NCBI GenBank assembly: GCA_016191845.1
Contig: JACPVF010000006.1
Span: 1-64,000, forward strand
Reading direction: 5' to 3'
DNA length: 64,000 nt
From: Chloroflexota bacterium
GTDB taxonomy: Bacteria; Chloroflexota; Anaerolineae; Anaerolineales; Villigracilaceae
The notes under the pieces are model-generated. The model was not told the DNA's origin. It saw only the letters and a list, made by a program, of their open reading frames with translations, and ran no database searches. Position numbers and translations under genes: made by a program. This document shows, in pieces, positions 1-64,000 of this stretch. Positions within the stretch are counted from its first letter, which is position 1, and each line of letters begins with the position of its first letter.

Positions 1-196
1 CCCGCCGGCGGTGGGTGCCAGCACGGGCTTCGCCGATGTGCCCACCACCTACTGGGCGGCGGCCTGGATCAAGCAGCTGGCGGCCGAGGGTGTGACCGGT
101 GGTTGTGGCGGCGGCAACTTCTGCCCTGCCACCTCCGTCACCCGCGACCAGATGGCTGTCTTCCTCGTCCGTACCTTCCAACTCCCGCTCCCGTAA
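1..196 (+). CDS. C-terminal end of an SLH-domain surface protein (5' end outside window)
   Basis: The reading frame is open from base 2 and ends at TAA 194-196. It encodes the last SLH (S-layer homology) repeat of a longer protein. Visible are FADVPTTYWAAAWI, then GVTGGCGGGNFCP with the two cysteines seen in every SLH repeat of this window, then TRDQMAVFLVR and a stop. SLH repeats usually anchor exported proteins to the cell wall or envelope. The C-terminus closely matches those of the proteins at 4654-8589 and 8760-10208, so this is probably the third member of a tandem surface-protein group. The upstream domains and true start cannot be seen. Confidence 0.85.
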   Translation, partial: PPAVGASTGFADVPTTYWAAAWIKQLAAEGVTGGCGGGNFCPATSVTRDQMAVFLVRTFQLPLP

Positions 197-218
197 GCGT
201 GTGAACAGATAGCAAGTA

Positions 219-256
219 AAAAAGAGACAGTCGCCATATGGCGGCTGTCTCTTTAA
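219..256 (+). terminator. Intrinsic terminator after the SLH gene (bidirectional)
   Basis: The stem AGAGACAGTCGCC (223-) pairs with GGCGGCTGTCTCT (to 252) across a four-base ATAT loop, allowing one wobble. A-rich sequence precedes it and TTTAA follows, so it can stop transcription from both the SLH gene and the convergent regulator gene that ends at 280. Confidence 0.8.
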
Positions 257-279
257 TTCAGGGATCTATCGAAACGGGA

Positions 280-3078
280 TCAGGCTTCAGGTCCGACCAG
301 GATGATGCGGGGCAGGTCGCGGGGTGGACGTTCGGGCTGGTCGAGGAGAGCCTGTGCGACCAACTCGAGTTGCTTCAATCCCTTTTCCTGTGCAGACTTG
401 ACCACAGCTTGCGCAATCTGTCGCGAGGTTTCCACGTCGCCGCAGGCCAGGGCGGCAGCGCTTTGTACCTGCCGCCAGCGGATGGTCAACTCGAAACCCA
501 GGTCGGCGGGAGGTTCGCCCGCCATCGTCTCACGGGCTTCGTTAAACTGACCAGCGCCAATCTGCACGAGGGCCAGGTCGCTTTGAGCCCAGGCGTGGAT
601 GCGGGCATTGCTCTCCATGCCTGGCATGGACAAGGTCCGCTGGATGGTGGCCTGTGCGGCTTTGATTTCACTTTGCATCAGTTGGACCTCGGTCAGTAAG
701 CACAGGGCCGTGCCAAGTGCCCAGGTGTCGTTGGAGTTTCCCCCCACGGTCAGGGCCATGTCGAGGATGGAGCGAGCTTCGGCCAGTCGGTTCAGGCTGA
801 TCAGCGTGGATGCACGCGCGCCTTCCGAGCTAAGCAAGCCTTCGTGGTCGCCAACCAGACGCTCGATCTCGCTGGCTTGCTCAAAGCGTTGCAGGGCCTC
901 ATCGTATTCTTCGCGGACCCCGTGCAACACGCCCAGGTTATGCAGCACACCTGCGACACCGTACATGTCGCCCAGGGATTCGTATCCATGCAGGGCATCC
1001 TCGTAGGTTTTCAAGGCGGCTTGCGTATCGCCCCGTTCCATCAGCGCAGTGGCAGTATTCGAGAGGATGGCGCATTCGATCACCCGCAGGCCTGCAGTGC
1101 GGGCGCAATCGAGAGCGCGGCGGTAATGTGCGAGGGACTCGGTCCCTTCGGGGTGACGGGTGTAATTGATCCAGCCGAGGGTGCGTTCGGCACGCGCCCA
1201 GACGTCGTTGGCGGCTTGCGGCAGGGCTTCGGCAAATTGATTCGCCAGCTTGATAGCCAGGTTGGCGATGCGTTCGGCCTCATCGAATTGCGAGAGCACC
1301 AGGTGGGCGCGGCACTGGATGGATGCCAGACGCGCGCGGAGAAGCACGTCAGCTTCGCCCAGGCCCGCCATGGCCGATTGACAGAGGGGCAGCGCCTCAG
1401 CGGACCGTCCACGCTGGAGCAGGATTTGTGCCAGGTTGCGGACGATCTGCGCGCGCACAGCAGGCAGGTTTTGCGCCAGCGAGAGCGCCTCGCGATAACT
1501 GGCCTCGGCGTCGGCGGCGCGGAAGGTGCCGCGCAGCAGGTCGCCACGCGCGGTGAGCAGGCGGCGGCGCAGGGTGGAAGTGTCGCCGCGTTTGCGGGCG
1601 GCGCGTTCGAGAGCCTCATCCACAACCTGGACGGCGGCACTGGCTTGTCCACGGTTGAACAGTTCCTCGCTGCGGTCACCCAACACTTCGGCGGCCTGCT
1701 CCAGGTCGCCTGCGCGCGTCCAGTGATGGGCCGCTTCGACCAGATTGCCCGCCGCCTCGGACCATTCCGCAGCCAGGCGATGCACGCGCTTCCTGCGGGA
1801 GGCATCGGTACCGAGCGTGGCATAAAGATGATCGCGTACCAGCGGGTGCAATGACGCATGGCGCGGATTGTCCACCAGGTGACGCGGGCGAATCTCAGAC
1901 AGGGCTATCTCGAAGTGCACGGTCGGTTCGTACTTCTGCGCTAGCTCGATCAACATCTCATCGTACAGGTCGAGCGGATGGCGGAAAGCCGAGAGAAGTG
2001 CGGCCAGCCATTCAGCGGCGGGGGAGAGGTCGCGCAGTAAGGTGTCGAGCAGGTAGGCCGTCACCTGCGGATAGGTCTCCAGGTGTTCGATGAAGGCGTC
2101 TGGGTCCAGTTGTGATTCGATCAATTGTCCTGCCGCCAACCGCAGCAGCATGGGGTTGCGGTCAGTGCGGATCAACAGCCGTTCCAGTTGCCCCTTGTCT
2201 AGGTCCAGGCCCAGGCGGCGGACCAGGTCACGTGCCTCGGCGGGCTCCAGCCCGCTGACGTTGATCTCAGCGATGGGCAGGAGTCCGCCCTGACGGCTGG
2301 TCAGCAGCAGGCTGACGGTGGGCAGCCCGCTCAGTTGTTTCAGCAACGACAGGCTGGTTTCGTCATCCGCCAGCAGGTGGGCATCTTCGATGCACAACAA
2401 GGCGGGGTGTTCCCCCAAAGCGGCGCGGATTTGCGCCAGTTGCTGGTCAAGCGCGATGGGCGCCGCCTCGCTGCGTCGTTCGACCAGCGGCTTGAGCTGC
2501 GACTGTCCATTCGAAAAGAGGAAGAGCGCTAACTGACGCAGGATGGCTTCAGCACTGGTGTTGACCTCGGCGGTCAGCGTGTGCCAGAAGACGGGGCCCT
2601 GATATTCGCGGGCGAGGGCGGCAGCCAGCGAAGTCTTGCCTGCGCCTGCCATGCCGCACAAGGCCAGGGCGCGTTCCCTGGCCAGAGTCGCGCGGATGCG
2701 TGCCAGCAATGTGACGCGATCCACCCGTTGGGCAGGCGGTGCAGGGATTTCCTCTAACGCGCCCAGGTCCTGCTCATCGAGGTGTTCGATGGTGATCTGG
2801 GTCAATTTGACCTTGGTTAATTTGCGTCCGCCGTGCGCTTCGGCCGCCAGTTGCAACAGGCGTTCCATGGCGGCGGGGTCGTTTTTGATGTCAAGGGCGG
2901 GGATGAAGAGCGCCGCGACCGTGGTCAGGTCGGGCAGGCGTTCGTTCTTTTCGAGGCGGCAGATGTGTGCTTCGGTATACCCGACGGCCTGCGCCAGGTC
3001 GCGCTGGGTGAGGTGGGCACGCTTACGCAGGTATTTGAGTTGGCTGCCGAAATCTTCGATGGCGAGGCTGGCGGGCAT
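280..3078 (-). CDS. XRE-type HTH / STAND ATPase / TPR transcriptional regulator
   Basis: This 932-residue protein has three parts. Residues about 10-65 are a Cro/C1-type helix-turn-helix (LTQRDLAQAVGYTEAHICRLE). Residues about 115-400 are an NB-ARC-like signal-transduction ATPase with Walker A GMAGAGKT at 142-149 and Walker B ALLCIEDAH near 226-234. From about residue 430 to the end are helical TPR repeats. This is the plan of MalT/AfsR-like regulators that oligomerise after ATP and ligand binding and then bind DNA. The gene is divergent from the operon starting at 3183, and the shared gap carries three TGTCAA repeats 34-61 bases before its start codon. Autoregulation and control of the surface protein at 4654 are inferred. 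Its ligand is unknown. A role in phage defence, as for other STAND proteins, is possible but nothing here supports it. Confidence 0.88.
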   Translation of the reverse strand: MPASLAIEDFGSQLKYLRKRAHLTQRDLAQAVGYTEAHICRLEKNERLPDLTTVAALFIPALDIKNDPAAMERLLQLAAEAHGGRKLTKVKLTQITIEHLDEQDLGALEEIPAPPAQRVDRVTLLARIRATLARERALALCGMAGAGKTSLAAALAREYQGPVFWHTLTAEVNTSAEAILRQLALFLFSNGQSQLKPLVERRSEAAPIALDQQLAQIRAALGEHPALLCIEDAHLLADDETSLSLLKQLSGLPTVSLLLTSRQGGLLPIAEINVSGLEPAEARDLVRRLGLDLDKGQLERLLIRTDRNPMLLRLAAGQLIESQLDPDAFIEHLETYPQVTAYLLDTLLRDLSPAAEWLAALLSAFRHPLDLYDEMLIELAQKYEPTVHFEIALSEIRPRHLVDNPRHASLHPLVRDHLYATLGTDASRRKRVHRLAAEWSEAAGNLVEAAHHWTRAGDLEQAAEVLGDRSEELFNRGQASAAVQVVDEALERAARKRGDTSTLRRRLLTARGDLLRGTFRAADAEASYREALSLAQNLPAVRAQIVRNLAQILLQRGRSAEALPLCQSAMAGLGEADVLLRARLASIQCRAHLVLSQFDEAERIANLAIKLANQFAEALPQAANDVWARAERTLGWINYTRHPEGTESLAHYRRALDCARTAGLRVIECAILSNTATALMERGDTQAALKTYEDALHGYESLGDMYGVAGVLHNLGVLHGVREEYDEALQRFEQASEIERLVGDHEGLLSSEGARASTLISLNRLAEARSILDMALTVGGNSNDTWALGTALCLLTEVQLMQSEIKAAQATIQRTLSMPGMESNARIHAWAQSDLALVQIGAGQFNEARETMAGEPPADLGFELTIRWRQVQSAAALACGDVETSRQIAQAVVKSAQEKGLKQLELVAQALLDQPERPPRDLPRIILVGPEA

Positions 3079-3110
3079 GATCTATCCTTTGGCGAAAGAC
3101 GGGGTTCCCG

Positions 3111-3163
3111 TTGTCAACCTTTGTCAAGAAATGTCAACTTTTTCAGAGAGCTTTTTGATACAT
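3111..3163 (+). promoter_or_regulatory. Tandem TGTCAA operator with extended -10 (site A)
   Basis: TGTCAA occurs at 3112-3117, 3122-3127 and 3132-3137, exactly 10 bp apart and therefore on the same face of the helix. An extended -10-like TGATACAT begins at 3156, 24 bp after the start of the last repeat. A near-identical copy with the same spacing lies at 4587-4629. The site sits between the divergent regulator (start 3078) and the small gene at 3183, so it can serve both. Binding by the regulator is inferred. Confidence 0.65.
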
Positions 3164-3182
3164 TAGGCATCAGAGGTAACCG

Positions 3183-3437
3183 ATGCCGCGACTTGTTCAC
3201 CGTCAGGTCACTACCATTCAAATCGTCTCCGTTGAAGTCACCTGGACGGAGGAGCAGGAGGATGCTCCATCCTCGGGGAAGAAGTCTGCGAGAGCCCAGC
3301 GGCGGCGCAAGTCGATGCGCGAAATCAAGAACGTGCAGGATGAAGGCCCGCCCACTGTGGAGACCCCCCAGGCCGAGGACGAGTCGCAACCCCTGCGACA
3401 AATTTCCGCTGACGATACTACAAGTTCTGATTTCTGA
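3183..3437 (+). CDS. Small charged hypothetical protein (84 aa)
   Basis: The start ATG at 3183 has an AGAGG ribosome binding site six bases upstream. The protein has 84 residues, no cysteines and no membrane segment. A short beta-like N-terminus (TTIQIVSVEVTW) is followed by a Lys/Arg-rich middle (SARAQRRRKSMREIK) and an acidic C-terminus. I recognise no family. It is the first gene downstream of promoter site A and is followed 50 bp later by the helix-hairpin-helix gene, so it may be co-transcribed with it and could be a small accessory or DNA-binding protein. It could also be a spurious ORF, but the good ribosome binding site and clean promoter placement favour a real gene. Confidence 0.55.
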   Translation: MPRLVHRQVTTIQIVSVEVTWTEEQEDAPSSGKKSARAQRRRKSMREIKNVQDEGPPTVETPQAEDESQPLRQISADDTTSSDF

Positions 3438-3487
3438 AAAGACAAATCATACAAAAATAGTCTATAAAGCTATAAGGAGATTTCGCC

Positions 3488-3748
3488 ATGGGATTCCCTG
3501 AACGTGACCGCAAACGCATGTTGAATCTGGTGGGGGTGGGACCGATGATGGTGACCCGCCTCGAGGAACTGGGATTCACATCCCTCAACCAACTGGCCAA
3601 ACAAGACCCCAACTCCATCGGACACATCTTCACCCAAAAGATGGGACTGGCAGGCTGGCATCGTACTCCGCGTGCGCGTCGAACGGTACAGACCCTGATC
3701 GAGTTTGCGCGCGCCGAGGTGTCACAGCGTAAAGCCGGGCAGGGGTAA
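3488..3748 (+). CDS. Helix-hairpin-helix protein of the Cdd1/DUF4332 type
   Basis: An AAGGAGA ribosome binding site at 3473-3479 lies eight bases before the start. The 86-residue product carries a helix-hairpin-helix motif at about residues 12-40 (LVGVGPMMVTRLEELGFTSL). This motif binds DNA backbone non-specifically, or mediates protein contacts in the small stand-alone Cdd1/TfoX-like proteins. The rest is helical and basic. It lies between an unknown charged protein and a membrane protein on the same strand (next start 3759, 10 bp after the stop), consistent with an operon. The biological role is not known from the sequence. Confidence 0.7.
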   Translation: MGFPERDRKRMLNLVGVGPMMVTRLEELGFTSLNQLAKQDPNSIGHIFTQKMGLAGWHRTPRARRTVQTLIEFARAEVSQRKAGQG

Positions 3749-3758
3749 TGGCGGTGTC

Positions 3759-4502
3759 ATGAGCACACCCGACCTGATGCCAATCCTCGGTTTCACGGAA
3801 GCCGATCTCTATGCCAATCGCAGCGGACGCTTCTCGGAGGAGCAAAGGAAACGCTTGGTCAAAGAGGAGGGTGGAACCAGGAGAAGTGCCCTCGGCATGG
3901 GCATCTTCATGACCATCATCGCGCTGTTGGGACCTGCCATTGCCGTGTGGGTGGGAGTGGCCAATGGCCGCGAAAACTTGGCCATGACGATCGGATTTGC
4001 CTTGGGCTTTGGCTGTCTCTGGCCGTTGATGTATGGATTCGTGGCCTATATCTTTCTAAGCCGCCTCTCCGTCAAGATGGAGCCACGCGTTGGGAAGGTG
4101 GAAGGCCCTGTCAATATTGTCAAAGTGATTCGCAAGAACTACAACTCGGCCTCGAATTCATACACGGAATTTAGCGTATATGAATTGCGTGTGGGCGGAC
4201 GCATTTTCGAAGTGCAGGCTGGGCTTCCCAACTTGATGATGCAGGGCGATGTGTATGTCGTGTACTTTGCTGACTTTGGTTCCGCTCACAAACCGCAGGT
4301 GCTTTCGGCCGAGTGGCTGACGAAGGCAGGTTCCATGCATCAGGTCCAGACTGAGCCGCTGATGGCCGACGCGAAGGTGCTCGAATACCTCAAGCAGGGG
4401 GAGACTCTCAAGGCTATCCGCGCATATCGTGCTTTGCATAAAAGCAGTTACGAAGAGGCACGCTCCATCGTCGAAGAGATTCGATTGCAAATGGCGCGTT
4501 GA
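3759..4502 (+). CDS. Two-TM membrane protein with an L7/L12-C-terminal-like tail
   Basis: The ATG at 3759 (MSTPDLMPILGF) is preferred over an in-frame start at 3705 that would overlap the upstream gene; its ribosome binding site is weak and coupling to the previous gene is likely. The product has 247 residues. Two hydrophobic helices at about residues 47-105 (FMTIIALLGPAIAVWVGVA and the segment ending VAYIFLSRL) are followed by a soluble domain. The last 40 residues (KVLEYLKQGETLKAIRAYRA, then SYEEARSIVEEI) resemble the ribosomal protein L7/L12 C-terminal fold found as an accessory domain in bacterial membrane proteins. Specific function unknown. Confidence 0.7.
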   Translation: MSTPDLMPILGFTEADLYANRSGRFSEEQRKRLVKEEGGTRRSALGMGIFMTIIALLGPAIAVWVGVANGRENLAMTIGFALGFGCLWPLMYGFVAYIFLSRLSVKMEPRVGKVEGPVNIVKVIRKNYNSASNSYTEFSVYELRVGGRIFEVQAGLPNLMMQGDVYVVYFADFGSAHKPQVLSAEWLTKAGSMHQVQTEPLMADAKVLEYLKQGETLKAIRAYRALHKSSYEEARSIVEEIRLQMAR

Positions 4503-4523
4503 AAATTGTTCAGATGAGTGCAG

Positions 4524-4550
4524 CAGGAGACAATAGGTCTCCTGTTTTTA
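4524..4550 (+). terminator. Intrinsic terminator of the 3183-4502 operon
   Basis: CAGGAGAC (4524-4531) pairs with GTCTCCTG (4537-4544) across a five-base loop, followed by TTTTTA. Confidence 0.8.
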
Positions 4551-4586
4551 TCCCGTACCAATGTCCTACCTTCGGCGGGTCAGCGC

Positions 4587-4629
4587 TGACAAGAAATGTC
4601 AACTTTTAAAACCACGCTCCTGATACAGT
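4587..4629 (+). promoter_or_regulatory. Tandem TGACAA/TGTCAA operator with extended -10 (site B)
   Basis: TGACAA 4587-4592 and TGTCAA 4597-4602 are 10 bp apart, and TGATACAG starts at 4621. Over the first 21 bases it matches site A (from 3122) at 20 positions, and the distance to TGATAC (34 bp) is identical. It lies about 25-65 bp before the start of the 1311-residue surface protein. This conservation in otherwise unrelated intergenic DNA indicates a shared regulator. Confidence 0.65.
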
Positions 4630-4653
4630 GAGACCATCAGTAAAGGAGAACAA

Positions 4654-7600
4654 ATGAAAACCAGACTCTTTTCGCTCGTGTTATTACTCGCACTGACCTT
4701 CAGCGCCCTTTCCCCGGTGGGGACGGCCCAGGCCAAAACTGCGGCCTCCACCCCTGCGGTGCAGGGTACGTCGCCTGCAGGGATGTTGAATCCTGACGGT
4801 ACGCTCAACTTGAAAGCGGGTGTCAGCGGCGCGCTTGACCTTCAGGGGTATGGCGTCCAACTTGACCCGCTCAAAGGTCCGGTATTTACACCTGCTGCCT
4901 CGGTCCCCGCGGGGACGTGGGCGGCGGTCGGCAATGGTGGCGGTGCCATTGATGGGGGAGTGCGCGCCATCCTCGTGGACGGCACGGATGTGTATGTGGG
5001 CGGTAGTTTCTCTGATGCGGCCAACCTCCCTGAGGCTGATTATGTCGCCAAATGGGATGGAGTAAACTGGTCTGGGCTGGGTAGTAATGGGTACGGCGGT
5101 GGCGCGTTAACCAACGATGTCACCTCTCTGGCCATGGTTGGCACGGACTTGTACGTGGGCGGCTGGTTTAGTACGTTCAACTCGAACGGCCTTTACCTTG
5201 AAGGCGGGGCTTATATTGCCAAATGGAACGGTTCGACCTGGTCGGCGTTGGGCAATGACGGCGCAGGTGGAAGCTCTCTGAACAATGGCGTGACCGCTCT
5301 GGCCGTCAACGGCACGGACCTGTATGTGGGTGGGAGTTTCACCGATGTCAAGAACGGCAGCACCACCTTGACCGCAGCCGATTATGTCGCCAAATGGGAT
5401 ACCCAGGCAGGGAGTTGGTCTGCCTTGGGCGACAACGGCTCGAACAATGGCTCATTTGCCAGCGGAACCTACATCAGTTCACTGGTGTACAACAGTGGCG
5501 TTTTGTATGTAGGCGGCCAGTTCTTGAACGTCAATGACGGCGGCGCTCCGCAGACTGCCGCTGATAACATCGCTCAATGGGATGGTGTGCATTGGTCTTC
5601 GCTCGGCAGCAATGGATCAGGGGAGGGACCCATAGGTGGCGCAGTCTTCACCCTGGCCGCCAGCGGCACGGATCTTTACGTGGGCGGTCAGTTCAATGAC
5701 GTGAGCAATAACGGTACGACTCTTACTGCGGGTGACTGGATTGTACGTTGGGATGGCTCCAACTGGCATGCATTGGGCAGCAATGGTTTTAACAACGGCT
5801 CTTTGAATAATTACGTCACCTCCATCTTGATAGACGGTTTGGATGTGTATGTGGGTGGCAGCTTTTACGATGTAAATAATAATGGCACCGTTCTGCCTGC
5901 CGCAGATGCCATCGCCAAATGGGATGGGAGCAGTTGGTCTGCCATAGGCGATAATGGAGCGGGAAATGGTGCCTTCTCGCGAAGTGGCTCGGACGTCATG
6001 GCGTTGGCCTTGCAAGGCGGCATCCTGCTGGCAGGCGGGTATTTCTATGACCCGGTCGACAATAATACACCGCTGCTTCAGGCTGATTTCCTGGTTCAGT
6101 GGAATGGCGGATATTGGTCTGGCGTCGGATCAACTTCCAACGGCGCGCTGGTTAACGGCTACGGCGGTAGCCAGGTTAGCGTGGTATTGGTAGATGGGAC
6201 TGATATCTATGTGGGCGGACGATTCGTCGATATCTCCAATCATGGCCTGAACATTCCAGAGGCCGATTACCTTGTCAAATGGGATGGCGTGGATTGGTCT
6301 GCCGTGGGAGATGGTGGGTCGGGCTACGGCTCATTGAACGGACCTGTCTATGCACTGGCAATGGTCGGCACTGACCTGTACGTAGGCGGACAATTTACCA
6401 ATGTCAAGGACAAAGATGCTACCCTGACTGCCGCCGATTATGTGGCCAAATTCGACACGCTGACCGGAAATTGGTCCGCATTGGGTGATAATGGGTCGAG
6501 CAATGGGGCCATGTCGAGTGGCTCCTATATCGCGGCATTGATCGCTGACGGCACAGACTTGTATGTGGGCGGCGGGTTCTCCAATGTTAGCAATCACGGC
6601 ACTCCTGTTTCCGAGGCCGACAACCTTGCGAAGTGGGATACCCTGACGGGGACCTGGTCCGCGTTGGGAAATAATGGTGCAGGCACCGGTGCATTGAACG
6701 GATTTGTAGCTGCATTGGCTGTGGATGACTCTCACAATCTCTATGCAGGTGGATACTTCACCGATGCGGCAGGCATCGCCACCGCCGACTATATTGCCAA
6801 ATGGAACAACGCCAACTGGTCTGCCTTGGGCGATAACAACGCGGGGAATGGTTCACTCAATCAAGGCGTGGAGGCCATCGCTGTCAGTGGAACCGACGTG
6901 TATGCAGGCGGCACCTTCGCCAACGTCAACAACCACGGCACCATTCTCAATGCCGCCGACCTGGTAGCCAAATGGGACGGCACGAACTGGTCAGCGTTGG
7001 GCAGTAATGGTATGAATGATGGCATATTCTGTGTCGGTTGTGGCAATCGAGTGGACGCCATCCTGGTTCATGGCAGTGACGTGTATATTGGCGGCACGTT
7101 CACTGATCTGCGTAGCAACAACGTCGTTGACCCCGCTGCTGATTACATCGCCAAATGGGACGGATCCCAATGGACCTCCCTCGGTGATGATGGTGCGGGC
7201 AACGGGTCGCTCGATTCCAACGTGTACGCGTTAACCATGCAAGGAACCGACCTGTTGGTGGGCGGTGCCTTCACGAACGTCAACGACAACGGAACCGTGA
7301 TCGGGGAGGCTGACTATCTGGCCGCCTACGGCATGACCACCTCCACCACCGACACGACCCCGCCGACAGTGGTTTCCGTCAAACGGGCCAGCCCCAACCC
7401 CACCAGCGCCGACAGTGTGGACTTTACCGTTACCTTCTCGGAGAACATCTATTTCCCCTGGCCATCCGTCTTTACGGTAACGCAGAGCGGTGTCAGCGGC
7501 GCGGAGGTCACGGGCTGGACGGGTTCAGGCAGCGTATACACCTTCCACGTCAGCACAGGCAGCGGCACGGGGACCATCCGCCTGGATGTAACCGATGACG

Positions 7601-8589
7601 ATACCATCGTCGATGCGGCGGGCAATCCTCTAGGTGGCGTGGGGGCGGGGAATGGTGCCTACACCAGCGGGGAGGTTTACAACGTGACCGACACCTCCTT
7701 CCCCACGGTGCAGTCCATCGATCGTGCCAATCCCAATCCCACGTTGGGCCCCACGGTAACCTTCGCCGTCACCTTCTCTGAACCTGTCACAGGCGTGGAC
7801 AAGACTGATTTCGTTCCGACCGTCAGCGGATTGACCGGCCCTGTCGTCAATAGCGTCACAGGCTCGGGCGCGGACTATCTCGTCATCGTGGATGCCGGCA
7901 CGGGCAGCGGTACCATCCGCCTCGACCTGGTGGACGACAACACCATCTTCGACCTGCTCTCGCATTCGCTGGGTGGGTCAGGCGCAGGCAACGGGAACTT
8001 CAACACGGGCCAGAGCTACAACATCCGCACGACCACCTTTACCGATGTGCCTGCTGATTATTGGTCGTGGCAGTTCATCGAGCGTCTGTTCGGTGCGGGC
8101 ATCACAGGCGGATGTTCCAACAGTCCGATGATGTATTGTCCTGAGGTCTACGTCACGCGTGCACAGATGGCGGTCTTCCTCCTGCGCGGGGAGCATGGTT
8201 CGGCCTACACGCCGCCCGCCGCGACGGGCGCCATGTTTGGCGATGTCCCCGCGGGATATTGGGCGGGTGCGTGGATCGAGGAACTCGCGGTTGAGGGCAT
8301 CACAGGCGGATGTGGCAACGGCAACTATTGCCCTGAGACCGTGGTGACGCGCGATCAGATGGCGGTCTTCCTCCTGCGCGCCAAACACGGTGGGACGTAT
8401 ACTCCGCCGAATGCAACAGGCGCCATGTTCGCTGATGTGCCGCTGGGGTATTGGGCCGACAAGTGGATCGAGCAACTGGCTACGGAAGGCATTACGGGGG
8501 GCTGCGGCGGTGGAAATTACTGTCCATCCACCCCTGTCAACCGTGCGCAGATGGCGGTCTTCCTGGTACGGACGTTCTATCTGCCATAA
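4654..8589 (+). CDS. Giant secreted repeat protein with Ig-like and SLH domains
   Basis: The ATG at 4654 follows AAAGGAG. A signal peptide (about residues 1-27, ending AQAKT) leads into roughly 800 residues of a degenerate repeat of about 50-60 residues with the core DLYVGGSFTDV, then ADYVAKWDG, then WSALGSNG. Such Trp/Gly-rich units look like blades of beta-propellers. Two bacterial Ig-like domains follow (from about residues 900 and 1012, each opening with PTV and a Pro-Asn-Pro element). Three SLH repeats (about 1126-1311), each with GG/NC...YCP cysteines, end the protein. It is probably displayed on the cell surface and anchored by the SLH repeats. Ligand or catalytic activity is not evident. 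Promoter site B and the terminator at 8605 suggest a single-gene transcript, probably controlled by the regulator at 280-3078. Confidence 0.85.
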   Translation: MKTRLFSLVLLLALTFSALSPVGTAQAKTAASTPAVQGTSPAGMLNPDGTLNLKAGVSGALDLQGYGVQLDPLKGPVFTPAASVPAGTWAAVGNGGGAIDGGVRAILVDGTDVYVGGSFSDAANLPEADYVAKWDGVNWSGLGSNGYGGGALTNDVTSLAMVGTDLYVGGWFSTFNSNGLYLEGGAYIAKWNGSTWSALGNDGAGGSSLNNGVTALAVNGTDLYVGGSFTDVKNGSTTLTAADYVAKWDTQAGSWSALGDNGSNNGSFASGTYISSLVYNSGVLYVGGQFLNVNDGGAPQTAADNIAQWDGVHWSSLGSNGSGEGPIGGAVFTLAASGTDLYVGGQFNDVSNNGTTLTAGDWIVRWDGSNWHALGSNGFNNGSLNNYVTSILIDGLDVYVGGSFYDVNNNGTVLPAADAIAKWDGSSWSAIGDNGAGNGAFSRSGSDVMALALQGGILLAGGYFYDPVDNNTPLLQADFLVQWNGGYWSGVGSTSNGALVNGYGGSQVSVVLVDGTDIYVGGRFVDISNHGLNIPEADYLVKWDGVDWSAVGDGGSGYGSLNGPVYALAMVGTDLYVGGQFTNVKDKDATLTAADYVAKFDTLTGNWSALGDNGSSNGAMSSGSYIAALIADGTDLYVGGGFSNVSNHGTPVSEADNLAKWDTLTGTWSALGNNGAGTGALNGFVAALAVDDSHNLYAGGYFTDAAGIATADYIAKWNNANWSALGDNNAGNGSLNQGVEAIAVSGTDVYAGGTFANVNNHGTILNAADLVAKWDGTNWSALGSNGMNDGIFCVGCGNRVDAILVHGSDVYIGGTFTDLRSNNVVDPAADYIAKWDGSQWTSLGDDGAGNGSLDSNVYALTMQGTDLLVGGAFTNVNDNGTVIGEADYLAAYGMTTSTTDTTPPTVVSVKRASPNPTSADSVDFTVTFSENIYFPWPSVFTVTQSGVSGAEVTGWTGSGSVYTFHVSTGSGTGTIRLDVTDDDTIVDAAGNPLGGVGAGNGAYTSGEVYNVTDTSFPTVQSIDRANPNPTLGPTVTFAVTFSEPVTGVDKTDFVPTVSGLTGPVVNSVTGSGADYLVIVDAGTGSGTIRLDLVDDNTIFDLLSHSLGGSGAGNGNFNTGQSYNIRTTTFTDVPADYWSWQFIERLFGAGITGGCSNSPMMYCPEVYVTRAQMAVFLLRGEHGSAYTPPAATGAMFGDVPAGYWAGAWIEELAVEGITGGCGNGNYCPETVVTRDQMAVFLLRAKHGGTYTPPNATGAMFADVPLGYWADKWIEQLATEGITGGCGGGNYCPSTPVNRAQMAVFLVRTFYLP

Positions 8590-8604
8590 AAGCCAATTCA
8601 AGCC

Positions 8605-8641
8605 GACAGCGCTCCTGAGAACAGGGGCGCTGTCCTTTTTT
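8605..8641 (+). terminator. Intrinsic terminator of the giant surface-protein gene
   Basis: GACAGCGCTCCTG (from 8605) pairs with CAGGGGCGCTGTC (to 8634), with an AGAA loop and one wobble, followed by a run of Ts at 8636-8641. Confidence 0.85.
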
Positions 8642-8759
8642 AGTACCTATGTCCCACCTTTTTCGAGGCAGTTAAGAATTCTGTAATGGCTCGCAGGGAG
8701 ATGAATCCTGTATAGTGGGGATGTCGATTGTGAAGTATTTCTCATTTTGGGAGGGACCC

Positions 8760-10208
8760 ATGTCTGCAGGAAAGTTCGTCTTTCGTGTTCTCTCGCTTTT
8801 GCTGATCGCTGCTCTCGCGCTGACTTGGAGTCAGCCTGTGAGGGCGGGGACGCCATTGGCCCCGTCGGCAGCGGCTCTTGACCCGACCCCGCCATCGCAT
8901 ACGGTCAAACTCATCTTCATCCATCATTCCACCGGCCAGAACTGGCTGGCGGACGATTATGGCGGCCTGGGCCAGGCGCTCTCGGATAACAATTATTTTG
9001 TCAGCGATACGAACTATGGCTGGGGGCCGAACACCATCGGTGACCGCACCGACATCCCCAACTGGACCGAATGGTTTGCATCGGCCGACACGTCCACCTA
9101 CATGGATGCCCTGTTCAACGAGAGTGGGCAGCACTCGTCCTATACCCGCACCCTGGCCGACCCGGGCGGCGAGAACCAGATCATCATGTTCAAGTCCTGC
9201 TTCCCGAACTCGGCGCTGGAGGGCAGTCCCACCGATCCGCCTTCCGCCGACGGCTGGTTGACGGTCGGCCATGCCAAGTACGTCTATAACCAGATTCTGA
9301 CCTACTTCGGCGCGCATCCCGAGAAACTGTTCATCGTCATCACCGCGCCGCCCTTGCAGGATGGAACTTATGCCGCCAACGCGCGCGCCTTCAATCAGTG
9401 GTTGATGAACGATTGGTTGGCCGAGAACAACTATACCAAGACCAACGTGGCAGTCTTCGATTTCTACAATGTGCTGACGGGACCGAACAACCATCACCGT
9501 TATTCCAGTGGTGCCATCGAACACGTCTTTACCGCTGGGATGAACACGTTGTATTACCCCTCTGGTGATGATCACCCCAGTGTGGCGGGCAGCCAGAAAG
9601 CCACGGACGAATTCGTGGAATTACTCAATATCTTCTACCATCGTTGGAGCACCATTTTCTCGGATGTGTCGGTGGATTACTGGGCCTCCTCATATGTTCT
9701 GCGTCTATACAGTGCAGGCATCACGGGTGGATGCTCGACCAGCCCGCTCATGTATTGTCCTGAGGTGAACGTCACTCGCGCGCAGATGGCGGTCTTCCTG
9801 CTGCGCGGGATCCATGGATCGTCCTACACGCCGCCTACAGCAACGGGGGCCATGTTCGGGGATGTGCCCTCCGATTACTGGGCTGCAGATTGGATCGAGC
9901 AACTGGCGACGGAAGGCATCACCAGCGGTTGCGGCGATGGGAACTTCTGCCCCGACCTGGTTGTGACTCGCGACCAGATGGCGGTCTTCCTATTGCGTGC
10001 GGAGCACGGCAGCACGTACGCGCCGCCCGATGCCTCGGGGGCCATGTTCGGGGATGTGCCGTTGGGATATTGGGCCGACAAGTGGATCGAACAACTGGCG
10101 GCGGAAGCCATCACAGGTGGCTGCGGTGGCGGGGACTATTGCCCTGCTGTGCCTGTCACTCGTGCACAGATGGCGGTCTTCCTGGTGCGGACTTTCAGCT
10201 TGCCCTGA
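8760..10208 (+). CDS. Secreted SGNH-hydrolase-like protein with three SLH repeats
   Basis: The ATG at 8760 is chosen over the in-frame GTG at 8715 because GGGAGGG lies just upstream and a normal signal peptide follows (residues 1-27, ending PVRAGT). The 482-residue product has an SGNH/GDSL-like domain at about residues 45-290: a serine in IHHSTGQNW, a block ending MFKSCFPNS, and the Asp/His pair in DDHPSVAGS. Residues about 299-482 are three cysteine-bearing SLH repeats matching those of 4654-8589. It is therefore likely an envelope-anchored esterase or carbohydrate deacetylase. Substrate unknown. A TATAGT -10 box is visible at 8711-8716. The TGTCAA operator of its neighbour is absent, so it may be regulated separately. 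Confidence 0.75.
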   Translation: MSAGKFVFRVLSLLLIAALALTWSQPVRAGTPLAPSAAALDPTPPSHTVKLIFIHHSTGQNWLADDYGGLGQALSDNNYFVSDTNYGWGPNTIGDRTDIPNWTEWFASADTSTYMDALFNESGQHSSYTRTLADPGGENQIIMFKSCFPNSALEGSPTDPPSADGWLTVGHAKYVYNQILTYFGAHPEKLFIVITAPPLQDGTYAANARAFNQWLMNDWLAENNYTKTNVAVFDFYNVLTGPNNHHRYSSGAIEHVFTAGMNTLYYPSGDDHPSVAGSQKATDEFVELLNIFYHRWSTIFSDVSVDYWASSYVLRLYSAGITGGCSTSPLMYCPEVNVTRAQMAVFLLRGIHGSSYTPPTATGAMFGDVPSDYWAADWIEQLATEGITSGCGDGNFCPDLVVTRDQMAVFLLRAEHGSTYAPPDASGAMFGDVPLGYWADKWIEQLAAEAITGGCGGGDYCPAVPVTRAQMAVFLVRTFSLP

Positions 10209-10222
10209 TAAATTTCAAAACG

Positions 10223-10255
10223 AACAGGCTCACCTATGCTGGTGAGCCTGTTTTT
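10223..10255. terminator. Bidirectional intrinsic terminator between convergent genes
   Basis: AACAGGCTCACC (10223-10234) pairs with GGTGAGCCTGTT (10241-10252). T-rich sequence follows on the plus strand, and the minus-strand gene ending at 10258 lies directly beyond. Confidence 0.8.
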
Positions 10256-10257
10256 GT

Positions 10258-10893
10258 TTACGGATAAGCAATAGTTGTGGGAGTTGGTGCAACCACCATG
10301 ATTCGGACGGCGACCTTGTCGCCGAAGTTGATGCCGTAGTCGTCCTGCAATTGCCAGTAGCCGACGTAGGTGCCAGGTTCCTCGGGGGCGGTCAGGGTGA
10401 CTGCCACATACACATTACGTTTGATGCGTACGAGCTGGTCGATGTTGACTTCCTCTCCGCCCATGTCTTCGCCCTTGATGGCGACCAGCGAGAAATCCGT
10501 GGTCCAGATGCAGCTGCCGGTGTTCCTGAATTCCCAAACCTTGACGAAGGTCTGGCCCGGTGCAAGGACGGTTCCATCGGGGATGGTCACGTCTTGCAGG
10601 AAGGCTGAGTCAGCACAGGGGATGTAGGGTGAGTATTCCTTGAGCCAGATCGAGGTGGGAGTAGCAAGGTCGGGCGCGGACGTGACGGATACGGTCGAGG
10701 TGGCGGTGGGAGGCGGGGCGCTGGTCGGTGTGGGGGATGCCGTTGAAACGGTATCCAATCCAAGGTCCAGGGGCGCGGAGGGGAGTTCGGGTTGGGCTGT
10801 GGGGGTGGTATTTCCACAGGCCGTCAGGAGCAGGAGGAGCAATAGCCCGATCCCCGCCCGTTGTATTCCGATGAAGAGTCGATGCCTGTCCAT
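10258..10893 (-). CDS. Lipoprotein with NBR1-like Ig domain
   Basis: The start is placed at 10893 (MDRHRLFIGI) because GGAGG lies seven bases upstream and a lipoprotein signal peptide follows: LLLLLLLTACGN, with the lipobox cysteine at about residue 24. The longer ORF to 11367 would run through the neighbouring gene. The 211-residue product then has a Pro/Thr/Ser-rich linker of about 60 residues. The C-terminal domain (about 105-205) has the pattern DVTIPDGT, FVKVWEFRNTGSCIW, PGTYVGYWQLQDD, which is the Ig-like 'NBR1 central' fold found in many Chloroflexota surface lipoproteins. It is expected on the outer face of the membrane. Ligand unknown. Confidence 0.82.
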   Translation of the reverse strand: MDRHRLFIGIQRAGIGLLLLLLLTACGNTTPTAQPELPSAPLDLGLDTVSTASPTPTSAPPPTATSTVSVTSAPDLATPTSIWLKEYSPYIPCADSAFLQDVTIPDGTVLAPGQTFVKVWEFRNTGSCIWTTDFSLVAIKGEDMGGEEVNIDQLVRIKRNVYVAVTLTAPEEPGTYVGYWQLQDDYGINFGDKVAVRIMVVAPTPTTIAYP

Positions 10894-10934
10894 TGCGCCT
10901 CCAGTGTGCGCAAACAGGATACCAGGCGATTGTT

Positions 10935-11495
10935 TCAAACCTGTCCAGAAGTTGTGGGATTCTTGTGAAGATTTGTGTAAATCCAGTGGAGGAAGGCCGC
11001 AAGGGTGAGGATGACGCACCAGTAAAGCAGGTACTCGAAGAAGGCGAGGATCAATGCGCCCAGCGGAGAGGCCCCTTGCAGCATGGGCGGTCTGGTCATC
11101 AGGCCGCGCGTGAGGGCCCAGGCATGCGACAGGCTCCCGAGTGCCGCACCGCACAGGAAATAGATGAGCACGGGCTGTCCACGGAAACGCATGGCCGCCG
11201 CCCACAAGCCGAGCGCGACCAGACCTGCGATGCCGAAGGCCAGCGGCGGGACCCCGATCCGTGCCCAGGCGGGGAAGACGTACACGTACACAGTATCCCA
11301 GAAGTTGCCGATGGCCCAGCTCCAGATCCCGAACCAGACCAGGGCAGCAGACAGGACCAGTTCCCATTTCAGGCGGGCGAAGGCCTCGCGCCGTATGCGC
11401 CAGAGCAGCAACGGCACGCAGACGGCGTCCAGCAGGGCGAACAGGAGCGCGCCCTGATATAACATGGCGGTGGTAATTTTGAGGTCGGTGGGCAT
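10935..11495 (-). CDS. Polytopic membrane protein of unknown function
   Basis: The start at 11495 (MPTDLKITTAML) is supported by GGAGGGAGCC immediately upstream; in-frame starts farther upstream would add a basic, unlikely N-terminus. The 186-residue protein has about five hydrophobic helices (for example YQGALLFALLDAVCVPLLLW, LVLSAALVWFGIWSWAIG and the C-terminal YLLYWCVILTLAAFLHWIY). No catalytic motif or known family is recognised. It lies 41 bp upstream of the NBR1-like lipoprotein gene on the same strand, so the two may be co-expressed. Confidence 0.65.
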   Translation of the reverse strand: MPTDLKITTAMLYQGALLFALLDAVCVPLLLWRIRREAFARLKWELVLSAALVWFGIWSWAIGNFWDTVYVYVFPAWARIGVPPLAFGIAGLVALGLWAAAMRFRGQPVLIYFLCGAALGSLSHAWALTRGLMTRPPMLQGASPLGALILAFFEYLLYWCVILTLAAFLHWIYTNLHKNPTTSGQV

Positions 11496-11545
11496 GGCTC
11501 CCTCCGACCTCATCGTACTGCGTTCCCGCGGGAAATTCAATGTGA

Positions 11546-12121
11546 CTAGTGCATTGCCGTGGGCTTGCCCGCCAGCAATTCTTCGGTTATGCGCTTCAAG
11601 CGCCTTTCGAAAGTCTCGGGTTTCTTCGCGTCTGCCAGCCACAGGATGTAATTGCGCTGGTGCGAGGGCGGGAGTTTCTGGAAGGCGGTCCACACCTGCG
11701 GATTTGCTCGGAGCGCCTGCGCGACGTGCGCGGGCATCTCTACGGGCGGACGCTGGACCTTGGGCTGGTCCAGGTCCAGGGCGTTCACGTCGAAGGGGAT
11801 CTTGGCCAGCCCCGCCTCGGTCATGCGGCCCTCGCGGACGAGTTTGGCCACGCGGCGCTTATTCGACTCGGACCACTGGCTGTCGGCGCGGCGCGGGTTG
11901 AACTTGCGGGCGTACTTCTCGTCGTCGATCTTCTGGATGATGCTGTCGATCCAGCCGAAGCACAGCGCCTCCTCGACCGAGGTTTCATAGTCGATGCCGG
12001 TCCGCCCGCTGGCAGGCTTGAAGTACACCAGCCAGACCTCCTGCTCGCGGTCGTGGTTCCGCTCCAGCCATGTGCGCCAGTCGGCTGAATTCCTGGGGGT
12101 GAAGGATTTAGTGATCTGCAT
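11546..12121 (-). CDS. YdeI/OmdA-family protein
   Basis: This 191-residue protein shows the hallmarks of the YdeI/OmpD-associated (OmdA) family: WLERNHDREQEVWLVYFKP near the N-terminus, VEEALCFGWIDSIIQ with a CFGWIDS motif at about 52-58, FNPRRADSQWSESNKRRV, and the C-terminal LPPSHQRNYILWLADAKKPE, then R..RI. The family is linked to stress and bacteriocin tolerance in some bacteria, but its biochemical role is unclear. A second, shorter protein with only the C-terminal part is encoded at 24518-24742. The gene lies 12 bp downstream of the TspO-like gene and is probably in its operon. Confidence 0.85.
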   Translation of the reverse strand: MQITKSFTPRNSADWRTWLERNHDREQEVWLVYFKPASGRTGIDYETSVEEALCFGWIDSIIQKIDDEKYARKFNPRRADSQWSESNKRRVAKLVREGRMTEAGLAKIPFDVNALDLDQPKVQRPPVEMPAHVAQALRANPQVWTAFQKLPPSHQRNYILWLADAKKPETFERRLKRITEELLAGKPTAMH

Positions 12122-12133
12122 GCCTCGATTGTA

Positions 12134-12895
12134 TTATGCCCGGCTTCGCCTGCGCGGAACAAAAGAAAGGACCGCCAGCGCCAGCGCGAACAGCGCCGCT
12201 GTCCACGCGGAATTGGCCACCAGCGGCGCAGAGGCCTGTTTGGCGGCGATCCCCACGAAGGACCAGACGAAGACCAGCAGGTAACCGCTGTCTCGACGAG
12301 TGAGCGCCATCCCCAATCCCACGGCGGATGCCACGACCAGCAGGATCACCGCCCAGACCTGCGGCGCAATTCCCAGCCCGCCCCAGCCGACGAAGTACAG
12401 CCAGTCGGTGATGTTGGCGATGGTCGCCACGCTGATCCAGCCGAGGTACACGCTGAAGGGTACGTCCACGCACCATTTTTCGACATTGCCCACAGGCACG
12501 AGCCCCACGTGAAGTTTGAGGTAACTGGCGATCAGCAGGCCCAGCAGGGTCAGCATGACCAGCACGCTCAGGCCGAAGGCGTTGTAGTGCCAGCAGAACA
12601 GCCAGGCGGCGTTGAAGACCCCGCTCAACGCGAAGAGGTATCCCAGCCTGCGCAGGCGCGGACTTTCCTTCTGGGCGGGCAGGGCCTGATACACGGCAAA
12701 GGCGATCCAGCCGAGGTAAATGACGCCCCAAATGGCAAAGACGTAACCCGCAGGCACGAAATAAACCTGGAAGCGATCCGAGATCTCGCCCGTGTTCTGA
12801 CCGTTGAGCGGCAGGGCGCTGGCCAGCACGTTGACCGTCAGCGCGAGCACGACCGAGAGGAGATTGGCAATTTGACGAAGCGTATCTTTCGACAT
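12134..12895 (-). CDS. TspO/MBR-like tryptophan-rich membrane protein
   Basis: The 253-residue protein begins MSKDTLRQIANLL, with GGAGG just upstream of the start at 12895. It has about seven hydrophobic helices. YVFAIWGVIYLGWIAFAVYQ and FSVYLGWISVATIANITDWL match TspO-like tryptophan-rich sensory proteins, which bind porphyrins or other hydrophobic ligands. Canonical TspO has five helices and about 160 residues, so this belongs to the longer TspO-related group and its ligand is uncertain. A TTGACA/TAGAAC promoter (12928-12955) and five 22-bp tandem repeats (12987-13096) lie upstream, suggesting regulated expression with the YdeI-like gene. Confidence 0.72.
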   Translation of the reverse strand: MSKDTLRQIANLLSVVLALTVNVLASALPLNGQNTGEISDRFQVYFVPAGYVFAIWGVIYLGWIAFAVYQALPAQKESPRLRRLGYLFALSGVFNAAWLFCWHYNAFGLSVLVMLTLLGLLIASYLKLHVGLVPVGNVEKWCVDVPFSVYLGWISVATIANITDWLYFVGWGGLGIAPQVWAVILLVVASAVGLGMALTRRDSGYLLVFVWSFVGIAAKQASAPLVANSAWTAALFALALAVLSFVPRRRSRA

Positions 12896-12927
12896 GGTTC
12901 CTCCAGAAAAGATTTACGGCAGGGATA

Positions 12928-12955
12928 GTTCTATCGTACAACTTCTTACTGTCAA
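12928..12955 (-). promoter_or_regulatory. Sigma-70-type promoter of the TspO-like gene
   Basis: On the minus strand a perfect -35 TTGACA (12955-12950) is separated by 16 bp from TAGAAC (12933-12928). The ribosome binding site and start at 12895 follow. Confidence 0.6.
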
Positions 12956-12986
12956 TTGCTATCACGAGAGCGGGGCAACTGCAAAT

Positions 12987-13096
12987 GAGTCAGTACTTGT
13001 TTGTAAACGAGTCAGTACATCTTTCCCAACGAGTCAGTACTTGTTTGCAAACGAGTCAGTACATCTTTCTCAACGAGTCAGTACTTGTTTTAAAAC
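12987..13096. repeat. Five 22-bp tandem repeats of two alternating types
   Basis: Each unit begins GAGTCAGTAC. Units 1, 3 and 5 (12987, 13031, 13075) continue TTGTTTGYAAAC or TTGTTTTAAAAC. Units 2 and 4 (13009, 13053) continue ATCTTTCYCAAC. The exact 22-bp period is about two helical turns. Unit 3 contains the perfect palindrome GTTTGCAAAC. The array begins 32 bp upstream of the -35 box of the TspO-like gene, the usual place for an activator array. Confidence 0.9.
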
Positions 13097-13131
13097 CAGA
13101 CAGGACAGGATGGCGCTCCTGCCCTGTCTGG
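13096..13131 (-). terminator. Intrinsic terminator of the SHOCT-protein gene
   Basis: CCAGACAGG and CAGG on the left pair with CCTG and CCTGTCTGG on the right. On the minus strand the stem is followed by TTTTAAAAC. It overlaps the end of the last 22-bp repeat. Confidence 0.75.
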
Positions 13132-13154
13132 TTGGGAATCCTGGCCTGAGAGGC

Positions 13155-13688
13155 CTACAGCCTCTTCAGAATCTCGTCTTTTTTCTTCTGGTAGTCCTCG
13201 GCGCTGATCAGGTCCCCGTCGCGCAGGCGTTTGAGCTTTTCCAGCTTTTCCTCCATCGAGTCGGAGGCAGGTCCGGGCTGGGAGACATCCCAGGCAGACG
13301 GGGAGGGAGAGGCAGGGACCTTCAACAGGCTGGGGTACTCCTGTTCCTGCTTTTTTCGAGAGAGCATGATACGCAAGGCCAGTGCAGCCAGGATGAGGAA
13401 CGGCACGATGCTGTAGATCAGCCCCGCCACAAGCTGGACCATGCCTGTGCGCTCCACCCTTGCGCCCGATTCGGTGATGCAATAGGCCTGGATCGACCAA
13501 CTGGTCTCGCCTGGACGGTAGTTGTTGACGTATTGCTCCACTTCCAGCGGCTGACTGCCGCACACGAAGGGACGTGCCACCTGGTTCAGCTCGGTGAACA
13601 GGCTGCCCATGCCGATGGCGAAGAAGATGTAGCCGCAGAAGAAACTGATGCCGAAGATGCCGAGAAGGGAGAAAAGAATGTTTTTCAT
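13155..13688 (-). CDS. Membrane protein with C-terminal SHOCT domain
   Basis: The start at 13688 has an AGAGGTAAA ribosome binding site. The 177-residue protein has an N-terminal hydrophobic helix (ILFSLLGIFGISFFCGYIFF), an extracytoplasmic loop with two cysteines (FVCGSQ, YCITES), a second helix (MVQLVAGLIYSIVPFLILAAL), and a cytoplasmic tail. The tail ends in a SHOCT motif at about residues 145-177 (EKLEKLKRLRDGDLISAEDY, then KKKDEILKRL). SHOCT is a short oligomerisation motif found at the ends of many bacterial proteins. The function is otherwise unknown. Confidence 0.75.
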   Translation of the reverse strand: MKNILFSLLGIFGISFFCGYIFFAIGMGSLFTELNQVARPFVCGSQPLEVEQYVNNYRPGETSWSIQAYCITESGARVERTGMVQLVAGLIYSIVPFLILAALALRIMLSRKKQEQEYPSLLKVPASPSPSAWDVSQPGPASDSMEEKLEKLKRLRDGDLISAEDYQKKKDEILKRL

Positions 13689-13782
13689 GGATTTACCTCT
13701 AAAGGATGAGATGCAGGCTAGTGTACCTTAATCATAAAGTTCGCGGATGGGTGGATGGTCCTAAAACCATTCCTTAAAGCAG

Positions 13783-13810
13783 AAATCCGAAGTCTCTCGA
13801 CCTCGGATTT
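13783..13810. terminator. Hairpin with T tract between brnA and the SHOCT gene
   Basis: AAATCCGA (13783-13790) pairs with TCGGATTT (13803-13810), extended by GTC/GAC after one mismatch. The long T run is on the plus strand. On the minus strand, where brnA ends at 13817, the tail is only CTGCTTTAAGG, so it may be a weak terminator for brnA. Confidence 0.55.
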
Positions 13811-13816
13811 TTTGTT

Positions 13817-14074
13817 TTAGGCGGAGGCGCTCTTCAATTCTTCCCGCACTACCCGTCGTAGCAACTCTTCCAGTGGTTGTTGCTGCTGGTTCAAATATTC
13901 GCGCAAGGCGTTGTTGATCAATGTCTGGTAGTTTCCACCACCTGCTGCTTCGACCTCGCCGCGGAACCATTCCAGAATGTCGTCATCGATGCGGATGGTG
14001 ATGCGGGTCTTGCCCTTCGGCGCGTGGACGATGGCTCCGCGCTTGCCTTTGCTGAAATCATATTCCTTCTTCAT
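13817..14074 (-). CDS. brnA: BrnA-family antitoxin
   Basis: The start at 14074 (MKKEYDFSKGKRG) is favoured by GAGG eight bases upstream and by the standard BrnA opening; the ORF extends farther upstream in frame but overlaps brnT. The 85-residue product has the basic YDFSKGKRGA opening, then KTRITIRIDDDILEWFRGEV, a ribbon-helix-helix DNA-binding segment, then YQTLINNALREYL. BrnA neutralises the BrnT ribonuclease and represses its own operon. The gene overlaps brnT by 17 bp, the typical toxin-first order of this system. Confidence 0.92.
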   Translation of the reverse strand: MKKEYDFSKGKRGAIVHAPKGKTRITIRIDDDILEWFRGEVEAAGGGNYQTLINNALREYLNQQQQPLEELLRRVVREELKSASA

Positions 14075-14339
14075 TTTGTTCCTCATAAATCTTCTTTTCA
14101 CGCACGGTCGCTTTCCGCGCGGAAATAATTCGGATGATAACGCCTCGAAACGTGTAAACAACAACCAGAATACGGCGCAGGAAATCCCTGCCAATGGTGA
14201 TGAAACGACTCTCGCTGGGGTGATCATCTTCGATGGTGATGGCGTTCTCATCTTCAAAAACGCCGACAGCATCTGCAAAACTCACGCCATGCTTTTTTAG
14301 ATTCGATTTGGCTTTGTTGGGATCCCATTGATAAGTCAT
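14058..14339 (-). CDS. brnT: BrnT-family ribonuclease toxin
   Basis: The 93-residue protein has the BrnT signature: WDPNKAKSNLKKHGVSFADA at the N-terminus, then FEDENAITIEDDH, ITIGRDF, LVVVYTFRGVIIRIISARKA and the EKKIYEE end. BrnT has a RelE-like fold and cleaves RNA; the histidine of KHGV and the arginines in RIISARKA are conserved in the family. No ribosome binding site is seen. A TATAAT -10 box lies eight bases before the ATG, so the message is probably leaderless. Confidence 0.93.
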   Translation of the reverse strand: MTYQWDPNKAKSNLKKHGVSFADAVGVFEDENAITIEDDHPSESRFITIGRDFLRRILVVVYTFRGVIIRIISARKATVREKKIYEEQNEEGI

Positions 14340-14353
14340 TATAATTTATTATA
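14340..14353 (-). promoter_or_regulatory. AT-rich inverted repeat and -10 box at the brnT start
   Basis: TATAAT-TT-ATTATA abuts the brnT start codon. Its far half is the minus-strand -10 TATAAT (14353-14348). A BrnA dimer binding this dyad would cover the promoter and start codon together; that use is inferred. Confidence 0.5.
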
Positions 14354-14448
14354 TGCACAAATGTACACAGGCGCAAGCTTCCATGAAAATTGGTCTTTCC
14401 AGCCCAAGCATGGCGGTTTCTATTTTATAGATTGTTTAAAATAAAGGG

Positions 14449-14471
14449 ACGGCCTGCCCCCCTCAGGCCGT
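14449..14471 (-). terminator. Terminator hairpin of the glyA-gcvT fusion gene
   Basis: ACGGCCTG (14449-14456) pairs with CAGGCCGT (14464-14471). On the minus strand CCCTTTATTTT follows. Confidence 0.65.
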
Positions 14472-14495
14472 TCTTCTTTCTCTTTTGTCTTTCTT

Positions 14496-17400
14496 TTACA
14501 GCTTCGGGAACCTGCTCACCACCTTGGCAGGCGTGGCGGGGCGGTCGGTGACCCCGCCCTGGAAGATGCCCAGCACGGTGCCTTCGGCGGCAGAGGCCAG
14601 GTCGAGGTAGGCCTGTCCCGTCAGGAAGCGCTCGCTGTCGATGGCGCAGGAGGTCACCCAGCCGATGCGCTCGCCGCTGGCATTCACCACGGGGTCGCCG
14701 TTGTGGGCCATGCGCACGCGCTGGTCATCGAAGCGGAAGCGCACGGTCACACCTTTGCGCTGTTTCTCGCGCGCCACGTAGGCCTCGCGCCCGATGAACC
14801 ACGGCTTGTAGGTCTTGACGTAGGAGCCGAAGCCGCCTTCCGCCACGCCCAGGTCGCGGCTGCCGAACTTGCCCGACCCGAGTCCCATCTCGTGACCGTA
14901 GAGCGGCAGTCCCGCCTCGGTGCGCAGCGAGTCGCGCGCGCCCAGGCCAATGGGCTTGACGCCGAACTTCTCACCCGCCTGCAGGATCGCGTTCCAGAAC
15001 TCGGGCGCGCGGTCGGGATGCACGAACAACTCGAAGGCCATCTTCTCGCCCGTGTAGCCCGTGCGCGAGACGATCAGGTCGAATCCGCCCACGGTGGCAT
15101 CGCACAACTCGGTGCGTTTGAGCTTCATAATGCGCGCCTTGGTCTCGCTGTCCACGCCCATCGCGAACAGCGTGTCGCGGCTCTTGGGGCCCTGAAGGGC
15201 GATGTCGACCCGCATGGCGGAACCAGCCTTCGGGTCCCGCAGGTTGCGGATCTCGGCGTTGTAGCCATAGGTCCGCGCCCAGGGGCGGGCGGCGTCGATG
15301 CAGACCTTGCCATCGCGCACGCTTTCCAGCCAGGTGCGGTCCTTGTCGTCGTTCGAAGCGTTGACCACCACCAGGTAGTTATCCCAGCCGCGGCGATAGA
15401 CCAGCGTATCGTCGATCACGTCCGCCTCGGGGGTCAGGAAGTGCGTGTACAGGCTTTCGCCAGGCTGCAGTCCGCCGCAGTCGTTGCCGCAGACCGTGTC
15501 GAGGAACGAAGCCGCGTCCTCGCCGCGCACATCGTAGACGCCCATGTGGCTGACGTCGAACAGGCCCGCGGCCTGACGCGTGGCGAGATGTTCCTCCACC
15601 ACCGACGTGTACCAGACGGGCATTTCCCAACCCGCGAACGGGATGATCTTGGCGCCGCTGTTCTTGTGGACCTCATACAGCGACGTGCGACGCAGCACCT
15701 CGGCGGGTTCCTGCCACTCGAAGGACGGCAGAGCCTCCTTCCTGGACGTGGGCAGGGTCCCGATAAAGAAGGGTTTCTCTTCGCTGACGGATTTGCCCGG
15801 TAGTAGGGGCGAAGCATGCTTCGCCCCTACCTTAATCTCGCTGACGTAGAACGGCCCAGGGATGCGTTTGGTGCTGAAATCCTTGCTGCCGTCGAGATTG
15901 AACGACATGTATCCATCCGAGAGGTCGCGCAGCCAGGTGGCCACGACGTTGGCCTTGGCAGCGGGCACCGCCAGTTGATAGAAGGTGCCGTCCACATTGG
16001 TGAGCGTACCCTTGACCTTACCCTTGGGCGTCGAGATCTCGGTCGGCTGGCTCATGCCGGCCTTGAGCGCCGAAAGGTCTGAGGAGACGACGTAATCGAG
16101 CATCTGGCGCACGCGGTCGCCGCTCAGCTCATACACGGCGGTATCTTTGGCCTTGGGGCCTTCATCGATGTAATAGAAATGAGGATAGCCGCTCGGCTTG
16201 AACTTGTAATCGATGCCTGCCTTCTCGGTCAGCTTGCGGACGCGCAGCTTGGCATTGTTCAACACGTTGAAATCGACCTTGGCGCGGCGCTGTTTCCCCT
16301 TGCGCACGGTATCCACCGAGTGCGGGGCGCAGGCCAGCAGCACGTCGGCCATGATGTCGGCCAGCTCGCGGGTCATCTTCTCGTTGAAGCCGCGCTGGGT
16401 GATCCACGGCGTGCCCAGGCGGATGCCGCTGGGGTCCATCGAGTTCTTGTCGCCGGGGATGGTGTTGCGGTTGACCACGATGCCGACGATGTCGAGGATG
16501 CGCGCGGCCTGATCGCCGCTCAGCTTGGTGCCATCCTCGCCCTTGATCGAGGTCGTGTCCAGGTTGACCAGGTGCGTGTCGGTGCCGCCGAAGGGCACGC
16601 GCAGTCCGCGCTGGGTGAACTGGTCCGCCATGGCAGCCGCGTTCTTGATCGTCTGCTCTTGCAGCTTCTTGAACTGCTTGGTCTGCGCCAGCTTGAAGGT
16701 CAGCGCCAGGGCGGCAAATACGTTGACGTGCGGTCCGCCCTGCTCACCGGGGAAGACAGCCTTGTCGATCTTCTTCGCGATGGCCGCGTCGGTGGTCATC
16801 AGCACCGCACCGCGCGGACCGTCGAGGCTCTTGTGGGTGGTAGACATCACCACGTGGGCGTAGCCGATGGGCGAGGGGACGACTCCCGCCGCCACCAGAC
16901 CGCCGATGTGGGAAATGTCGGCCAGCAGGTACGCACCGACCTCATCTGCGATCTCGCGGAACTTCTTCCAATCGGGGACCCACGAGTAAGAGGAGTACCC
17001 GGCGATGAGCAATTTGGGCCTGGCTTCCAGCGCCAACTCGCGGATCTTGTCATAGTCGAGGCGTTCGTTCTGGTCGATGGTGTAATGCACGGCCTTGAAC
17101 CACTTGCCTGAGCGGTTGACTGACGACCCGTGCGAGAGGTGTCCGCCATGCAACAGGTTGAGTCCCATGATGGTCTCGCCCAGCGGGATCAGTGCCTGGT
17201 ACACCGCGTTGTTGGCGGGTGCGCCCGAAAGCGCCTGCACGTTGACGTAGATCTGGTCCGCGCTATAGCCGTTGGCGGCGAAGGTCTTGGCCGCGCGGCG
17301 GCGGGCCAGCGCCTCGACCACGTCCGCATATTCCACGCCCTTGTAGTAGCGCGGGTCGCCGTTGCGGCGATATTGTCCCAGACGGGCGGGGTAGTCGAGG

Positions 17401-17621
17401 ATCTCATCCTCGCTCATCCAGCGCGTGTCCTCGTCGGGATAGCCTTCCGCGTAGATATTCTGGAAGGCTGAGCCGAGCGCCTCACGCACGGCCAGCGGCG
17501 CGGTCGACTCGGACGCGATCAGAATCAATTTGCGCGCCTGACGTTCGGCCTCCAACTGGGTCAGTTCGTACACGTCGGGGTCGAGTTCCTTCAGCGCGCC
17601 TCTAAACAAATAATCGGGCAT
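14496..17621 (-). CDS. glyA-gcvT: Fused serine hydroxymethyltransferase - glycine-cleavage aminomethyltransferase (GlyA-GcvT)
   Basis: The start at 17621 (MPDYLFRGALKEL) is set by CAAGGAGACCGAA upstream. The 1041-residue chain has two enzymes. Residues about 1-480 are PLP-dependent SHMT (LILIASES, YPDEDTRW, ANNAVYQALI, Schiff-base lysine in STTHKSLDGPRG, GIRLGTPWITQRG), interconverting serine and glycine with methylene-THF. Residues about 630-1041 are GcvT (RRTSLYEVHKNSGAKIIPFA, GLFDVSHMG, SRTGYTGE, LGARDSLRTEAGLPLYGHEM, GWVTS), the T-protein that makes methylene-THF from the aminomethyl group. The linker (about 490-630) contains a palindrome insertion at about 598-607. Fusion would couple the two folate reactions. 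No glycine riboswitch or gcvH/gcvP is seen nearby. Confidence 0.92.
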   Translation of the reverse strand: MPDYLFRGALKELDPDVYELTQLEAERQARKLILIASESTAPLAVREALGSAFQNIYAEGYPDEDTRWMSEDEILDYPARLGQYRRNGDPRYYKGVEYADVVEALARRRAAKTFAANGYSADQIYVNVQALSGAPANNAVYQALIPLGETIMGLNLLHGGHLSHGSSVNRSGKWFKAVHYTIDQNERLDYDKIRELALEARPKLLIAGYSSYSWVPDWKKFREIADEVGAYLLADISHIGGLVAAGVVPSPIGYAHVVMSTTHKSLDGPRGAVLMTTDAAIAKKIDKAVFPGEQGGPHVNVFAALALTFKLAQTKQFKKLQEQTIKNAAAMADQFTQRGLRVPFGGTDTHLVNLDTTSIKGEDGTKLSGDQAARILDIVGIVVNRNTIPGDKNSMDPSGIRLGTPWITQRGFNEKMTRELADIMADVLLACAPHSVDTVRKGKQRRAKVDFNVLNNAKLRVRKLTEKAGIDYKFKPSGYPHFYYIDEGPKAKDTAVYELSGDRVRQMLDYVVSSDLSALKAGMSQPTEISTPKGKVKGTLTNVDGTFYQLAVPAAKANVVATWLRDLSDGYMSFNLDGSKDFSTKRIPGPFYVSEIKVGAKHASPLLPGKSVSEEKPFFIGTLPTSRKEALPSFEWQEPAEVLRRTSLYEVHKNSGAKIIPFAGWEMPVWYTSVVEEHLATRQAAGLFDVSHMGVYDVRGEDAASFLDTVCGNDCGGLQPGESLYTHFLTPEADVIDDTLVYRRGWDNYLVVVNASNDDKDRTWLESVRDGKVCIDAARPWARTYGYNAEIRNLRDPKAGSAMRVDIALQGPKSRDTLFAMGVDSETKARIMKLKRTELCDATVGGFDLIVSRTGYTGEKMAFELFVHPDRAPEFWNAILQAGEKFGVKPIGLGARDSLRTEAGLPLYGHEMGLGSGKFGSRDLGVAEGGFGSYVKTYKPWFIGREAYVAREKQRKGVTVRFRFDDQRVRMAHNGDPVVNASGERIGWVTSCAIDSERFLTGQAYLDLASAAEGTVLGIFQGGVTDRPATPAKVVSRFPKL
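15803..15830. repeat. Perfect 28-bp palindrome inside the glyA-gcvT coding sequence
   Basis: GTAGGGGCGAAGCA is followed directly by its exact reverse complement. It is in frame and encodes the peptide VGAKHASPLL in the linker between the two enzyme domains. The sequence resembles a dispersed repeat I recall from other bacterial genomes; no second copy was noticed in this window. Confidence 0.9.
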
Positions 17622-17663
17622 TTCGGTCTCCTTGTGAGAGTTTTTTGCGGTTCGGACAATTGA

Positions 17664-17692
17664 ATTGTAGAACGGGAAGGGGGGAGGGTCAA
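17664..17692 (-). promoter_or_regulatory. Promoter of glyA-gcvT
   Basis: On the minus strand TTGACC (17692-17687) and TACAAT (17669-17664) are separated by 17 bp. The predicted 5' UTR is only about 35 bases. The inverted repeat CAATT-G-AATTG lies near the expected transcription start. Confidence 0.6.
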
Positions 17693-17713
17693 GTGAAAAA
17701 TGGCATATTCCTC

Positions 17714-17744
17714 TTGACTCTCCTCCAACGGGAGGGTGTATAAC
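17714..17744 (+). promoter_or_regulatory. MerR-type promoter with 19-bp spacer
   Basis: TTGACT (17714-17719) and TATAAC (17739-17744) are 19 bp apart, and the spacer holds the dyad CTCC-TCCAACG-GGAG. An over-long spacer carrying a dyad is the classic arrangement for MerR activators, which untwist the DNA. It precedes a MerR gene, indicating autoregulation. Confidence 0.8.
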
Positions 17745-17763
17745 CTCCATCGGAGGCTTCCGC

Positions 17764-18579
17764 ATGATACGTATCGGTGACTTTTCCAAACTCAGTCGTG
17801 TCTCGGTCAAAACATTGCGTTATTACGACGAAATGGGCCTGCTCAAACCCGTCGAGGTGGATCCCTTCACGGGGTATCGTTTCTACCTGTTCAGCCAGTT
17901 GACGGTGCTTCACCGCATCCTGGCGCTCAAGGAACTGGGCTTCTCGCTCGAGGAGATCGGCCGTCTCCTCGACGACGGGCTGTCCGTGGAGCAGATGCGG
18001 GGGATGTTGAAACTGCGGGAAACGGAGGCCCGCCAGAGGGTCCAGGAAGAGGCGGAGCGGTTGCGACGCATCGAGGCGTGGCTGGGTCAAATCGAATTGG
18101 AGGATGAAATGTCGAAGTATGATGTCGTCATCAAAAGCATGGAGGCGCTCAAGATCGCGTCCGTGCGGGATGTGGTCCCGACACCGCCCGAACAGGGTGG
18201 GTTGTGGGATGAACTGGAAGGTTACCTGACGGCGCAGCACGTCCGCCCGAGCGGCGCCTGCTTTACGCTGTATCATGATGAGGACTTCAAGGAACGGGAT
18301 TGGGACCTTGAGGTGTGCGAACCGATCACGGATGCATTGGCTGAGTCCCGCCGCGTGAAGGTGCGCGCCCTGCCCGCTGCCACACTGGCCTGCACGATCC
18401 ATCATGGGCCCTTTGTCACCATTGGCGAAGCCTATAACGCTCTCGGGAAATGGATCGAGGCGAATGGCTACCGCATTATCGGCCCGTGTCGGGAGGTCTA
18501 TCTCGAGATCGCAAAGAACGGGAGTCAGACCGACCCTGACACGGTGACAGAGATCCAGTTCCCCGTGGAGAAAGCATAA
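17764..18579 (+). CDS. MerR-family regulator with GyrI-like effector domain
   Basis: GGAGG (17752-17756) precedes the ATG by seven bases. The 271-residue protein opens with the MerR winged helix (IRIGDFSKLSRVSVKTLRYY, then DEMGLLKPVEVD, residues 1-40). A helical linker follows (about 75-110), then a GyrI-like ligand-binding domain (about 120-271) with CFTLYHDEDFKERDWDLEVC and the ending REVYLEIAKNG. This is the BltR/BmrR-type plan, in which a hydrophobic or cationic drug bound by the C-terminal domain activates a long-spacer promoter. No drug pump is adjacent, so the regulon is unknown. The gene is divergent from glyA-gcvT. Confidence 0.9.
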   Translation: MIRIGDFSKLSRVSVKTLRYYDEMGLLKPVEVDPFTGYRFYLFSQLTVLHRILALKELGFSLEEIGRLLDDGLSVEQMRGMLKLRETEARQRVQEEAERLRRIEAWLGQIELEDEMSKYDVVIKSMEALKIASVRDVVPTPPEQGGLWDELEGYLTAQHVRPSGACFTLYHDEDFKERDWDLEVCEPITDALAESRRVKVRALPAATLACTIHHGPFVTIGEAYNALGKWIEANGYRIIGPCREVYLEIAKNGSQTDPDTVTEIQFPVEKA

Positions 18580-18591
18580 AAGCATCCTTCA

Positions 18592-18615
18592 GCGCCCCGC
18601 AGAAATGCGGGGCGC
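18592..18615 (+). terminator. Terminator hairpin of the MerR gene
   Basis: GCGCCCCGCA (18592-18601) pairs with TGCGGGGCGC (18606-18615) around a GAAA loop. Only TTGATT follows, so the T tract is weak. Confidence 0.65.
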
Positions 18616-18687
18616 TTGATTCCCCTACACAATTTCCCTACAAGTCGGTCACAAGGCGCTAACACGGGGGGAATATCATGGCGTCAA

Positions 18688-18706
18688 GGTTGAAGGCGCT
18701 TCAACC
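18688..18706. promoter_or_regulatory. Inverted repeat upstream of the secreted repeat protein
   Basis: GGTTGAAG-GCG-CTTCAACC is a perfect 8-bp dyad with a 3-base centre, 24 bp before the ATG at 18730. It may be an operator or an mRNA hairpin. Confidence 0.45.
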
Positions 18707-18729
18707 AATTCAGAGAAAGAGGTAAAAGG

Positions 18730-19413
18730 ATGAAAAATAAGATAATGCTCCTGATCGGCGGCCTGCTGGCTGTGATGATGGTCTTCGGAGCCGTGACCGT
18801 CACCAACGCGTACGCGCAGACGAGCACGCCCAACGCTCCCACGGGCCAGCAGGGCAATCCGCCCCCGGACGGCGGGCGCGGCTTCCTCGGTCAGACCGAA
18901 CTGGAAGCCGCCGCCAAGGTGCTCGGCATGACGGCCGATGAACTCTCGTCCGCGTTGCAGAGCGGCAAGACCCTCGAAGACCTGGCCACCGCCGCAGGCG
19001 TGGACATCCAGGATGTGCGGGATGCGATCAGCGCGGCCCGCGTCACCGACATGCGCACCCAAATCGCGCAGGCCGTCACCGACGGCACCATGACCCAGGA
19101 CAAAGCAGACTGGCTGCTGGAAGGCCTTGACAAGGGGTATATCGACGGCCCGAATCTGGGATTTGGCTTCGGCGGGCGTGACGGCAGGCACGGCGACATG
19201 CCCCTCACCGATGACGCCATCGCGGCTGCGGCCAAAGTCCTTGGCATGACCTCCGACGAAGTCTCCTCCGCCCTCAGCTCGGGCAAGACCCTGCAAGACC
19301 TGGCGACCTCTGCGGGCGTGGACTTCAAGGACGTGATGGATGCCATCCACAGCGTGATGCCTGCTCCGCAAGGTGGACCTCAGGGCCAGCCGCCCCAGTC
19401 CACGAACCAGTAG
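18730..19413 (+). CDS. Secreted protein with two DUF2680-like repeats
   Basis: AGAGGTAAAAGG precedes the ATG. The 227-residue product has a signal peptide (about 1-30, MLLIGGLLAVMMVFGAVTV ending NAYAQ). Two near-identical modules of about 55 residues follow: AAKVLGMTADELSSALQSGK, TLEDLATAAGV at about 58-90, and AAKVLGMTSDEVSSALSSGK, TLQDLATSAGV at about 163-195. This LGM..DEL...L..GKTL.DLA..GV pattern matches the DUF2680/YckD-like family of exported Gram-positive and Chloroflexota proteins of unknown function. A Gly-rich segment separates the modules, and the tail is rich in Pro and Gln. Confidence 0.75.
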   Translation: MKNKIMLLIGGLLAVMMVFGAVTVTNAYAQTSTPNAPTGQQGNPPPDGGRGFLGQTELEAAAKVLGMTADELSSALQSGKTLEDLATAAGVDIQDVRDAISAARVTDMRTQIAQAVTDGTMTQDKADWLLEGLDKGYIDGPNLGFGFGGRDGRHGDMPLTDDAIAAAAKVLGMTSDEVSSALSSGKTLQDLATSAGVDFKDVMDAIHSVMPAPQGGPQGQPPQSTNQ

Positions 19414-19442
19414 ATATTCCCCGAAGTAGAAAGGAAACATAA

Positions 19443-19477
19443 AACCCGCCGAGACGACTCCTCCGTCTCGGCGGGTT
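19443..19477. terminator. Bidirectional terminator between 18730-19413 and ppgK
   Basis: AACCCGCCGAGACG (19443-19456) pairs with CGTCTCGGCGGGTT (19464-19477). Confidence 0.75.
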
Positions 19478-19493
19478 GATGTATCGGCGTTGT

Positions 19494-20225
19494 TTATGGT
19501 TTGGCCGCCAGTGCCGCGCCGACGATGCCCGCATCGTTGAGCAGCTCGGCGGGAATGATGGGCGTTTCGATGGCCAGCAGCGGCAGGAATTTCTCAGACT
19601 GTTTGCTGATGCCGCCGCCGACGATGAACAGATCGGGCCAGAAGAGTTTTTCCATCTCCAGCAGGTATCTGTTCAGGCGCCTAGCGTACTTCTTCCACGA
19701 AAGGTCCTCGCGCTGACGGGCGGCATCCGAGGCGCGATGCTCGGCGTCGCGGCCTTTCATGTCGAGATGACCGAACTCGGTGTTGGGCAATAGGTGACCG
19801 CTGTGGAAGATGGCCGAGCCGATCCCCGTTCCGAGCGTGAGCAGAATGACGGTCCCGGCCTGGCCGCGTCCCGCGCCGAAAGACATCTCAGCCAACCCAG
19901 CCGCGTCCGCGTCGTTGACCAGAGTGCAGTCGCAGCCTGTGACCTTGGTGAACAGTTCGTCCGCGTTGACGCCAACCCATTCGGGCGAGATGTTGGCGGC
20001 CATCATGGCCACCCCGCTCTTGATTGGTGCGGGGAAGCCGATGCCGATCGGCCCCTTCCAGTTGAAGGACCTGGCGATCTTATCCACCACTTCGGCCACG
20101 GGCCGCGGCTCCGCGCTCTTGGGCGTTTTGATACGGTACCGCTCTGCCAGCAGCCTGCCTGTCTTGATGTCGACAGGCGCGCCCTTGATGCCCGATCCTC
20201 CGACGTCGATGCCGAGAACTTCCAT
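19494..20225 (-). CDS. ppgK: Polyphosphate glucokinase (ROK family)
   Basis: The start at 20225 has AGGAGGCAC just upstream. The 243-residue protein matches PpgK, which phosphorylates glucose using inorganic polyphosphate and/or ATP. Visible are the phosphate-binding [11 protein letters not shown] (5-15), IGIGFPAPI, the catalytic Asp in [31 protein letters not shown], and the second adenosine/phosphate segment IVGGGISK. Length and motif order agree with actinobacterial and Chloroflexota PpgK. It is followed upstream by a nitroreductase gene on the same strand, 42 bp away. Confidence 0.92.
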
Positions 20226-20267
20226 ATGTGCCTCCTGTGTGCTCTTCCTTTGGTGAAATTTTGTCGG

Positions 20268-21044
20268 CTATTTCAGCCATTCCTGCAAGATCAATTTGAC
20301 CGAACGGGTCATTTCCTTTGTAAAGTCTGCGTTGAACTTGCGCAGGTAGGTGGCCTGTCCGACGTTTTGTGCGCCATCGGCGGTGTGACCCTTTACACGT
20401 GCCGCCTCACGCTCCGCGAACATCTCCTCGAACTCGGGTTTGTCGAGCCTGTGATAACGATTCTCGAACACAATGAACTTTGAGTCGAAGCGGGTGGTCA
20501 TCTCCCGGTCCTTTTGCTGCTGGGTGGGATGACCAAAGACCAGCATGCAGATCGGGAAGACGTATTGCGGCAACCCGAGCAATTCCTTGTGGACTTCGTA
20601 CTGCTCCATGATATCGCCGATATAGCAGGACCCGATCCCGAATGACTCGGCTGCGACAACCGCGTTCTGTGCAGCGATGAGTGCGTCGCTGCAGGCCAGG
20701 AACAGGTCACCCTCCGCTGGTCTGCGCATGGGTTCGCCTCTCTGTGCACATACTTCCTCCACACCGCTGGCGAGAAAATAATCGTACCAGCGTTGATAGT
20801 CCGCCAGGAACAGCCAGACCATCGGCGCACGGGCGATGAAGGGCTGATGGTCGCAGCTGACGGCCAGCCTGTCCTTGATCGCTTGATCGGTTATATCCAG
20901 GATGGAGTACAACATCAAATTCCCCGCCGTAGGCGCGCGCAGCGTGGCCTGCAGGATCGCCTCCCGTACCTCAGCACTGATCGGCTCGTCAGTATACGCC
21001 CGCACCGATTTGCGTTGCATCAACACCTGCATGACTTCGTTCAT
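20268..21044 (-). CDS. Nitroreductase-family FMN oxidoreductase
   Basis: AAAGAGG lies before the ATG at 21044. The 258-residue protein has the nitroreductase fold: RKSVRAYTDEPISAEVREAI at the N-terminus with the FMN-binding RxSxR-type start, APTAGNLMLYSI, FGIGSCYIGDI and LVFGHPTQQQKDRE. It resembles the NfrA/Frp group of NAD(P)H-dependent FMN enzymes that reduce nitro compounds, quinones or flavins. The physiological substrate is not evident. It is divergent from the diguanylate cyclase gene. Confidence 0.85.
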   Translation of the reverse strand: MNEVMQVLMQRKSVRAYTDEPISAEVREAILQATLRAPTAGNLMLYSILDITDQAIKDRLAVSCDHQPFIARAPMVWLFLADYQRWYDYFLASGVEEVCAQRGEPMRRPAEGDLFLACSDALIAAQNAVVAAESFGIGSCYIGDIMEQYEVHKELLGLPQYVFPICMLVFGHPTQQQKDREMTTRFDSKFIVFENRYHRLDKPEFEEMFAEREAARVKGHTADGAQNVGQATYLRKFNADFTKEMTRSVKLILQEWLK

Positions 21045-21111
21045 CTGGCCTCTTTTGCTGGAGATTCCAAGGTATTTTACATCTTTTGGTCCTCCTCAAC
21101 GCGCCAAATGC

Positions 21112-21117
21112 TATAAT
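21112..21117 (+). promoter_or_regulatory. -10 box of the diguanylate cyclase gene
   Basis: A perfect TATAAT stands 38 bp before the ATG at 21156. No clear -35 or Shine-Dalgarno sequence is visible. Confidence 0.5.
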
Positions 21118-21155
21118 TCGCATCTAGTGCCTCGCTTTCTCCGTCAAGCCAACGA

Positions 21156-23708
21156 ATGATTTACACGCCCTTCATCTGGCCCCTGTTGATTTCTGCCCTG
21201 ATCACAGGGGGGGTGGTGTTCTATTCGCGGAGATATCAGGATACACCCCTGGTCCGTTCTTTTCGCCTGTTGATGGGGCTGGTCACAAGCTGGTCGTTGT
21301 TGTATGCGCTGGGCATCTCAGTGTCAGACCTGTCGATTCGTATCCTGCTCCTCAACTTCATTTATATCCCCTCCGTCTTTACCACCCTGGCCTCGCTCAC
21401 CATGGCTCTCGAATACACCGGCAACGGGCAATGGCTCACCCGCGGTCGCCTGAACCTGTTTGTGATTTTGTCCATCTTCTTTTTAGTCTTTGCCTTCACT
21501 AGCCCATGGCATAGACTCTGGCGCTACGATTATCAGCTGGCCTGGTCTGGCTCGATCTTCCTGGTCGTCTCGGCCATGGGTCCGGTCTATTGGATGTACA
21601 TCGGCTACATGATGCTGGTCTCGGTCGCCACCATCGCCATCCTCATCACCGCCTTCCGCTATCGCACCCTTTATTTTCGCAACACCCTCATCCTGACCCT
21701 CGGCTTGATCCTGCCCATCGTGGTGGGGTTTCTCTACGTGATGAGGCTTCTGCCCATCCGTGGCTTCGATTGGACGCCGGTCTCCTTCATTTGGCTGGGT
21801 GTCTTCTTCGGTTGGGCCCTCCTTCGCGGGCGTCTATTCGATGTCATCCCCGTGGCGCGTAATACCGTGGTCGAGAATCTTCAGGACCTGATGATCGTGC
21901 TCAACCCTGCGGGCCTGATCCTTGACTTCAACCGCTCCGCCCAGACCATGCTCGGATTGTCCCCATCCGTGCTTGGCACCACGCCGACGGACCTGTCGCC
22001 GCCCTGGGGCGGGATCTTCCAACGTTACGCCAAGACCTCCACCTGTAAGGAGGAAGTGCTCTTCGGCGTCGATGGGCAGGAAGCCGCCTACGAGTTGACC
22101 ATCTCTCCCATCCAGGATGAGCAGGGACGGACCCTGGGCAGGTTCTTCCTCTTTCATGATATTTCCAAACGTAAACGCTTTGAGGCTGCCGAGCGCGAAC
22201 AACGCATCCTGGCCGAGGCCCTGCGTGACACTGCCGAGGCCCTCACCAGCACCCTCGATTTCGACGGTGTCCTCGAAAAGATTCTCGAGAACGTGGGACG
22301 GGTGGTGCCCATCGACGCCGCCAATATCGCCTTGCTGGATGAGACCGGTGGACTGCAATATGTCCGTTTTCATGGGTACCCGCTTGAAATGATCGCCCAG
22401 ATCAAGACCGATACTTCCAGATTCTTTCTGCAAACAGCCCCGATCTATAGGCAGGCCTATGAAACGGGCGATCCCATCATCATCCCTGACACACATAAAC
22501 ATCCCGATTGGATTTATACCGAGAGCGGAGCCTGGATCCGTTCCTACGCCAATATGCCCATTCGCATCAAGGACAGGGTGGTCGGCTTCCTCAATCTCGA
22601 CAGCCGCTCGATCGGATTTTACACACCCAGGCACATCGACAGCCTGCGCGCCTTCGCAGACCAGGTGGCCGTGGCCGTGGAGAACTCCCGTCTGTATGCC
22701 GCCGCTGAACGCGAGATCGAGGAACGCCGCCACGTGGACAGGCGTCTGCGCCAACTGTCCCGCGCGGTTGAGCAAAGTCCATCCTCCATTGTCATCACCG
22801 ATACGCAAGGGAATATCGAATACGTCAACCCGCGCTTTTCACAGATCACAGGCTACAGCCTGGAAGAGGCCCTGGGACAGAATCCGCGCATCCTGAAATC
22901 GGGCAAGACCCCGCCCGAAACATACCGCCAGTTATGGGAGACGATCATGGCGGGCGGGGAGTGGCGCGGTGAGTTGGTCAACCGTAAAAAGGATGGCGAG
23001 GAGTACTTCGAGGCGGTCAGTATTTCCCCCATCACCGATTCGCGCGGAGTGGTAACGCACTTCGTGGCCGTCAAAGAGGATATCACCGAACGTAAACAAG
23101 TCGAGGAGGAGATCCGTCAGGTCAATCGTCGGTTGCAGCTCCAACTGGATGAGATCCGCTTGTTGCAGGATGAACTGCGCGAGCAGGCCATCCGCGACCC
23201 GCTGACGGGACTGTACAATCGCCGTTATCTCGACGAGATGCTCGAGCATGAATTTGCCCGCGCGCGGCGGGATGGCACGCCGATCAGCTTTGTCATGATC
23301 GACATCGATCATTTCAAGAACCTGAATGACAGGTTCGGGCACGGCGCGGGCGATGCGATCCTGAAGAAACTGGCCGCTCAATTGCTCAGCCAATCCCGTG
23401 TGGCAGACATCATCTGCCGCTACGGCGGCGAGGAATTTCTGGCGGTCCTGCCCAACATCAAGGCAGAGACTGCCCAGCAGGTGGCCGAACGCTGGCGCAA
23501 ACTGTTCCTTGGCTCAACATTGCCTTTGCAATACGGCGAAGCAATGTCGACCATCTCCTGTGGCATCGCTGAGTTTCCGCAACACGGCGAGACGGGTGAC
23601 GAACTGATCACCATGGCCGACCGCGCCATGTATCAGGCCAAGGCCCTCGGGCGGAATCGGGTGGTGGTCTGGCAGGGTGACCCGATGGAGGGCGAACTCC
23701 AGATCTGA
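21156..23708 (+). CDS. Membrane PAS-GAF-PAS diguanylate cyclase
   Basis: The 850-residue sensor begins with about seven to eight membrane helices (1-230) like the histidine-kinase N-terminal 7TM module. A PAS domain (about 245-345, ending FFLFHDISKRKRFE), a GAF domain (about 365-525) and a second PAS domain (about 540-655, ending VAVKEDITERKQ) follow. A GGDEF domain (about 690-850) ends the protein. It has DPLTGLYNRRYLDEML, DIDHFKNLNDRFGHGAGD and YGGEEF, so the active-site motif is intact. RVAD, five residues before GGEEF, fits the RxxD inhibitory c-di-GMP site. It should synthesise c-di-GMP in response to signals sensed by the membrane and soluble domains. No EAL domain is present. Confidence 0.93.
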   Translation: MIYTPFIWPLLISALITGGVVFYSRRYQDTPLVRSFRLLMGLVTSWSLLYALGISVSDLSIRILLLNFIYIPSVFTTLASLTMALEYTGNGQWLTRGRLNLFVILSIFFLVFAFTSPWHRLWRYDYQLAWSGSIFLVVSAMGPVYWMYIGYMMLVSVATIAILITAFRYRTLYFRNTLILTLGLILPIVVGFLYVMRLLPIRGFDWTPVSFIWLGVFFGWALLRGRLFDVIPVARNTVVENLQDLMIVLNPAGLILDFNRSAQTMLGLSPSVLGTTPTDLSPPWGGIFQRYAKTSTCKEEVLFGVDGQEAAYELTISPIQDEQGRTLGRFFLFHDISKRKRFEAAEREQRILAEALRDTAEALTSTLDFDGVLEKILENVGRVVPIDAANIALLDETGGLQYVRFHGYPLEMIAQIKTDTSRFFLQTAPIYRQAYETGDPIIIPDTHKHPDWIYTESGAWIRSYANMPIRIKDRVVGFLNLDSRSIGFYTPRHIDSLRAFADQVAVAVENSRLYAAAEREIEERRHVDRRLRQLSRAVEQSPSSIVITDTQGNIEYVNPRFSQITGYSLEEALGQNPRILKSGKTPPETYRQLWETIMAGGEWRGELVNRKKDGEEYFEAVSISPITDSRGVVTHFVAVKEDITERKQVEEEIRQVNRRLQLQLDEIRLLQDELREQAIRDPLTGLYNRRYLDEMLEHEFARARRDGTPISFVMIDIDHFKNLNDRFGHGAGDAILKKLAAQLLSQSRVADIICRYGGEEFLAVLPNIKAETAQQVAERWRKLFLGSTLPLQYGEAMSTISCGIAEFPQHGETGDELITMADRAMYQAKALGRNRVVVWQGDPMEGELQI

Positions 23709-23739
23709 CAGCTTCTCTGAAATGGGATAAAAGTGGGAC

Positions 23740-23768
23740 TTGAAATTACAGAACACTTGTTCTATAAT
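23740..23768 (+). promoter_or_regulatory. Strong promoter of the 23808-25114 small-gene operon
   Basis: TTGAAA (23740-23745), 17 bp spacer, TATAAT (23763-23768), and AAAAGGAG before the ATG at 23808. Confidence 0.75.
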
Positions 23769-23807
23769 TTGACAGTCCATCCCCATACACAAAAGGAGCC
23801 TTATCTC

Positions 23808-24026
23808 ATGAACAGTCTGGACGCCACCCTGCAAACTCAAATCGAGACCATCCAGGACAAACTCGGCATGCCTCTGGCCGAACTGGCCGACATCATCAAG
23901 CGCACCAAACTGACCCGACACGACGCCATCCGCGCCATGCTGATCCGCGAGTATGGACTGGGCTATTACGACGCCAAGGCCGTTGTCTCGGCCATCTTTG
24001 ACCCCACACCCGAAAAGACCAACTGA
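23808..24026 (+). CDS. Small DUF4287-like protein
   Basis: The start at 23808 (MNSLDATLQTQIE) is chosen for its AAAGGAG site; the ORF opens earlier in frame without one. The 72-residue helical protein shows IQDKLGMPLAELADIIKRTK, then LTRHDAIRAMLIREYGLGYY. It matches the DUF4287 pattern (hydrophobic helix, LTKH..I..WLK.EHGLG). Function unknown. It heads an operon with a DinB-like protein (2-bp gap), a YdeI-like protein and a membrane protein. Confidence 0.75.
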   Translation: MNSLDATLQTQIETIQDKLGMPLAELADIIKRTKLTRHDAIRAMLIREYGLGYYDAKAVVSAIFDPTPEKTN

Positions 24027-24028
24027 CC

Positions 24029-24502
24029 ATGACTGACCTGATCCAACCTGAAGCCTTTCGCAACACCCTGTTCGCCCTGCTGGATGAGACCTTTGAGAAC
24101 CATCATGGGATTTACCTTGATCGCGATACGAGCCTGTTTCGTACCCTCGAATCGGTCTCCGCGCAGGAGGCCTCCATCCCTGTGGGTGGAAAGTGCGCCA
24201 CCCTGGCCGCCCAGGTGGCCCACGTCATCTTCTACCTGGAAGTGCTCGAACGCTACGTCGTCCAACACGACACCTCGCGCGTGGATTGGGGCGAGGTCTG
24301 GCGCACGGTGAGCGCAGTCACACCCGAAGAGTGGAGCGTACTCAAGGACAGGCTCGAGACCACTTATCGTCGCATCTTCAAGATCTTCCAGGATAACCCA
24401 ACCTGGGATGAAGACTCGATGGGCGGTTCACTGGCCTGTGTCGTCCACACTGCCTATCATCTGGGTGAGATCCGCCAGGCGTTGTGCACGCTCAAGGCAT
24501 AG
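24029..24502 (+). CDS. DinB-superfamily protein
   Basis: The 157-residue protein is four-helical. The metal-binding histidine positions of the DinB/YfiT fold are suggested by AAQVAHVIFYLEVLERYV at about 62-79 and ACVVHTAYHLGEIRQAL near the end (HxxYHLGEIRQ is typical). DinB-superfamily proteins are putative metal-dependent thiol transferases or damage-inducible proteins, and few are characterised. The start at 24029 is two bases after the preceding stop, so it is translationally coupled. Confidence 0.82.
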   Translation: MTDLIQPEAFRNTLFALLDETFENHHGIYLDRDTSLFRTLESVSAQEASIPVGGKCATLAAQVAHVIFYLEVLERYVVQHDTSRVDWGEVWRTVSAVTPEEWSVLKDRLETTYRRIFKIFQDNPTWDEDSMGGSLACVVHTAYHLGEIRQALCTLKA

Positions 24503-24517
24503 GTCAAGGAGAAACAT

Positions 24518-24742
24518 ATGCCCACCCGACCCCGATACCCGATGCCTGATTTCTTCCGCGAAGCATTGCTCGAGCGCGGGTTGATGGACGATTATCTGGC
24601 TCGTCCGCCCTACCAGCAGAACGATTACATCGGTTGGATCAACCGCGCCCAACAGGAAGCCACGAAGCAGAAGCGCCTCAATCAAATGCTGGATGAGCTC
24701 GAACGCGGCGGCGTATACATGAACATGAAGTGGAACGGTTGA
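24518..24742 (+). CDS. Short YdeI/OmdA C-terminal-type protein
   Basis: AAGGAGAAACAT precedes the ATG. The 74-residue protein (PDFFREALLERG, PPYQQNDYIGWINRAQQEAT, KRLNQMLDEL) corresponds to the C-terminal 60 residues of the YdeI/OmdA family, whose full-length member lies at 11546-12121. In the family this region reads LPPSHQREYVRWI..AKKPETR..RI. Stand-alone versions are found in other genomes, so truncation is not necessarily decay. Function unknown. Confidence 0.72.
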   Translation: MPTRPRYPMPDFFREALLERGLMDDYLARPPYQQNDYIGWINRAQQEATKQKRLNQMLDELERGGVYMNMKWNG

Positions 24743-24745
24743 CGC

Positions 24746-25114
24746 ATGGATTGGAAAGCCTGGCTCATTGTACTCCTCGTCACCCTCAACGCAGGCTGGA
24801 TGATCTTTGATGGCACACGTGCCTTGACTGCGGGTGATTACGTCACCGCTGCATCGGGAGACTATGCGGGTCAGTTGGGTCCGTGGGCGACTCTTGTGAA
24901 GGCAATTGGCATCGAGCCGCGTTCCACGCTGATGAAGGTGACCTTTGTCAGTTATGGCCTGGTCACCCTGGGAATCACAGGCTGCTTTGTGCTGGGCCTG
25001 CCTTGGGCGCGCAATGCCCTGATCGTGGTCAGCGTGCTGGGACTTTGGTATCTGCCGATTGGAACAGCCGCCAACATCTTTGTGCTGATCCTGTTCTCCC
25101 TTGCCCGTAAATAA
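24746..25114 (+). CDS. Small membrane protein, unknown
   Basis: The start at 24746 is three bases after the preceding stop, so it depends on coupling. The 122-residue protein has an N-terminal helix (AWLIVLLVTLNAGWMIFDG) and about two more (FVSYGLVTLGITGCFVLGLP and LIVVSVLGLWYLPIGTAANI). No known family is recognised. It is the last gene of the operon, before the terminator at 25129. Confidence 0.65.
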   Translation: MDWKAWLIVLLVTLNAGWMIFDGTRALTAGDYVTAASGDYAGQLGPWATLVKAIGIEPRSTLMKVTFVSYGLVTLGITGCFVLGLPWARNALIVVSVLGLWYLPIGTAANIFVLILFSLARK

Positions 25115-25128
25115 CTGTATGTGACTTC

Positions 25129-25165
25129 ATTCCGTCGGCAATTCAACTGCCGGCGGAATATTTTT
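25129..25165 (+). terminator. Intrinsic terminator of the 23808-25114 operon
   Basis: ATTCCGTCGGCA (25129-25140) pairs with TGCCGGCGGAAT (25148-25159) with one wobble, followed by ATTTTTAT. Confidence 0.85.
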
Positions 25166-25182
25166 ATGGCAAAATAGTCCCC

Positions 25183-25842
25183 ATGAATCGACAAGACATC
25201 CTCCAACGAACCGCCGATCACGTCAAACAGGAATTCAGCGATGATTCCTCGGGCCACGACTGGTGGCATATCTACCGTGTGTGTAAGAACGCCATTGCCA
25301 TCTGCCAGCATGAACCCGCCGATGCTTACGTCGTCCAACTGGCCGCCCTTTTACATGACCTAGACGATTGGAAGTTCAACCCGGGCGACGACGACACCCC
25401 CGTCCGTGCCAAGGCGTGGATGGAGTCGTTGGCTGTCGAGTCCGCTGTGATCGAGCAGGTTTGCGAGATCATCCGCCATGTCTCGTATAAAGGCGCGGGT
25501 GTAGAGAACAAGATGGAGTCGATCGAAGGTTTCATCGTGCAGGACGCCGACCGCCTGGACGCCATTGGTGCGATCGGCATCGGTCGTGCCTTCGCCTATG
25601 GCGGCTACAAGGGACGCGCGCTCTACGACCCCGATTCCCCGCCGCAGATGCACGCCACCTTCGAGGAATACAAGAACAGCAAAAGCGCCACCATCAACCA
25701 TTTCCACGAGAAGTTGTTCCTGCTCAAAGACATGATGAACACGCCCACCGCCAAACGTATCGCCGAAGGACGTCATCGGGTGATGCTCGATTTCGTCGAG
25801 CGCTTCATGCAAGAGTGGGAAGGACAGGATTTCCACGAATAG
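25183..25842 (+). CDS. HD-domain phosphohydrolase (YedJ/YpgQ type)
   Basis: The 219-residue protein has the HD-superfamily metal site: GHDWWHIYRVCKNA (about 24-37), the doublet in ALLHDLDDWKF (about 58-68), and the later aspartate in VQDADRLDAIGAIGIGRAF (about 113-131). FEEYKNSKSATINHFHEKLF is typical of the YedJ/YpgQ branch, some members of which hydrolyse nucleoside triphosphates. A CAAAAT box ends seven bases before the ATG and no Shine-Dalgarno site is visible, so the mRNA may be leaderless. Confidence 0.88.
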   Translation: MNRQDILQRTADHVKQEFSDDSSGHDWWHIYRVCKNAIAICQHEPADAYVVQLAALLHDLDDWKFNPGDDDTPVRAKAWMESLAVESAVIEQVCEIIRHVSYKGAGVENKMESIEGFIVQDADRLDAIGAIGIGRAFAYGGYKGRALYDPDSPPQMHATFEEYKNSKSATINHFHEKLFLLKDMMNTPTAKRIAEGRHRVMLDFVERFMQEWEGQDFHE

Positions 25843-25852
25843 ATAGGGTCCA

Positions 25853-25890
25853 CCCTGAGCGGAGCCGCAAGAGCGGCGAAGTCGAAGGAC
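25853..25890. repeat. Dispersed repeat of the CCCTGAGCGGAG...GTCGAAGG family
   Basis: The ends CCCTGAGCGGAG and GTCGAAGG match, in inverse orientation, the ends of the element at 51199-51243. The interior GCCGC-AAGA-GCGGC forms a small hairpin. Confidence 0.65.
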
Positions 25891-25894
25891 AATC

Positions 25895-25930
25895 AAAGAG
25901 GCGGTCACCTTGTGAGTGACCGCCTCTTTT
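25895..25930. terminator. Bidirectional terminator between convergent HD and MFS genes
   Basis: AAAGAGGCGGTCAC (from 25895) pairs with GTGACCGCCTCTTT (to about 25929), with T and A tracts on the two sides. Confidence 0.85.
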
Positions 25931-27201
25931 TACCAATCTGCGAGAGTAATCTCCGCTTCTGAACCCTCAACTGATTCAGCTTGGCTGACGCGGTTGGCCC
26001 GTCCGACGAGGAACAGCGCGGGGGTCAGGAGCAGGCCCGAGGTCGAGAGGGCGGCGATGACCGAAGCAAAACGGGCGATGACGGCCACGACGGGTCCGCC
26101 TGCCATCTGGCCGAAGGCGTCCACCTGGCTGAACATCGAGTGGATGGTGGCGCGCACGTTCGACGGCAACTTCTGGTTGACCCAGGCCGATTGCAGCGGT
26201 CCCGCCACACTGCGCAGCACATAGATGGCCAGGTACAGGCCGAGGGTCAGGACCAGCCATGGGGAGAGGGCGAAGCCGATCAGCGCGGCAGAGATCAGGC
26301 CCGTCACGGCCAGCATGGAGCGGCCGATGGCCAGCGGGCTGCCCGTGTCCACGCGTTTTTCCACGAAGCGCATTGCCAGGATGGTGAGCAGCGAGCCTGT
26401 CACGCGCAGGGCGGAGAAGAAGGCCACGTTATTGTTGCCGAAAATCGCGGGTAACTCGAAGGTGTCGAGAATGTGCTTGACCCACAGACGGTCAAAGCCC
26501 TCACTGTACAGGCCGTAGAACAATCCTACGCCGACGATGTTCATCAGGCGCGGCTGCGAGCGTATGACCTTCATGCCTTCCTTGAAGGTGTAGCCCATGT
26601 GCTGCCAGTTGTTGCGATCTTCTTTGGGCGTGGGGTGAAATCCCGTCTCGGGCATGATGAAGGTCAACGTCACGCCGATCAGGATCACGCCGATTGCACC
26701 GACGATGATGGGCAGGGCCACGTTCGAGGCGCCGATCAGCGCCGCCGCACCCATGCCGAACAGGGAAGCGGTCAGGCCGACCTGGGTGGCGCGCAGGAAG
26801 AGTTTATTGGCAGGTTCCTCGCCGATCTCGTCGGTGATCCAGGCTTGAGTGGCGCCGCTGGTGAAGGTGTAGCCCAGCCCCCAGATGACCTGTGCCAGCA
26901 GGATGGGCAGAAAAGCGGGGAACAGCCCTTCGACCAGGAAGCCTGCGCCCATCAGCAGATAGCCGATGATGATCGAGAGTCGACGCGAGTAGGCGTCGGC
27001 CACCACACCGGTGGGGATTTCGAACACGAAGGCCGAGACCTCCAACGCCGTGCCAACCAGCACAAGCTGCATCGGGCTGAGTCCCGCCGCGGTGGCTTCG
27101 TACAGCGACATCGAAACGAACATCATGCTGAAGAAGGCCGAGGCGGTGAATTCGATGAACAGATAGACTTTGCTTGCGTCCAACTTTAAATTTCGAAACA
27201 T
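25930..27201 (-). CDS. Major facilitator superfamily transporter
   Basis: The 423-residue protein has about twelve hydrophobic helices. The MFS loop-2/3 motif appears as IPTGVVADAYSRRLSIIIGY at about residues 60-79 (G-x-x-x-D-x-x-x-R-R). It resembles the 12-TM drug/proton antiporter type found next to resistance genes in Gram-positive bacteria, but substrate cannot be told from the sequence. The ribosome binding site is weak (AAAGGT). A 21-codon ORF with a much stronger site lies 51 bp upstream (27253-27318), which suggests translational control. It is the last gene of the acetyltransferase island. Confidence 0.88.
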   Translation of the reverse strand: MFRNLKLDASKVYLFIEFTASAFFSMMFVSMSLYEATAAGLSPMQLVLVGTALEVSAFVFEIPTGVVADAYSRRLSIIIGYLLMGAGFLVEGLFPAFLPILLAQVIWGLGYTFTSGATQAWITDEIGEEPANKLFLRATQVGLTASLFGMGAAALIGASNVALPIIVGAIGVILIGVTLTFIMPETGFHPTPKEDRNNWQHMGYTFKEGMKVIRSQPRLMNIVGVGLFYGLYSEGFDRLWVKHILDTFELPAIFGNNNVAFFSALRVTGSLLTILAMRFVEKRVDTGSPLAIGRSMLAVTGLISAALIGFALSPWLVLTLGLYLAIYVLRSVAGPLQSAWVNQKLPSNVRATIHSMFSQVDAFGQMAGGPVVAVIARFASVIAALSTSGLLLTPALFLVGRANRVSQAESVEGSEAEITLADW

Positions 27202-27252
27202 GATTTACCTTTGTAAAGTTTCTTGCAGAGACCGTTGCTGCACGGACAACGG

Positions 27253-27318
27253 TCACGATCGGGCAGGGATCGACTCTCCCTTCTGCCAGATGAAGCCGAA
27301 GAAGATGATGGTTTGCAT
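27253..27318 (-). CDS. Putative leader peptide upstream of the MFS gene (21 aa)
   Basis: The ATG at 27318 has AAGGAGA six bases upstream, stronger than the site of the MFS gene. The peptide starts MQTIIFFGFIWQKGES and ends at TGA 27255-27253. After it, ACCGTTG...CAACGGT (27254-27232) can form a hairpin, and ACTTT-ACA-AAGGT may partly hide the MFS ribosome binding site. This is the layout of translational attenuators of resistance genes. Whether it is translated is not shown, and chance remains possible. Confidence 0.4.
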   Translation of the reverse strand: MQTIIFFGFIWQKGESIPARS

Positions 27319-27365
27319 GGGTCTCTCCTTGTGAAATAAAGACGATGTTTCTTTTAAATCTGCGA

Positions 27366-28715
27366 CTACATAATTCCCAGCACGCTGGAATTTTTCTTCG
27401 GGAAGAGGATCTCCAACAACGCGCGGACGGCCTCAGTCTGCCACCAGCAGTCGGCGAAGGACAGGCGCAATTCCTGAAGAGAGCGATAGCCGAAGAGCAG
27501 TTGCAGGAAGGTCAGGTCGGGGAAAGCGGCGTGACCGTCGTCCTCGGGGCTGGGACGCCAACTTTCGGTGGTGATAAGTTTTCCATGCTCGAAGACTAGG
27601 CGCAGTCCTGTCTTGTAAAAACTGATCTTGATCTCGCCACTGTAGCCGACCGCGATGGATCGTTCCAGCCGCGCTTCGAGGGCGGGCGCAATGTGGCGGA
27701 GGAAGGCCGGCAGGTCGGGGACGCGCACATACCAGGCATATGGCTTGCGGATCTGCGGCAGGCTGGCGCCCATCAGCGCATAGACGGGGTGATCCTGACC
27801 GAGCAGGAAGGTGTAAGCCGTCTTGACCTTGTCCGTTTCGCGATCAGGCGTCTGACAGATGGACCAGAGATGGCGCAGCACGCTGGGATTCACCTCCAGC
27901 CATGAGACGCCTGTCTTCAGTTCGTAGCGCATCACGAACAACGTGTCGCGCGAGGCGTAATTGGGCCGCATCAGCGCGCCGACGGGTTCGCCGTTTGCCG
28001 CGTGTTCGATGATCTCCCAAGCCCCGCGTCCCACGCTGAGCGGCGAGCGTTCGATCAGGTCGTAGCGCCACATGGCCTCGGGCCGCACGGCGTAGACTTC
28101 GCTGCGGGCGGCGGCTTGTTGATATAGATCCATCAGGAAGGGGATGTCCGCTTCGGTAGCTGGACGAACGAAGAATGGTTCGGGTTCCCCGTCTTTCAAG
28201 GCGGGGATGCTGGGTGCGAATCCGCCGCGGCCGCCGTCCAGGTCAAAGCCCATCTCGTAGCCGAACAGGCGATAGTAATACGGGATGCCTGTGATGGTCT
28301 GGACCATCTGTCCACGCGCGGCGCTCCAGCGATGGACCTCGTCCATTTGCAGGCGGACCAGTCCGCGGTTGCGGTATTCGGGCAGCGTACCCACCAACTC
28401 GGGCCGCCCCACGCCGAACGGGATGCCCTCGTAGGTCCAGGTTTGCGAGATCAGGTTAAGGGTCGAGACGATGCGTCCCGTGGCAGCTTCGGCCACCACG
28501 CTGAAATCGTCAGGGTGGAAGGTGGGGTGGGGTTTGGTGAGCAGGTCGCGGGTCCAGGCGGCGATGCGGAGATCGGGGTGATCGAACCCCTCGTCGCTGT
28601 GGATGCGCCCACAGAAATCGGCCAGGGCGTCCGCATCGGCGGGCGAAGATCGGCGAAGAATCAGCCCATCCCCGAGATCGCGCAGGATGGGCTGGTGGGT
28701 CGTGGTTGAATTCAT
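27366..28715 (-). CDS. Eis-like GNAT N-acetyltransferase (449 aa)
   Basis: The N-terminal GNAT domain (about 15-165) shows FSVVAEAATGRIVSTLNLIS, the acetyl-CoA-binding VGTLPEYRNRGLVRLQMDEV and the YYRLFGYEMGF element. A second GNAT-like module (about 190-330) and a C-terminal region of about 110 residues follow, as in the three-part Eis family (Eis proteins are about 400 residues and acetylate aminoglycosides or other amines). The usual Eis C-terminal carboxylate cannot be confirmed by eye. It is one of six acetyltransferase genes in one minus-strand block. Substrate unknown. Confidence 0.78.
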   Translation of the reverse strand: MNSTTTHQPILRDLGDGLILRRSSPADADALADFCGRIHSDEGFDHPDLRIAAWTRDLLTKPHPTFHPDDFSVVAEAATGRIVSTLNLISQTWTYEGIPFGVGRPELVGTLPEYRNRGLVRLQMDEVHRWSAARGQMVQTITGIPYYYRLFGYEMGFDLDGGRGGFAPSIPALKDGEPEPFFVRPATEADIPFLMDLYQQAAARSEVYAVRPEAMWRYDLIERSPLSVGRGAWEIIEHAANGEPVGALMRPNYASRDTLFVMRYELKTGVSWLEVNPSVLRHLWSICQTPDRETDKVKTAYTFLLGQDHPVYALMGASLPQIRKPYAWYVRVPDLPAFLRHIAPALEARLERSIAVGYSGEIKISFYKTGLRLVFEHGKLITTESWRPSPEDDGHAAFPDLTFLQLLFGYRSLQELRLSFADCWWQTEAVRALLEILFPKKNSSVLGIM

Positions 28716-28753
28716 GGCTCTCCTATCAGGCGCAGCCCGACAGGCAGCGCCAT

Positions 28754-29350
28754 TTACAACATTTGATTCAATTCGCGCAAGGCGGATTCAGTATCGCGGA
28801 AGTGGACCGCCGACATCCCGACCGCGCGCGCGCCTTCGACGTTCTCGAGGAAGTCATCTACGAAGACGGCGTTTTCGGCCTGGACCCCGGCCTGTTCCAG
28901 CGCGAGGCGGTAGATCTTTGCCTCGGGCTTGGTCACACCCACCTCCGCCGAGATGGTCAGACTGTGGAAGGCATCGTCGAATTTGTGGTGGACGATGTAG
29001 GTGCGCAGCCCGCTCCAGGCGTTCGAGATCAGGCCCGTGTGCAGGCGCGGCTTGAGCGAACGCAGGAAGGCGATCAACGTCAGGTCAAGGGCGTCGCCGC
29101 CGAAGAATTCGTCGCGCAGGGCGTTCGCCTCACTGGAGGGACGGCGCAGGCGCTTCGCCATCTCGGCCCAATGCTCCTCCTCGGTGATCTTGCCGATGGA
29201 GGCCTTGTAGGCCGAGTCACTGTTGAAGACGAGGCGGTCGAGATCCTCGTACTCCATGCCGAGCCGCTCGGCCAGGTGTTGGCGCGGCGACTGATGTTCG
29301 GTGCGCAGGATCACACCACCGAGGTCAAAGAAGATTGCTTGAATTTTCAC
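28754..29350 (-). CDS. HAD-superfamily hydrolase
   Basis: The GTG at 29350 (MKIQAIFFDLGGV) is the better start; a TTG at 29371 would only add a basic septapeptide. The 198-residue protein has HAD motif I as FFDLGGVI (nucleophile Asp; the second Asp is replaced by Gly, as in some non-phosphatase members), motif II near LISNAW, motif III Lys in GVTKPEAKIY, and motif IV in VFVDDFLENVEGA. It resembles YihX/haloacid-dehalogenase-like enzymes. The DLGGV rather than DxDG form is common in this subgroup. Substrate unknown. Confidence 0.85.
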   Translation of the reverse strand: MKIQAIFFDLGGVILRTEHQSPRQHLAERLGMEYEDLDRLVFNSDSAYKASIGKITEEEHWAEMAKRLRRPSSEANALRDEFFGGDALDLTLIAFLRSLKPRLHTGLISNAWSGLRTYIVHHKFDDAFHSLTISAEVGVTKPEAKIYRLALEQAGVQAENAVFVDDFLENVEGARAVGMSAVHFRDTESALRELNQML

Positions 29351-29372
29351 GATGGGTCGCTTCAGACGCAAA

Positions 29373-29407
29373 GCGTCCCGCAGGCGAACAAGTCACCCGC
29401 GGGACGC
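29373..29407 (-). terminator. Hairpin after the zinc-ribbon gene
   Basis: GCGTCCCGC (29373-29381) pairs with GCGGGACGC (29399-29407). The minus-strand tail is only CTTTGCG, so termination is likely partial. Confidence 0.45.
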
Positions 29408-29416
29408 CCTGGGAAA

Positions 29417-29647
29417 TTAGTCTTTCTTCTTCTTGCGTTCCTTGGCGGCTTCGTGGCGGTTGACGTAGGCGTTGACGAAGACTTCCTTCTTGGTGCGGTT
29501 GACCTTTTCACAGTGCGGGCAGGGCACATCGAAGAATTCCTGCTTGGTCTCGTCCATGTGTTTGAGGGCCTGGGCGACGACGCCTTCTTCCAGCATGGTG
29601 GTCTTTCCACAGCTCCAGCATTTCAGTTCGAGAATGTCCATGTTCAT
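29417..29647 (-). CDS. Small zinc-ribbon protein (76 aa)
   Basis: AAAAGGAGTA precedes the ATG at 29647. The protein has two CxxC knuckles, CWSCGKTTM (residues 10-13) and CPHCEK (residues 43-46), that form one zinc ribbon, then a basic tail ending KKKKD. Similar ribbons bind nucleic acid or partner proteins. It lies next to a second two-CxxC protein (29693-29989) on the same strand, and the two may work together. No specific family is recognised. Confidence 0.7.
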   Translation of the reverse strand: MNMDILELKCWSCGKTTMLEEGVVAQALKHMDETKQEFFDVPCPHCEKVNRTKKEVFVNAYVNRHEAAKERKKKKD

Positions 29648-29692
29648 TACTCCTTTTCTGATGTTGGATTTCGATTTGATGCGCCTGTGTAC

Positions 29693-29989
29693 TTACTTGG
29701 CGGCGCTTTTCTTTGTGGTGGGTTTGGCGGCAGGCTTGGCTGCAGCCTTTTTGGCGGGAGCCGCCTTCGGCGCGGGAGCGGGTTCGGGTTGCGCAGCGGA
29801 CAGGGCGGCCTTCCAGTTCGGCATGGATAATTCCAGCTTCTGGCGCGGCACCTGGGTGGCGCGGCGGCAGCGCGGGCAATGGGCGTCGTAATGGCTGAGG
29901 TTTTCCGCTTCCATCATTTGCAAGGCGACCAGGGTCTCATTGCGGCCGATGGCATAGGGGGTCTGGCAGAATGCACAGCGTAGATTCAT
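29693..29989 (-). CDS. Zinc-ribbon protein with Ala/Lys/Pro histone-like tail
   Basis: The start at 29989 is chosen because AAGGA precedes it and MNLRCAFCQTPYAIGR begins the zinc-ribbon; the ORF extends upstream without such a site. The 98-residue protein has CAFC (5-8) and CPRC (38-41) knuckles. The last 35 residues, rich in Ala, Lys and Pro (PAPKAAPAKKAAAKPAAK, ending KKSAAK), resemble histone H1-like nucleic-acid-binding tails. A similar tail with the same KKSAAK end closes the nucleotidyltransferase at 37804-38856. Confidence 0.7.
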   Translation of the reverse strand: MNLRCAFCQTPYAIGRNETLVALQMMEAENLSHYDAHCPRCRRATQVPRQKLELSMPNWKAALSAAQPEPAPAPKAAPAKKAAAKPAAKPTTKKSAAK

Positions 29990-30044
29990 GTGGTGTCCTT
30001 TCGCGAAGAGGTCGGTTAAAGACTCGGGTTTTGTGGATAGGGCC

Positions 30045-30093
30045 AAAACCGCAAAGACGCCAAGGTCGCGAAGCGTTTATGCGCCTCTGCGGT
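30045..30093. repeat. Dispersed inverted repeat of the CGCAAAGACGC family
   Basis: ACCGCAAAGACGC and GCGCCTCTGCGGT are imperfect inverted arms (11 of 13 positions) around AAGGTCGCGAAGCGTTTAT. On the minus strand TTTTGG follows, so it can also end transcription of the acetyltransferase at 30114. I recall similar 'CTTTGCG' elements from other bacterial genomes. Confidence 0.6.
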
Positions 30094-30113
30094 AAAACTG
30101 GATGGAACCCGAG

Positions 30114-31151
30114 CTAGCTACTTAAGGATTCTACACTGATTTCCCTGCCGGGGCGAATCTCCTTTTCGTACATGTCGGAGGCCAGATGGACGTGCATGCC
30201 CGCGCTTTCGTACAGACGCAGGGCGCCCGTCAGATTGCTGGCGTCCACGTGCAGGGCGGCGCGGGGCTTGCCGCGACGATGGAACTCATCAAAGGAGTGT
30301 TGCAGCAGGGCCAGGCCGACGCCGCGTTTGCGCCAGGCGCGGCGCACACCCAGGGTGCCGACGTACCCCATTTCGGGGTCATCATAGGAGTGCGAGCGGC
30401 ACAGACAGATGCCCGCCACTTCGTCGCCGTCCATGGCGAGGAAATACAGGGTCGGGTCGAAGTCCGCGCGGTCGATCATGAAGTGTTTGAAGCGTGCCAG
30501 ACCTTCCTCGTAAGGTTGGTCCACGTGACCGAAGTGGTCGCGGAAGGCTTCCTCGTCGGCCTGGTAGATGGCTTCGAGGTCGGCGGGGGTATACGTGCGG
30601 ACGGTGATACCTTCGGGCCAGACGGGTGCAGGCGGCGGTGCGTCTAGTTCGATGCGCATCTGGTACGAACTGCGGATGTAGTGATAGCCGAGGCTTTCGA
30701 AAAGCTGCTTTGCGCTTTCGACCTGGCGATAGTTGCCCACACGTGGCGCGAAACGCAGGTCGGTGGGAGTTTCGGTCATCGCCTGGCGCGCGCGCTCTTC
30801 GGCCCAAGTCAGCATCCAGGTGCCGATGCCGAGGTGTTCGTAATCGGGGTCGACGCGGCCCCAGATCCACGGGTGGACGACAGGCTTGACGGTGGTCCAC
30901 ACTTCGACGTAGCCGACCATCTGTCCGTTCGGGGCGAACACCACGCGGATGTCGCGGGCGGGGTCGAAGTTGGGTGACTTCCACTCGTTGCGGATGGCGT
31001 CGGCGTCGGTGATCTCGTCCTCGCCGATGGCGGACTGCGACCAACGATTGTACAACACGATGGCGGCTTCCACGTCTGGCATGGACGCGCCGCGGGCGGT
31101 GAAGCCCTCTGGCAGGGTGACGGTGGTATGGTCTTGCAGAATGGTACTCAT
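30114..31151 (-). CDS. Tandem-GNAT acetyltransferase (345 aa)
   Basis: AAAAAAGG lies ten bases before the ATG. Two GNAT domains follow each other: the first (about 15-165) has VGYVEVWTTV and PDYEHLGIGTWMLTWAEERA, and the second (about 178-335) has the acetyl-CoA loop YVGTLGVRRAWRKRGVGLAL and HVDASNLTGALRLYESAGM. MshD (mycothiol synthase) has this two-domain plan, but here the substrate is unknown. It is a paralogue of 31209-32210: in both, PPAPVWP opens the second domain. The 57-bp gap from that gene contains an ATTGCAT/ATGCAAT hairpin just before the ribosome binding site. Confidence 0.85.
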   Translation of the reverse strand: MSTILQDHTTVTLPEGFTARGASMPDVEAAIVLYNRWSQSAIGEDEITDADAIRNEWKSPNFDPARDIRVVFAPNGQMVGYVEVWTTVKPVVHPWIWGRVDPDYEHLGIGTWMLTWAEERARQAMTETPTDLRFAPRVGNYRQVESAKQLFESLGYHYIRSSYQMRIELDAPPPAPVWPEGITVRTYTPADLEAIYQADEEAFRDHFGHVDQPYEEGLARFKHFMIDRADFDPTLYFLAMDGDEVAGICLCRSHSYDDPEMGYVGTLGVRRAWRKRGVGLALLQHSFDEFHRRGKPRAALHVDASNLTGALRLYESAGMHVHLASDMYEKEIRPGREISVESLSS

Positions 31152-31208
31152 GGTCTTTCCTTTTTTATTGCATTGTGAGGCCGCAAAGCGGTCGATGCAA
31201 TGACAAGT

Positions 31209-32210
31209 CTAAACTTCTTCTTCGATATCGCGGCCGGGGCGGTATTCCTTCTCGTAGATGACGTACTCGGCGGCGATCTTCATTCCAGCCTTCTGGTACA
31301 GGCGCGTGGCGCCGGTGGGATTCGAGGCATCCACGCCCAGGCCGACAGTGTTCATGCCGCGTTTGTGGAACTCGCCGAAGGAGTGCAGCAACAGGGCCAT
31401 ACCCAATCCGTGCTTGCGCCACGGGCGGCGGACTCCCAGCGAGCCAACCCAGCCAATGCCCATGCGGTAGCGGCACAGCGAGTAGCCTGCGATCTGGTCC
31501 CCATCCCAGGCGATGAACCACAGGGACGGGTCGAAGGCTTCGCGGTTGGTCATGCGATTCTGCCAGTTGGCGAAGGTGCCCGGGGTGTGTCCCCAATGAT
31601 CGCTGAAGGCTTCTTCGTGAGCCTCGAAGACGGCCTGGTTGTGGTCAGCCAGCACGAAAGGACGCAGTTCCACGTCCTTCGGCCAGACAGGCGCAGGCGG
31701 TGCTTCGGTCAGGTTGATCTCCATGCGCCACGAGAAGCGGATCGGCTGGTAGCCTTCGGCCTCATGCATTTCGCGGCTAATTGTGTCACCGATGGACATG
31801 CCGTTGCGGATGTACACGCGCAGGTCGGGTTCGGCGAGCTTCATCTCTTCGCGGGCGCGTTCGTCCATGGCGCGCAGCATGGCGGTGCCAATGCCACGTC
31901 CCATGAATTCGGGGTGGACGTAACCATCACCATCGTATTTGGCATGTGCATGACGGTTGTTGAATTCTTCATAGCCGACAATCTGGCCGTTGGATGCTTC
32001 CACCACCCAGGCGTTGGTCTCGAGTGTGAATCCTTCGTTCTTCCACTCACGGGCCAGTTCCTCGGGGGTGACGGCCACGGTGGCGTCGCCGTCGTGGGTG
32101 CATACATCAAGGATGAGTTGGGCCACACCTTCGAGGTCGGTCCACGCTGCGGGACGCAGGATCAGGCTCGGGTCCAGGAGGGCGTTGGTAGGTCGATCAA
32201 GAGCGGTCAT
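31209..32210 (-). CDS. Tandem-GNAT acetyltransferase (333 aa)
   Basis: The N-terminal GNAT domain has VVEASNGQIVGYEEFNNRHA and PEFMGRGIGTAMLRAMDERA; the C-terminal one has WVGSLGVRRPWRKHGLGMAL and GVDASNPTGATRLYQKAGM. The conserved R-x-x-G-x-G/A acetyl-CoA loop is intact in both. Its start at 32210 lies inside the end of the preceding gene (32197), so it belongs to the four-gene acetyltransferase operon starting at 33906. It probably arose with 30114-31151 by tandem duplication. Substrate unknown. Confidence 0.86.
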   Translation of the reverse strand: MTALDRPTNALLDPSLILRPAAWTDLEGVAQLILDVCTHDGDATVAVTPEELAREWKNEGFTLETNAWVVEASNGQIVGYEEFNNRHAHAKYDGDGYVHPEFMGRGIGTAMLRAMDERAREEMKLAEPDLRVYIRNGMSIGDTISREMHEAEGYQPIRFSWRMEINLTEAPPAPVWPKDVELRPFVLADHNQAVFEAHEEAFSDHWGHTPGTFANWQNRMTNREAFDPSLWFIAWDGDQIAGYSLCRYRMGIGWVGSLGVRRPWRKHGLGMALLLHSFGEFHKRGMNTVGLGVDASNPTGATRLYQKAGMKIAAEYVIYEKEYRPGRDIEEEV

Positions 32211-32760
32211 GTTGTTCCATCCAATCTTTGTGCAGGACGCTCATGTAGAGCATGTCCCAGCGCTTGCCTTCGCGCAGGAGCGCCCCACGTTGACGGCCTT
32301 CGTGCTGGAAGCCCGCCTTCTCGTAGGAGCGGATTGCGCGCTGGTTATATTCGAATACGTTCAAGGTCACGCGGTCCAGGTTCAGTTCAAGGAAGGCATA
32401 TTGCAGGATCAACTGCATCGCCTCCGTGCCGTAGCCCTTGCCCCAGAAATCGCGCGGACCGATGCCGAGGCCCACGAATGCGTCGCGGGAATTCCATCGG
32501 GTCAGGCCCAGGTTGATATCGCCGAGTAATTGATCGTCGGCAATGGTGCGGATGGTGAACCAGGCCATGTCGTCACCCTGTTCGCCAAGTTCCTTCTCCA
32601 GCCAGTCCTTGATGGTCTTGGCCGAGCGCAGGCGCGGCGGGTCGCTATCGAGCAGACGCTTGAACTCCGAGTCGCGATTCCACGAGGCGAAGTGCTTGCT
32701 GACTTCCTCAGGGTCCACAGCGGCCAGATGCACCAGCTTGCCTTTCAGCAGATCGTTCAT
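32197..32760 (-). CDS. RimJ/RimL-type GNAT acetyltransferase (187 aa)
   Basis: The start at 32760 (MNDLLKGKLVHL) overlaps the previous stop in ATGA and has GGAGG upstream. The protein is a single GNAT domain of the ribosomal-protein-acetyltransferase type: VHLAAVDPEEVSKHFASWNR, LGDINLGLTRWN, LGIGPRDFWGKGYGTEAMQL, LNVFEYNQRAIRSYEKAGF. It is clearly paralogous to 32757-33320 and 33325-33906. RimJ/L-like enzymes acetylate protein N-termini, aminoglycosides or other amines; which applies here is unknown. Confidence 0.88.
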   Translation of the reverse strand: MNDLLKGKLVHLAAVDPEEVSKHFASWNRDSEFKRLLDSDPPRLRSAKTIKDWLEKELGEQGDDMAWFTIRTIADDQLLGDINLGLTRWNSRDAFVGLGIGPRDFWGKGYGTEAMQLILQYAFLELNLDRVTLNVFEYNQRAIRSYEKAGFQHEGRQRGALLREGKRWDMLYMSVLHKDWMEQHDRS

Positions 32761-33320
32761 AACCCGCCTCCGTACAGGGACATCCACTCTTCCCGCAGGA
32801 TGCCCATGTAGTAGGCGTCGGTGTGACGGCCTTCGCGGAATGTCTCTCCACGTACGGCGCCTTCCATCTTGAAGCCGACCTTCTCGTAAGACTTCAGCGC
32901 ACGCGGATTGTAGGCATGCAGAGCCAGCGACACGCGCCGCAGGTTGGCCTCGAGGAATCCATACTGGACGATCAGGCGCATGGCGTCTGTGCCATAGCCC
33001 TTGCCCCAGTACTCGCGTTCGCCGATGACAATGCCGACCCAGGCGTCACCCTGTTGCCAGTTGAACCACAAGGTGACCTCGCCGATGAACTTGTCCTCGG
33101 CCAGGGTACGGATGGAGAAGCGGACGAGGTTGTCCTTGTCTTTTTCGTCGTCCTTCTCCATCCATTCTTTGAACTTTTTCTCCGACCACAATTGGGAGGG
33201 GTCACTGTCTGCCAGACGATGGTATTCAGTGTCCCGCCCCCAGCGGGCGAAGGCTTTTGCAAAATCCTCCGGCGACTCGGTCGCCAGGCGGACGAGGGTG
33301 CCGCGATATAAGTCTTTCAT
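32757..33320 (-). CDS. RimJ/RimL-type GNAT acetyltransferase (187 aa)
   Basis: The start at 33320 (MKDLYRGTLVRL) is four bases after the preceding stop; a longer in-frame ORF to 33437 would overlap that gene. Motifs are VIGEREYWGKGYGTDAMRLI for acetyl-CoA binding and LHAYNPRALKSYEKVGFKME at the end of the fold. It is similar to its downstream neighbour (WGKGYGT, RSYEK/KSYEK) and probably resulted from duplication. ATGA overlap with the next gene supports a shared mRNA. Confidence 0.88.
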   Translation of the reverse strand: MKDLYRGTLVRLATESPEDFAKAFARWGRDTEYHRLADSDPSQLWSEKKFKEWMEKDDEKDKDNLVRFSIRTLAEDKFIGEVTLWFNWQQGDAWVGIVIGEREYWGKGYGTDAMRLIVQYGFLEANLRRVSLALHAYNPRALKSYEKVGFKMEGAVRGETFREGRHTDAYYMGILREEWMSLYGGGL

Positions 33321-33324
33321 CGCG

Positions 33325-33906
33325 TTACCCGCCTTTGGCGTTGGATTCCCACTCCGAGCGTAACTGCCCGAAGGTGAGCAGGTCCCAGGTGCGGCCGTCG
33401 CGCTGGACGGCTTGTCGGCGGCGGACCTCTTCCACAAAGCCGAATTTCTTCAGCAGGCGGATGGCGCCTTCGTTGTACTCAGGGACCATGGCCGAGACGC
33501 GGAACAGGTTCAGCTCCGCGAAGGCGTAGCGCAGGATCAGACCGAGGGTCTGGCTGCCCAGCCCACGGCGGCGATCCTCTGCCGCGCCAATGCCCAGGCG
33601 GACCCAACCGTTGCCGTTGGTCCAGTCGACCCACTCGATGACGGCCTTGCCGATCAGGCGGTCGTCTTCCTGGGCGCGGATGGTGAAGTAGAACAGGTTC
33701 TTGTCCTCTTCCATCTTCTTCTCGATGGATTCGTATTCCTTCTTCACCAGCGCGGGCGAAAGCGGGCGGACGGGTTTCAATTCCATCAGGCGCATGAAGT
33801 CGGAGTCGTGTGTCCACTTGGACTCGATCTCGGGGTGCACCTCGTGGTCGATGGGGCCCAGGCGGATGTCCTGCGCCTCAAAGAGTTGGGTTTGAATGTC
33901 GAGCAT
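33325..33906 (-). CDS. GNAT acetyltransferase, first gene of the operon (193 aa)
   Basis: CTGGAGG precedes the ATG at 33906. The product has the same fold as the next two: LGPIDHEVHPEIESKW at the N-terminus, LGIGAAEDRRRGLGSQTLGL with the R-R-R-G-L-G acetyl-CoA loop, and VPEYNEGAIRLLKKFGFVEE. The 5' region is exceptional: promoter, 27-codon leader ORF and two intrinsic terminators end only 18 bases before the start codon. Expression should therefore depend on read-through. This predicts that the operon is induced by a ribosome- or RNA-sensed condition. Confidence 0.86.
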   Translation of the reverse strand: MLDIQTQLFEAQDIRLGPIDHEVHPEIESKWTHDSDFMRLMELKPVRPLSPALVKKEYESIEKKMEEDKNLFYFTIRAQEDDRLIGKAVIEWVDWTNGNGWVRLGIGAAEDRRRGLGSQTLGLILRYAFAELNLFRVSAMVPEYNEGAIRLLKKFGFVEEVRRRQAVQRDGRTWDLLTFGQLRSEWESNAKGG

Positions 33907-33923
33907 GGTTTCCTCCAGATATT

Positions 33924-33959
33924 AAAAAAAGCGGTCACGGGTTTTGGGCCCATAACCGC
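33924..33959 (-). terminator. Attenuator terminator 2, directly before the GNAT operon
   Basis: On the minus strand GCGGTTATGGG (33959-33949) pairs with CCCGTGACCGC (33941-33931), 11 bp with two G-U pairs, then seven Ts (33930-33924). The ribosome binding site of the first GNAT gene begins a few bases later, so no gene can use it as a normal 3' terminator. Confidence 0.8.
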
Positions 33960-33971
33960 CTGGGAAGAGAA

Positions 33972-34008
33972 ACAAAAACGGCCACGGGCTTGTGCGCTCC
34001 GTGGCCGT
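33972..34008 (-). terminator. Attenuator terminator 1, after the leader ORF
   Basis: On the minus strand ACGGCCACGG (34008-33999) pairs perfectly with CCGTGGCCGT (33988-33979), followed by TTTTGTTT. The loop carries GGAGCGCAC (34000-33992), identical to the leader's ribosome-binding region at 34124-34116. Confidence 0.85.
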
Positions 34009-34026
34009 GAATACACTGCGTGTAAT

Positions 34027-34110
34027 CTACCGACGAACAGGCGCACTACGACAAGGATCAACACTGATACCAGCGAGGGACATGTTGATGAAGAACTGTT
34101 TCATTACCAT
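34027..34110 (-). CDS. Putative regulatory leader peptide (27 aa)
   Basis: The ATG at 34110 follows AGAAAGGAG at a spacing of ten bases. The peptide begins MVMKQFFINMSLAGIS, continues VDPCRSAPVRR and ends at TAG 34029-34027. It is too short for a domain. Its position between a promoter and two tandem terminators is that of an attenuator leader such as those of erm, vga-type or amino-acid genes. GTGCGC within its 3' half (34046-34041) can pair with GCGCAC of the leader's own ribosome binding site or of terminator 1's loop, giving exclusive structures. Translation is inferred. Confidence 0.55.
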   Translation of the reverse strand: MVMKQFFINMSLAGISVDPCRSAPVRR

Positions 34111-34156
34111 CGTTCGTGCGCTCCTTTCTGTAGAATGTGCTTTTTCAAGCCCGCGT

Positions 34157-34187
34157 AGTGTATCATGCGGCCTTGACAGGCGTCAAG
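34157..34187 (-). promoter_or_regulatory. Promoter of the leader/GNAT operon with overlapping dyad
   Basis: Minus-strand TTGACG (34186-34181) and TACACT (34162-34157, within TGATACACT) are 18 bp apart. The dyad CTTGAC-GCCT-GTCAAG (34187-34172) covers the -35 box and could be a repressor site. Confidence 0.55.
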
Positions 34188-34199
34188 AGATTCGACCCA

Positions 34200-35216
34200 T
34201 TACCTTGGACCGATGGGGTCGATGCGACCCGCGATCAGGTCGGCGAGCACCTGCTCGACCAGGCGTTGTTTGCCCGGGGGTAGCAGCGCGGGGTCCACAC
34301 CCGAAAGGCCGAGCGGCGACTGAACGTTGACTCCGCCCTGGCCTGCGACCAAATTCGGCCAGGCTGACTGGATGGCCTTGATCGTGTCGGGTTGCATCGC
34401 CATCACGAAGCCTGCAGGGCGTTGGGCGGGCATGACATCGGCGATGGTCCACACGCCCGTGGTGCCGATGTAGGTCAACAGGTCGTCGGTGGCCACATCG
34501 GGGTAGACGTAGATCATGCCGACCTTGCGCTGGATGATGAGCACATCGGCGTAGGCATTGTAGGTGGATTTTTCGGCGTCGGTGGGAATCTCGATGAACT
34601 GGGGGTAGGTCCACGGCTGGAGGTACACCGTATTGCACAATCCACAGAAATAAGATTTGCCGTTGGTGAAGGCGACGGCGGCCTCCTGGGCGGCAGCGTT
34701 GCCTTGTGGGACGATCATACCGATCTTATATTCATCGGTCAGCATGGCCGAGACATAGCCCGCCAGGAAGGCGGCCATGTCCGGGCTGGCATTGTTCGCC
34801 AGCACGCTGACGTTTCCGCCGGCGGTGATGTCTGGGATGTTGATGGTCAGGAACTGGGCCTGTGGGGCGGCAGCGGCCAGCGCGGCAATGCCCGGGTCGG
34901 GCGGCAGAGCGATGACCACTTTCAGGGTCGGGTCGGCTGCGTCGGCGGGGCTGAGGCTGTTGCGGACCTGGAAGCGGAATCCCGAGGCCTGGGCCAGGTC
35001 GTAAACGGTCTTCTGGTACAAGTCGGAGGAGTCCTTGTCCATATCCGCAGGAAGGATGAGGATGGCCAGCGGCGTGTCGGGGGTGGGCGTCAGCGTGGGG
35101 GCGGGGGTGGGAGTCTCGCTGGGGATGGCGGTGGGCACTTCCGTGGCCTTGGGACCACAGGAAGCCAGCACCAACGCAAGGGCGAGGAGAAGGATCAGGG
35201 AAATTTTAGCTCGCAC
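34200..35216 (-). CDS. BMP-family substrate-binding lipoprotein
   Basis: The GTG start at 35216 has GGAG upstream. The 338-residue protein has a lipoprotein signal (LILLLALALVLASCGPK, cysteine at about residue 20), a Pro/Thr linker, and a BMP/PnrA-like periplasmic-binding fold: the QKTVYDLAQASGF segment, APQAQFLTINIPDI, FLAGYVSAMLTDEYKIGMIV and the late GVWTIADVMP, then IKAIQSAW. Such proteins bind nucleosides or related ligands for ABC import. No permease or ATPase is adjacent, so it may be an orphan sensor or binding protein. Upstream and downstream genes are unrelated. Confidence 0.8.
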   Translation of the reverse strand: MRAKISLILLLALALVLASCGPKATEVPTAIPSETPTPAPTLTPTPDTPLAILILPADMDKDSSDLYQKTVYDLAQASGFRFQVRNSLSPADAADPTLKVVIALPPDPGIAALAAAAPQAQFLTINIPDITAGGNVSVLANNASPDMAAFLAGYVSAMLTDEYKIGMIVPQGNAAAQEAAVAFTNGKSYFCGLCNTVYLQPWTYPQFIEIPTDAEKSTYNAYADVLIIQRKVGMIYVYPDVATDDLLTYIGTTGVWTIADVMPAQRPAGFVMAMQPDTIKAIQSAWPNLVAGQGGVNVQSPLGLSGVDPALLPPGKQRLVEQVLADLIAGRIDPIGPR

Positions 35217-35266
35217 GGGGGTTACTCCAATTTGAGATGCGCTCGATTATAACGCCCCGCTGTAAC

Positions 35267-35305
35267 AAAAAAACTCGGAAGCCTGCCGAGGACAGGTCTC
35301 CGAGT
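35267..35305 (-). terminator. Intrinsic terminator of the Hsp20 gene
   Basis: ACTCGGA (35273-35279) pairs with TCCGAGT (35299-35305), with an inner CCTG/CAGG stem. On the minus strand a run of seven Ts follows. Confidence 0.8.
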
Positions 35306-35325
35306 TTTGGGTGGGACTACCGGTA

Positions 35326-35700
35326 TTAGTTGACGTTGACTTTGATCTTCTTCGGGCGGGCGGACTCGGCCTTGGGCAGGCGCAGGGTCAGGATGCCGTT
35401 GGCGATGTGCGCTTCGACGTGATCGGCGTCGATGGCGGCGGGCAGACGCAGGGTCCGCGCAAAGGGACCCTGGGGCAGTTCACGTAGCAGGAAGGCGGTC
35501 TCGTCGGCCTTGAACTCGCCTTCGATGCGGACGACATCCTCCAGCACCTGGATGTTCAGGTCGTCGGCGGTCAGACCGGGTACGAGGGCCGAAAGCTCAT
35601 AGGCCTCGTCCTCTTCGCGGATGTTGACGTTCAGGCTGCGGGGCTGGGCGGCCCAACGGCGCATGGAACGGGCAGGGTAGGTTTGCAGGTAGAGGGTCAT
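35326..35700 (-). CDS. Small heat-shock protein, Hsp20/alpha-crystallin family
   Basis: AAGGAGTAACCC precedes the ATG at 35700. The 124-residue protein contains the alpha-crystallin domain (about 20-115): NVNIREEDEAYELSALVPGL, VRIEGEF, FARTLRLPAAIDADHVEAHI and the A-x-x-x-N-G-I-L-T-L signature (ANGILTLRLPK). The C-terminal IKVNVN replaces the usual IXI anchor. It is an ATP-independent holdase chaperone in the cytoplasm. No CIRCE or HAIR element is visible upstream. Confidence 0.94.
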   Translation of the reverse strand: MTLYLQTYPARSMRRWAAQPRSLNVNIREEDEAYELSALVPGLTADDLNIQVLEDVVRIEGEFKADETAFLLRELPQGPFARTLRLPAAIDADHVEAHIANGILTLRLPKAESARPKKIKVNVN

Positions 35701-35813
35701 GGGTTACTCCTTATACGTTTAAGTCAATGCCGCTATCTTATCGGGGGAATATCAGAAGCGTGCAAGCGGTTCATCAAAAATCCGTTAGAGAATCGGGCGG
35801 CCCCGCGCGGCGG

Positions 35814-35819
35814 TATAAT
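35814..35819 (+). promoter_or_regulatory. -10 box of a predicted leaderless mRNA (M23 gene)
   Basis: A perfect TATAAT ends seven bases before the ATG at 35827. No Shine-Dalgarno sequence is present. Confidence 0.6.
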
Positions 35820-35826
35820 CGCGCCC

Positions 35827-36522
35827 ATGCGCAAAAAATTCGTGTTGATCGCCGTGCTGGTGGCCTTTGTGACGGCGGGTGCCTACCTGTATCTCACCCT
35901 GTTTCGTCCGACCACCAAACGGGCAGTGCAGGTCTTCGACTGGTTCCGTGACCCCGCCTCCCGCCCCGACCTGATGATGGAACCCGGCACCCGCTGTGGC
36001 GACGCTCCGTTCATCTTCCCGACCCACGGCCTGGTCGGATTCATCTGGGACGATTTCTTCAATCATAAGCGTCACCAGGGAATCGACATCTTCGGCGGAC
36101 AAGGGCTGGGCGTCACGCCGGTCACTGCCGCCTACCCGGGCTACCTCACGCGCCTGGCAGACTGGAAATCCACGGTTATCATCCGCGTGCCCGACGACCC
36201 GTTGAATCCCGGACGGCAGATCTGGGTCTACTATACCCACATGGCGGACCCAAATGGCAACTCATTCATCTCGTCCGCGTTTCCGCCGGGAACGACGGAG
36301 GTCTATGTGGAGGCAGGCACCTTCCTCGGTTCTCAAGGTAATTACTCAGGCGATCCTGCCAACCCGACCGGTATCCACCTGCACGTGTCCATCGTGAAGG
36401 ATGACGGTTTTGGCAAGTTCAAGAACGAACTGGATATCGAGAATACCTACGATCCCTCGCCGTACTTCGGCTTGCCGCTGAACGCGAACGAGAATCCCGA
36501 CACGATCCCGGTGTGTCAGTGA
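35827..36522 (+). CDS. M23-type metallopeptidase, membrane anchored
   Basis: The start is set at 35827 (MRKKFVLIAVLVAF); the frame opens earlier but there is no ribosome binding site, and a -10 box lies just before this ATG. The 231-residue protein has one N-terminal membrane anchor (5-25). The extracytoplasmic domain has the M23 zinc motif H-x-G-x-D (H83, G85, D87 in RHQGIDIF) and HLHV (184-187). M23 peptidases cut peptidoglycan cross-links or pentaglycine. The third zinc ligand and full lysostaphin fold are present in outline. It suggests a peptidoglycan wall, as does the penicillin-binding protein at 56625. Confidence 0.83.
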   Translation: MRKKFVLIAVLVAFVTAGAYLYLTLFRPTTKRAVQVFDWFRDPASRPDLMMEPGTRCGDAPFIFPTHGLVGFIWDDFFNHKRHQGIDIFGGQGLGVTPVTAAYPGYLTRLADWKSTVIIRVPDDPLNPGRQIWVYYTHMADPNGNSFISSAFPPGTTEVYVEAGTFLGSQGNYSGDPANPTGIHLHVSIVKDDGFGKFKNELDIENTYDPSPYFGLPLNANENPDTIPVCQ

Positions 36523-36533
36523 ATGGAGCAGAT

Positions 36534-37121
36534 ATGAACGATCAGGAATTTGCTGGCAAGGTGGTTTTGATCACGGGCGCGGGCAAGGGGACAGGCGCGG
36601 CCCTGGCTGAAGCCTTTGCGGCGCGCGGGGCGCGGGTGGCGCTGAACGACATTTCCCCGATCAATGTGGATGAAGTAGCCGCGCGCATCACGTCCAGTGG
36701 CGGGCAGGCGCGCTCCTACCTGCACGATGTAGCCAAGAAGGTCGGCGTGCAGGCTTTAGTCAAGCAGGTGGAGGATGACTGGGGCCGCGTGGACATCCTG
36801 ATCCAGCACGCGGCCGTCGAGCCGCATACCCCGCTCCTGAACATGGACGAGTGGGACTGGCACCGCACCCTCGACGTCAACCTGACAGGGGCCTTTCTCG
36901 TGCTCCAATCGCTGGGACGGGTGATGCGCGCCCAGGGCGGCGGGGTCATCGTCAACCTGGTAGGCCGTAGCGAGGCGGCAGGAGCATATGCCGCCAGCAT
37001 GGCTGGTCTGCGTGGACTGAGCGAAGCCGCCGCACGGGAGCTGGCCCCGTTTGGGATACGGGTCCACGCGGTGGAATTGGGGGTGGATGCCGTGGAGCGT
37101 GTGCTGGCACTGTGCCGATAA
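36534..37121 (+). CDS. SDR-family protein lacking the catalytic lysine
   Basis: GGAGCAGAT precedes the ATG at 36534. The 195-residue Rossmann protein has the NAD(P) glycine motif TGAGKGTG (14-21), the acidic ND at 38-39, and QHAA where NNAG is usual. The catalytic tyrosine Y152 is present in AYAASMAGL, but the lysine that should be four residues later is Met156 (ATG codon at 36999-37001). This one-base change from AAG, together with the altered NNAG, suggests loss of oxidoreductase activity or a new role. It starts 11 bp after the M23 gene and probably shares its transcript. Confidence 0.85.
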   Translation: MNDQEFAGKVVLITGAGKGTGAALAEAFAARGARVALNDISPINVDEVAARITSSGGQARSYLHDVAKKVGVQALVKQVEDDWGRVDILIQHAAVEPHTPLLNMDEWDWHRTLDVNLTGAFLVLQSLGRVMRAQGGGVIVNLVGRSEAAGAYAASMAGLRGLSEAAARELAPFGIRVHAVELGVDAVERVLALCR

Positions 37122-37126
37122 AAGAA

Positions 37127-37170
37127 AAAGTCGCAAAGGGTGGATTCTCTTTGCGACTTTGTGTTTTTTA
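37127..37170 (+). terminator. Intrinsic terminator of the M23-SDR transcript
   Basis: AAAGTCGCAAAG (37127-37138) pairs with CTTTGCGACTTT (37149-37160), followed by GTGTTTTTTA. It also lies before the end of the convergent PAP2 gene. Confidence 0.85.
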
Positions 37171-37181
37171 TTGAACGACGA

Positions 37182-37739
37182 TTAAAAGAAAATCCCCAAA
37201 ATACTTGAAGCAACCGATAAGATCCACGGCGCAAACTGCATACCGAGCAGCGCTACGATCACGCCCAGGATCGCGCCCGCCACGATATCCGAGAGATAAT
37301 GGACTCCCATCGCAACGCGTGCCAGGGCTACCAACGGCGCCCACACCCACAGGGCGACAGCCACCCAGGCAGGTCCCAGGGCCGTGGCGATGGTGGCGAT
37401 CAGGAAGGCGCGCGCGGCATGCCCCGACGGGAAGGAGTGCGGGTCCGTGTTGCGATAGATGCCGCCCCATTCGCCTTCGGGCCGTCGGCGGCGGACGATG
37501 AACTTGACGGCCAGCACGAAGACTGCCAGCACGGCGATGCCCGCGAACTCCAGCACCGACCAGTCCTTCCAGAACTTCTGGCTGGCGAACCACAAGAGGA
37601 TCAGAGCCACGGCCCAGAACCACGAGTCACCGGAGTGCGCGAAGAAGATGGCAATCGAACGCAGCAGCCCGGGCTTCTCGGCCACGCGCAATTGGTCGGA
37701 CAGACGGGCGTCGAGTTCGAGGATGGATTTGAAGGTCAT
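37182..37739 (-). CDS. PAP2-type membrane phosphatase
   Basis: The 185-residue protein has about five membrane helices and the three PAP2 motifs: KFIVRRRRPEGE (K-x6-R-P), the central PSGHAARAF with the catalytic histidine, and ARVAMGVHYLSDIVAG (R-x5-H-x3-D). Such enzymes dephosphorylate undecaprenyl pyrophosphate or phosphatidic acid at the membrane. Recycling of the cell-wall lipid carrier would fit its M23 neighbour, but substrate is not proven. The C-terminus has two more hydrophobic helices. Confidence 0.9.
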   Translation of the reverse strand: MTFKSILELDARLSDQLRVAEKPGLLRSIAIFFAHSGDSWFWAVALILLWFASQKFWKDWSVLEFAGIAVLAVFVLAVKFIVRRRRPEGEWGGIYRNTDPHSFPSGHAARAFLIATIATALGPAWVAVALWVWAPLVALARVAMGVHYLSDIVAGAILGVIVALLGMQFAPWILSVASSILGIFF

Positions 37740-37755
37740 GCGGTCTCCTGAAAAT

Positions 37756-37787
37756 AAAATGTGTCACTCAGTGAAGTGACACATTTT
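37756..37787 (-). terminator. Intrinsic terminator of the nucleotidyltransferase gene
   Basis: AAAATGTGTCACT (37756-37768) pairs with AGTGACACATTTT (37775-37787). Confidence 0.8.
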
Positions 37788-37803
37788 AACACCTTGGCGG
37801 CTC

Positions 37804-38856
37804 CTACTTGGCAGCGCTCTTCTTCGGCTTTGCCACACTCTTTTCCTTGGGCGTGGGCTTGCCTTTGGGAGTCTTCGGTGCAGGCTTCTTCACCGATTTG
37901 ACGCGGGCGGGCTTGTCCTCGGTCTTTTTTGTTGTGGCGGGCTTCTTCGTAGATTTGGCGGGAGCTTTCTTCGCAGCGGCCTTGGTGGATTCCGCTTTGG
38001 GAGTGATGGGTTTCTTCGCGCGGCGGACCGGCTTGGGCGCGGATTCTGTCACGGGGGTGGATTCGGCGCGGGTGGCGGCTTCCGCTTCGAGGCGGGCTTG
38101 CAGGTCCTCGCGCAGCATTTCCAACTGGTGCGGCTTGTCCACGTCCATGCAGGGTTCGGCGTGTTCCCAGACGATGGGACGGCCGGTGATGCCGATGCGT
38201 TCGGTGATGCGCTCCACTGCGTCGGTCAGGGTGAGGTTGCCTGTGGCAAGCATGAAGAGGGTGCCAAAGCCGATGGTGGCCGCCTGCTTCATGGGACTCT
38301 TGCGATTGCCGATCAACTGCTCCCACATGTCGAGATGCTCGGTGGCCATGCGCACGTGCGAGACGTTGATGTCGGCCCCGCAGACCTGCATGTCCTTGAG
38401 CTTGGTGTAGGTGCGGCGGGAGTTGGGAAAGCGGGTTTCCATCACCTCACGCGGGCAGACGCCGTAGTACAGGTCGTCGCGGGTCTGCATGCAGGTCTCG
38501 ATCAGCCAGTCGACATGCTCGCCGCGCAGGGCGGGAATGTCGGACGAGACGATCAGCACGTACTCGGCCTGTGGATTGATCTCCAGAACCTTGTTCACGC
38601 CCGCGACGATGTTCGATAACATGCGTCCCTGATTGGAGAGGTAATGCAGGGGCTTGGAACAGGTCAGGCCACTCTTGGGCGTCAGACCGACGATGATGAC
38701 GTTCTCCACATCCCTGGCTTCCCCGAGCGCGTCCAGCACCCATTGGATCATCGGTTTGCCTGCCACATCGAGCAGGGCCTTCGAGTCTCCTTTGGCATAT
38801 GTGTAAAGCGGGTCCTGGGGCAGGGGAATTCCACCTGCGGTGACAATCGCATCCAT
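37804..38856 (-). CDS. MobA/NTP-transferase-like protein with histone-like tail
   Basis: The 350-residue protein starts MDAIVTAGGIPLPQDPL. The first 240 residues are a nucleotidyltransferase fold: VTAGG, the GDSKALLDVAGKPMIQWVLD segment, and the metal-binding VLIVSSDIPALRGEHVDWL. This family transfers NMP to sugars, molybdopterin or other acceptors. Residues about 255-350 are nearly all Lys, Ala, Pro, Thr and Ser, ending KKSAAK, much like histone H1 tails, and are unusual for such an enzyme. It lies 21 bp downstream of a conserved gene of the 'quinate dehydrogenase' annotation group. Confidence 0.75.
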   Translation of the reverse strand: MDAIVTAGGIPLPQDPLYTYAKGDSKALLDVAGKPMIQWVLDALGEARDVENVIIVGLTPKSGLTCSKPLHYLSNQGRMLSNIVAGVNKVLEINPQAEYVLIVSSDIPALRGEHVDWLIETCMQTRDDLYYGVCPREVMETRFPNSRRTYTKLKDMQVCGADINVSHVRMATEHLDMWEQLIGNRKSPMKQAATIGFGTLFMLATGNLTLTDAVERITERIGITGRPIVWEHAEPCMDVDKPHQLEMLREDLQARLEAEAATRAESTPVTESAPKPVRRAKKPITPKAESTKAAAKKAPAKSTKKPATTKKTEDKPARVKSVKKPAPKTPKGKPTPKEKSVAKPKKSAAK

Positions 38857-38877
38857 AAAGATTCTCCTAAGGGGGAA

Positions 38878-39783
38878 TTAGTTCAATTCCTGGATCTGCG
38901 GCTTGAAGCCAAGTTTCTCGAGCATTTCGGTATATTCGGCGCGGGTGAGAACCCGTCCCTTGCCGGAAACGGCGATGAGCGCCGCCTCCATCATATTCGT
39001 GCCAAAGGAACGCCCTTCGAGGACGGGAGTGGTGGTCAGTAGATATTTTACGCCGCTTTTGCGGAAGAACTCCACATCCTCGACCGTGGTGGTATTCGTG
39101 ACGATGATCTTTCCGCGCATGTCATCTGGCATATAGCGCTTGATGTAATGACAATCGCCCGCAATGACGGTGGCCCACTGGAATAAGTCCACATGCTTTG
39201 GCTTGCGCTCTTCCTGCTTTTCGCCGGTGGGATAAACCCAGTCAAAAGGCAGGCGACCCGCCAACGGCATGAACAACGCCGCCAGGGTCTTGAGTTGCTT
39301 GTCGGTGTGTAGCGGAATCGGAATGCCGAGTGAGAACATCAGGTCACCGAACACACATTGATAGCCCGAATCGAGGAAGGAACGGGTCAGTCCCCAACGG
39401 TCGGCCCCGGTCATGATGAAGGCTTTGCGCCCGCGTGAGTCTATATAATCTTTGATGTGCTGCTCTAAAAATGCCGCGGATTGACGTTCGAGCGTGGTCT
39501 TCAAGCCTGTCCCGTCCACGACGGGCGTTTTCTTGATGAAACGCACCATTGGCTGGACCGAATAAAGCGGATACCATTTTTCATCTACCATCAAACCCAG
39601 GTCCGCGCCACCCACGCCAAAAGCATCCACCTGGCCGTCCAGTTCCTTATACTTCAATGCCGCGGCTTCCATGTCGCCGTCGGTGCCGATGCGTTCGATG
39701 CTGACTTTCTCGCCGAGCAGGGTCACTTCCACAGCTTTGTTCCGCTTGGAAGACCCGATGCTGATGCTGACTGCTCGTTTCAT
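38878..39783 (-). CDS. Conserved protein, sometimes labelled quinate 5-dehydrogenase
   Basis: The start at 39783 (MKRAVSISIGSSKRNK) has GGAGG eight bases upstream; the longer ORF to 39843 lacks such a site. The 301-residue protein has the features DAFGVGGADLGLMVDEKWYP, VVDGTGLKTTLERQ, ADRWGLTRSFLDSGYQCVFG, LPFDWVYPTGEKQEE. I recall homologues in Chloroflexota and Firmicutes with this automatic name, but no Rossmann GxGxxG motif is evident and the activity is unproven. It lies upstream of the nucleotidyltransferase gene in what is probably one transcript. Confidence 0.6.
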   Translation of the reverse strand: MKRAVSISIGSSKRNKAVEVTLLGEKVSIERIGTDGDMEAAALKYKELDGQVDAFGVGGADLGLMVDEKWYPLYSVQPMVRFIKKTPVVDGTGLKTTLERQSAAFLEQHIKDYIDSRGRKAFIMTGADRWGLTRSFLDSGYQCVFGDLMFSLGIPIPLHTDKQLKTLAALFMPLAGRLPFDWVYPTGEKQEERKPKHVDLFQWATVIAGDCHYIKRYMPDDMRGKIIVTNTTTVEDVEFFRKSGVKYLLTTTPVLEGRSFGTNMMEAALIAVSGKGRVLTRAEYTEMLEKLGFKPQIQELN

Positions 39784-39813
39784 AGAGGATGCCTCCGGGG
39801 GAGAGATGCCGTC

Positions 39814-39819
39814 AGTATA
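39814..39819 (-). promoter_or_regulatory. -10 box upstream of the 39783 gene
   Basis: Minus-strand TATACT lies about 30 bases before the start. A TTGTCC 18 bp farther upstream overlaps the preceding terminator. Confidence 0.4.
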
Positions 39820-39830
39820 CACCAAATCAA

Positions 39831-39864
39831 AAAGCAGGGACAACCGTCAGATTGTCCCTGCTTT
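39831..39864 (-). terminator. Intrinsic terminator of the fumarase operon
   Basis: AAAGCAGGGACAA (39831-39843) pairs with TTGTCCCTGCTTT (39852-39864). T-rich sequence follows on the minus strand. Confidence 0.85.
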
Positions 39865-39880
39865 CGCATGGATTTACTCG

Positions 39881-40507
39881 TTAATATGGCCTGGCCAGCA
39901 GATCGTCGAGCACGGTCTTCGAACTCTCGTCGATGACAGCATGCTGGCTGCCGCCGTGGGAGTCCATGGTGACCACCACGGGGAAGTCCTTGACCTCGAT
40001 GCCCCACATGGCCTCGGGCACGCCGAATTCCATCTTGTAGACGCCCAGCACCTTCTGCACGGATTGGGCGATGTACGAGGCTGCGCCGCCGATGGCGTGG
40101 AAGTACACGAACGGCACTTCCTGGCAACCCTTAAGGGTCTTGGCGCCCATGCCGCCCTTGCCGATCACGCCCTTGACGTTGAAGTGCTTCATCACATCGG
40201 CCTGATACGGCTCTTCGCGAATCGAGGTGGTGGGCCCTGCGGCGACGAATTTGTATTCCTTCGTGTCCAGCCCGCTGACGACGGGTCCACAGTGGTATAT
40301 GACGCTGCCGTTCAAGAGTTTCTTCAAGTCCTCGTACACTTGCAGATCACCGTCTTTCGGCTCGCGGGTCTTCTTGATGAAGGTCTCGATCAACCATTTG
40401 TGGGCGGCATCGCGGCCTGTGACCATGACGCCCGAGAGCAGCACGGGTTCGCCGACCTTGAGTTCGCGGACGAGGTCATCGCTGATGGGGGTGGTAATCG
40501 ATCGCAT
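39881..40507 (-). CDS. Class I fumarate hydratase, beta subunit (C-terminal domain)
   Basis: The 208-residue protein carries the FumA/TtdB beta domain: VLLSGVMVTGRDAAHKWLIE, IYHCGPVVSGLDTKEYKFVA, AGPTTSIREEPYQADV, and VKGVIGKGGMGAKTL. With the alpha subunit encoded upstream (40551-41429; 43-bp gap) it forms the iron-sulfur fumarase that interconverts fumarate and malate in the TCA cycle. The closely related L-tartrate dehydratase is an alternative; the context does not decide, but fumarase is more common in this phylum. Confidence 0.88.
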   Translation of the reverse strand: MRSITTPISDDLVRELKVGEPVLLSGVMVTGRDAAHKWLIETFIKKTREPKDGDLQVYEDLKKLLNGSVIYHCGPVVSGLDTKEYKFVAAGPTTSIREEPYQADVMKHFNVKGVIGKGGMGAKTLKGCQEVPFVYFHAIGGAASYIAQSVQKVLGVYKMEFGVPEAMWGIEVKDFPVVVTMDSHGGSQHAVIDESSKTVLDDLLARPY

Positions 40508-40550
40508 GGTTTTCTCCTGTACGGACGTCCCGTCGGGACGCCCGTGCGAA

Positions 40551-41429
40551 TTAATCGTATTCGACCCTGTCTTCCCAGACTGTCATCTTGCGGCGGCGAT
40601 AGGCCCAGCACATGTACGAAACCGAGACAAAGTACGAGGCTGGCAGACGGTGCAAGCCTGTGATCTTCGTATCGATGACCGTGGTCTGACCGCCGAATCC
40701 CATCGGGCCGATGCCCATCTGATTGGCTTCCTCGGTCAGACGCTCCTCCAGTTCGGCCAGTTTCGGGTCCGCGTTGCGAGCGCCGAGTTTATCGAACAGC
40801 ACTTCCTTCGACTTGGTGTAGGACAGTCCACGGTTGCCGCCGATGGCCACGCCCAGAATGCCGGGCGCGCAGCCCTGTCCCTGTGCCTTCTGGACGGCGT
40901 CCAGCACCACCTTACGGACGCCCGCCAGATCGCGGCCTGCGCCAAGGTTGTTATCGGGCAGAGAATACTGCCGTCCAACGTTCTCGCATCCACCGCCCTT
41001 GAGCATCAACTCGATGACCAGCGGCTTGTCAGCCTCTACCTCTTCGAAGTGGATATAGGGGAAATCGTCGCCGCCCAGGTTGTCGCCGGTGTTGTTGTCG
41101 TAGACGGCATCCACCGCGTTCGGCCGCATATAGGACCGTTTGGTGGCTTCCGCCAAAGCGGCGCGGATCTGCTCCCTGATCTTGCGCGTACTGCAGCAGA
41201 CTTCCGGATAGTGTACATAAAAGATGGGTGTGCCCGTATCCTGGCAGATGGGCGTGGAATTGGCGCGCGAAAGCTCTATGTTCTTGAGGATGGTTTCCAG
41301 CGCGCCGCGCGCCGCCGAGCCGGGCGCTTCCTTCTCCACCGCCGCACGCAGACGCTCCTCCACATCCTTTGGCAGGCTGCTGGACGTACGGCGGATCAAT
41401 TCGAGGATATCGTTCGTTAAATCACGCAT
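40551..41429 (-). CDS. Class I fumarate hydratase, alpha subunit (N-terminal domain)
   Basis: The start at 41429 (MRDLTNDILELIRR) follows TTGGAGGTT. The 292-residue subunit has the [4Fe-4S] site of the family: the first cysteine in STPICQDTGTPIFYVHY, then GGGCENVG (the second), and a third in GCAPGILGVAIGG. Other features are DAVYDNNTGDN and MGIGPMGFGGQTTVID. It functions with the beta subunit in the TCA cycle. The separate arrangement of alpha and beta genes is typical of Chloroflexota and Archaea, whereas E. coli FumA is fused. Confidence 0.9.
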   Translation of the reverse strand: MRDLTNDILELIRRTSSSLPKDVEERLRAAVEKEAPGSAARGALETILKNIELSRANSTPICQDTGTPIFYVHYPEVCCSTRKIREQIRAALAEATKRSYMRPNAVDAVYDNNTGDNLGGDDFPYIHFEEVEADKPLVIELMLKGGGCENVGRQYSLPDNNLGAGRDLAGVRKVVLDAVQKAQGQGCAPGILGVAIGGNRGLSYTKSKEVLFDKLGARNADPKLAELEERLTEEANQMGIGPMGFGGQTTVIDTKITGLHRLPASYFVSVSYMCWAYRRRKMTVWEDRVEYD

Positions 41430-41522
41430 CGGAACCTCCAATCCTTTGGGTACCTTTTTAGACGCCTTGTGTGCCTGAAAACTTATTACGATTTGTAAAT
41501 TCTTTTCCTAAAAGACCTCTAG

Positions 41523-41528
41523 TATAAT
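41523..41528 (+). promoter_or_regulatory. -10 box of the B12-subunit operon
   Basis: A perfect TATAAT lies 28 bases upstream of the ATG at 41557; no good -35 is visible. Confidence 0.5.
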
Positions 41529-41556
41529 CCAAACACTAATCCCTCGTGGAGGTTGT

Positions 41557-41961
41557 ATGTCTGAGAAGAAGATTCGTGTGCTCGTCGCCAAACCCGGCCT
41601 GGATGGTCACGACCGCGGCGCCAAAGTAGTGGCCCGCGCCCTGCGCGATGCGGGCATGGAAGTCATCTACACCGGCTTGCGCCAGACTCCTGAAATGATC
41701 GCAGAGGCCGCCCTGCAGGAGGATGTGGATGTGGTTGGCCTGTCCATCCTCTCGGGCGCGCACATGGCGCTGGCCCCGCGCGTGCTGGGCCTGCTCAAAG
41801 CCAACGGCCAGACGCACGTCAAAGTCTTTCTGGGTGGCATCATCCCTGATGAAGACCTGCCGCGCCTGAAGGAAATGGGTGTCACGGGTGTGTACGGCCC
41901 GGGCGCCAACACTGAAGACATCATCAACGATATCCGCGGCGCGCTGGCTGAAAAGGCTTAA
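41557..41961 (+). CDS. Methylmalonyl-CoA mutase B12-binding subunit
   Basis: GTGGAGGTT precedes the ATG. The 134-residue protein is the stand-alone cobalamin-binding domain of methylmalonyl-CoA mutase. It has the DxHxxG motif as [11 protein letters not shown] (15-25) with the cobalt-ligating histidine, [27 protein letters not shown], and [12 protein letters not shown]. The large catalytic subunit must be encoded elsewhere; it is not in this window. MeaB, which protects and reloads the mutase with cobalamin, follows seven bases later, supporting the assignment. Confidence 0.94.
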
Positions 41962-41967
41962 CCGCTC

Positions 41968-42969
41968 GTGACGCTGGCTGCTTCCATCCTGGCCGGCGAC
42001 AGACTGTCGCTGGCTCGCTTGTTGACCCAGGTCGAGAACGATTCGCCCGATGGCCGCGCCGCGCTGGTGGAGCTTTTCCCGCACACGGGGCGGGCTCACC
42101 TCATCGGTGTGACGGGCGCGCCCGGCACGGGCAAGTCCTCGCTGGTCAACCAACTGGCCCTGCACTACCGCAAACAAGCGGACAAGCGCGTGGCTGTCGT
42201 GGCCGTGGACCCGTCCAGCCCGTTCACGGGCGGGGCGGTGTTGGGTGACCGTGTGCGCATGCGTGACCTGAGCGGCGACCCGAACGTCTTCATCCGCTCG
42301 ATGGCCTCGCGCGGATCGCTTGGCGGGTTGGCCCAGGCCACCGCGGGCATGGTGCAGGTCTTTGACGCGGCGGGCTTCGATGTGATCCTGATCGAGACCG
42401 TGGGCGCGGGTCAGAGCGAAGTGGACATTGCGCGCCTGGCGCATACCACCCTGGTGGTGGAGGCGCCTGGCCTGGGTGACGACATCCAGGCTATTAAGGC
42501 GGGCATCCTGGAGATTGCCGACATTCTGGTAATCAACAAAGCCGACCGTCCCGGGGTCGAAAATACCGAGAAGGCATTGAAGTCCACGCTGGAGCTGGCC
42601 CACCCCACCCAGCGTGTATTTCATCATCATGGACGTTACTCGTATGCGACGGTTGAAATGCCCTTCGATGCCAAGTTATGGATTCCGCCCATTCAGAAGA
42701 CGGTATCCACTGAAGGCAGGGGCATCCCTGAACTGGTCGAGGCCATTGCCCGCCATGCGGAGCACCTCCGCTCGAGCGGAGATTGGACCGCTCGCGAGCG
42801 AGCCAGGCTCGAGGTCGAGTTGGAGATGTTGATCCAGGAAGCGCTGGTCGCCCGTTTCCGTGAAGAGGTCTCACCGCAGCAATTTCGACAGGTGGTCGAT
42901 CAAATGGTGCAACGGGATGTATCGCCGTGGGAGGCGGTCCAGTCCCTGTTGAACGGGAGGTCGAAGTGA
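41968..42969 (+). CDS. meaB: MeaB/ArgK-family GTPase, mutase chaperone
   Basis: A GTG at 41968 is used; no clear ribosome binding site is seen, so translation probably couples to the preceding gene. The 333-residue protein shows the G1 loop GVTGAPGTGKSSLVNQL (48-64), VVAVDPSSPFTGGAVLGDRV, FIRSMASRG, the G3 segment VILIETVGAGQSEVD, and G4 NKAD at about 189-192. MeaB uses GTP hydrolysis to gate cobalamin loading and to protect methylmalonyl-CoA mutase. Confidence 0.94.
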   Translation: MTLAASILAGDRLSLARLLTQVENDSPDGRAALVELFPHTGRAHLIGVTGAPGTGKSSLVNQLALHYRKQADKRVAVVAVDPSSPFTGGAVLGDRVRMRDLSGDPNVFIRSMASRGSLGGLAQATAGMVQVFDAAGFDVILIETVGAGQSEVDIARLAHTTLVVEAPGLGDDIQAIKAGILEIADILVINKADRPGVENTEKALKSTLELAHPTQRVFHHHGRYSYATVEMPFDAKLWIPPIQKTVSTEGRGIPELVEAIARHAEHLRSSGDWTARERARLEVELEMLIQEALVARFREEVSPQQFRQVVDQMVQRDVSPWEAVQSLLNGRSK

Positions 42970-43517
42970 GCATCATCTATGGAGAGCGCGTGCGCCTGCG
43001 CGCCGTCGAGCGCGAGGATGTACGAAAGTTCCAGGCCTGGGTCAACGACCCCGAAGTGACGCGTGGACTGTCGCTTTATCTGCCCCTGTCCAGCCTCGAT
43101 GAGGAAAAGTGGTTCGAGGGGTTGCAGAACCGCGATCCACACCAGAGGCCGATGTCCATCGAAATCAAGGATGGCGACGGCTGGACGTTGATCGGCAATT
43201 GCGCAGTGTTCGACCTCGACTGGGTCGTCCGCTCGGCGGAATTGGGCATCATGATTGGCGAGAAATCGGTCTGGAACCAGGGTTACGGCACTGAGGTCAT
43301 GACTCTGCTGTTGAAGCACGGCTTCGAGACCTTGAACCTGAACCGCATCTGTTTGCGTGTGTACGCGGAGAACGCCCGCGCCCGCCGCGCCTACGTCAAG
43401 GCAGGCTTTGTGGAAGAGGGTCGCCTGCGTCAGGCGATGTTTAAACACGGTCGTTACGACGACGTCATTCTAATGAGCGTGCTGGCTTCGGAGTGGGCCG
43501 CGCGCAAGGAGAGTTGA
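42966..43517 (+). CDS. GNAT acetyltransferase in the mutase operon
   Basis: The GTG at 42966 overlaps the MeaB stop (GTGA) and has GGAGG upstream. The 183-residue protein has YGERVRLRAVEREDVRKFQA, LGIMIGEKSVWNQGYGTEVM and RVYAENARARRAYVKAGFVE, the RimJ/SpeG-type GNAT pattern. Acetyl-CoA-binding glycines are present. It overlaps the next gene by one base. A link to propionate metabolism is possible by context only; substrate unknown. Confidence 0.88.
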   Translation: MSIIYGERVRLRAVEREDVRKFQAWVNDPEVTRGLSLYLPLSSLDEEKWFEGLQNRDPHQRPMSIEIKDGDGWTLIGNCAVFDLDWVVRSAELGIMIGEKSVWNQGYGTEVMTLLLKHGFETLNLNRICLRVYAENARARRAYVKAGFVEEGRLRQAMFKHGRYDDVILMSVLASEWAARKES

Positions 43518-44509
43518 TGGCATCTCATACTCACCATGATTTGAAGGTGTACGGCGGTATCAAGATCTACGCCGGCGAAGGTTCCCCCGAACTGGCCAAG
43601 CGTATCGCCGATTACCTGGGTCAGCCGTTGAGCGATCGCCAGGTGATCGAGTTCCCGAACGAGAATCTGTTCGTCAAATTGGGCGGCAGCGCACGCGGAC
43701 AGGATGTGTACGTCATCCAGACCACGGCCTCGCCCGTGCACAAGAACCTGATGGAACTGCTGATCATGATCCAGACCCTGCGGCTGGACTCGGCGGCGCG
43801 CATCACGGCGGTGGTCCCATACCTGTGTTACGGACGTTCTGATAAGAAGGATCAGCCGCGCGTCCCGATCACGGCCCGTCTGGTGGCGGATATGATCGAG
43901 GTGGCGGGCGCCGACCGATACATGACCTTTGACCCGCATGCGGGTCAGCTCCAGGGCTTCTTCTCCATTCCCGGTGACGTGCTGACCGCCTCGCACCTGA
44001 TCGTGGAGCACTTCAACTCTCGCCTGCGCCCGTCCATGAAGGATCCCGTGGTGGTGGCTGTGGACCTGGGTTTTGCCAAGAAGGGCCGCAACTACGCCGC
44101 CGATATGGAGATGCCGATCGCCTTTATCGAGAAGCGCCGCATCGGCAATGAGGCAAAAGCCGAAGCCCTGACCTTGATCGGCGACGTGAAGGACCGCGAC
44201 GTGATCGTCGTGGACGATGAAGTGGATACGGGGGGCTCGGTGCTGCAGGCCGTGGACGTGGCCAAGAAGAATGGCGCGCGCGATGTGTACCTGGCCTTCG
44301 TCCACCCGATCTTCTCGCGCAATGCGGTCGAACGGCTGGTGGATTCCCCCGTCAAGCACATCATCACCACCGACACGGTGCCGATCCCGCCCGAGAAGAT
44401 GAAACTCCTCGAAGGTCGCATCACCATCCTTTCGATCAGCGAAATGCTGGGCGAGGTCATCAAGCGCGCCCACGAAGGCCGTTCGGTCGGCGAGATGTTC
44501 AACGAGTAG
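43517..44509 (+). CDS. prs: Ribose-phosphate pyrophosphokinase (PRPP synthetase)
   Basis: The ATG at 43517 overlaps the preceding stop (TGATG) with AAGGAG upstream. The 330-residue protein makes PRPP from ribose-5-phosphate and ATP. Visible are VKLGGSARGQDVYVIQTTAS (the usual RGxDVFIxQ), the FPNENLFVK flexible-loop start, ITAVVPYLCYGRSDKKDQPR, and the PRPP-binding VVDDEVDTGGSVLQA (usual form DDxIDTAGT, here DDEVDTGGS). The segment VDLGFAKKGRNYAADMEMPI substitutes the usual catalytic flexible loop. It is slightly longer than typical (about 315). Confidence 0.9.
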   Translation: MASHTHHDLKVYGGIKIYAGEGSPELAKRIADYLGQPLSDRQVIEFPNENLFVKLGGSARGQDVYVIQTTASPVHKNLMELLIMIQTLRLDSAARITAVVPYLCYGRSDKKDQPRVPITARLVADMIEVAGADRYMTFDPHAGQLQGFFSIPGDVLTASHLIVEHFNSRLRPSMKDPVVVAVDLGFAKKGRNYAADMEMPIAFIEKRRIGNEAKAEALTLIGDVKDRDVIVVDDEVDTGGSVLQAVDVAKKNGARDVYLAFVHPIFSRNAVERLVDSPVKHIITTDTVPIPPEKMKLLEGRITILSISEMLGEVIKRAHEGRSVGEMFNE

Positions 44510-44525
44510 AAAAATACGGTATCAA

Positions 44526-45347
44526 GTGCCTGAGCTTCCCGAAGTCGAGACCATTGCCCGCGGACTGCGGCCCCACCTGGTTGGGCGGACCATCTTGTCC
44601 GCAGACCTGCGCTGGGCGCGTACGCTGGCGATTCCTTCGGCACGGAAGTTCCGCGAGCAGGTCCAGGGTCAGCGAATCGAGGAGGTCGGTCGCCGCGCCA
44701 AGTTCCTCAGCCTGCGCCTGACGGATTATCACCTGTTCGTCCACTTGCGCATGAGCGGCGATTTGTATATAAAAGAGGCGGACACTGCGCCCGAAAAACA
44801 CGACCGACTGATCTTGATGTTGTCCCCTCTTCCGAAGGGAGAAGGACAAGAGAAGTTGGTCTTCAACGATACCCGCAAGTTTGGCCGTGTATGGTTGACG
44901 GCGAACCCTGACGAGGTGTTGGGTGATCTTGGCCCCGAACCTTTCAGCGGCGAGTTCACGCCGCAATGGCTGTATGAGAACCTGCGCGCGCGCCACCGTC
45001 AGCTCAAGCCGCTGCTGCTCGACCAGTCCTTTCTTGCGGGTCTGGGCAATATCTACACCGACGAGGCCCTGCATCGGGCGAAACTACACCCGCTCGCTGC
45101 GTCTGATTCGGTGAAACGGAAACAGGCCGAGGCGTTGCATGAATCCATCCGCACCGTGTTGAGCGAGGGGATCCGCCGCAACGGCGCCAGCATCGACTGG
45201 GTCTATCGCGGCGGCGAATTCCAAAACTATTTCCGCGTGTACGGACGGGAGGGCGAGCCGTGCCCGGTGTGTGGCACGCCCATCCAAAGACTGGTGGTCG
45301 GTCAGCGCGGCACGCACGTTTGTCCGCGTTGTCAGAAAGTGGAGTGA
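44526..45347 (+). CDS. mutM: Formamidopyrimidine-DNA glycosylase
   Basis: The GTG at 44526 is the start: the N-terminal Pro2 and Glu3 (MPELPEVETIARGLRPHLVG) are the catalytic residues of Fpg. The 273-residue protein also has RRAKFLSLRL, VHLRMSGDL with the binding loop, NDTRKFGR, LGNIYTDEALHRAKLHP (helix-two-turn-helix), and the zinc finger CPVCGTPIQR and CPRCQ. It excises oxidised purines such as 8-oxoG. An insertion in the beta-sandwich (SPLPKGEGQEK, about residues 100-110) replaces the usual short DDGR turn and looks repeat-derived. Confidence 0.95.
   Translation: MPELPEVETIARGLRPHLVGRTILSADLRWARTLAIPSARKFREQVQGQRIEEVGRRAKFLSLRLTDYHLFVHLRMSGDLYIKEADTAPEKHDRLILMLSPLPKGEGQEKLVFNDTRKFGRVWLTANPDEVLGDLGPEPFSGEFTPQWLYENLRARHRQLKPLLLDQSFLAGLGNIYTDEALHRAKLHPLAASDSVKRKQAEALHESIRTVLSEGIRRNGASIDWVYRGGEFQNYFRVYGREGEPCPVCGTPIQRLVVGQRGTHVCPRCQKVE
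44824..44845. repeat. Possible repeat-derived insertion within mutM
   Basis: CCCCTCTTCCGAAGGGAGA is an imperfect palindrome (CTTCC...GGGAG) encoding SPLPKGEGQ between two beta strands. The peptide is longer than in other MutM proteins by about six residues. I base this on the family's usual spacing and on the resemblance to known repeat-encoded 'SPLPKGEG' peptides. Confidence 0.5.
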
Positions 45348-45350
45348 AAC

Positions 45351-46019
45351 ATGAATCTCAATAATCTATGGATCATCGTCACGGTGGTGGCCCTGTTGGG
45401 CGTTTTCTTTGGATACGGTTTCGGCTGGTTCGAATGGGGCCGCAAGCTCAAGGAATACGAGTCGGGCGAGCGCCAGCAAAAAGCCGCTGAGGAGAAGGAA
45501 TCGCCCACGCTGCCCGCTGCGCAGCAGGAGGACCCCGCCCTGTTGGCTCTACGCGACGTGAAAGGACGCCTGCGCCTCGAACTCGAAGGCCAGACCGTGG
45601 ATGCGGAGAGCATGTCCGCCGAGCAGCGCCGGCGGCTGATCGACATTGTCTCGCGCATGCGCCCGTGGATTGATACCCGCGCTGCTGCTCCGACGCCCGC
45701 GCCTGTTCCCGCGCCCCAGGTGGTCTCACCTGCCCCCACCGTTGCCCCGACGTCCACCCGTCCCGTGCCCGCCAAGAAGGAAGAGACGCTTGCGCCGCAG
45801 TCCATGGTGGCGCAGATCGACGAGATCTTGCAGAAGAACATGGTCGGCACCCCGCTGGAGAAGATGGGCGTCAAACTCACCGAGACGCCGGGCGGCGGAG
45901 TGACGGTCACGGTCGGCCTGAACCGCTATGCTGGGGTGGGCGAAGTTCCCAACCCCGAGATCCAGGCTGCCATCCGCGCCGCCATTGGAGAATGGGAAAA
46001 GAAGTTCACGCCCGGGTAA
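45351..46019 (+). CDS. Single-TM protein with Pro/Ala-rich linker, unknown
   Basis: The start at 45351 lies three bases after the MutM stop. The 222-residue protein has one membrane helix (LWIIVTVVALLGVFFGYGFG, 6-25), a charged region, a Pro/Ala/Thr-rich linker (about 108-150), and a C-terminal domain (about 165-222; QIDEILQKNMVGTPLEKMGV, then GVTVTVGLNRYAGVGEVP). This last domain also occurs in other Chloroflexota proteins of unknown function. Membrane-anchored with the C-terminus probably cytoplasmic. No activity is predicted. Confidence 0.65.
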   Translation: MNLNNLWIIVTVVALLGVFFGYGFGWFEWGRKLKEYESGERQQKAAEEKESPTLPAAQQEDPALLALRDVKGRLRLELEGQTVDAESMSAEQRRRLIDIVSRMRPWIDTRAAAPTPAPVPAPQVVSPAPTVAPTSTRPVPAKKEETLAPQSMVAQIDEILQKNMVGTPLEKMGVKLTETPGGGVTVTVGLNRYAGVGEVPNPEIQAAIRAAIGEWEKKFTPG

Positions 46020-46038
46020 TTCTGATCAAATGCAAACA

Positions 46039-46068
46039 AAAACTGGACACGAGGCCGTGTCCAGTTTT
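46039..46068. terminator. Bidirectional terminator between convergent genes
   Basis: AAAACTGGACAC (46039-46050) pairs with GTGTCCAGTTTT (46057-46068). Confidence 0.85.
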
Positions 46069-46077
46069 GATTTCTGT

Positions 46078-46920
46078 TCAATCTTCGCGCTTGTGCCTCG
46101 CAATGAGGATCGGCCCGTGGATGACATTGGCCACCTCGGCGGCCACGTTGGGTGCATACATCTGCCGCAGGGCGCTCGTGCTGTAGGGCGACCCCATGCA
46201 GATCAGGTCGTATTCCCCGGTCTTGATTTCGGTCAAGATCTCTTCCACGATGTTGCCTTCGCGTACCTTCACCTCGGCGGTCTGACCGGCGGCCCGGGCC
46301 ATCTCCACACCCTTGCGCAGGGCACGTCCGATGGGGGTCTCCGAGTCGACCAGATGCTCAGCGCTCTTGATCACCTCACGCACAGTGGGGTAGTCCAGGT
46401 CCATGGGCGGGATGACGTGCAACAGCGTGATGTGCGCCTGCACCAGCCCCGAGAGTCGTACAGCCAGGTTCTCGGCGGTCACCTCATAGCCCAGCCCGCC
46501 CACGCAGATCAACGCCCTGCGCAGCGGCAGGCGCGACTCGGGCACGTATAGGATCGGTCCGCTGATGTGCTCCATCAGATGGTGGATGGAGCGTCCCGTC
46601 AGCCAGCGGCGGATCTGCGGACGGCCGAGCGGTCCCGTGACGGTGATGAAGTCACCCGTCTGGACTTTGCGCGGAATAACTTCCTCTGCGTCCCCATTCT
46701 GGACCTCGAGGCTGTACGTCAGCCCGTTGCGTTCGAACACCTCGACGGCGCGGCTGAAGACTTCCTCCAGAGGGTGATGGTCATCGATCTGGGCGGGATT
46801 CAGCGTCTCGGTGACACCCAGCAGGTTGACCTTGAGGCCGAGAGTACCTCCCAGCCACGCCCCATATTCAATGGCGGGCCAGGTTCCTTTAAATCCGTTG
46901 GTGGCGATCAATACTTCCAC
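46078..46920 (-). CDS. Tandem universal stress protein
   Basis: The 280-residue protein has two Usp folds. The first (1-130) has VLIATNGFKGTWPAIEYGAW, with the alpha/beta start and DHHPLEEVFSRAVEVF; the second (about 133-280) has RALICVGGLGYEVTAENLAV, ITLLHVIPPMD, and the ATP-loop-like LICMGSPYSTSALRQMYAPN, then EVANVIHGPILIAR (the typical G-x2-G-x9-G(S/T) motif is modified). It ends in the chromate-transporter-like gene pair on the same strand, three bases away, so it may be co-transcribed with those genes. Confidence 0.82.
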   Translation of the reverse strand: MEVLIATNGFKGTWPAIEYGAWLGGTLGLKVNLLGVTETLNPAQIDDHHPLEEVFSRAVEVFERNGLTYSLEVQNGDAEEVIPRKVQTGDFITVTGPLGRPQIRRWLTGRSIHHLMEHISGPILYVPESRLPLRRALICVGGLGYEVTAENLAVRLSGLVQAHITLLHVIPPMDLDYPTVREVIKSAEHLVDSETPIGRALRKGVEMARAAGQTAEVKVREGNIVEEILTEIKTGEYDLICMGSPYSTSALRQMYAPNVAAEVANVIHGPILIARHKRED

Positions 46921-46923
46921 GGC

Positions 46924-47469
46924 TCAAACTCCACTCCGAAACAAAATCACGCCGAGGATGCCCGCTCCCAACAGGACCAGCGGCGATGGAACGTCAAAAT
47001 ACAAAGCCACCGCGCTTAGGGCGGCGATCAACAAGGTGCGGCGGTTGAGGCTCTTCTTGCTGCTTGTGCGGAAAAGTTCCCAGGCCACCATCACGATCAG
47101 AGCGGCCACGGCGGGACTCATCCCGGTCACGAAACCCTGCATCCAGTTTTCGTGCTGGAAGCGCTGCAGCACGGAAGCCACGATCAGCATCATCACCGTG
47201 GGCGGCAGGATCGACCCCAGCAGCGCCGTCAGCACGCCGGGGATTCCGCCTGCCGCAAATCCGACGAACATGGCCAGCTTGAGCGCCTCGCTGCCCGGCA
47301 GTACGTTGGAAAAACCAACCGCTTCCACGAATTGCGACTCGGTCATGATCTTGCCGACCGCTTCTTTGTAGAGGAGCCCGACCGAGGCTGGACCCGATGG
47401 TGAAAGCAGGTTCACCTTGAGGAACATCCACAGCAGGCGCATCCAGACGGAAAATTTGGACTGGTTCAT
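46924..47469 (-). CDS. Chromate-transporter-family (CHR) half protein
   Basis: The 181-residue membrane protein is one CHR domain (half of ChrA): LWMFLKVNLLSPSGPASVGL, VEAVGFSNVLPGSEALKLAM, FAAGGIPGVLTALLGSILPP and MQGFVTGMSPAVAALIVMVA. In other members the first motif is FGGP, here SPSGP. The next gene encodes a second, similar CHR protein, so the two halves probably pair. The start at 47469 overlaps the stop of the second gene by four bases. Substrate (chromate or another anion) not shown. Confidence 0.8.
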   Translation of the reverse strand: MNQSKFSVWMRLLWMFLKVNLLSPSGPASVGLLYKEAVGKIMTESQFVEAVGFSNVLPGSEALKLAMFVGFAAGGIPGVLTALLGSILPPTVMMLIVASVLQRFQHENWMQGFVTGMSPAVAALIVMVAWELFRTSSKKSLNRRTLLIAALSAVALYFDVPSPLVLLGAGILGVILFRSGV

Positions 47470-47981
47470 GAAAGGAAGAACACCCCGATGATGCCAGCAA
47501 TCAACACGACCAGCCGCTCGGGCGCCTTGAGCAGCATGGCCACCAGGCTGACGATGCCGATGGCAATGCCAGCCCAGGATTCCCCGCCGCCTTTCTCGAA
47601 AATCTTCCAGGCCGTGAAGAGCATCAGCACTGAAATGGCAGGCGCCAGCCCTTCGACGAAGCTGCGCACCCAGGCCTCGCGGCGCAGACGGTGCAGGATC
47701 ATGGTCACGCCGAGGATGATGACCGTGGGCGGCAGGATCGAAGCCAGCAGGGCCACCAATCCGCCGGGGATGCCTGCCACTGCGTAGCCGACGTACATGG
47801 CCAGTTGGAGTGCATCGCTGCCCGGCAGCACGGAGGAGAGTCCCACCGCCTGCACGAACTGGGCTTCGGTCACCATCTTGCCGACCACCTCGTGGTAGAG
47901 CAGCCCCACCGAGGCGGGACCCGAGGTGCTGAGCAGGTTGACTTTAAGAAAGGTCCAGAAGAGTTGGAGAAGGATGTCCAT
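47466..47981 (-). CDS. Chromate-transporter-family (CHR) half protein
   Basis: This 171-residue paralogue matches the neighbour along its length: FLKVNLLSTSGPASVGLLYH, VQAVGLSSVLPGSDALQLAM, IPGGLVALLASILPPTVIIL and a final helix pair. Two half-length CHR proteins encoded in tandem are a known variant that act together as an anion (chromate) efflux or sulfate-type carrier. The usual GGP motif is SGP in both. The gene lies 14 bp downstream of the elp3 stop (47996). Confidence 0.8.
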   Translation of the reverse strand: MDILLQLFWTFLKVNLLSTSGPASVGLLYHEVVGKMVTEAQFVQAVGLSSVLPGSDALQLAMYVGYAVAGIPGGLVALLASILPPTVIILGVTMILHRLRREAWVRSFVEGLAPAISVLMLFTAWKIFEKGGGESWAGIAIGIVSLVAMLLKAPERLVVLIAGIIGVFFLS

Positions 47982-47995
47982 AATTCCTGTTGAGG

Positions 47996-49639
47996 TTATA
48001 GCGATTTGACCAGGTACAGTTCGCCGCGTTCGAATCCGCGGTCCAGGTAATACGGACGCGTGCCAATCGCCGAGATAACGGCCATGCGCCGATAACCGTG
48101 TGCCTTCGCCACCGCGTCCGCTTCCTGCAACAGACGGGTGCCCAGGCCTGCATGCTGCGCCGCCCCAACCTGCTCCGAACCGACGGGCAGGGACTGTCCG
48201 TAGACGTGCACCTCGCGGATGAGCGCCGCGCCGTCCAGGTCGCGCAGACCCGTTTGAGGCGCGTTCGCGTTGGGCAGCGACAGGCGGATGAATCCCGCCA
48301 GCCCGTCGTCGGGTGTGACGAACGAGATGAAATGCTCCTCGGCCGTCCCCGTTTGATAGACCAGGTCATCCAGCCGCAACTGGTCGGCGCTGACAGGTTT
48401 TCCGCGCACCTCGCGGCAGCGTACGCACTCGCAATGAGTGCCGCGCCGCTTCATCTCATCGTGAATGTCCTGCCGCAGGCTGGTGCGTCGGTTGCCCTCC
48501 ACCACGTTGTTGGACGGGATGTCGCGGATGACGCGGTTGACGCGGCAATAACGCGGAATTCTGGGCTTGATGTCGGCGATCAGGTCGATCAATTCCTGGG
48601 TGGTGTAAGGTGTGAACTCACCGCGCTGCCAGTATTTGTACAACTCGGCGTTGGCGAGCAATTGATTCGGGTAGATCTTGATCTCATCGGGACAGAAGCC
48701 GTCCCATAGGCGGGCGAAGTCGGCACGGTCGGATTCGGGTGTCGCACCCAGCAGGTTGGGCATCCAGTGCAGCACGATCTTGAATCCCGCAGCGCGCAGC
48801 AAAGCCACCGCCTTGCGCGTCGACTCGACATCGTGTCCGCGCTTGTTGATCTCAAGGATGTGGTCGTCGAGACTCTGTGCGCCCATCTGCACTTTGGTCA
48901 CGCCGAGATGACGCAGCCAGCGCAGCTCGTCAGGTGTGATCTCGTCGGGGCGGGTCTCGATGACCAGCCCCACGTTGCGGTGCGGGGCATCTTCATTACG
49001 GGCTTGTGCCTCGGCCAGGCTACCATCTGTCCCCCCATTTTGTTCTACTAAATGAGAAGATGCTGAAGGCAGGGGGGTGTTCATTGCGTCGAAGCAGCGC
49101 TGGATGAACCATTCCTGATAATCGCGCCGATACGAGGACCACGTCCCCCCCAGGATGAGCAGCTCGATCTTGTCGGTCGGATGCCCGAGAGCCTCCAGCG
49201 AGGCCAGGCGCGAAGCCACCTGGGCGTACGGGTCGAAGTTGTGTTCGAGTCCGCGCATGGCGCCCGGCTCGTCGGGCAGGTAACTCTTGGGCATGCGTAC
49301 GTCGGTCGGACAGAAGATGCACTTGCCCGGGCAGGGATAGGGTTTGGTCAGCACGGTGACGGTGGTCACGCCCGAGAGCGTGCGGACCGGCTTCATGCGG
49401 ATGCGCTCCAGCAGGGCCGAATCCTCTTCGATCACATCGTTGTCCACCATTTGCTGATAAGCCGCCACCAGCATGGCCTTGCTCAGGTAGCCGCCGCCGG
49501 GCGCGGGGAACGAGCGAAGCGCGCTCATCACCTCCTTGCCTGCGCGGACCTGTTCCAGCACACGCTGGGCCAGGTCCAGCCGTTCGGGCGTCAGCGCCTG
49601 ACGGGCGCGCCAGAGTTCCTGGCGTTCCGAGAGATTCAT
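47996..49639 (-). CDS. elp3: Elp3-type radical SAM / GNAT protein
   Basis: The 547-residue protein matches bacterial Elp3, which modifies wobble uridine 34 of tRNA (cm5U). The radical SAM cluster is C103, C107, C110 in PCPGKCIFC. It has KIELLILGGTWSSYRRDYQE, the VGLVIETRPDEI and LRWLRHLGVTKVQMGAQSLD motifs, VLHWMPNLLGATPESDRADF, KIYPNQLLANAELYKYWQRG, and a CxxC-type second site (HCECVRCREV). The C-terminal GNAT acetyltransferase (about 400-547) has GAAQHAGLGTRLLQEADAVA. The protein has an in-frame insertion at about residues 187-207 with LPSASSHLVEQNGGTDGS, apparently repeat-derived. Confidence 0.92.
   Translation of the reverse strand: MNLSERQELWRARQALTPERLDLAQRVLEQVRAGKEVMSALRSFPAPGGGYLSKAMLVAAYQQMVDNDVIEEDSALLERIRMKPVRTLSGVTTVTVLTKPYPCPGKCIFCPTDVRMPKSYLPDEPGAMRGLEHNFDPYAQVASRLASLEALGHPTDKIELLILGGTWSSYRRDYQEWFIQRCFDAMNTPLPSASSHLVEQNGGTDGSLAEAQARNEDAPHRNVGLVIETRPDEITPDELRWLRHLGVTKVQMGAQSLDDHILEINKRGHDVESTRKAVALLRAAGFKIVLHWMPNLLGATPESDRADFARLWDGFCPDEIKIYPNQLLANAELYKYWQRGEFTPYTTQELIDLIADIKPRIPRYCRVNRVIRDIPSNNVVEGNRRTSLRQDIHDEMKRRGTHCECVRCREVRGKPVSADQLRLDDLVYQTGTAEEHFISFVTPDDGLAGFIRLSLPNANAPQTGLRDLDGAALIREVHVYGQSLPVGSEQVGAAQHAGLGTRLLQEADAVAKAHGYRRMAVISAIGTRPYYLDRGFERGELYLVKSL
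49020..49078. repeat. Probable repeat insertion within elp3
   Basis: The stretch has CATTT...AAATG arms around TGTTCTACT, flanked by runs of C and G (CCCCCC at 49033- and GGGGGG at 49072-). It encodes a low-complexity Ser/Gly/Asn segment at a site where related Elp3 proteins have only a few residues (AMN...SLEEAQ). It is in frame and disrupts no catalytic motif. Confidence 0.5.
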
Positions 49640-50394
49640 TTGGTCTCACCATTCAAGGCGGATTGCAGCACGAAGTCGGGCCGCGCTTCGGTCAGGTTCT
49701 TTTCGAACAATTTGGTGTGCAGTCCGCATTCTGTCTTGCCGCGCCCCGCCCACCTTCCTGCGCGATCGTCATCGTCCATGCCGACCGCCACGGTGCAGGG
49801 CGCACATCCCACGCTGCGATAGCCTTTTTCGAACAGCGGATGTTTCGGCAGGTCGTGTTCTTTCATATAAGTCTGCACATCCTGGCGGGACCAGTTCAAC
49901 AGCGGATTGATCTTGACCAGCCCGTCCTTCTGGAGCTCCAAAATTTGTGCGCCCGCCCGCTCGAAGGTCTGGTCGCGGCGGATGCCGCTGATCCACGCCT
50001 TCACACCCTGCATGGCCTTCTGCATCGGCATGACCTTATGGATGAAACAACACAGGTTGGGGTCTTCCATGGGCAGGCTGCGCACGCGCTGGCGCACGAA
50101 CACATCCCAGCGCGAGTCGCGGTACAGGTCCACCACATTCAAATTCCACTTCTGGGCCAGTTCCTCGCGGAACATGAGCGTTTCCCAGAAATGATAGCCC
50201 GTGTCGAGGAACAGAATCGGCAAATCCGCGCGGATGCGCGAGGCCATGTGCAGCAACGGCAGGCTTTGGGTCTGGAACGACGAACTGAGTGCCACATCGG
50301 GCCAGAACGAGGCGACCGCCCAGGCGATGATCTCCTGTGGCGTCCTGGTCTCGAATTCCTGGGATAGGTCTGCGATCTCACGGGCTGAAAACAT
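49636..50394 (-). CDS. cysH: Adenylylsulfate/phosphoadenylylsulfate reductase
   Basis: The 252-residue protein reduces APS or PAPS to sulfite in sulfate assimilation. Motifs are LSSSFQTQSLPLLHM (PP-loop), LPILFLDTGYHFWETL, the cysteine pair C115-C116 in NLCCFIHKVMPM, C197 and C200 in VGCAPC, and the catalytic ECGLH with C223. The two CC/CxxC pairs that bind a [4Fe-4S] cluster indicate the APS-reductase type. It overlaps the elp3 start by four bases; no other sulfate gene is adjacent. Confidence 0.92.
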   Translation of the reverse strand: MFSAREIADLSQEFETRTPQEIIAWAVASFWPDVALSSSFQTQSLPLLHMASRIRADLPILFLDTGYHFWETLMFREELAQKWNLNVVDLYRDSRWDVFVRQRVRSLPMEDPNLCCFIHKVMPMQKAMQGVKAWISGIRRDQTFERAGAQILELQKDGLVKINPLLNWSRQDVQTYMKEHDLPKHPLFEKGYRSVGCAPCTVAVGMDDDDRAGRWAGRGKTECGLHTKLFEKNLTEARPDFVLQSALNGETK

Positions 50395-50411
50395 GTCGGC
50401 ATTATACCCGT

Positions 50412-50417
50412 TATAAT
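50412..50417 (+). promoter_or_regulatory. -10 box of a predicted leaderless mRNA (methyltransferase)
   Basis: TATAAT ends six bases before the ATG at 50424, and no ribosome binding site exists between them. It lies in the 29-bp gap next to the divergent cysH start (50394). Confidence 0.6.
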
Positions 50418-50423
50418 CACCTC

Positions 50424-51146
50424 ATGAATTCGGCCATTGCCACGCGCCTGATTGCACTCAACCATGAGTTCTACGCCCGCTTCGGAGAAGATTTTTCCGC
50501 CACGCGCGGACGTCTCCAGCCCGGCGTGATGCGGATTTTGGATTCTTTGCGTGGCGACGAGTCGATCCTCGACTTGGGATGCGGAAATGGCGAACTGGCC
50601 CGTGAGCTGGCCCGCCGCGGACATCGCGCTCCCTACCTCGGCCTGGACTTCAGCCTGCCCCTGTTGCGAGCCGCCGAATCTCATCCCGAGCAGTTTCCCG
50701 CCAGCTTCCACGCCGTGGACATTACCCAGCCCGAAACCTTTTCTCTCCCTCCTGCCACCTTTTCGCTGATTACGGCCTTTGCCGCCTTCCATCATATCCC
50801 CAGCGACGAGATCCGCCTGAGATTATTCCGCGCCGTCCACACCCTGCTGACGGACGACGGCCGCTTCATCCTCTCCAACTGGCAATTTCTCAACAGCGAC
50901 AAGCTCAAGGCGCGCATCCAGCCCTGGTCCGCGGCGGGACTCTCTCCTGCTGATGTAGACGAAGGTGACTACCTGCTGGATTGGAAGCGTGGCGGCACGG
51001 GTCTGCGCTACGCCCATCACTTCTCCGTAGAGGAACTCTCTACCCTGGCCGAGCAGACAGGGTTCCGCGTGATCGATTCGTTTTTGTCAGATGGGGAGGG
51101 GGGAAGGCTAGGCTTGTATCAGGTGTGGGAAAAGACTCCGCGCTGA
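50424..51146 (+). CDS. SAM-dependent class I methyltransferase
   Basis: The start at 50424 (MNSAIATRLIALNHE) is chosen because the -10 box lies directly upstream; earlier in-frame codons overlap cysH. The 240-residue protein has the SAM-binding motif ILDLGCGNGELARELARRGH (about 47-66), LGLDFSLPLLRAA (motif II), ITAFAAFHHIPSDEI and FILSNWQFLNS. The C-terminal part is in the range of UbiE/COQ5-type enzymes, but the substrate is unknown. A hairpin-rich repeat follows. Confidence 0.85.
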   Translation: MNSAIATRLIALNHEFYARFGEDFSATRGRLQPGVMRILDSLRGDESILDLGCGNGELARELARRGHRAPYLGLDFSLPLLRAAESHPEQFPASFHAVDITQPETFSLPPATFSLITAFAAFHHIPSDEIRLRLFRAVHTLLTDDGRFILSNWQFLNSDKLKARIQPWSAAGLSPADVDEGDYLLDWKRGGTGLRYAHHFSVEELSTLAEQTGFRVIDSFLSDGEGGRLGLYQVWEKTPR

Positions 51147-51243
51147 GCGTAGGGGCGCTTTTGGCCCTGTAGTCGAAGCGCATCTATCCTGATCGCGCCC
51201 TTCGACTACGGCTTTGCAAAGAACGATCAGCCTCCGCTCAGGG
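51143..51243. repeat. Composite inverted repeat between the methyltransferase and next gene
   Basis: The inner hairpin GTAGTCGAAG (51169-51178) pairs with CTTCGACTAC (51200-51209). An outer pair CTGAGCG (51143-51149) matches CGCTCAG (51235-51241). The right half (CCCTTCGACTACGG ... CCGCTCAGGG, 51199-51243) is the same family as the element at 25853-25890. Such palindromes are dispersed repeats, but can also end transcription. Confidence 0.7.
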
Positions 51244-51249
51244 CGCAGA

Positions 51250-52260
51250 CTACATCACTTGATTCGGGTTGACGATGTACTGCCACCAGTTGTTGTGGAC
51301 GCCGTTTTTGCGGCCTGCCACGCGCGGCAGGTGATTCAGCCACCACTGATGATGCGCGCGGATGTCGCCGCCGCCCCAGTTGAGGTTGTTCACGTCGCGG
51401 ATGTCGCCCTTGAAGTTGGGGAAATTGTTCAGCCAGTCGAAACACTCGCTCTTGACGACGGTCGGACTGTCCCATTCGTAGTCGCGGGTGCTGTTGGGCG
51501 CATAATGGATCGTGCCAATGGCGGCTTTGCCCGGAGTGATCTTCTCATAGCGTGTGAAGCGCGCCCACAGGTTGGCATCGCCGCTCAGTTTTTCGAAGGT
51601 CTTGAGCAGGATCGATTCGCAGCGATGCCCGAACGACTCGAGCATCTCGCCGATGCCGCGCTCGTACGAAAAGCCCATCACTACGAAGCGGCGTTTGGCG
51701 GACTCTGTATTCTTCATGGCGGGGGAATTACACCAGAACGCACCTGGTCCGCCCATGGTGGATTCGTAGAAGCCTGCATGCGGGAACCCAAAGACCCACA
51801 CCTCGTCGATCTCGTTCTGCGCCACGCGTTCCAACGCCTTGAACTGGGTCAGCAGGGCGCTGTAGTCCACTTCCTGCGGCATGTGCGGAGCGGACTCGCC
51901 GCGCAACACCGCGAGGTAACTCTGCGGTGTATAGCGGAAGCCGTCGGTCTTGGCGGGGAACTCGTTCACGTCGATGCGTTCGGCGATCTGGTAGCGCGCC
52001 ATCCCGCCGCTATATTTGAGCAGGTCGGCCATGAAGCCCGTGATCAAGTCCTCGGTGCGGTACCAACCCTGCTGTTGGGAGAGTTTCTTCCCCGAAGCGG
52101 GATCCATCACGGGGTCGTAGACGATGACCAGCACACGGCTAACGGTGATCTGTGCAGGTTCGTTGGGACTATCCGCTGGGCGGGTGGGGACAGGTGCGGG
52201 CGGCGTGGACGGTTTCTTCGCCCCGAACAAAGCCAACAGCGCGTCAAAGAACTTGTTCAT
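51250..52260 (-). CDS. Conserved protein of unknown function (336 aa)
   Basis: No family is recognised. The protein starts MNKFFDALLALFGAKK with a Pro/Ala linker to about residue 38, then a region with VSRVLVIVYDPVMDPASGKK, a large mid-part (VDYSALLTQFKALERVAQNE, IDEVWVFGFPHAGFYESTMG), and a His/Trp-rich end (NLNWGGGDIRAHHQWWLNHL). No signal peptide, though the N-terminus is amphipathic. It overlaps no gene and lies 14 bp downstream of the PP2C-like gene on the same strand; the two may be co-transcribed. Confidence 0.6.
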   Translation of the reverse strand: MNKFFDALLALFGAKKPSTPPAPVPTRPADSPNEPAQITVSRVLVIVYDPVMDPASGKKLSQQQGWYRTEDLITGFMADLLKYSGGMARYQIAERIDVNEFPAKTDGFRYTPQSYLAVLRGESAPHMPQEVDYSALLTQFKALERVAQNEIDEVWVFGFPHAGFYESTMGGPGAFWCNSPAMKNTESAKRRFVVMGFSYERGIGEMLESFGHRCESILLKTFEKLSGDANLWARFTRYEKITPGKAAIGTIHYAPNSTRDYEWDSPTVVKSECFDWLNNFPNFKGDIRDVNNLNWGGGDIRAHHQWWLNHLPRVAGRKNGVHNNWWQYIVNPNQVM

Positions 52261-52274
52261 GTGTGAGCTCCCGT

Positions 52275-54722
52275 CTACGGCATCTCTGTCGTGTAATAGA
52301 CCTGGTCTCCCACGGCCAGAAACAGGATGTGGTTCGGACTGGTCGTCATCGCGCCGATCATGCCTGAGGGCACGGACCCCGCCACGGGGCGGAATTGATT
52401 CTGCAATTCGAGCGAGGTCGGTGACAGACGCATCACCACATGGTTGTCGGCATCCAGCAGCAGGATGGTCGGGTCGGGCGGGACGGTGTAGATCATCTGT
52501 GTGAAGTGCGCCTGTGCGAACAGGTTGGAATCCCGCAGGGCGGGGAAGGGGTTGACCAGGGTCAACTCCTGACAGGTGGTGGGGCGCACATCCAGGCGAC
52601 TGTATGAACAGCGCGTGAGGTGACCGTCGGCATGCAGCACGTACAACTCATCGGCGCGCACGGCCAGGTCGATTCCATCCTGGAGGCTGGGCACCTGCGA
52701 ACTGAAGAAGAAGTAAGGCAGGTCGACGAACTCGCTGTCCTTGCCGGTGTAAACCCACACCGCGTTTGCGGGCGCATCCAGCGCATACAGGTTTCCGCTG
52801 TCGAGCGTGACGGCCTTGAGCAGTCCCCAGTTTGTGTTCGGAGCGGGCAGCGGCTTGGCCACGGGCACCTGATTGGGCGCGCAATACAGCAGGTTGCCTG
52901 CTCCATCCACACCCAACAGTGTGGCGTTGGCCATGTTCATCAATGGCATGGCCAGGATGTCCTGCAGCGGTCCGACCTTGTAACTGCCATACTCGCCCGG
53001 CTTGCAATTGAAGGTCTTATCGATCTGGAAATTCCCATTGGCCGAAATGCTGGCGCGCAACACCTCGCCGGTCTTCGCATCCAGCAGGTACAGGTCTGAC
53101 TCGGTGGCGGCCATGCGGCTGATCTCGATGCCCAACCCATTGCTGAAGGCGGCCTGGAACTTCAAGCGGCGCACTCCCTGCAACTGGTCGAGTTGGCCGT
53201 TGGCCTCCTCGCGCAGCATGCGGGTCTCGTCGGTCTTGCGATAGGACTCGGCCTTGTCCACGTATAGCAGCACCTCGCTCCAGGTGTTGCTCTGCATGAC
53301 CGGGTCGGTCTGGCTGGCGGCGGTCTTGCGGGCGTTATAGGCCTGCGCCAGGTAGGTGTCGTATTGCTGACTGACCCCGAAGCGGAAGTAGGCCATCAGC
53401 CCGAGCGTGCCGATGATCAACGGGATGACCATCGCCAGGAAGAACAGGGTGGCGTCGGGCAGGGGGCGGGTTTCGCCGGCTTCGTTGCCGGGCAGCAGGC
53501 GCGGCAGGAACTTGCGCAGGCCCTCGTCGCTGCGGCGGACCAGGCGGCGCCCGCCTTCGATCGCACCGAGGATCAGTTTGGCGGTCTGGCGCAGGAAGGG
53601 CGAGGCTTCTTCTGCTGCGCGCGAGGGATGTCGTCGGCGCGGACGTGGCGCGGCGGGCGCTTCCGCTTCGACGGTCTCAGGTTCGGGCTCCGGCGCGGAC
53701 CCGTCGGTAGATTCTGCTATCGGGAGCGGATCGGCCGCCTTGGGCTTGGCGCGCGGGATCGAGGCGGGGAAATCGTCAGCGCGCAGGGGACGCACGACCG
53801 GTTTGGACGCGGAGGCCGCTTCCTCGGTTGGGATGGCATAAGCCGACGGCCCAACCAAGTGCGCGGGGTATGACTCGGCAGGTTGGGGTTCGGGCTCGGT
53901 AGGTTCAGGCTCGGGGATGGATTCCGCTGGTTCGGACGGAGGCAGGCTCTCGGTCGAGGCGGGGACGGGAGCGGGAGTTGGCTCAGCGGGGACGGGAGCA
54001 GGCGCTTCCTCGTGCGGCATATCCGCCGGGGTGGGACCCGTCCGCTGCAGGACGGAGAATCCGCCTGCGCCGGGCGTGGCCTGCATCAACACGCTGTGCA
54101 GGTCCTCGGTGGTCAGGGTCAGCAGGCGGCGGCGCGTGGCCTCCAGCGAAGCGGCGCCCGGCGTAGCCAGTGTGGCCTCCCAGGCAGCGGGCACCTTGCC
54201 CGTCAACAGGATGCGGTCGTTGGGCGCAAGGGTCGTCTGGGTGAAATAATGCGGGACGGCCTGCCCCACGCCCAAGCCCTTGCCCGACAGCCCGGGCTCG
54301 AAGATGTGACGCGCCTCTTGTCCGAGCAGGTAGGCGTGCATCGGGCCGCTGAGCAGGAAGGTGCATTGCGTATCGCGCACGGCCATGAGTGCCAGCCAGC
54401 CGATGGCGTATTGTCCGCGCCCGCTGGTGGACAGGTTGCGGTCGAGCAGGGTCTGGTTGATGAAGCCCGCCACTGCGCGCAACGCGGAGGTGAGCGGACC
54501 GGCGGTCTGATGGAAGGCCGCGCCCGCATCCTCGGCCAGTTTGGTGTATTCGGCACTGGTGAAGGTGGCGTTGCCGGTCAGCAACAGGTATAGCACCAGA
54601 CGGTCCTGTTCGCGGCCGCGCGCGGTCTTGCGCGGCGGGGCCAGGGCCAGCAGGCCCGGCAGGGCGGGCGCTTCCTGTCCGTGGATTCGGTAGAGCGGGG
54701 AGAGGGTCAGGTCGAGGGACAC
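52275..54722 (-). CDS. PP2C-like domain / TM / beta-propeller-like membrane protein
   Basis: The start is taken as GTG 54722 (MSLDLTLSPLYRIHGQEAPA), 34 bases after the -10 box at 54757; the ATG at 54758 overlaps that box and would not be transcribed. The 815-residue protein has an N-terminal PP2C-like region (to about 235) in which several catalytic Asp residues are not evident, so it may be a pseudophosphatase. A long Pro/Glu/Ala-rich segment (about 240-400) precedes a membrane helix (near residues 455-475; FFLAMVIPLIIGTLGLMAYF). A C-terminal extracytoplasmic region (about 520-815) resembles a beta-propeller (repeated DLYLLDAKTGEVLRASI-like units). Confidence 0.6.
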   Translation of the reverse strand: MSLDLTLSPLYRIHGQEAPALPGLLALAPPRKTARGREQDRLVLYLLLTGNATFTSAEYTKLAEDAGAAFHQTAGPLTSALRAVAGFINQTLLDRNLSTSGRGQYAIGWLALMAVRDTQCTFLLSGPMHAYLLGQEARHIFEPGLSGKGLGVGQAVPHYFTQTTLAPNDRILLTGKVPAAWEATLATPGAASLEATRRRLLTLTTEDLHSVLMQATPGAGGFSVLQRTGPTPADMPHEEAPAPVPAEPTPAPVPASTESLPPSEPAESIPEPEPTEPEPQPAESYPAHLVGPSAYAIPTEEAASASKPVVRPLRADDFPASIPRAKPKAADPLPIAESTDGSAPEPEPETVEAEAPAAPRPRRRHPSRAAEEASPFLRQTAKLILGAIEGGRRLVRRSDEGLRKFLPRLLPGNEAGETRPLPDATLFFLAMVIPLIIGTLGLMAYFRFGVSQQYDTYLAQAYNARKTAASQTDPVMQSNTWSEVLLYVDKAESYRKTDETRMLREEANGQLDQLQGVRRLKFQAAFSNGLGIEISRMAATESDLYLLDAKTGEVLRASISANGNFQIDKTFNCKPGEYGSYKVGPLQDILAMPLMNMANATLLGVDGAGNLLYCAPNQVPVAKPLPAPNTNWGLLKAVTLDSGNLYALDAPANAVWVYTGKDSEFVDLPYFFFSSQVPSLQDGIDLAVRADELYVLHADGHLTRCSYSRLDVRPTTCQELTLVNPFPALRDSNLFAQAHFTQMIYTVPPDPTILLLDADNHVVMRLSPTSLELQNQFRPVAGSVPSGMIGAMTTSPNHILFLAVGDQVYYTTEMP

Positions 54723-54756
54723 GGTGTTGAGTAAGAATGAAGGGAAATTCGCTATC

Positions 54757-54762
54757 ATTATA
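54757..54762 (-). promoter_or_regulatory. -10 box of the PP2C-like gene
   Basis: Minus-strand TATAAT (54762-54757) is 34 bases before the GTG at 54722. The transcript would start within the ORF's earlier in-frame ATG. Confidence 0.5.
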
Positions 54763-54826
54763 CTGGTAAAATCTGCCAGACATCTTTTTTGGGAAGGGAT
54801 TTCACCGCAGTGCGGTGGAGCAAAGC

Positions 54827-55837
54827 ATGAAGTTTCAAGTTCATACGGATTTCGAATCATTCGACCCGAACGAATGGAACGCGTTGGTGGAGGCGGGCAT
54901 CAGCGACGTTCCTTTTTTGCGCTATGAATATCTCAGCAGTTGGTGGGGCACGCGCGGGGGCGGCGAGTGGAAGCAGGCCGAGTTGATGCTGATCTCGGCG
55001 CGGGAGGATGGCCGCCTGGTCGGCATTGCCCCGCTGTTTCTTGCGGAATATGACGGGCGTCCCGTTTTGCTGTTGGTCGGGAGCATCGAGATCTCCGATT
55101 ACCTCGATCTGATCGTGCGTGCCGACGATCTGCCGCACTTCCTCTCCGGACTGCTGGATTTCCTGGCGGACTTCCGCCCCGAGGCCTGGCGCGGACTCGA
55201 CTGGTATAACCTGCCCGAGGGGTCGCCCACGCTGCCCGCCCTGCAAGCGGAATCCGCCAAACGCGGCTGGACTTACACCGAGGCCATTTACCATCCCACG
55301 CCCACCGTGGTGTTGCCCGGGAACTTCGAGGCCTATCTCGCCACCGTGGATAAGAAGCAGCGCCATGAGATCCGCCGCAAGATGCGCCGCGCCGAAGAAA
55401 GTGGACGCAACGTGCGCTGGTACATCGTCCGCGACGAGGCCACGCTCGAGTCGGAGATCGACGCCTTCCTGGCGCTGATGGAGATGGATGAGAACAAGGC
55501 CAAATTTCTCAGCGATGTGATGCGCTCACAGATGCGCGAGAGCATCCGCAGCGCCTTTCGTCACGGCTGGCTGTGGCTGGCCTTCCTTGAAGTGGATGGA
55601 CAGAAGGCCGCCGCCGCGTTGAACTTCGATTATCGCAATCGGCTGTGGGGTTACAACTCCGGCGTGGATGTGCGCTTCATGGAACTTTCGCCGGGCTGGG
55701 TGCTGCTGGCCTATGTCCTGCAGTGGGCTGCCGAAAATGGTCGCAGCGAGTTCGATTTCATGCGCGGTGACGAAGAATACAAGTATCGCTTCGGCGCGGT
55801 CAAACGCCATGTGATGCGCGTGCAAGCCATGAAATGA
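54827..55837 (+). CDS. GNAT-like (Acetyltransf_6/BcsL-type) protein
   Basis: GGTGGAG precedes the ATG at 54827. The 336-residue protein has ISDVPFLRYEYLSSWWGTRG near the N-terminus, YTEAIYHPTPTVVLPGNFEA, VDKKQRHEIRRKMRRAEESG, FLALMEMDENKAKFLSDVMR and a final DEEYKYRFGAVKRHVMRVQ. This is the CelD/BcsL family of tandem GNAT-fold acyltransferases that modify exopolysaccharide or cell-wall sugars. A typical acetyl-CoA loop is not obvious, as in other members. It ends before a terminator. Confidence 0.83.
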   Translation: MKFQVHTDFESFDPNEWNALVEAGISDVPFLRYEYLSSWWGTRGGGEWKQAELMLISAREDGRLVGIAPLFLAEYDGRPVLLLVGSIEISDYLDLIVRADDLPHFLSGLLDFLADFRPEAWRGLDWYNLPEGSPTLPALQAESAKRGWTYTEAIYHPTPTVVLPGNFEAYLATVDKKQRHEIRRKMRRAEESGRNVRWYIVRDEATLESEIDAFLALMEMDENKAKFLSDVMRSQMRESIRSAFRHGWLWLAFLEVDGQKAAAALNFDYRNRLWGYNSGVDVRFMELSPGWVLLAYVLQWAAENGRSEFDFMRGDEEYKYRFGAVKRHVMRVQAMK

Positions 55838-55840
55838 AGT

Positions 55841-55873
55841 AGTAGCGCGAGACTCAGTCTCGCGCTACTTTTA
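55841..55873 (+). terminator. Intrinsic terminator after the BcsL-type gene
   Basis: AGTAGCGCGAGAC (55841-55853) pairs with GTCTCGCGCTACT (55857-55869), then TTTA. Confidence 0.85.
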
Positions 55874-55928
55874 TAAGCGGGAACTGAATAGGAGATAAGA
55901 CCGTCTAAGTGGGCAAAAGAGACTGTGT

Positions 55929-55934
55929 TAGAAT
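55929..55934 (+). promoter_or_regulatory. -10 box of a predicted leaderless mRNA (Maf)
   Basis: TAGAAT ends six bases before the GTG at 55941; no ribosome binding site is between them. Confidence 0.55.
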
Positions 55935-55940
55935 CCGCGC

Positions 55941-56612
55941 GTGGGCTCAAAAACAGTGCTGTTGCTGGCGTCCAATTCTCCACGCCGACGGCAATTGATC
56001 TCTTTGGGCGGCTGGATGTTCACCGTGATGGTGTCGAATGTCGATGAATCCCAGCGTGTCTCCGAATCCCCAGCAGAATATGTCCTGCGGCTGGCGGAGG
56101 CGAAAGCGCGGGCTGTGGCCGAACAGGCCCACCCCGAGCACATCGTCATCGGCTCGGATACCAGCGTGGTGGATGGGTCCGACATCCTCGGCAAGCCCGC
56201 CGACGTGGTCGAAGCAGAGCAGATGCTCAAGCGCTTGCGCGGGCACACGCACCAGGTCTACACGGGCATTGCCGCCCTGCGCGTCCGCGACGGGAAACTG
56301 GTCACCGATCTGTGTGTGACCGATGTCCCGATGAGGAACTACTCTGACGAAGAGATCGAAGCCTACATCCAAACTGGCGATCCGCTCGACAAGGCCGGTG
56401 CGTACGCCATCCAGCATCCGCGCTTTCAGCCCGTGGAAAAACTCTCGGGTTGTTTTGCCAGCGTGATGGGATTGCCCCTCTGTCACCTGGTCCGCACCCT
56501 GCGCCAACTGGACCTGCCCCCTGCGGCGGATGTCCCCACCAATTGCCAGACTCACCTTGATTATCAGTGCCCCGTTTCACGCGCGATCCTGCGCGGCGAA
56601 AACGTGGGATAG
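55941..56612 (+). CDS. maf: Maf-type nucleotide pyrophosphatase
   Basis: The GTG at 55941 is the start. The 223-residue protein has the Maf motifs: LLASNSPRRRQLISLGG (7-23), VDESQRVSESPAEYVLRLAE, IVIGSDTSVVDG, KPADVVEAEQMLKRLRGHTH, QVYTGIAA and DPLDKAGAYAIQ. Maf proteins hydrolyse non-canonical nucleotides (dTTP/UTP, pseudo-UTP or m7GTP) and influence septation. The GDSDT-type motif is present here as GSDTSV. About 25 residues of C-terminal extension follow the domain. Confidence 0.92.
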   Translation: MGSKTVLLLASNSPRRRQLISLGGWMFTVMVSNVDESQRVSESPAEYVLRLAEAKARAVAEQAHPEHIVIGSDTSVVDGSDILGKPADVVEAEQMLKRLRGHTHQVYTGIAALRVRDGKLVTDLCVTDVPMRNYSDEEIEAYIQTGDPLDKAGAYAIQHPRFQPVEKLSGCFASVMGLPLCHLVRTLRQLDLPPAADVPTNCQTHLDYQCPVSRAILRGENVG

Positions 56613-56624
56613 CGAAAGGAAAGA

Positions 56625-58886
56625 ATGAAGTTATACCGGGTCCTCGTCATTTTGCTTGTGTTCGCTTTAGTGTTGACCGCTTGTGGTTCCAATGGGGACG
56701 GCAACGGCATATCGGAACTGTTTGCCACCGACACGCCCATCGCCCTGCCCACGGCGCACGTAAATGTCACACCTGCGCCCGACGCACGCGCTGCGGTCAG
56801 CGCCTACCTGGATGCGCTCAAGGCGAGCGATTACACGAGCATGTATTCCATGCTGACCAAGGTCAGCCAGGAAGCGATCACGCAGGACGATTTTTCCAAA
56901 CGGTACAACGATGCGCTCAACGAGATGAGCGCAGGCTCCATCGACTATCAGATCATGGCGGACAAGAAAAGTCCGTACGCGGCTGAGGTCGCCTTCAGCA
57001 TCATATACAAGACTGCGCTGGTCGGCGACATCCAGCGCGACATCATCATGCACCTCGCCCTCGAAGACGGCCAGTGGAAAGTCCAGTGGGAAGAGGGCCT
57101 GATCCTGCCCGAGTTGGTGGGTGGCAACGTCCTTAAGATGGACTACCAGATCCCCGCCCGCGGCGACATCTACGACCGCGCGGGCCTGCCGGTCGCCACG
57201 CAGAACGAGGTCTACGCCTTCTGGGTGGACACCGGCCTGGTCACACCCGACTCGCAAGAGACTCTGGCGAATGAACTGGCCCGCCTGTGCGGATACAAGG
57301 CTGATGATATCCTCAACCAGATCCTGGCATCGGGTCCGGGTTGGCGCCTCTCGATGTGCGAAGCCACCAAGGAAGAGGCCAGCCGTTTGCTGGGCATCTT
57401 TCCTGCGGGGCTGCAATATACCACCTACACGACGCGCTATTACGCCAACCAGGGATTCGCCGCCCCGATCACTGGGTACATGCTCTCCATTGGCCCGGAC
57501 CAGTTAAACGAATACCGCCGCCGCGGCTATCGCGGGGACGAGCGCATCGGTCAGCAGGGCATCGAGAAATGGGCCGAGGACTACCTGGGCGGACAGCACG
57601 GCGGCTCACTCTACGTGGTCAACCCAGACGGGCAGATCGTCACCCGCCTGGGCGAAAGCGCCCCCAAGGCTGCTGACTCGGTCTACCTGACCATCGACAC
57701 CAACATGCAATACTATGCCGAGCAGGCCATCCGTAACTTCCGCGGGGCGGTGGTGGTGATGGAACGCGATACCGGCCGCGTGCTGGCGATGGCGTCCTCG
57801 CCCAACTACGATCCCAACCTGTTCGACCCGAACACCCCCAACAGCGACCTGTTGACCACCCTGCTCAACGATCAGAACAACCCTCTGCTCAACCGCGCTG
57901 CCCAGGGACAGTATCCGCTGGGCTCGGTCTTCAAGATCATCACCATGTCGGCTGGGTTGGAAAGCGGTCTGTACCTGCCCGAGACGACCTACGACTGTCA
58001 GTACGAATTTACCGAGCTGCTTCCCTTCGGCGGGCCGACCCTGCATGACTGGACCTGGCAGCACTGCCAGGATCGCATTGCCTCGGGTCGGACTTGCGAA
58101 ACGTCCGACAGCCAGCCCTCCGGCCTGTTGACCCTGCCCGAAGGCCTGATGCGGTCGTGTAACCCGTACTTCTATCACATCGGCCTCGACCTGTATCGCA
58201 ACAACCGCGCCAACGACATCGCCAACATGGCGCGCGCCTTTGGCCTTGGCCAGCCGACCGGCATCGACCAGATCCCCGAGGCGTCTGGGAATATCCCCGT
58301 CCCTGCCAACGAGGTGGACGCCACCAGCCTGGCCATCGGCCAGGGTCAGACCCAGGTCACTCCCTTGCAGGTGGCGACCTTCATCGCGGCCATTGGTAAT
58401 GGCGGGACCCTTTATCGCCCGCAACTGGTCGAAAAGATCACGGACGTGAACGGTGGCATCGTCCTGAATTTCAAGCCCGAAGCGCGCGGCACCCTGCCCT
58501 TGCAGCCCGACCGCTTGAAGTTGATCCAGGATGCCATGATCAACGTGATCGAGAATCCGCGCGGCACGGCCAACTTCCGTCTGCGTGGACTGAACGTGCC
58601 GGCGGCAGGCAAGACGGGCACCGCTGAGTCAGGCAACGGCAAGTCACACGCCTGGTTCGCGGGTTACACCATGGATGAGCAGAATTCAGGCAAGCCCGAT
58701 ATTGCCGTGGCGGTCATCGTCGAGAACATCGGCGAAGGCTCCGATTATGCCGCGCCGATCTTCCGCTGGATGGTCGAGACTTACATCTACGGAACGCCGC
58801 AGTCCGTTCCGTGGTTTGGCCCCATCGGTGACCCGTACACCCCGACCCCCATCGGCGGCATCCCCACCAAGACGCCGAGGCCCTAA
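56625..58886 (+). CDS. Penicillin-binding protein with MecA-like N-terminal domain, lipoprotein
   Basis: The ATG at 56625 follows GCGAAAGGAAAG. The 753-residue protein has a lipoprotein signal (LVFALVLTACGSN, cysteine near residue 20), an NTF2-like MecA N-domain (about 48-165), a PBP dimerisation domain (about 170-350), and a transpeptidase (about 355-735). Catalytic motifs are S-x-x-K as GSVFK near 433, S-x-N as RSCN near 511, and K-T-G-T as GKTGTAES near 663. MecA and PBP2a-type enzymes cross-link peptidoglycan with low beta-lactam affinity. Its presence supports a murein-containing wall in the host. Confidence 0.9.
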   Translation: MKLYRVLVILLVFALVLTACGSNGDGNGISELFATDTPIALPTAHVNVTPAPDARAAVSAYLDALKASDYTSMYSMLTKVSQEAITQDDFSKRYNDALNEMSAGSIDYQIMADKKSPYAAEVAFSIIYKTALVGDIQRDIIMHLALEDGQWKVQWEEGLILPELVGGNVLKMDYQIPARGDIYDRAGLPVATQNEVYAFWVDTGLVTPDSQETLANELARLCGYKADDILNQILASGPGWRLSMCEATKEEASRLLGIFPAGLQYTTYTTRYYANQGFAAPITGYMLSIGPDQLNEYRRRGYRGDERIGQQGIEKWAEDYLGGQHGGSLYVVNPDGQIVTRLGESAPKAADSVYLTIDTNMQYYAEQAIRNFRGAVVVMERDTGRVLAMASSPNYDPNLFDPNTPNSDLLTTLLNDQNNPLLNRAAQGQYPLGSVFKIITMSAGLESGLYLPETTYDCQYEFTELLPFGGPTLHDWTWQHCQDRIASGRTCETSDSQPSGLLTLPEGLMRSCNPYFYHIGLDLYRNNRANDIANMARAFGLGQPTGIDQIPEASGNIPVPANEVDATSLAIGQGQTQVTPLQVATFIAAIGNGGTLYRPQLVEKITDVNGGIVLNFKPEARGTLPLQPDRLKLIQDAMINVIENPRGTANFRLRGLNVPAAGKTGTAESGNGKSHAWFAGYTMDEQNSGKPDIAVAVIVENIGEGSDYAAPIFRWMVETYIYGTPQSVPWFGPIGDPYTPTPIGGIPTKTPRP

Positions 58887-58900
58887 CAGATTGTCATGAT

Positions 58901-58933
58901 GCTCCCAGCGCCTTTGCGGTGCTGGGAGCTTTT
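58901..58933 (+). terminator. Intrinsic terminator of the PBP gene
   Basis: GCTCCCAGCGCC (58901-58912) pairs with GGTGCTGGGAGC (58918-58929) with one wobble, followed by TTTTC. Confidence 0.85.
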
Positions 58934-58949
58934 CAATAGGATGATGTAA

Positions 58950-59849
58950 TTGTCTGAAACAACAATTCGAGGATTAATCGTCAAGGCCCAGTCTGGTTTC
59001 TTCTTCGTGGAGACCGGGCAGGGCCTCGTCGTTTGTCAATTGCGCGGCAAGCTCAAGCAGGGACGCGCCGTGGGCGACATCGCTGCACTTGGCGATCACG
59101 TACTGGTCACAGCCCTGGCCGACGGATCGGGTGTGATCGAAGAGATCGAGGAACGGGAGCGGGCCATCGTCCGCCTGGACCCGCGTCCACGCGGGATCTA
59201 TCAGCAGGTCCTGCTGGCCAACCCCGACCAGGCGGTCTTCGTCTTCGCCTGCGCCAATCCCGATCCCAAATTACGCATGCTCGACCGTTTCCTGGTCGTG
59301 GCCGAAAAGCAAAAGGTCCCGCCCATCATCATTGCCAATAAAACTGACCTGCTGCGCAATGCCGAGGAACTCTTCGGCATGTACACGCAACTTGGTTATC
59401 GCGTCATTTATACGTCCGTGAAGGAGGGGCGCGGCATCGAGGAGTTGCGCGAGGTGCTGCGCGGCAAGATCAGCGCGTTTGCAGGCCCAAGCGGTGTGGG
59501 TAAGTCGAGCTTGCTCAACGCGTTGCAGCCCGGGCTGGGACTGGCCGTCAATGAGATCAGCACGGCCATGAACAAGGGCAAACACACCACGGTGGCGCGT
59601 CAGCTCTTTCCGCTCGAGGGCGGCGGTTACGTGGCCGATACGCCTGGCTGGAAAAGCCTGGCCCTATGGGACACCGAGCCTGAAGAGATGGACGCCTACT
59701 TCCCCGAGTTGGCCCCGCTGGTGGCGCAATGTCAGTTTAGCGACTGTTCCCACACCCATGAGCCAGGCTGTGCTGTTCTGGCCGCCCTCGAAGCGGGACG
59801 CATTCACCGCGAACGTTATGAATCCTATCTGCGCTTGCGCACGAACTAG
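58950..59849 (+). CDS. rsgA: Ribosome small-subunit biogenesis GTPase RsgA
   Basis: The start is TTG at 58950 (MSETTIRGLIVKAQ) with AGGA upstream. The 299-residue protein is the circularly permuted GTPase RsgA: N-terminal OB fold (GLIVKAQSGFFFVETGQGLV), G4 NKTD, G1 GPSGVGKSSLLNAL and G3 DTPGWKS in permuted order, then the zinc site C-x5-C-x-H-x5-C (CQFSDCSHTHEPGC). It assists late maturation of the 30S subunit. Confidence 0.94.
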   Translation: MSETTIRGLIVKAQSGFFFVETGQGLVVCQLRGKLKQGRAVGDIAALGDHVLVTALADGSGVIEEIEERERAIVRLDPRPRGIYQQVLLANPDQAVFVFACANPDPKLRMLDRFLVVAEKQKVPPIIIANKTDLLRNAEELFGMYTQLGYRVIYTSVKEGRGIEELREVLRGKISAFAGPSGVGKSSLLNALQPGLGLAVNEISTAMNKGKHTTVARQLFPLEGGGYVADTPGWKSLALWDTEPEEMDAYFPELAPLVAQCQFSDCSHTHEPGCAVLAALEAGRIHRERYESYLRLRTN

Positions 59850-59878
59850 TCTGTTTTCATCACTCCTCTCATTCGCAG

Positions 59879-59884
59879 TAAAAT
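59879..59884 (+). promoter_or_regulatory. -10 box of a predicted leaderless mRNA (holB)
   Basis: TAAAAT ends seven bases before the ATG at 59892; no ribosome binding site is visible. Confidence 0.55.
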
Positions 59885-59891
59885 ACATCTC

Positions 59892-60872
59892 ATGAACTGG
59901 AACCTGATCGGACATGCCTGGGCCGTGGACCTGTTGCGCCGTCACGTGGCGAACGGCGAAGCACGTCACGCCTACCTCTTTTCGGGACCACCCGGGCTGG
60001 GTCGCCGTACCCTGGCCGTGCACCTGGCCCAGGCTCTGAACTGCACCAACCCGCCTGCCCCGGGCGAGTTCTGCGGACAGTGCCGCGACTGCCGACAGAT
60101 CGCCGCTATGCAGCATCCCGATATGGCCGTGGTCCAGGCGGAGAATGAAGGCGGTACCCTCAAAGTGGACCAGGTCCGTGCGGTGCAGCATTCGCTCTCG
60201 CTCAAGCCGTATCAGTCCAAATATCGTGTGGCGCTCTTCCTGCGCTTTCAGGAAGCCAACGACAACGCCGCCAATGCCCTGCTCAAAACGCTGGAGGAAG
60301 CTCCCGCGCACGCCATCCTATTGCTGACGGCCGATACGCCCGAGTCGCTGCTGCCCACCATCATCTCGCGCTGCGAGATTTTGCGCCTGCGCCCGCTGCG
60401 CGTCGAGGAAGTCGAGTCGATGCTGACGGACAAAGGCGTGGACCCCGAGCGCGCGCGCCTGCTGGCGCACATCAGCGGCGGACGGCCTGGCTACGCCAAC
60501 CGTCTGCTCGAAGACTCGAGTCTGCTCGAAACGCGCGCCGAGCGTCTCAACGATTTGCAAGCCCTTTTGCAAAGTACGCGCGTCAAGAAGTTCAGCTACG
60601 CCGACAAACTCTCGAAGGACAAGGATGGCATGCGTCAGGCCATCACCTTCTGGCTGTCCTACTGGCGCGACGTGCTGCTCAAAGCCAGCCATGCCTCCGT
60701 CACCATCACCAACGTGGACTACAGCGCCGAGATCGAATCCCTGGCCTCCCGCCTGACGCTCCCTGCCGTGCGCCGCACCGTCAGCGACCTCGAACTGGCC
60801 CTCGACCGCATGGATCGCAACGTCAACCCGCGCCTGCTGGCCGAGGTCCTGTTGATGGATTGGCCGAAGTAA
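59892..60872 (+). CDS. holB: DNA polymerase III clamp-loader subunit delta'
   Basis: The 326-residue AAA+ protein starts MNWNLIGHAWAVDLLRRHVA. It has AYLFSGPPGLGRRTLAVHL, where the Walker A lysine is replaced by arginine as is usual for the non-hydrolysing delta', the zinc site CTNPPAPGEFCGQCRDC, KVDQVRAVQHSLSLKPYQSK, and ANALLKTLEEAPAHAILLLT, with IISRCEILRLRPL. It is the stator subunit of the replication clamp loader. Confidence 0.92.
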   Translation: MNWNLIGHAWAVDLLRRHVANGEARHAYLFSGPPGLGRRTLAVHLAQALNCTNPPAPGEFCGQCRDCRQIAAMQHPDMAVVQAENEGGTLKVDQVRAVQHSLSLKPYQSKYRVALFLRFQEANDNAANALLKTLEEAPAHAILLLTADTPESLLPTIISRCEILRLRPLRVEEVESMLTDKGVDPERARLLAHISGGRPGYANRLLEDSSLLETRAERLNDLQALLQSTRVKKFSYADKLSKDKDGMRQAITFWLSYWRDVLLKASHASVTITNVDYSAEIESLASRLTLPAVRRTVSDLELALDRMDRNVNPRLLAEVLLMDWPK

Positions 60873-60909
60873 TCGGTCTGCACCTGGTAGTAAGAAAGAT
60901 GGGATAAAA

Positions 60910-61563
60910 ATGGAAAATCCAACTCCTGCTCCAACCCTCCCCTCTCGCCTGCGCCCCCTTTTCCAAAACTTACTATTTCTGATCTTGCTGGGCGGCGTGA
61001 TCTTCCTGGTGGGGAATGCCGCACTTTCGTATTCATCGAACACAAATAGTGTCTGCAATACTTCATTATCCTTTTTGTGTGCAGTCCCTCTGGCCCTTTT
61101 GCTGTTCAATAACTCCAAATTCATTACAAGAGCAAAACCCTATCAACGTTTTTTGTTTCCTGTGCTAATCTTCCCTGCCTTTATCATGTTATCCGTGGGT
61201 TGGAATTTGTACATTGAATACCCTCCCAAAATGTTCAAAGATTTCATCGCGGATCCCATTCCTCAGGGCATTACCCATCTCCGCAGCAAGAACATCACAG
61301 AAGGTTTTGATAACCTGGAGGTGGCTTTCACCTTTGAGGCAACGCCTGAAGCGTTGGACAAGGTCATCACTAAAAACGGACTTGTCGAAACTGAATTCAC
61401 TTATCTGGACAGCCAGGCCACCATTAAACTTTTTAAAAAAGTTGGATGGAATGGAAGTTGGCGGGCCTACGAAAAATGGGAAAAGGGTCAACAGAATACC
61501 ATTCGTACGCTATGGGTCAGCCCAGATGGGAAGACAGTCTGTTATCACTTGATTAGTTACTAA
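60910..61563 (+). CDS. Small membrane protein, AT-richer than its neighbours
   Basis: GATGGGATAAAA precedes the ATG, a weak site. The 217-residue protein has one N-terminal helix (LLFLILLGGVIFLVGNAALS), a second and third (NTSLSFLCAVPLALLLFN, LFPVLIFPAFIMLSVGW), and a soluble C-terminal half (about 95-217) of charged and aromatic residues. Base use is clearly less GC-rich than adjacent genes, which suggests more recent acquisition. No family is recognised. It stands alone between holB and the ABC-F gene. Confidence 0.6.
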   Translation: MENPTPAPTLPSRLRPLFQNLLFLILLGGVIFLVGNAALSYSSNTNSVCNTSLSFLCAVPLALLLFNNSKFITRAKPYQRFLFPVLIFPAFIMLSVGWNLYIEYPPKMFKDFIADPIPQGITHLRSKNITEGFDNLEVAFTFEATPEALDKVITKNGLVETEFTYLDSQATIKLFKKVGWNGSWRAYEKWEKGQQNTIRTLWVSPDGKTVCYHLISY

Positions 61564-61593
61564 CCCGCTGAGTCAGATTGACCTCGCAGGCAG

Positions 61594-61599
61594 TATAAT
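61594..61599 (+). promoter_or_regulatory. -10 box of the ABC-F gene
   Basis: TATAAT lies 34 bases before the ATG at 61634. No clear -35. Confidence 0.45.
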
Positions 61600-61633
61600 G
61601 TCGGGGCGATTTTTCGAATTGTAGTTATCTCTT

Positions 61634-63637
<2,004 letters not shown>

Positions 63638-63670
63638 CGGAAGGCTGGATTAGCTCCAGCCTTCCGTTTT
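63638..63670 (+). terminator. Intrinsic terminator of the ABC-F gene
   Basis: CGGAAGGCTGGA (63638-63649) pairs with TCCAGCCTTCCG (63655-63666), followed by TTTTAG. Confidence 0.9.
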
Positions 63671-63768
63671 AGCTTTGTCGAACGGTATGTGATACCCTGA
63701 ACCGCATTACAATTCCCTTACTGTGCCGTTTGTCCCATGGAAAACAGGCGGGGACAGCTTAAAATAAG

Positions 63769-63788
63769 CCTTGCTTTTAAACGCAAGG
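63769..63788 (+). promoter_or_regulatory. Hairpin covering the ribosome binding site of the last gene
   Basis: CCTTGC (63769-63774) pairs with GCAAGG (63783-63788), and GCAAGGAG contains the Shine-Dalgarno sequence of the gene at 63796. It could modulate translation. The 98 bases between the ABC-F terminator and this hairpin also hold TGTCCC...GGGACA arms at 63731-63756. Confidence 0.4.
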
Positions 63789-63795
63789 AGTGTGT

Positions 63796-64000
63796 ATGAA
63801 AACACGAACCATGAAAATGTTGGGGATGTATATCATCCTGGGAATCCTGTTCGGGCTGTCGATCGCGCATATTATCCCGTCGGTGGCGGTGGCTCCACTG
63901 TTTTTGGTGGTGCTGATCGTTATGGTGATTTACATCTTTGCACCGTACATTCCACCCTCCTGGGCCAAACGCGTGGCCCGAGATGGGAAACAGGCGCAGG
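63796..64000 (+). CDS. Membrane protein, partial (3' end outside window)
   Basis: AAGGAG lies five bases upstream of the ATG. The visible 68 codons encode a short basic N-terminus (MKTRTMKMLGM), two adjacent hydrophobic segments (YIILGILFGLSIAHIIPSVA and APLFLVVLIVMVIYIFAPYI), then a charged stretch (WAKRVARDGKQAQ) at the window edge. No family can be assigned from this part. Confidence 0.65.
   Translation, partial: MKTRTMKMLGMYIILGILFGLSIAHIIPSVAVAPLFLVVLIVMVIYIFAPYIPPSWAKRVARDGKQAQ

Follow-up and report, generated by a model that had tools for sequence, protein, structure and literature searches.

The window analysed here, a 64,000-nucleotide stretch of a Chloroflexota contig, contains five GNAT acetyltransferase genes which lie on the same (minus) strand downstream of a short leader region. 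The first gene of this operon, GNAT1 (33325-33906), was assigned to Pfam PF13302, and GNAT2 (32757-33320) was also identified by Pfam search. GNAT3 (32197-32760) was recognized in domain searches, as were GNAT4 (31209-32210) and GNAT5 (30114-31151), both of which are tandem-domain, MshD-like proteins scoring under the curated cut-off. GNAT1 has distant relatives among solved structures, and no substrate could be named. A resistance role for the five enzymes is inferred, not shown.

Between GNAT4 and GNAT5 (31205-31160, minus strand), an inverted repeat (TTGCAT..ATGCAA around GACCGC/GCGG) is followed by an A-rich stretch. Another GNAT gene of the window (42927-43517), with 27% identity to GNAT1, stands directly before a gene which we take to be ribose-phosphate pyrophosphokinase-like. 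The DNA beside the GNATs of L033-L038, loci fetched by homology to GNAT1, resembles the surroundings of this additional gene.

The leader of the operon begins with a promoter-like pattern of the sigma-70 type with an extended -10 element (34157-34186, minus strand): TTGACG, 18 nt and TACACT, with TG before the second hexamer. It is followed by segment 1, GGAGCGCAC (34116-34124), which comprises the Shine-Dalgarno region of the leader and forms the 5' arm of a proposed anti-antiterminator. The leader ORF has 27 codons (MVMKQFFINMSLAGISVDPCRSAPVRR), running from the ATG at 34110 to the TAG ending at 34027, and is supported by the ORF listing and by conservation of its frame. Near its end lies segment 2, AGTGCGCCT (34039-34047), which encodes Ser-Ala-Pro and can pair with either segment 1 or segment 3; the motif GTGCGC (GUGCGC in the RNA) is found inside the ORF at 34046-34041. 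Immediately 3' of the leader stop, folding alone predicts a small hairpin, P0 (34012-34024), within the helix formed by segments 2 and 3.

Terminator 1 with its T tract (33974-34008) is found family-wide and has a perfect 10-bp stem, formed by arms A (34008-33999) and B (33987-33978); the T tract, TTTTTGTTT, begins with the last base of this stem. A second copy of GGAGCGCAC (33992-34000), termed segment 3, spans the end of arm A and the loop of terminator 1 and, according to pairing tests and folding, is the 3' arm of the antiterminator. Terminator 2 (33924-33961), seen in the sequence and in tests of cross-pairing between arms B and C, has a stem of 11 bp formed by arms C and D (33959-33949 and 33941-33931), followed by T7. 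The Shine-Dalgarno sequence of GNAT1, GGAGG (33916-33912), comes directly after it, with the start ATG at 33906. A first-pass annotation had placed the promoter, the Shine-Dalgarno sequence, the 27-codon ORF, GUGCGC and both terminators; all of these positions held when the sequence was re-read. Its claim that GGAGCGCAC occurs both at the leader's ribosome binding site and in the loop of terminator 1 also held, the second copy spanning the top of the stem as well, and the 11-bp stem of terminator 2 stands with the correction that two of the 11 pairs are G-U.

Homologues of GNAT1 (E <= 0.001) were present in 54 of 61 genomes. The conservation of the leader was followed with a covariance model, R1, which covers the region from the leader end to terminator 1 and was built from 36 leaders (35 from GNAT1 loci and a second copy from the window's genome). 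The element was detected in 22 of the 30 GNAT1-homology loci L009-L038, the window's own genome included, and 16 of these 22 have it directly before GNAT1. Sixteen leaders among the counted loci had also trained the model, so their own matches were expected. L023 and L031 are among the matching loci, as is L029 with a weak score (25.8 bits). The element of the L030 cluster lies just outside the fetched locus (seen as L133), and the model found no element in L027, L033 or L034-L038 within the locus DNA searched. In a second collection, made of one-genome-per-species contigs titled Chloroflexi, Anaerolineales, Anaerolineaceae and a few genera, the element was present in the GNAT1 clusters of 23/23 loci, directly before the gene in 22; the nearest GNAT1 there is 91% identical. 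L043 has a GNAT1 relative with 74% identity, a leader about 1.1 kb upstream, apparently a tandem GNAT gene in between, and a gene order that differs from the other GNAT1 clusters.

R1 matched 135 of the 152 genomes of the family (E <= 0.01), representing 23 of 26 genera, while 17 genomes had no match at this threshold. These E-values are approximate, and the training leaders of the model came from members of the family searched. One copy was found in 30 of the matching genomes, two in 53, three in 33, four in 18 and six in one, i.e. 105 of the 135 carry two or more. Within the window itself, only this leader was found well (90.7 bits; next best 14.7). A phylum-wide draw of 400 genomes gave 30 matches at E <= 0.001, of which 21 belong to the same family, seven to other families of the order, one to the same class and one to a lineage beyond the class. 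The match in the same class (L156) looks like a plausible copy by eye. Upstream of the Shine-Dalgarno sequence, a promoter pattern of the same type was recognized in 68 of 83 family leaders. These comparisons show that the leader family is real and conserved beyond chance.

The match beyond the class (L154) was taken as chance; terminator 1 is matched there and segment 2 is absent. The terminator in L154:1-2001 is nearly identical to terminator 1, the loop GGAGCGCAC included, which is odd for a chance match.

No description of this leader family was found in the open-licence literature searched. The main text of a genome-wide attenuator survey mentions ABC-leaders and does not mention Chloroflexi, and a survey of leader peptides names Chloroflexi once. 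In Rfam 15, no family scored above its gathering cut-off for the element when positions 30000-38000 of the window and eight loci with copies were searched, the sole match in this DNA being a tRNA in L063. Weak matches in the window had scores far under the gathering cut-offs and were dismissed.

A 22-base BLAST match within the window's genome revealed a second leader, MSTIARINTFVPAGSIPSRSAPVARPR (L002), which has one terminator and lies directly before an ABC exporter. Two other matches from the same search (L004 and L007) were read and look like chance. Target genes were assigned by tblastn of six probe proteins against 1.6 kb downstream of 94 distinct copies, and a GNAT, ABC-transporter, ABC-F or MFS gene was found within this distance in 93 of them. 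The targets comprise 51 single-domain GNATs, five tandem GNATs, 30 ABC transporters (29 exporters and L021, where a gene for an ABC ATP-binding protein lies within a GNAT cluster), six ABC-F genes, one MFS gene and one copy without an assignment. In L134, another gene stands between the leader and the GNAT gene. The unassigned copy (L103) has none of the six probe classes within 1.6 kb downstream and no Shine-Dalgarno-led ORF in its leader; the start of its downstream gene is one we take to be a type I restriction methylase. Many copies were hand-picked for diversity, so these shares are not an unbiased census. Thirty-five of the 94 came from GNAT1-homology loci (34 GNAT and L021), and the other 59, which were not found through GNAT1, precede 29 ABC exporters, 22 GNATs, six ABC-F genes, one MFS gene and, in one case, none of these. 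Thus, a target of the resistance-type class follows in 58 of these 59 copies.

By homology, with matches below curated cut-offs, the downstream genes are of resistance type; their function is inferred. The L121 exporter is an ABCB-type half-transporter with eukaryotic ABCB4/ABCB1 as its best solved matches, bacterial multidrug chains and YheI appearing lower in the list. The ABC-F proteins, which are cut by the locus ends, match a ribosomal-protection ABC-F model below its cut-off. For the L102 ABC-F the best solved match was EttA, with resistance ABC-F chains further down, and a housekeeping role for this protein is not excluded.

Leaders before ABC-F genes (L102, L107, L109, L115 and L119) lack a Shine-Dalgarno sequence, and their ATG follows the -10 box at a distance of only a few bases, which suggests leaderless leader mRNAs. 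Segment 1 would then have to be replaced there by something else. In several species (L017, L018, L105, L111, L131 and L139), a palindrome of the type CCCTCTCCC...GGGAGAGGG, whole or in part, separates the terminator(s) from the first gene; it looks as though an interspersed repeat inserts at this place again and again.

One alternative explanation is that two ordinary terminators end the transcript of the upstream lipoprotein-like gene or shield the GNAT operon, the intervening ORF being due to chance. In its favour, the upstream gene (34200-35216) runs in the same direction, and a terminator scan listed no other site between this gene and terminator 2 (the loop limit of the scan misses terminator 1 too). 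Of the 21 relatives tested, 12 also have a homologue of the upstream gene in the 3.5 kb upstream. However, in all of these 12 except L047 a distance of about 650-820 bases separates the end of the homologue from the leader, and no homologue was found in the remaining nine, two of which have under 600 bases of upstream sequence. Moreover, the same leader fronts ABC exporters and ABC-F genes elsewhere, and the promoter, Shine-Dalgarno sequence, frame and pairings are conserved together. We regard this explanation as very unlikely.

The pairing between segments was examined by comparing copies. A total of 111 entries was available, some being one genomic place fetched twice, and seven without a Shine-Dalgarno-led ORF (L102, L103, L107, L109, L115, L118 and L119) were excluded from the pairing tests. 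The remaining 104 entries correspond to 88 distinct copies, or 84 once identical peptides were removed. L021 was further excluded from the leader-peptide, promoter and swap analyses (n = 83), and the start of L122 was misassigned in the pairing tests. Copies L140-L157, from the phylum-wide draw, entered none of the tests; L146, L147 and L149-L157 were read by eye.

For the 84 distinct leaders, the natural duplexes of segments 1 and 2 (z -8.3) and of segments 2 and 3 (z -5.7) were both stronger than all of 2000 within-class shuffles. The control pairings were no stronger than chance, the natural value being reached by 1669 of 2000 shuffles for the middle of the ORF with segment 2 and by 564 of 2000 for segment 1 with segment 3. 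In the 28 ABC copies alone the 2:3 pairing was weaker (19 of 2000 shuffles reached the natural value; none of 2000 for 1:2). Shuffles leave relatedness in the comparison, so swaps were limited to 41 disjoint pairs of closest relatives. For 2:3, the natural partner was better in 25 pairs and the swapped partner in five, with 11 ties (p 1.6e-4); for 1:2 the result was marginal (16 against 7, 18 ties, p 0.047). The control swaps were near balance (19/17 and 17/12), while arms A and B of terminator 1 covaried clearly (22 against 1). Compensating pairs could also be read by eye, namely CGUAGUG/CACUACG (L055), CGCAGUG/CACUGCG (L052) and GGAUUGC/GCAAUCC (L155 and L157). The covariation thus supports an antiterminator which competes with terminator 1.

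By script, 86 of 88 copies keep the frame in which the pairing segment reads Ser-Ala-Pro or a close variant, and correction of L122 raises this to 87, while the leader length varies between 21 and 34 codons when the misassigned L122 is set aside. The frame is lost in L021, and that of L107 is shifted relative to L102. All anchor patterns used for segment 2 contain GCG, so the invariance of this codon arises by construction, and Ser-Ala-Pro is largely fixed in the same way; L152, for example, has GTG at the position of the GCG codon. The peptide upstream of the motif varies among copies, and for this reason the drugs that would stall ribosomes there cannot be predicted.

The shared architecture of a leader ORF, alternative hairpins and a terminator would also fit an attenuator of the trp or ilv type that responds to amino-acid shortage. 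Against this, clusters of regulatory codons are absent from the 83 leaders: with the last ten residues disregarded, three consecutive identical residues (M, G, S or F) occur in just eight of them. In addition, the targets are acetyltransferases, ABC transporters, ABC-F and MFS genes and include no biosynthetic operon. An amino-acid attenuator is therefore very unlikely.

Alternatively, the C-terminal (S/C)RSAP of the nascent peptide might itself stall the ribosome, this pause, which a signal would release or strengthen, being the sensor. Arginine precedes segment 2 in 76 of 83 leaders, which among them use each of the four CGN codons for it, and the serine before it is coded by TCN and AGC alike; RxPP-type motifs are known to stall ribosomes (PMC10951233). 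The conservation of the arginine with varied codons may reflect some constraint at the peptide level. However, RAPP is absent and proline never follows Ala-Pro (0/83 leaders). Ser-Ala-Pro follows largely from the anchor patterns and its nucleotides are under pairing constraint; its serine is replaced by I, N or G in 7 of 83 leaders. Furthermore, a ribosome parked at the motif would hide segment 2 and so favour termination. Peptide arrest as the sensor is considered unlikely.

A further possibility is an RNA bound by a protein or small molecule (a riboswitch or the target of an RNA-binding regulator), with the ORF as a passenger. In its favour, the terminator stems keep their sequence and not their structure alone, but the absence of any matching Rfam family in the window region and the eight loci searched speaks against it, and the kept frame and ribosome-binding-site spacing point to translation. 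This explanation is very improbable.

Instead, the leader is likely to be a ribosome-mediated transcription attenuator which senses slowed translation and controls the GNAT operon; no expression data are available, and translation of the leader, termination and the inducer are all inferred. Sequence comparison shows the elements and how they are conserved, both pairings (2:3 and 1:2), the kept frame and the target class, while the order of events is a prediction that rests on folding only. A ribosome held early in the leader, presumably by a ribosome-targeting antibiotic, would cover segment 1 and leave segment 2 exposed. The latter, AGUGCGCC at the end of the leader ORF, would then pair with the emerging segment 3 and part of arm A, delaying or blocking terminator 1. 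A ribosome which reaches the stop codon would cover segment 2 and leave segment 3 free, so that terminator 1 and subsequently terminator 2 fold and transcription ends. Without ribosome loading, 1:2 pairing would sequester segment 2 with the same outcome, and this is the weakest branch of the proposal. Induction by antibiotics is inferred because of the target genes and has not been shown.

For 83 of 84 copies, folding of the transcript before arm B emerges gave a 2:3 probability of at least 0.5; the 2:3 helix of the window also covers part of arm A at this stage. The predicted 2:3 probability in the window depended on the ribosome, being 1.0 with an early ribosome, 0.65 at codon 12 and 0 at the stop codon. 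Without a ribosome, just before arm B emerges, 2:3 reached 0.87 vs 0.13 for 1:2, which is a poor fit to a simple off state in the absence of translation; 1:2 became dominant only once terminator 1 was out. Once complete, terminator 1 wins at equilibrium (mean probability 0.96 in the 28 ABC copies and 0.86 in the 56 others), indicating that any switching would have to be decided kinetically.

In 52 of the 84 distinct copies, terminator 1 is followed by a second terminator (45 single-GNAT, five tandem-GNAT, L021 and the MFS copy). None was detected within the search range of 130 bases in the other 28 ABC copies or in the GNAT copies L017, L046, L085 and L129, and this reach missed a candidate that is visible in L046. 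Most ABC copies have a single terminator, whose stem is longer and includes part of segment 3. Where both terminators are present their stems change together, e.g. from GGCC to AGCC (L018 and L055) or as GGCUGC with GGCUUU (L063), and arm B, the 3' arm of terminator 1, is complementary to arm C, the 5' arm of terminator 2.

A bolder reading is a double-lock attenuator, in which one decision of the ribosome would disable two terminators in series. When the antiterminator takes arm A, arm B would be free to capture arm C before arm D is made; when terminator 1 has folded and is nonetheless read through, arm C would be free and terminator 2 would act as a backstop. The natural B:C pairing of the 52 copies was stronger than 2000 of 2000 shuffles, and swaps between closest relatives favoured it by 12 to 3 (10 ties, p 0.018). 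In folding with arm A and everything upstream masked, B:C formed before arm D in 52 of 52 copies. In the same folding, C:D won in 48 of 52 once arm D was out, which counts against the double lock. Pairing of A with D was not supported by the swap test (13 vs 7, p 0.13), and repeated duplication of a terminator could possibly also give like stems. On balance the evidence falls slightly short of favouring the double lock.

The first-pass annotation had proposed three mutually exclusive pairing segments, and this is supported, as both 2:3 and 1:2 passed the comparative tests (with the marginal swap result for 1:2). It had named loss of the leader and terminators in relatives as a refuting outcome, and the opposite was observed; the covariation check it suggested on homologous leaders favoured the natural 2:3 and 1:2 partners over shuffles and swaps. 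Its view that ribosome position decides between the hairpins is supported as a prediction, given that leader translation, short RNAs and the inducer are all inferred. It had not foreseen that the antiterminator, by folding, also occupies part of the 5' arm of terminator 1, that the same switch precedes ABC exporters, ABC-F genes and an MFS gene, or that the terminators change in concert.

If the attenuator reading is true, Anaerolineales use one RNA switch to turn on defence when translation slows, and a predicted antibiotic-response regulon can be found by sequence in a little-studied lineage. GNAT operons without a known substrate would become candidate resistance or stress enzymes. The copies would also offer a natural series for the use of a Shine-Dalgarno region as a switch arm and for the opening of two terminators by one decision.

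Several antibiotic-responsive leaders are known with which the present family can be compared. In Bacillus subtilis, experiments on the bmrB leader of bmrCD showed that antibiotic-slowed ribosomes lead to read-through (PMC4191407). Like the Chloroflexota leader, for which the anti-antiterminator is only proposed, it combines a leader ORF, terminator, antiterminator and anti-antiterminator ahead of an ABC multidrug exporter (PMC4191407), and the L121 exporter matches solved chains of YheI, which we take to be BmrC. The bmrB terminator lies inside the ORF (PMC4191407), whereas the Chloroflexota terminator follows the stop codon, the leader's Shine-Dalgarno region serves as one arm of the switch, and most GNAT copies have two terminators. 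The vmlR leader of B. subtilis, for which there is experimental support, requires a uORF and controls an ABC-F gene (PMC9226507). It shares the ABC-F target and, if the proposed anti-antiterminator of the Chloroflexota leader holds, the order of anti-antiterminator, antiterminator and terminator (PMC9226507). Its uORF has only three codons and lies within the anti-antiterminator hairpin, and an extra hairpin partly hides the Shine-Dalgarno sequence of the gene (PMC9226507), while the Chloroflexota leader is 21-34 codons long and uses its end as a pairing arm.

In Escherichia coli, the uORF of toiL-topAI-yjhQ senses several antibiotic classes and stalls ribosomes at various codons (PMC12121999). 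YjhQ is a GNAT protein. Unlike the present leader, this system acts on the topAI ribosome-binding site and on Rho-dependent termination, and its target is a toxin-antitoxin system (PMC12121999). The likeness to RAPP-type arrest peptides, a C-terminal Arg-x-Ala-Pro (PMC10951233), is loose; the Chloroflexota leaders lack Pro-Pro, their downstream genes do not concern protein localization, and RNA pairing explains much of the conservation.

With respect to the features of BmrB/VmlR-type leaders, induction by ribosome-targeting antibiotics that depends on leader translation is a prediction, and among the sequence features the anti-antiterminator is the least secure, since its 1:2 pairing is strong in shuffles, at p 0.047 in swaps and outweighed until terminator 1 has emerged. 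The other sequence features are present: a Shine-Dalgarno-led short ORF and an intrinsic terminator lie between promoter and gene (translation and termination in the cell being inferred), the antiterminator covaries, and the downstream gene is of resistance type (function inferred by homology). As a prediction, the Chloroflexota leader is thus likely to represent a new, lineage-wide variant of ribosome-mediated attenuation.
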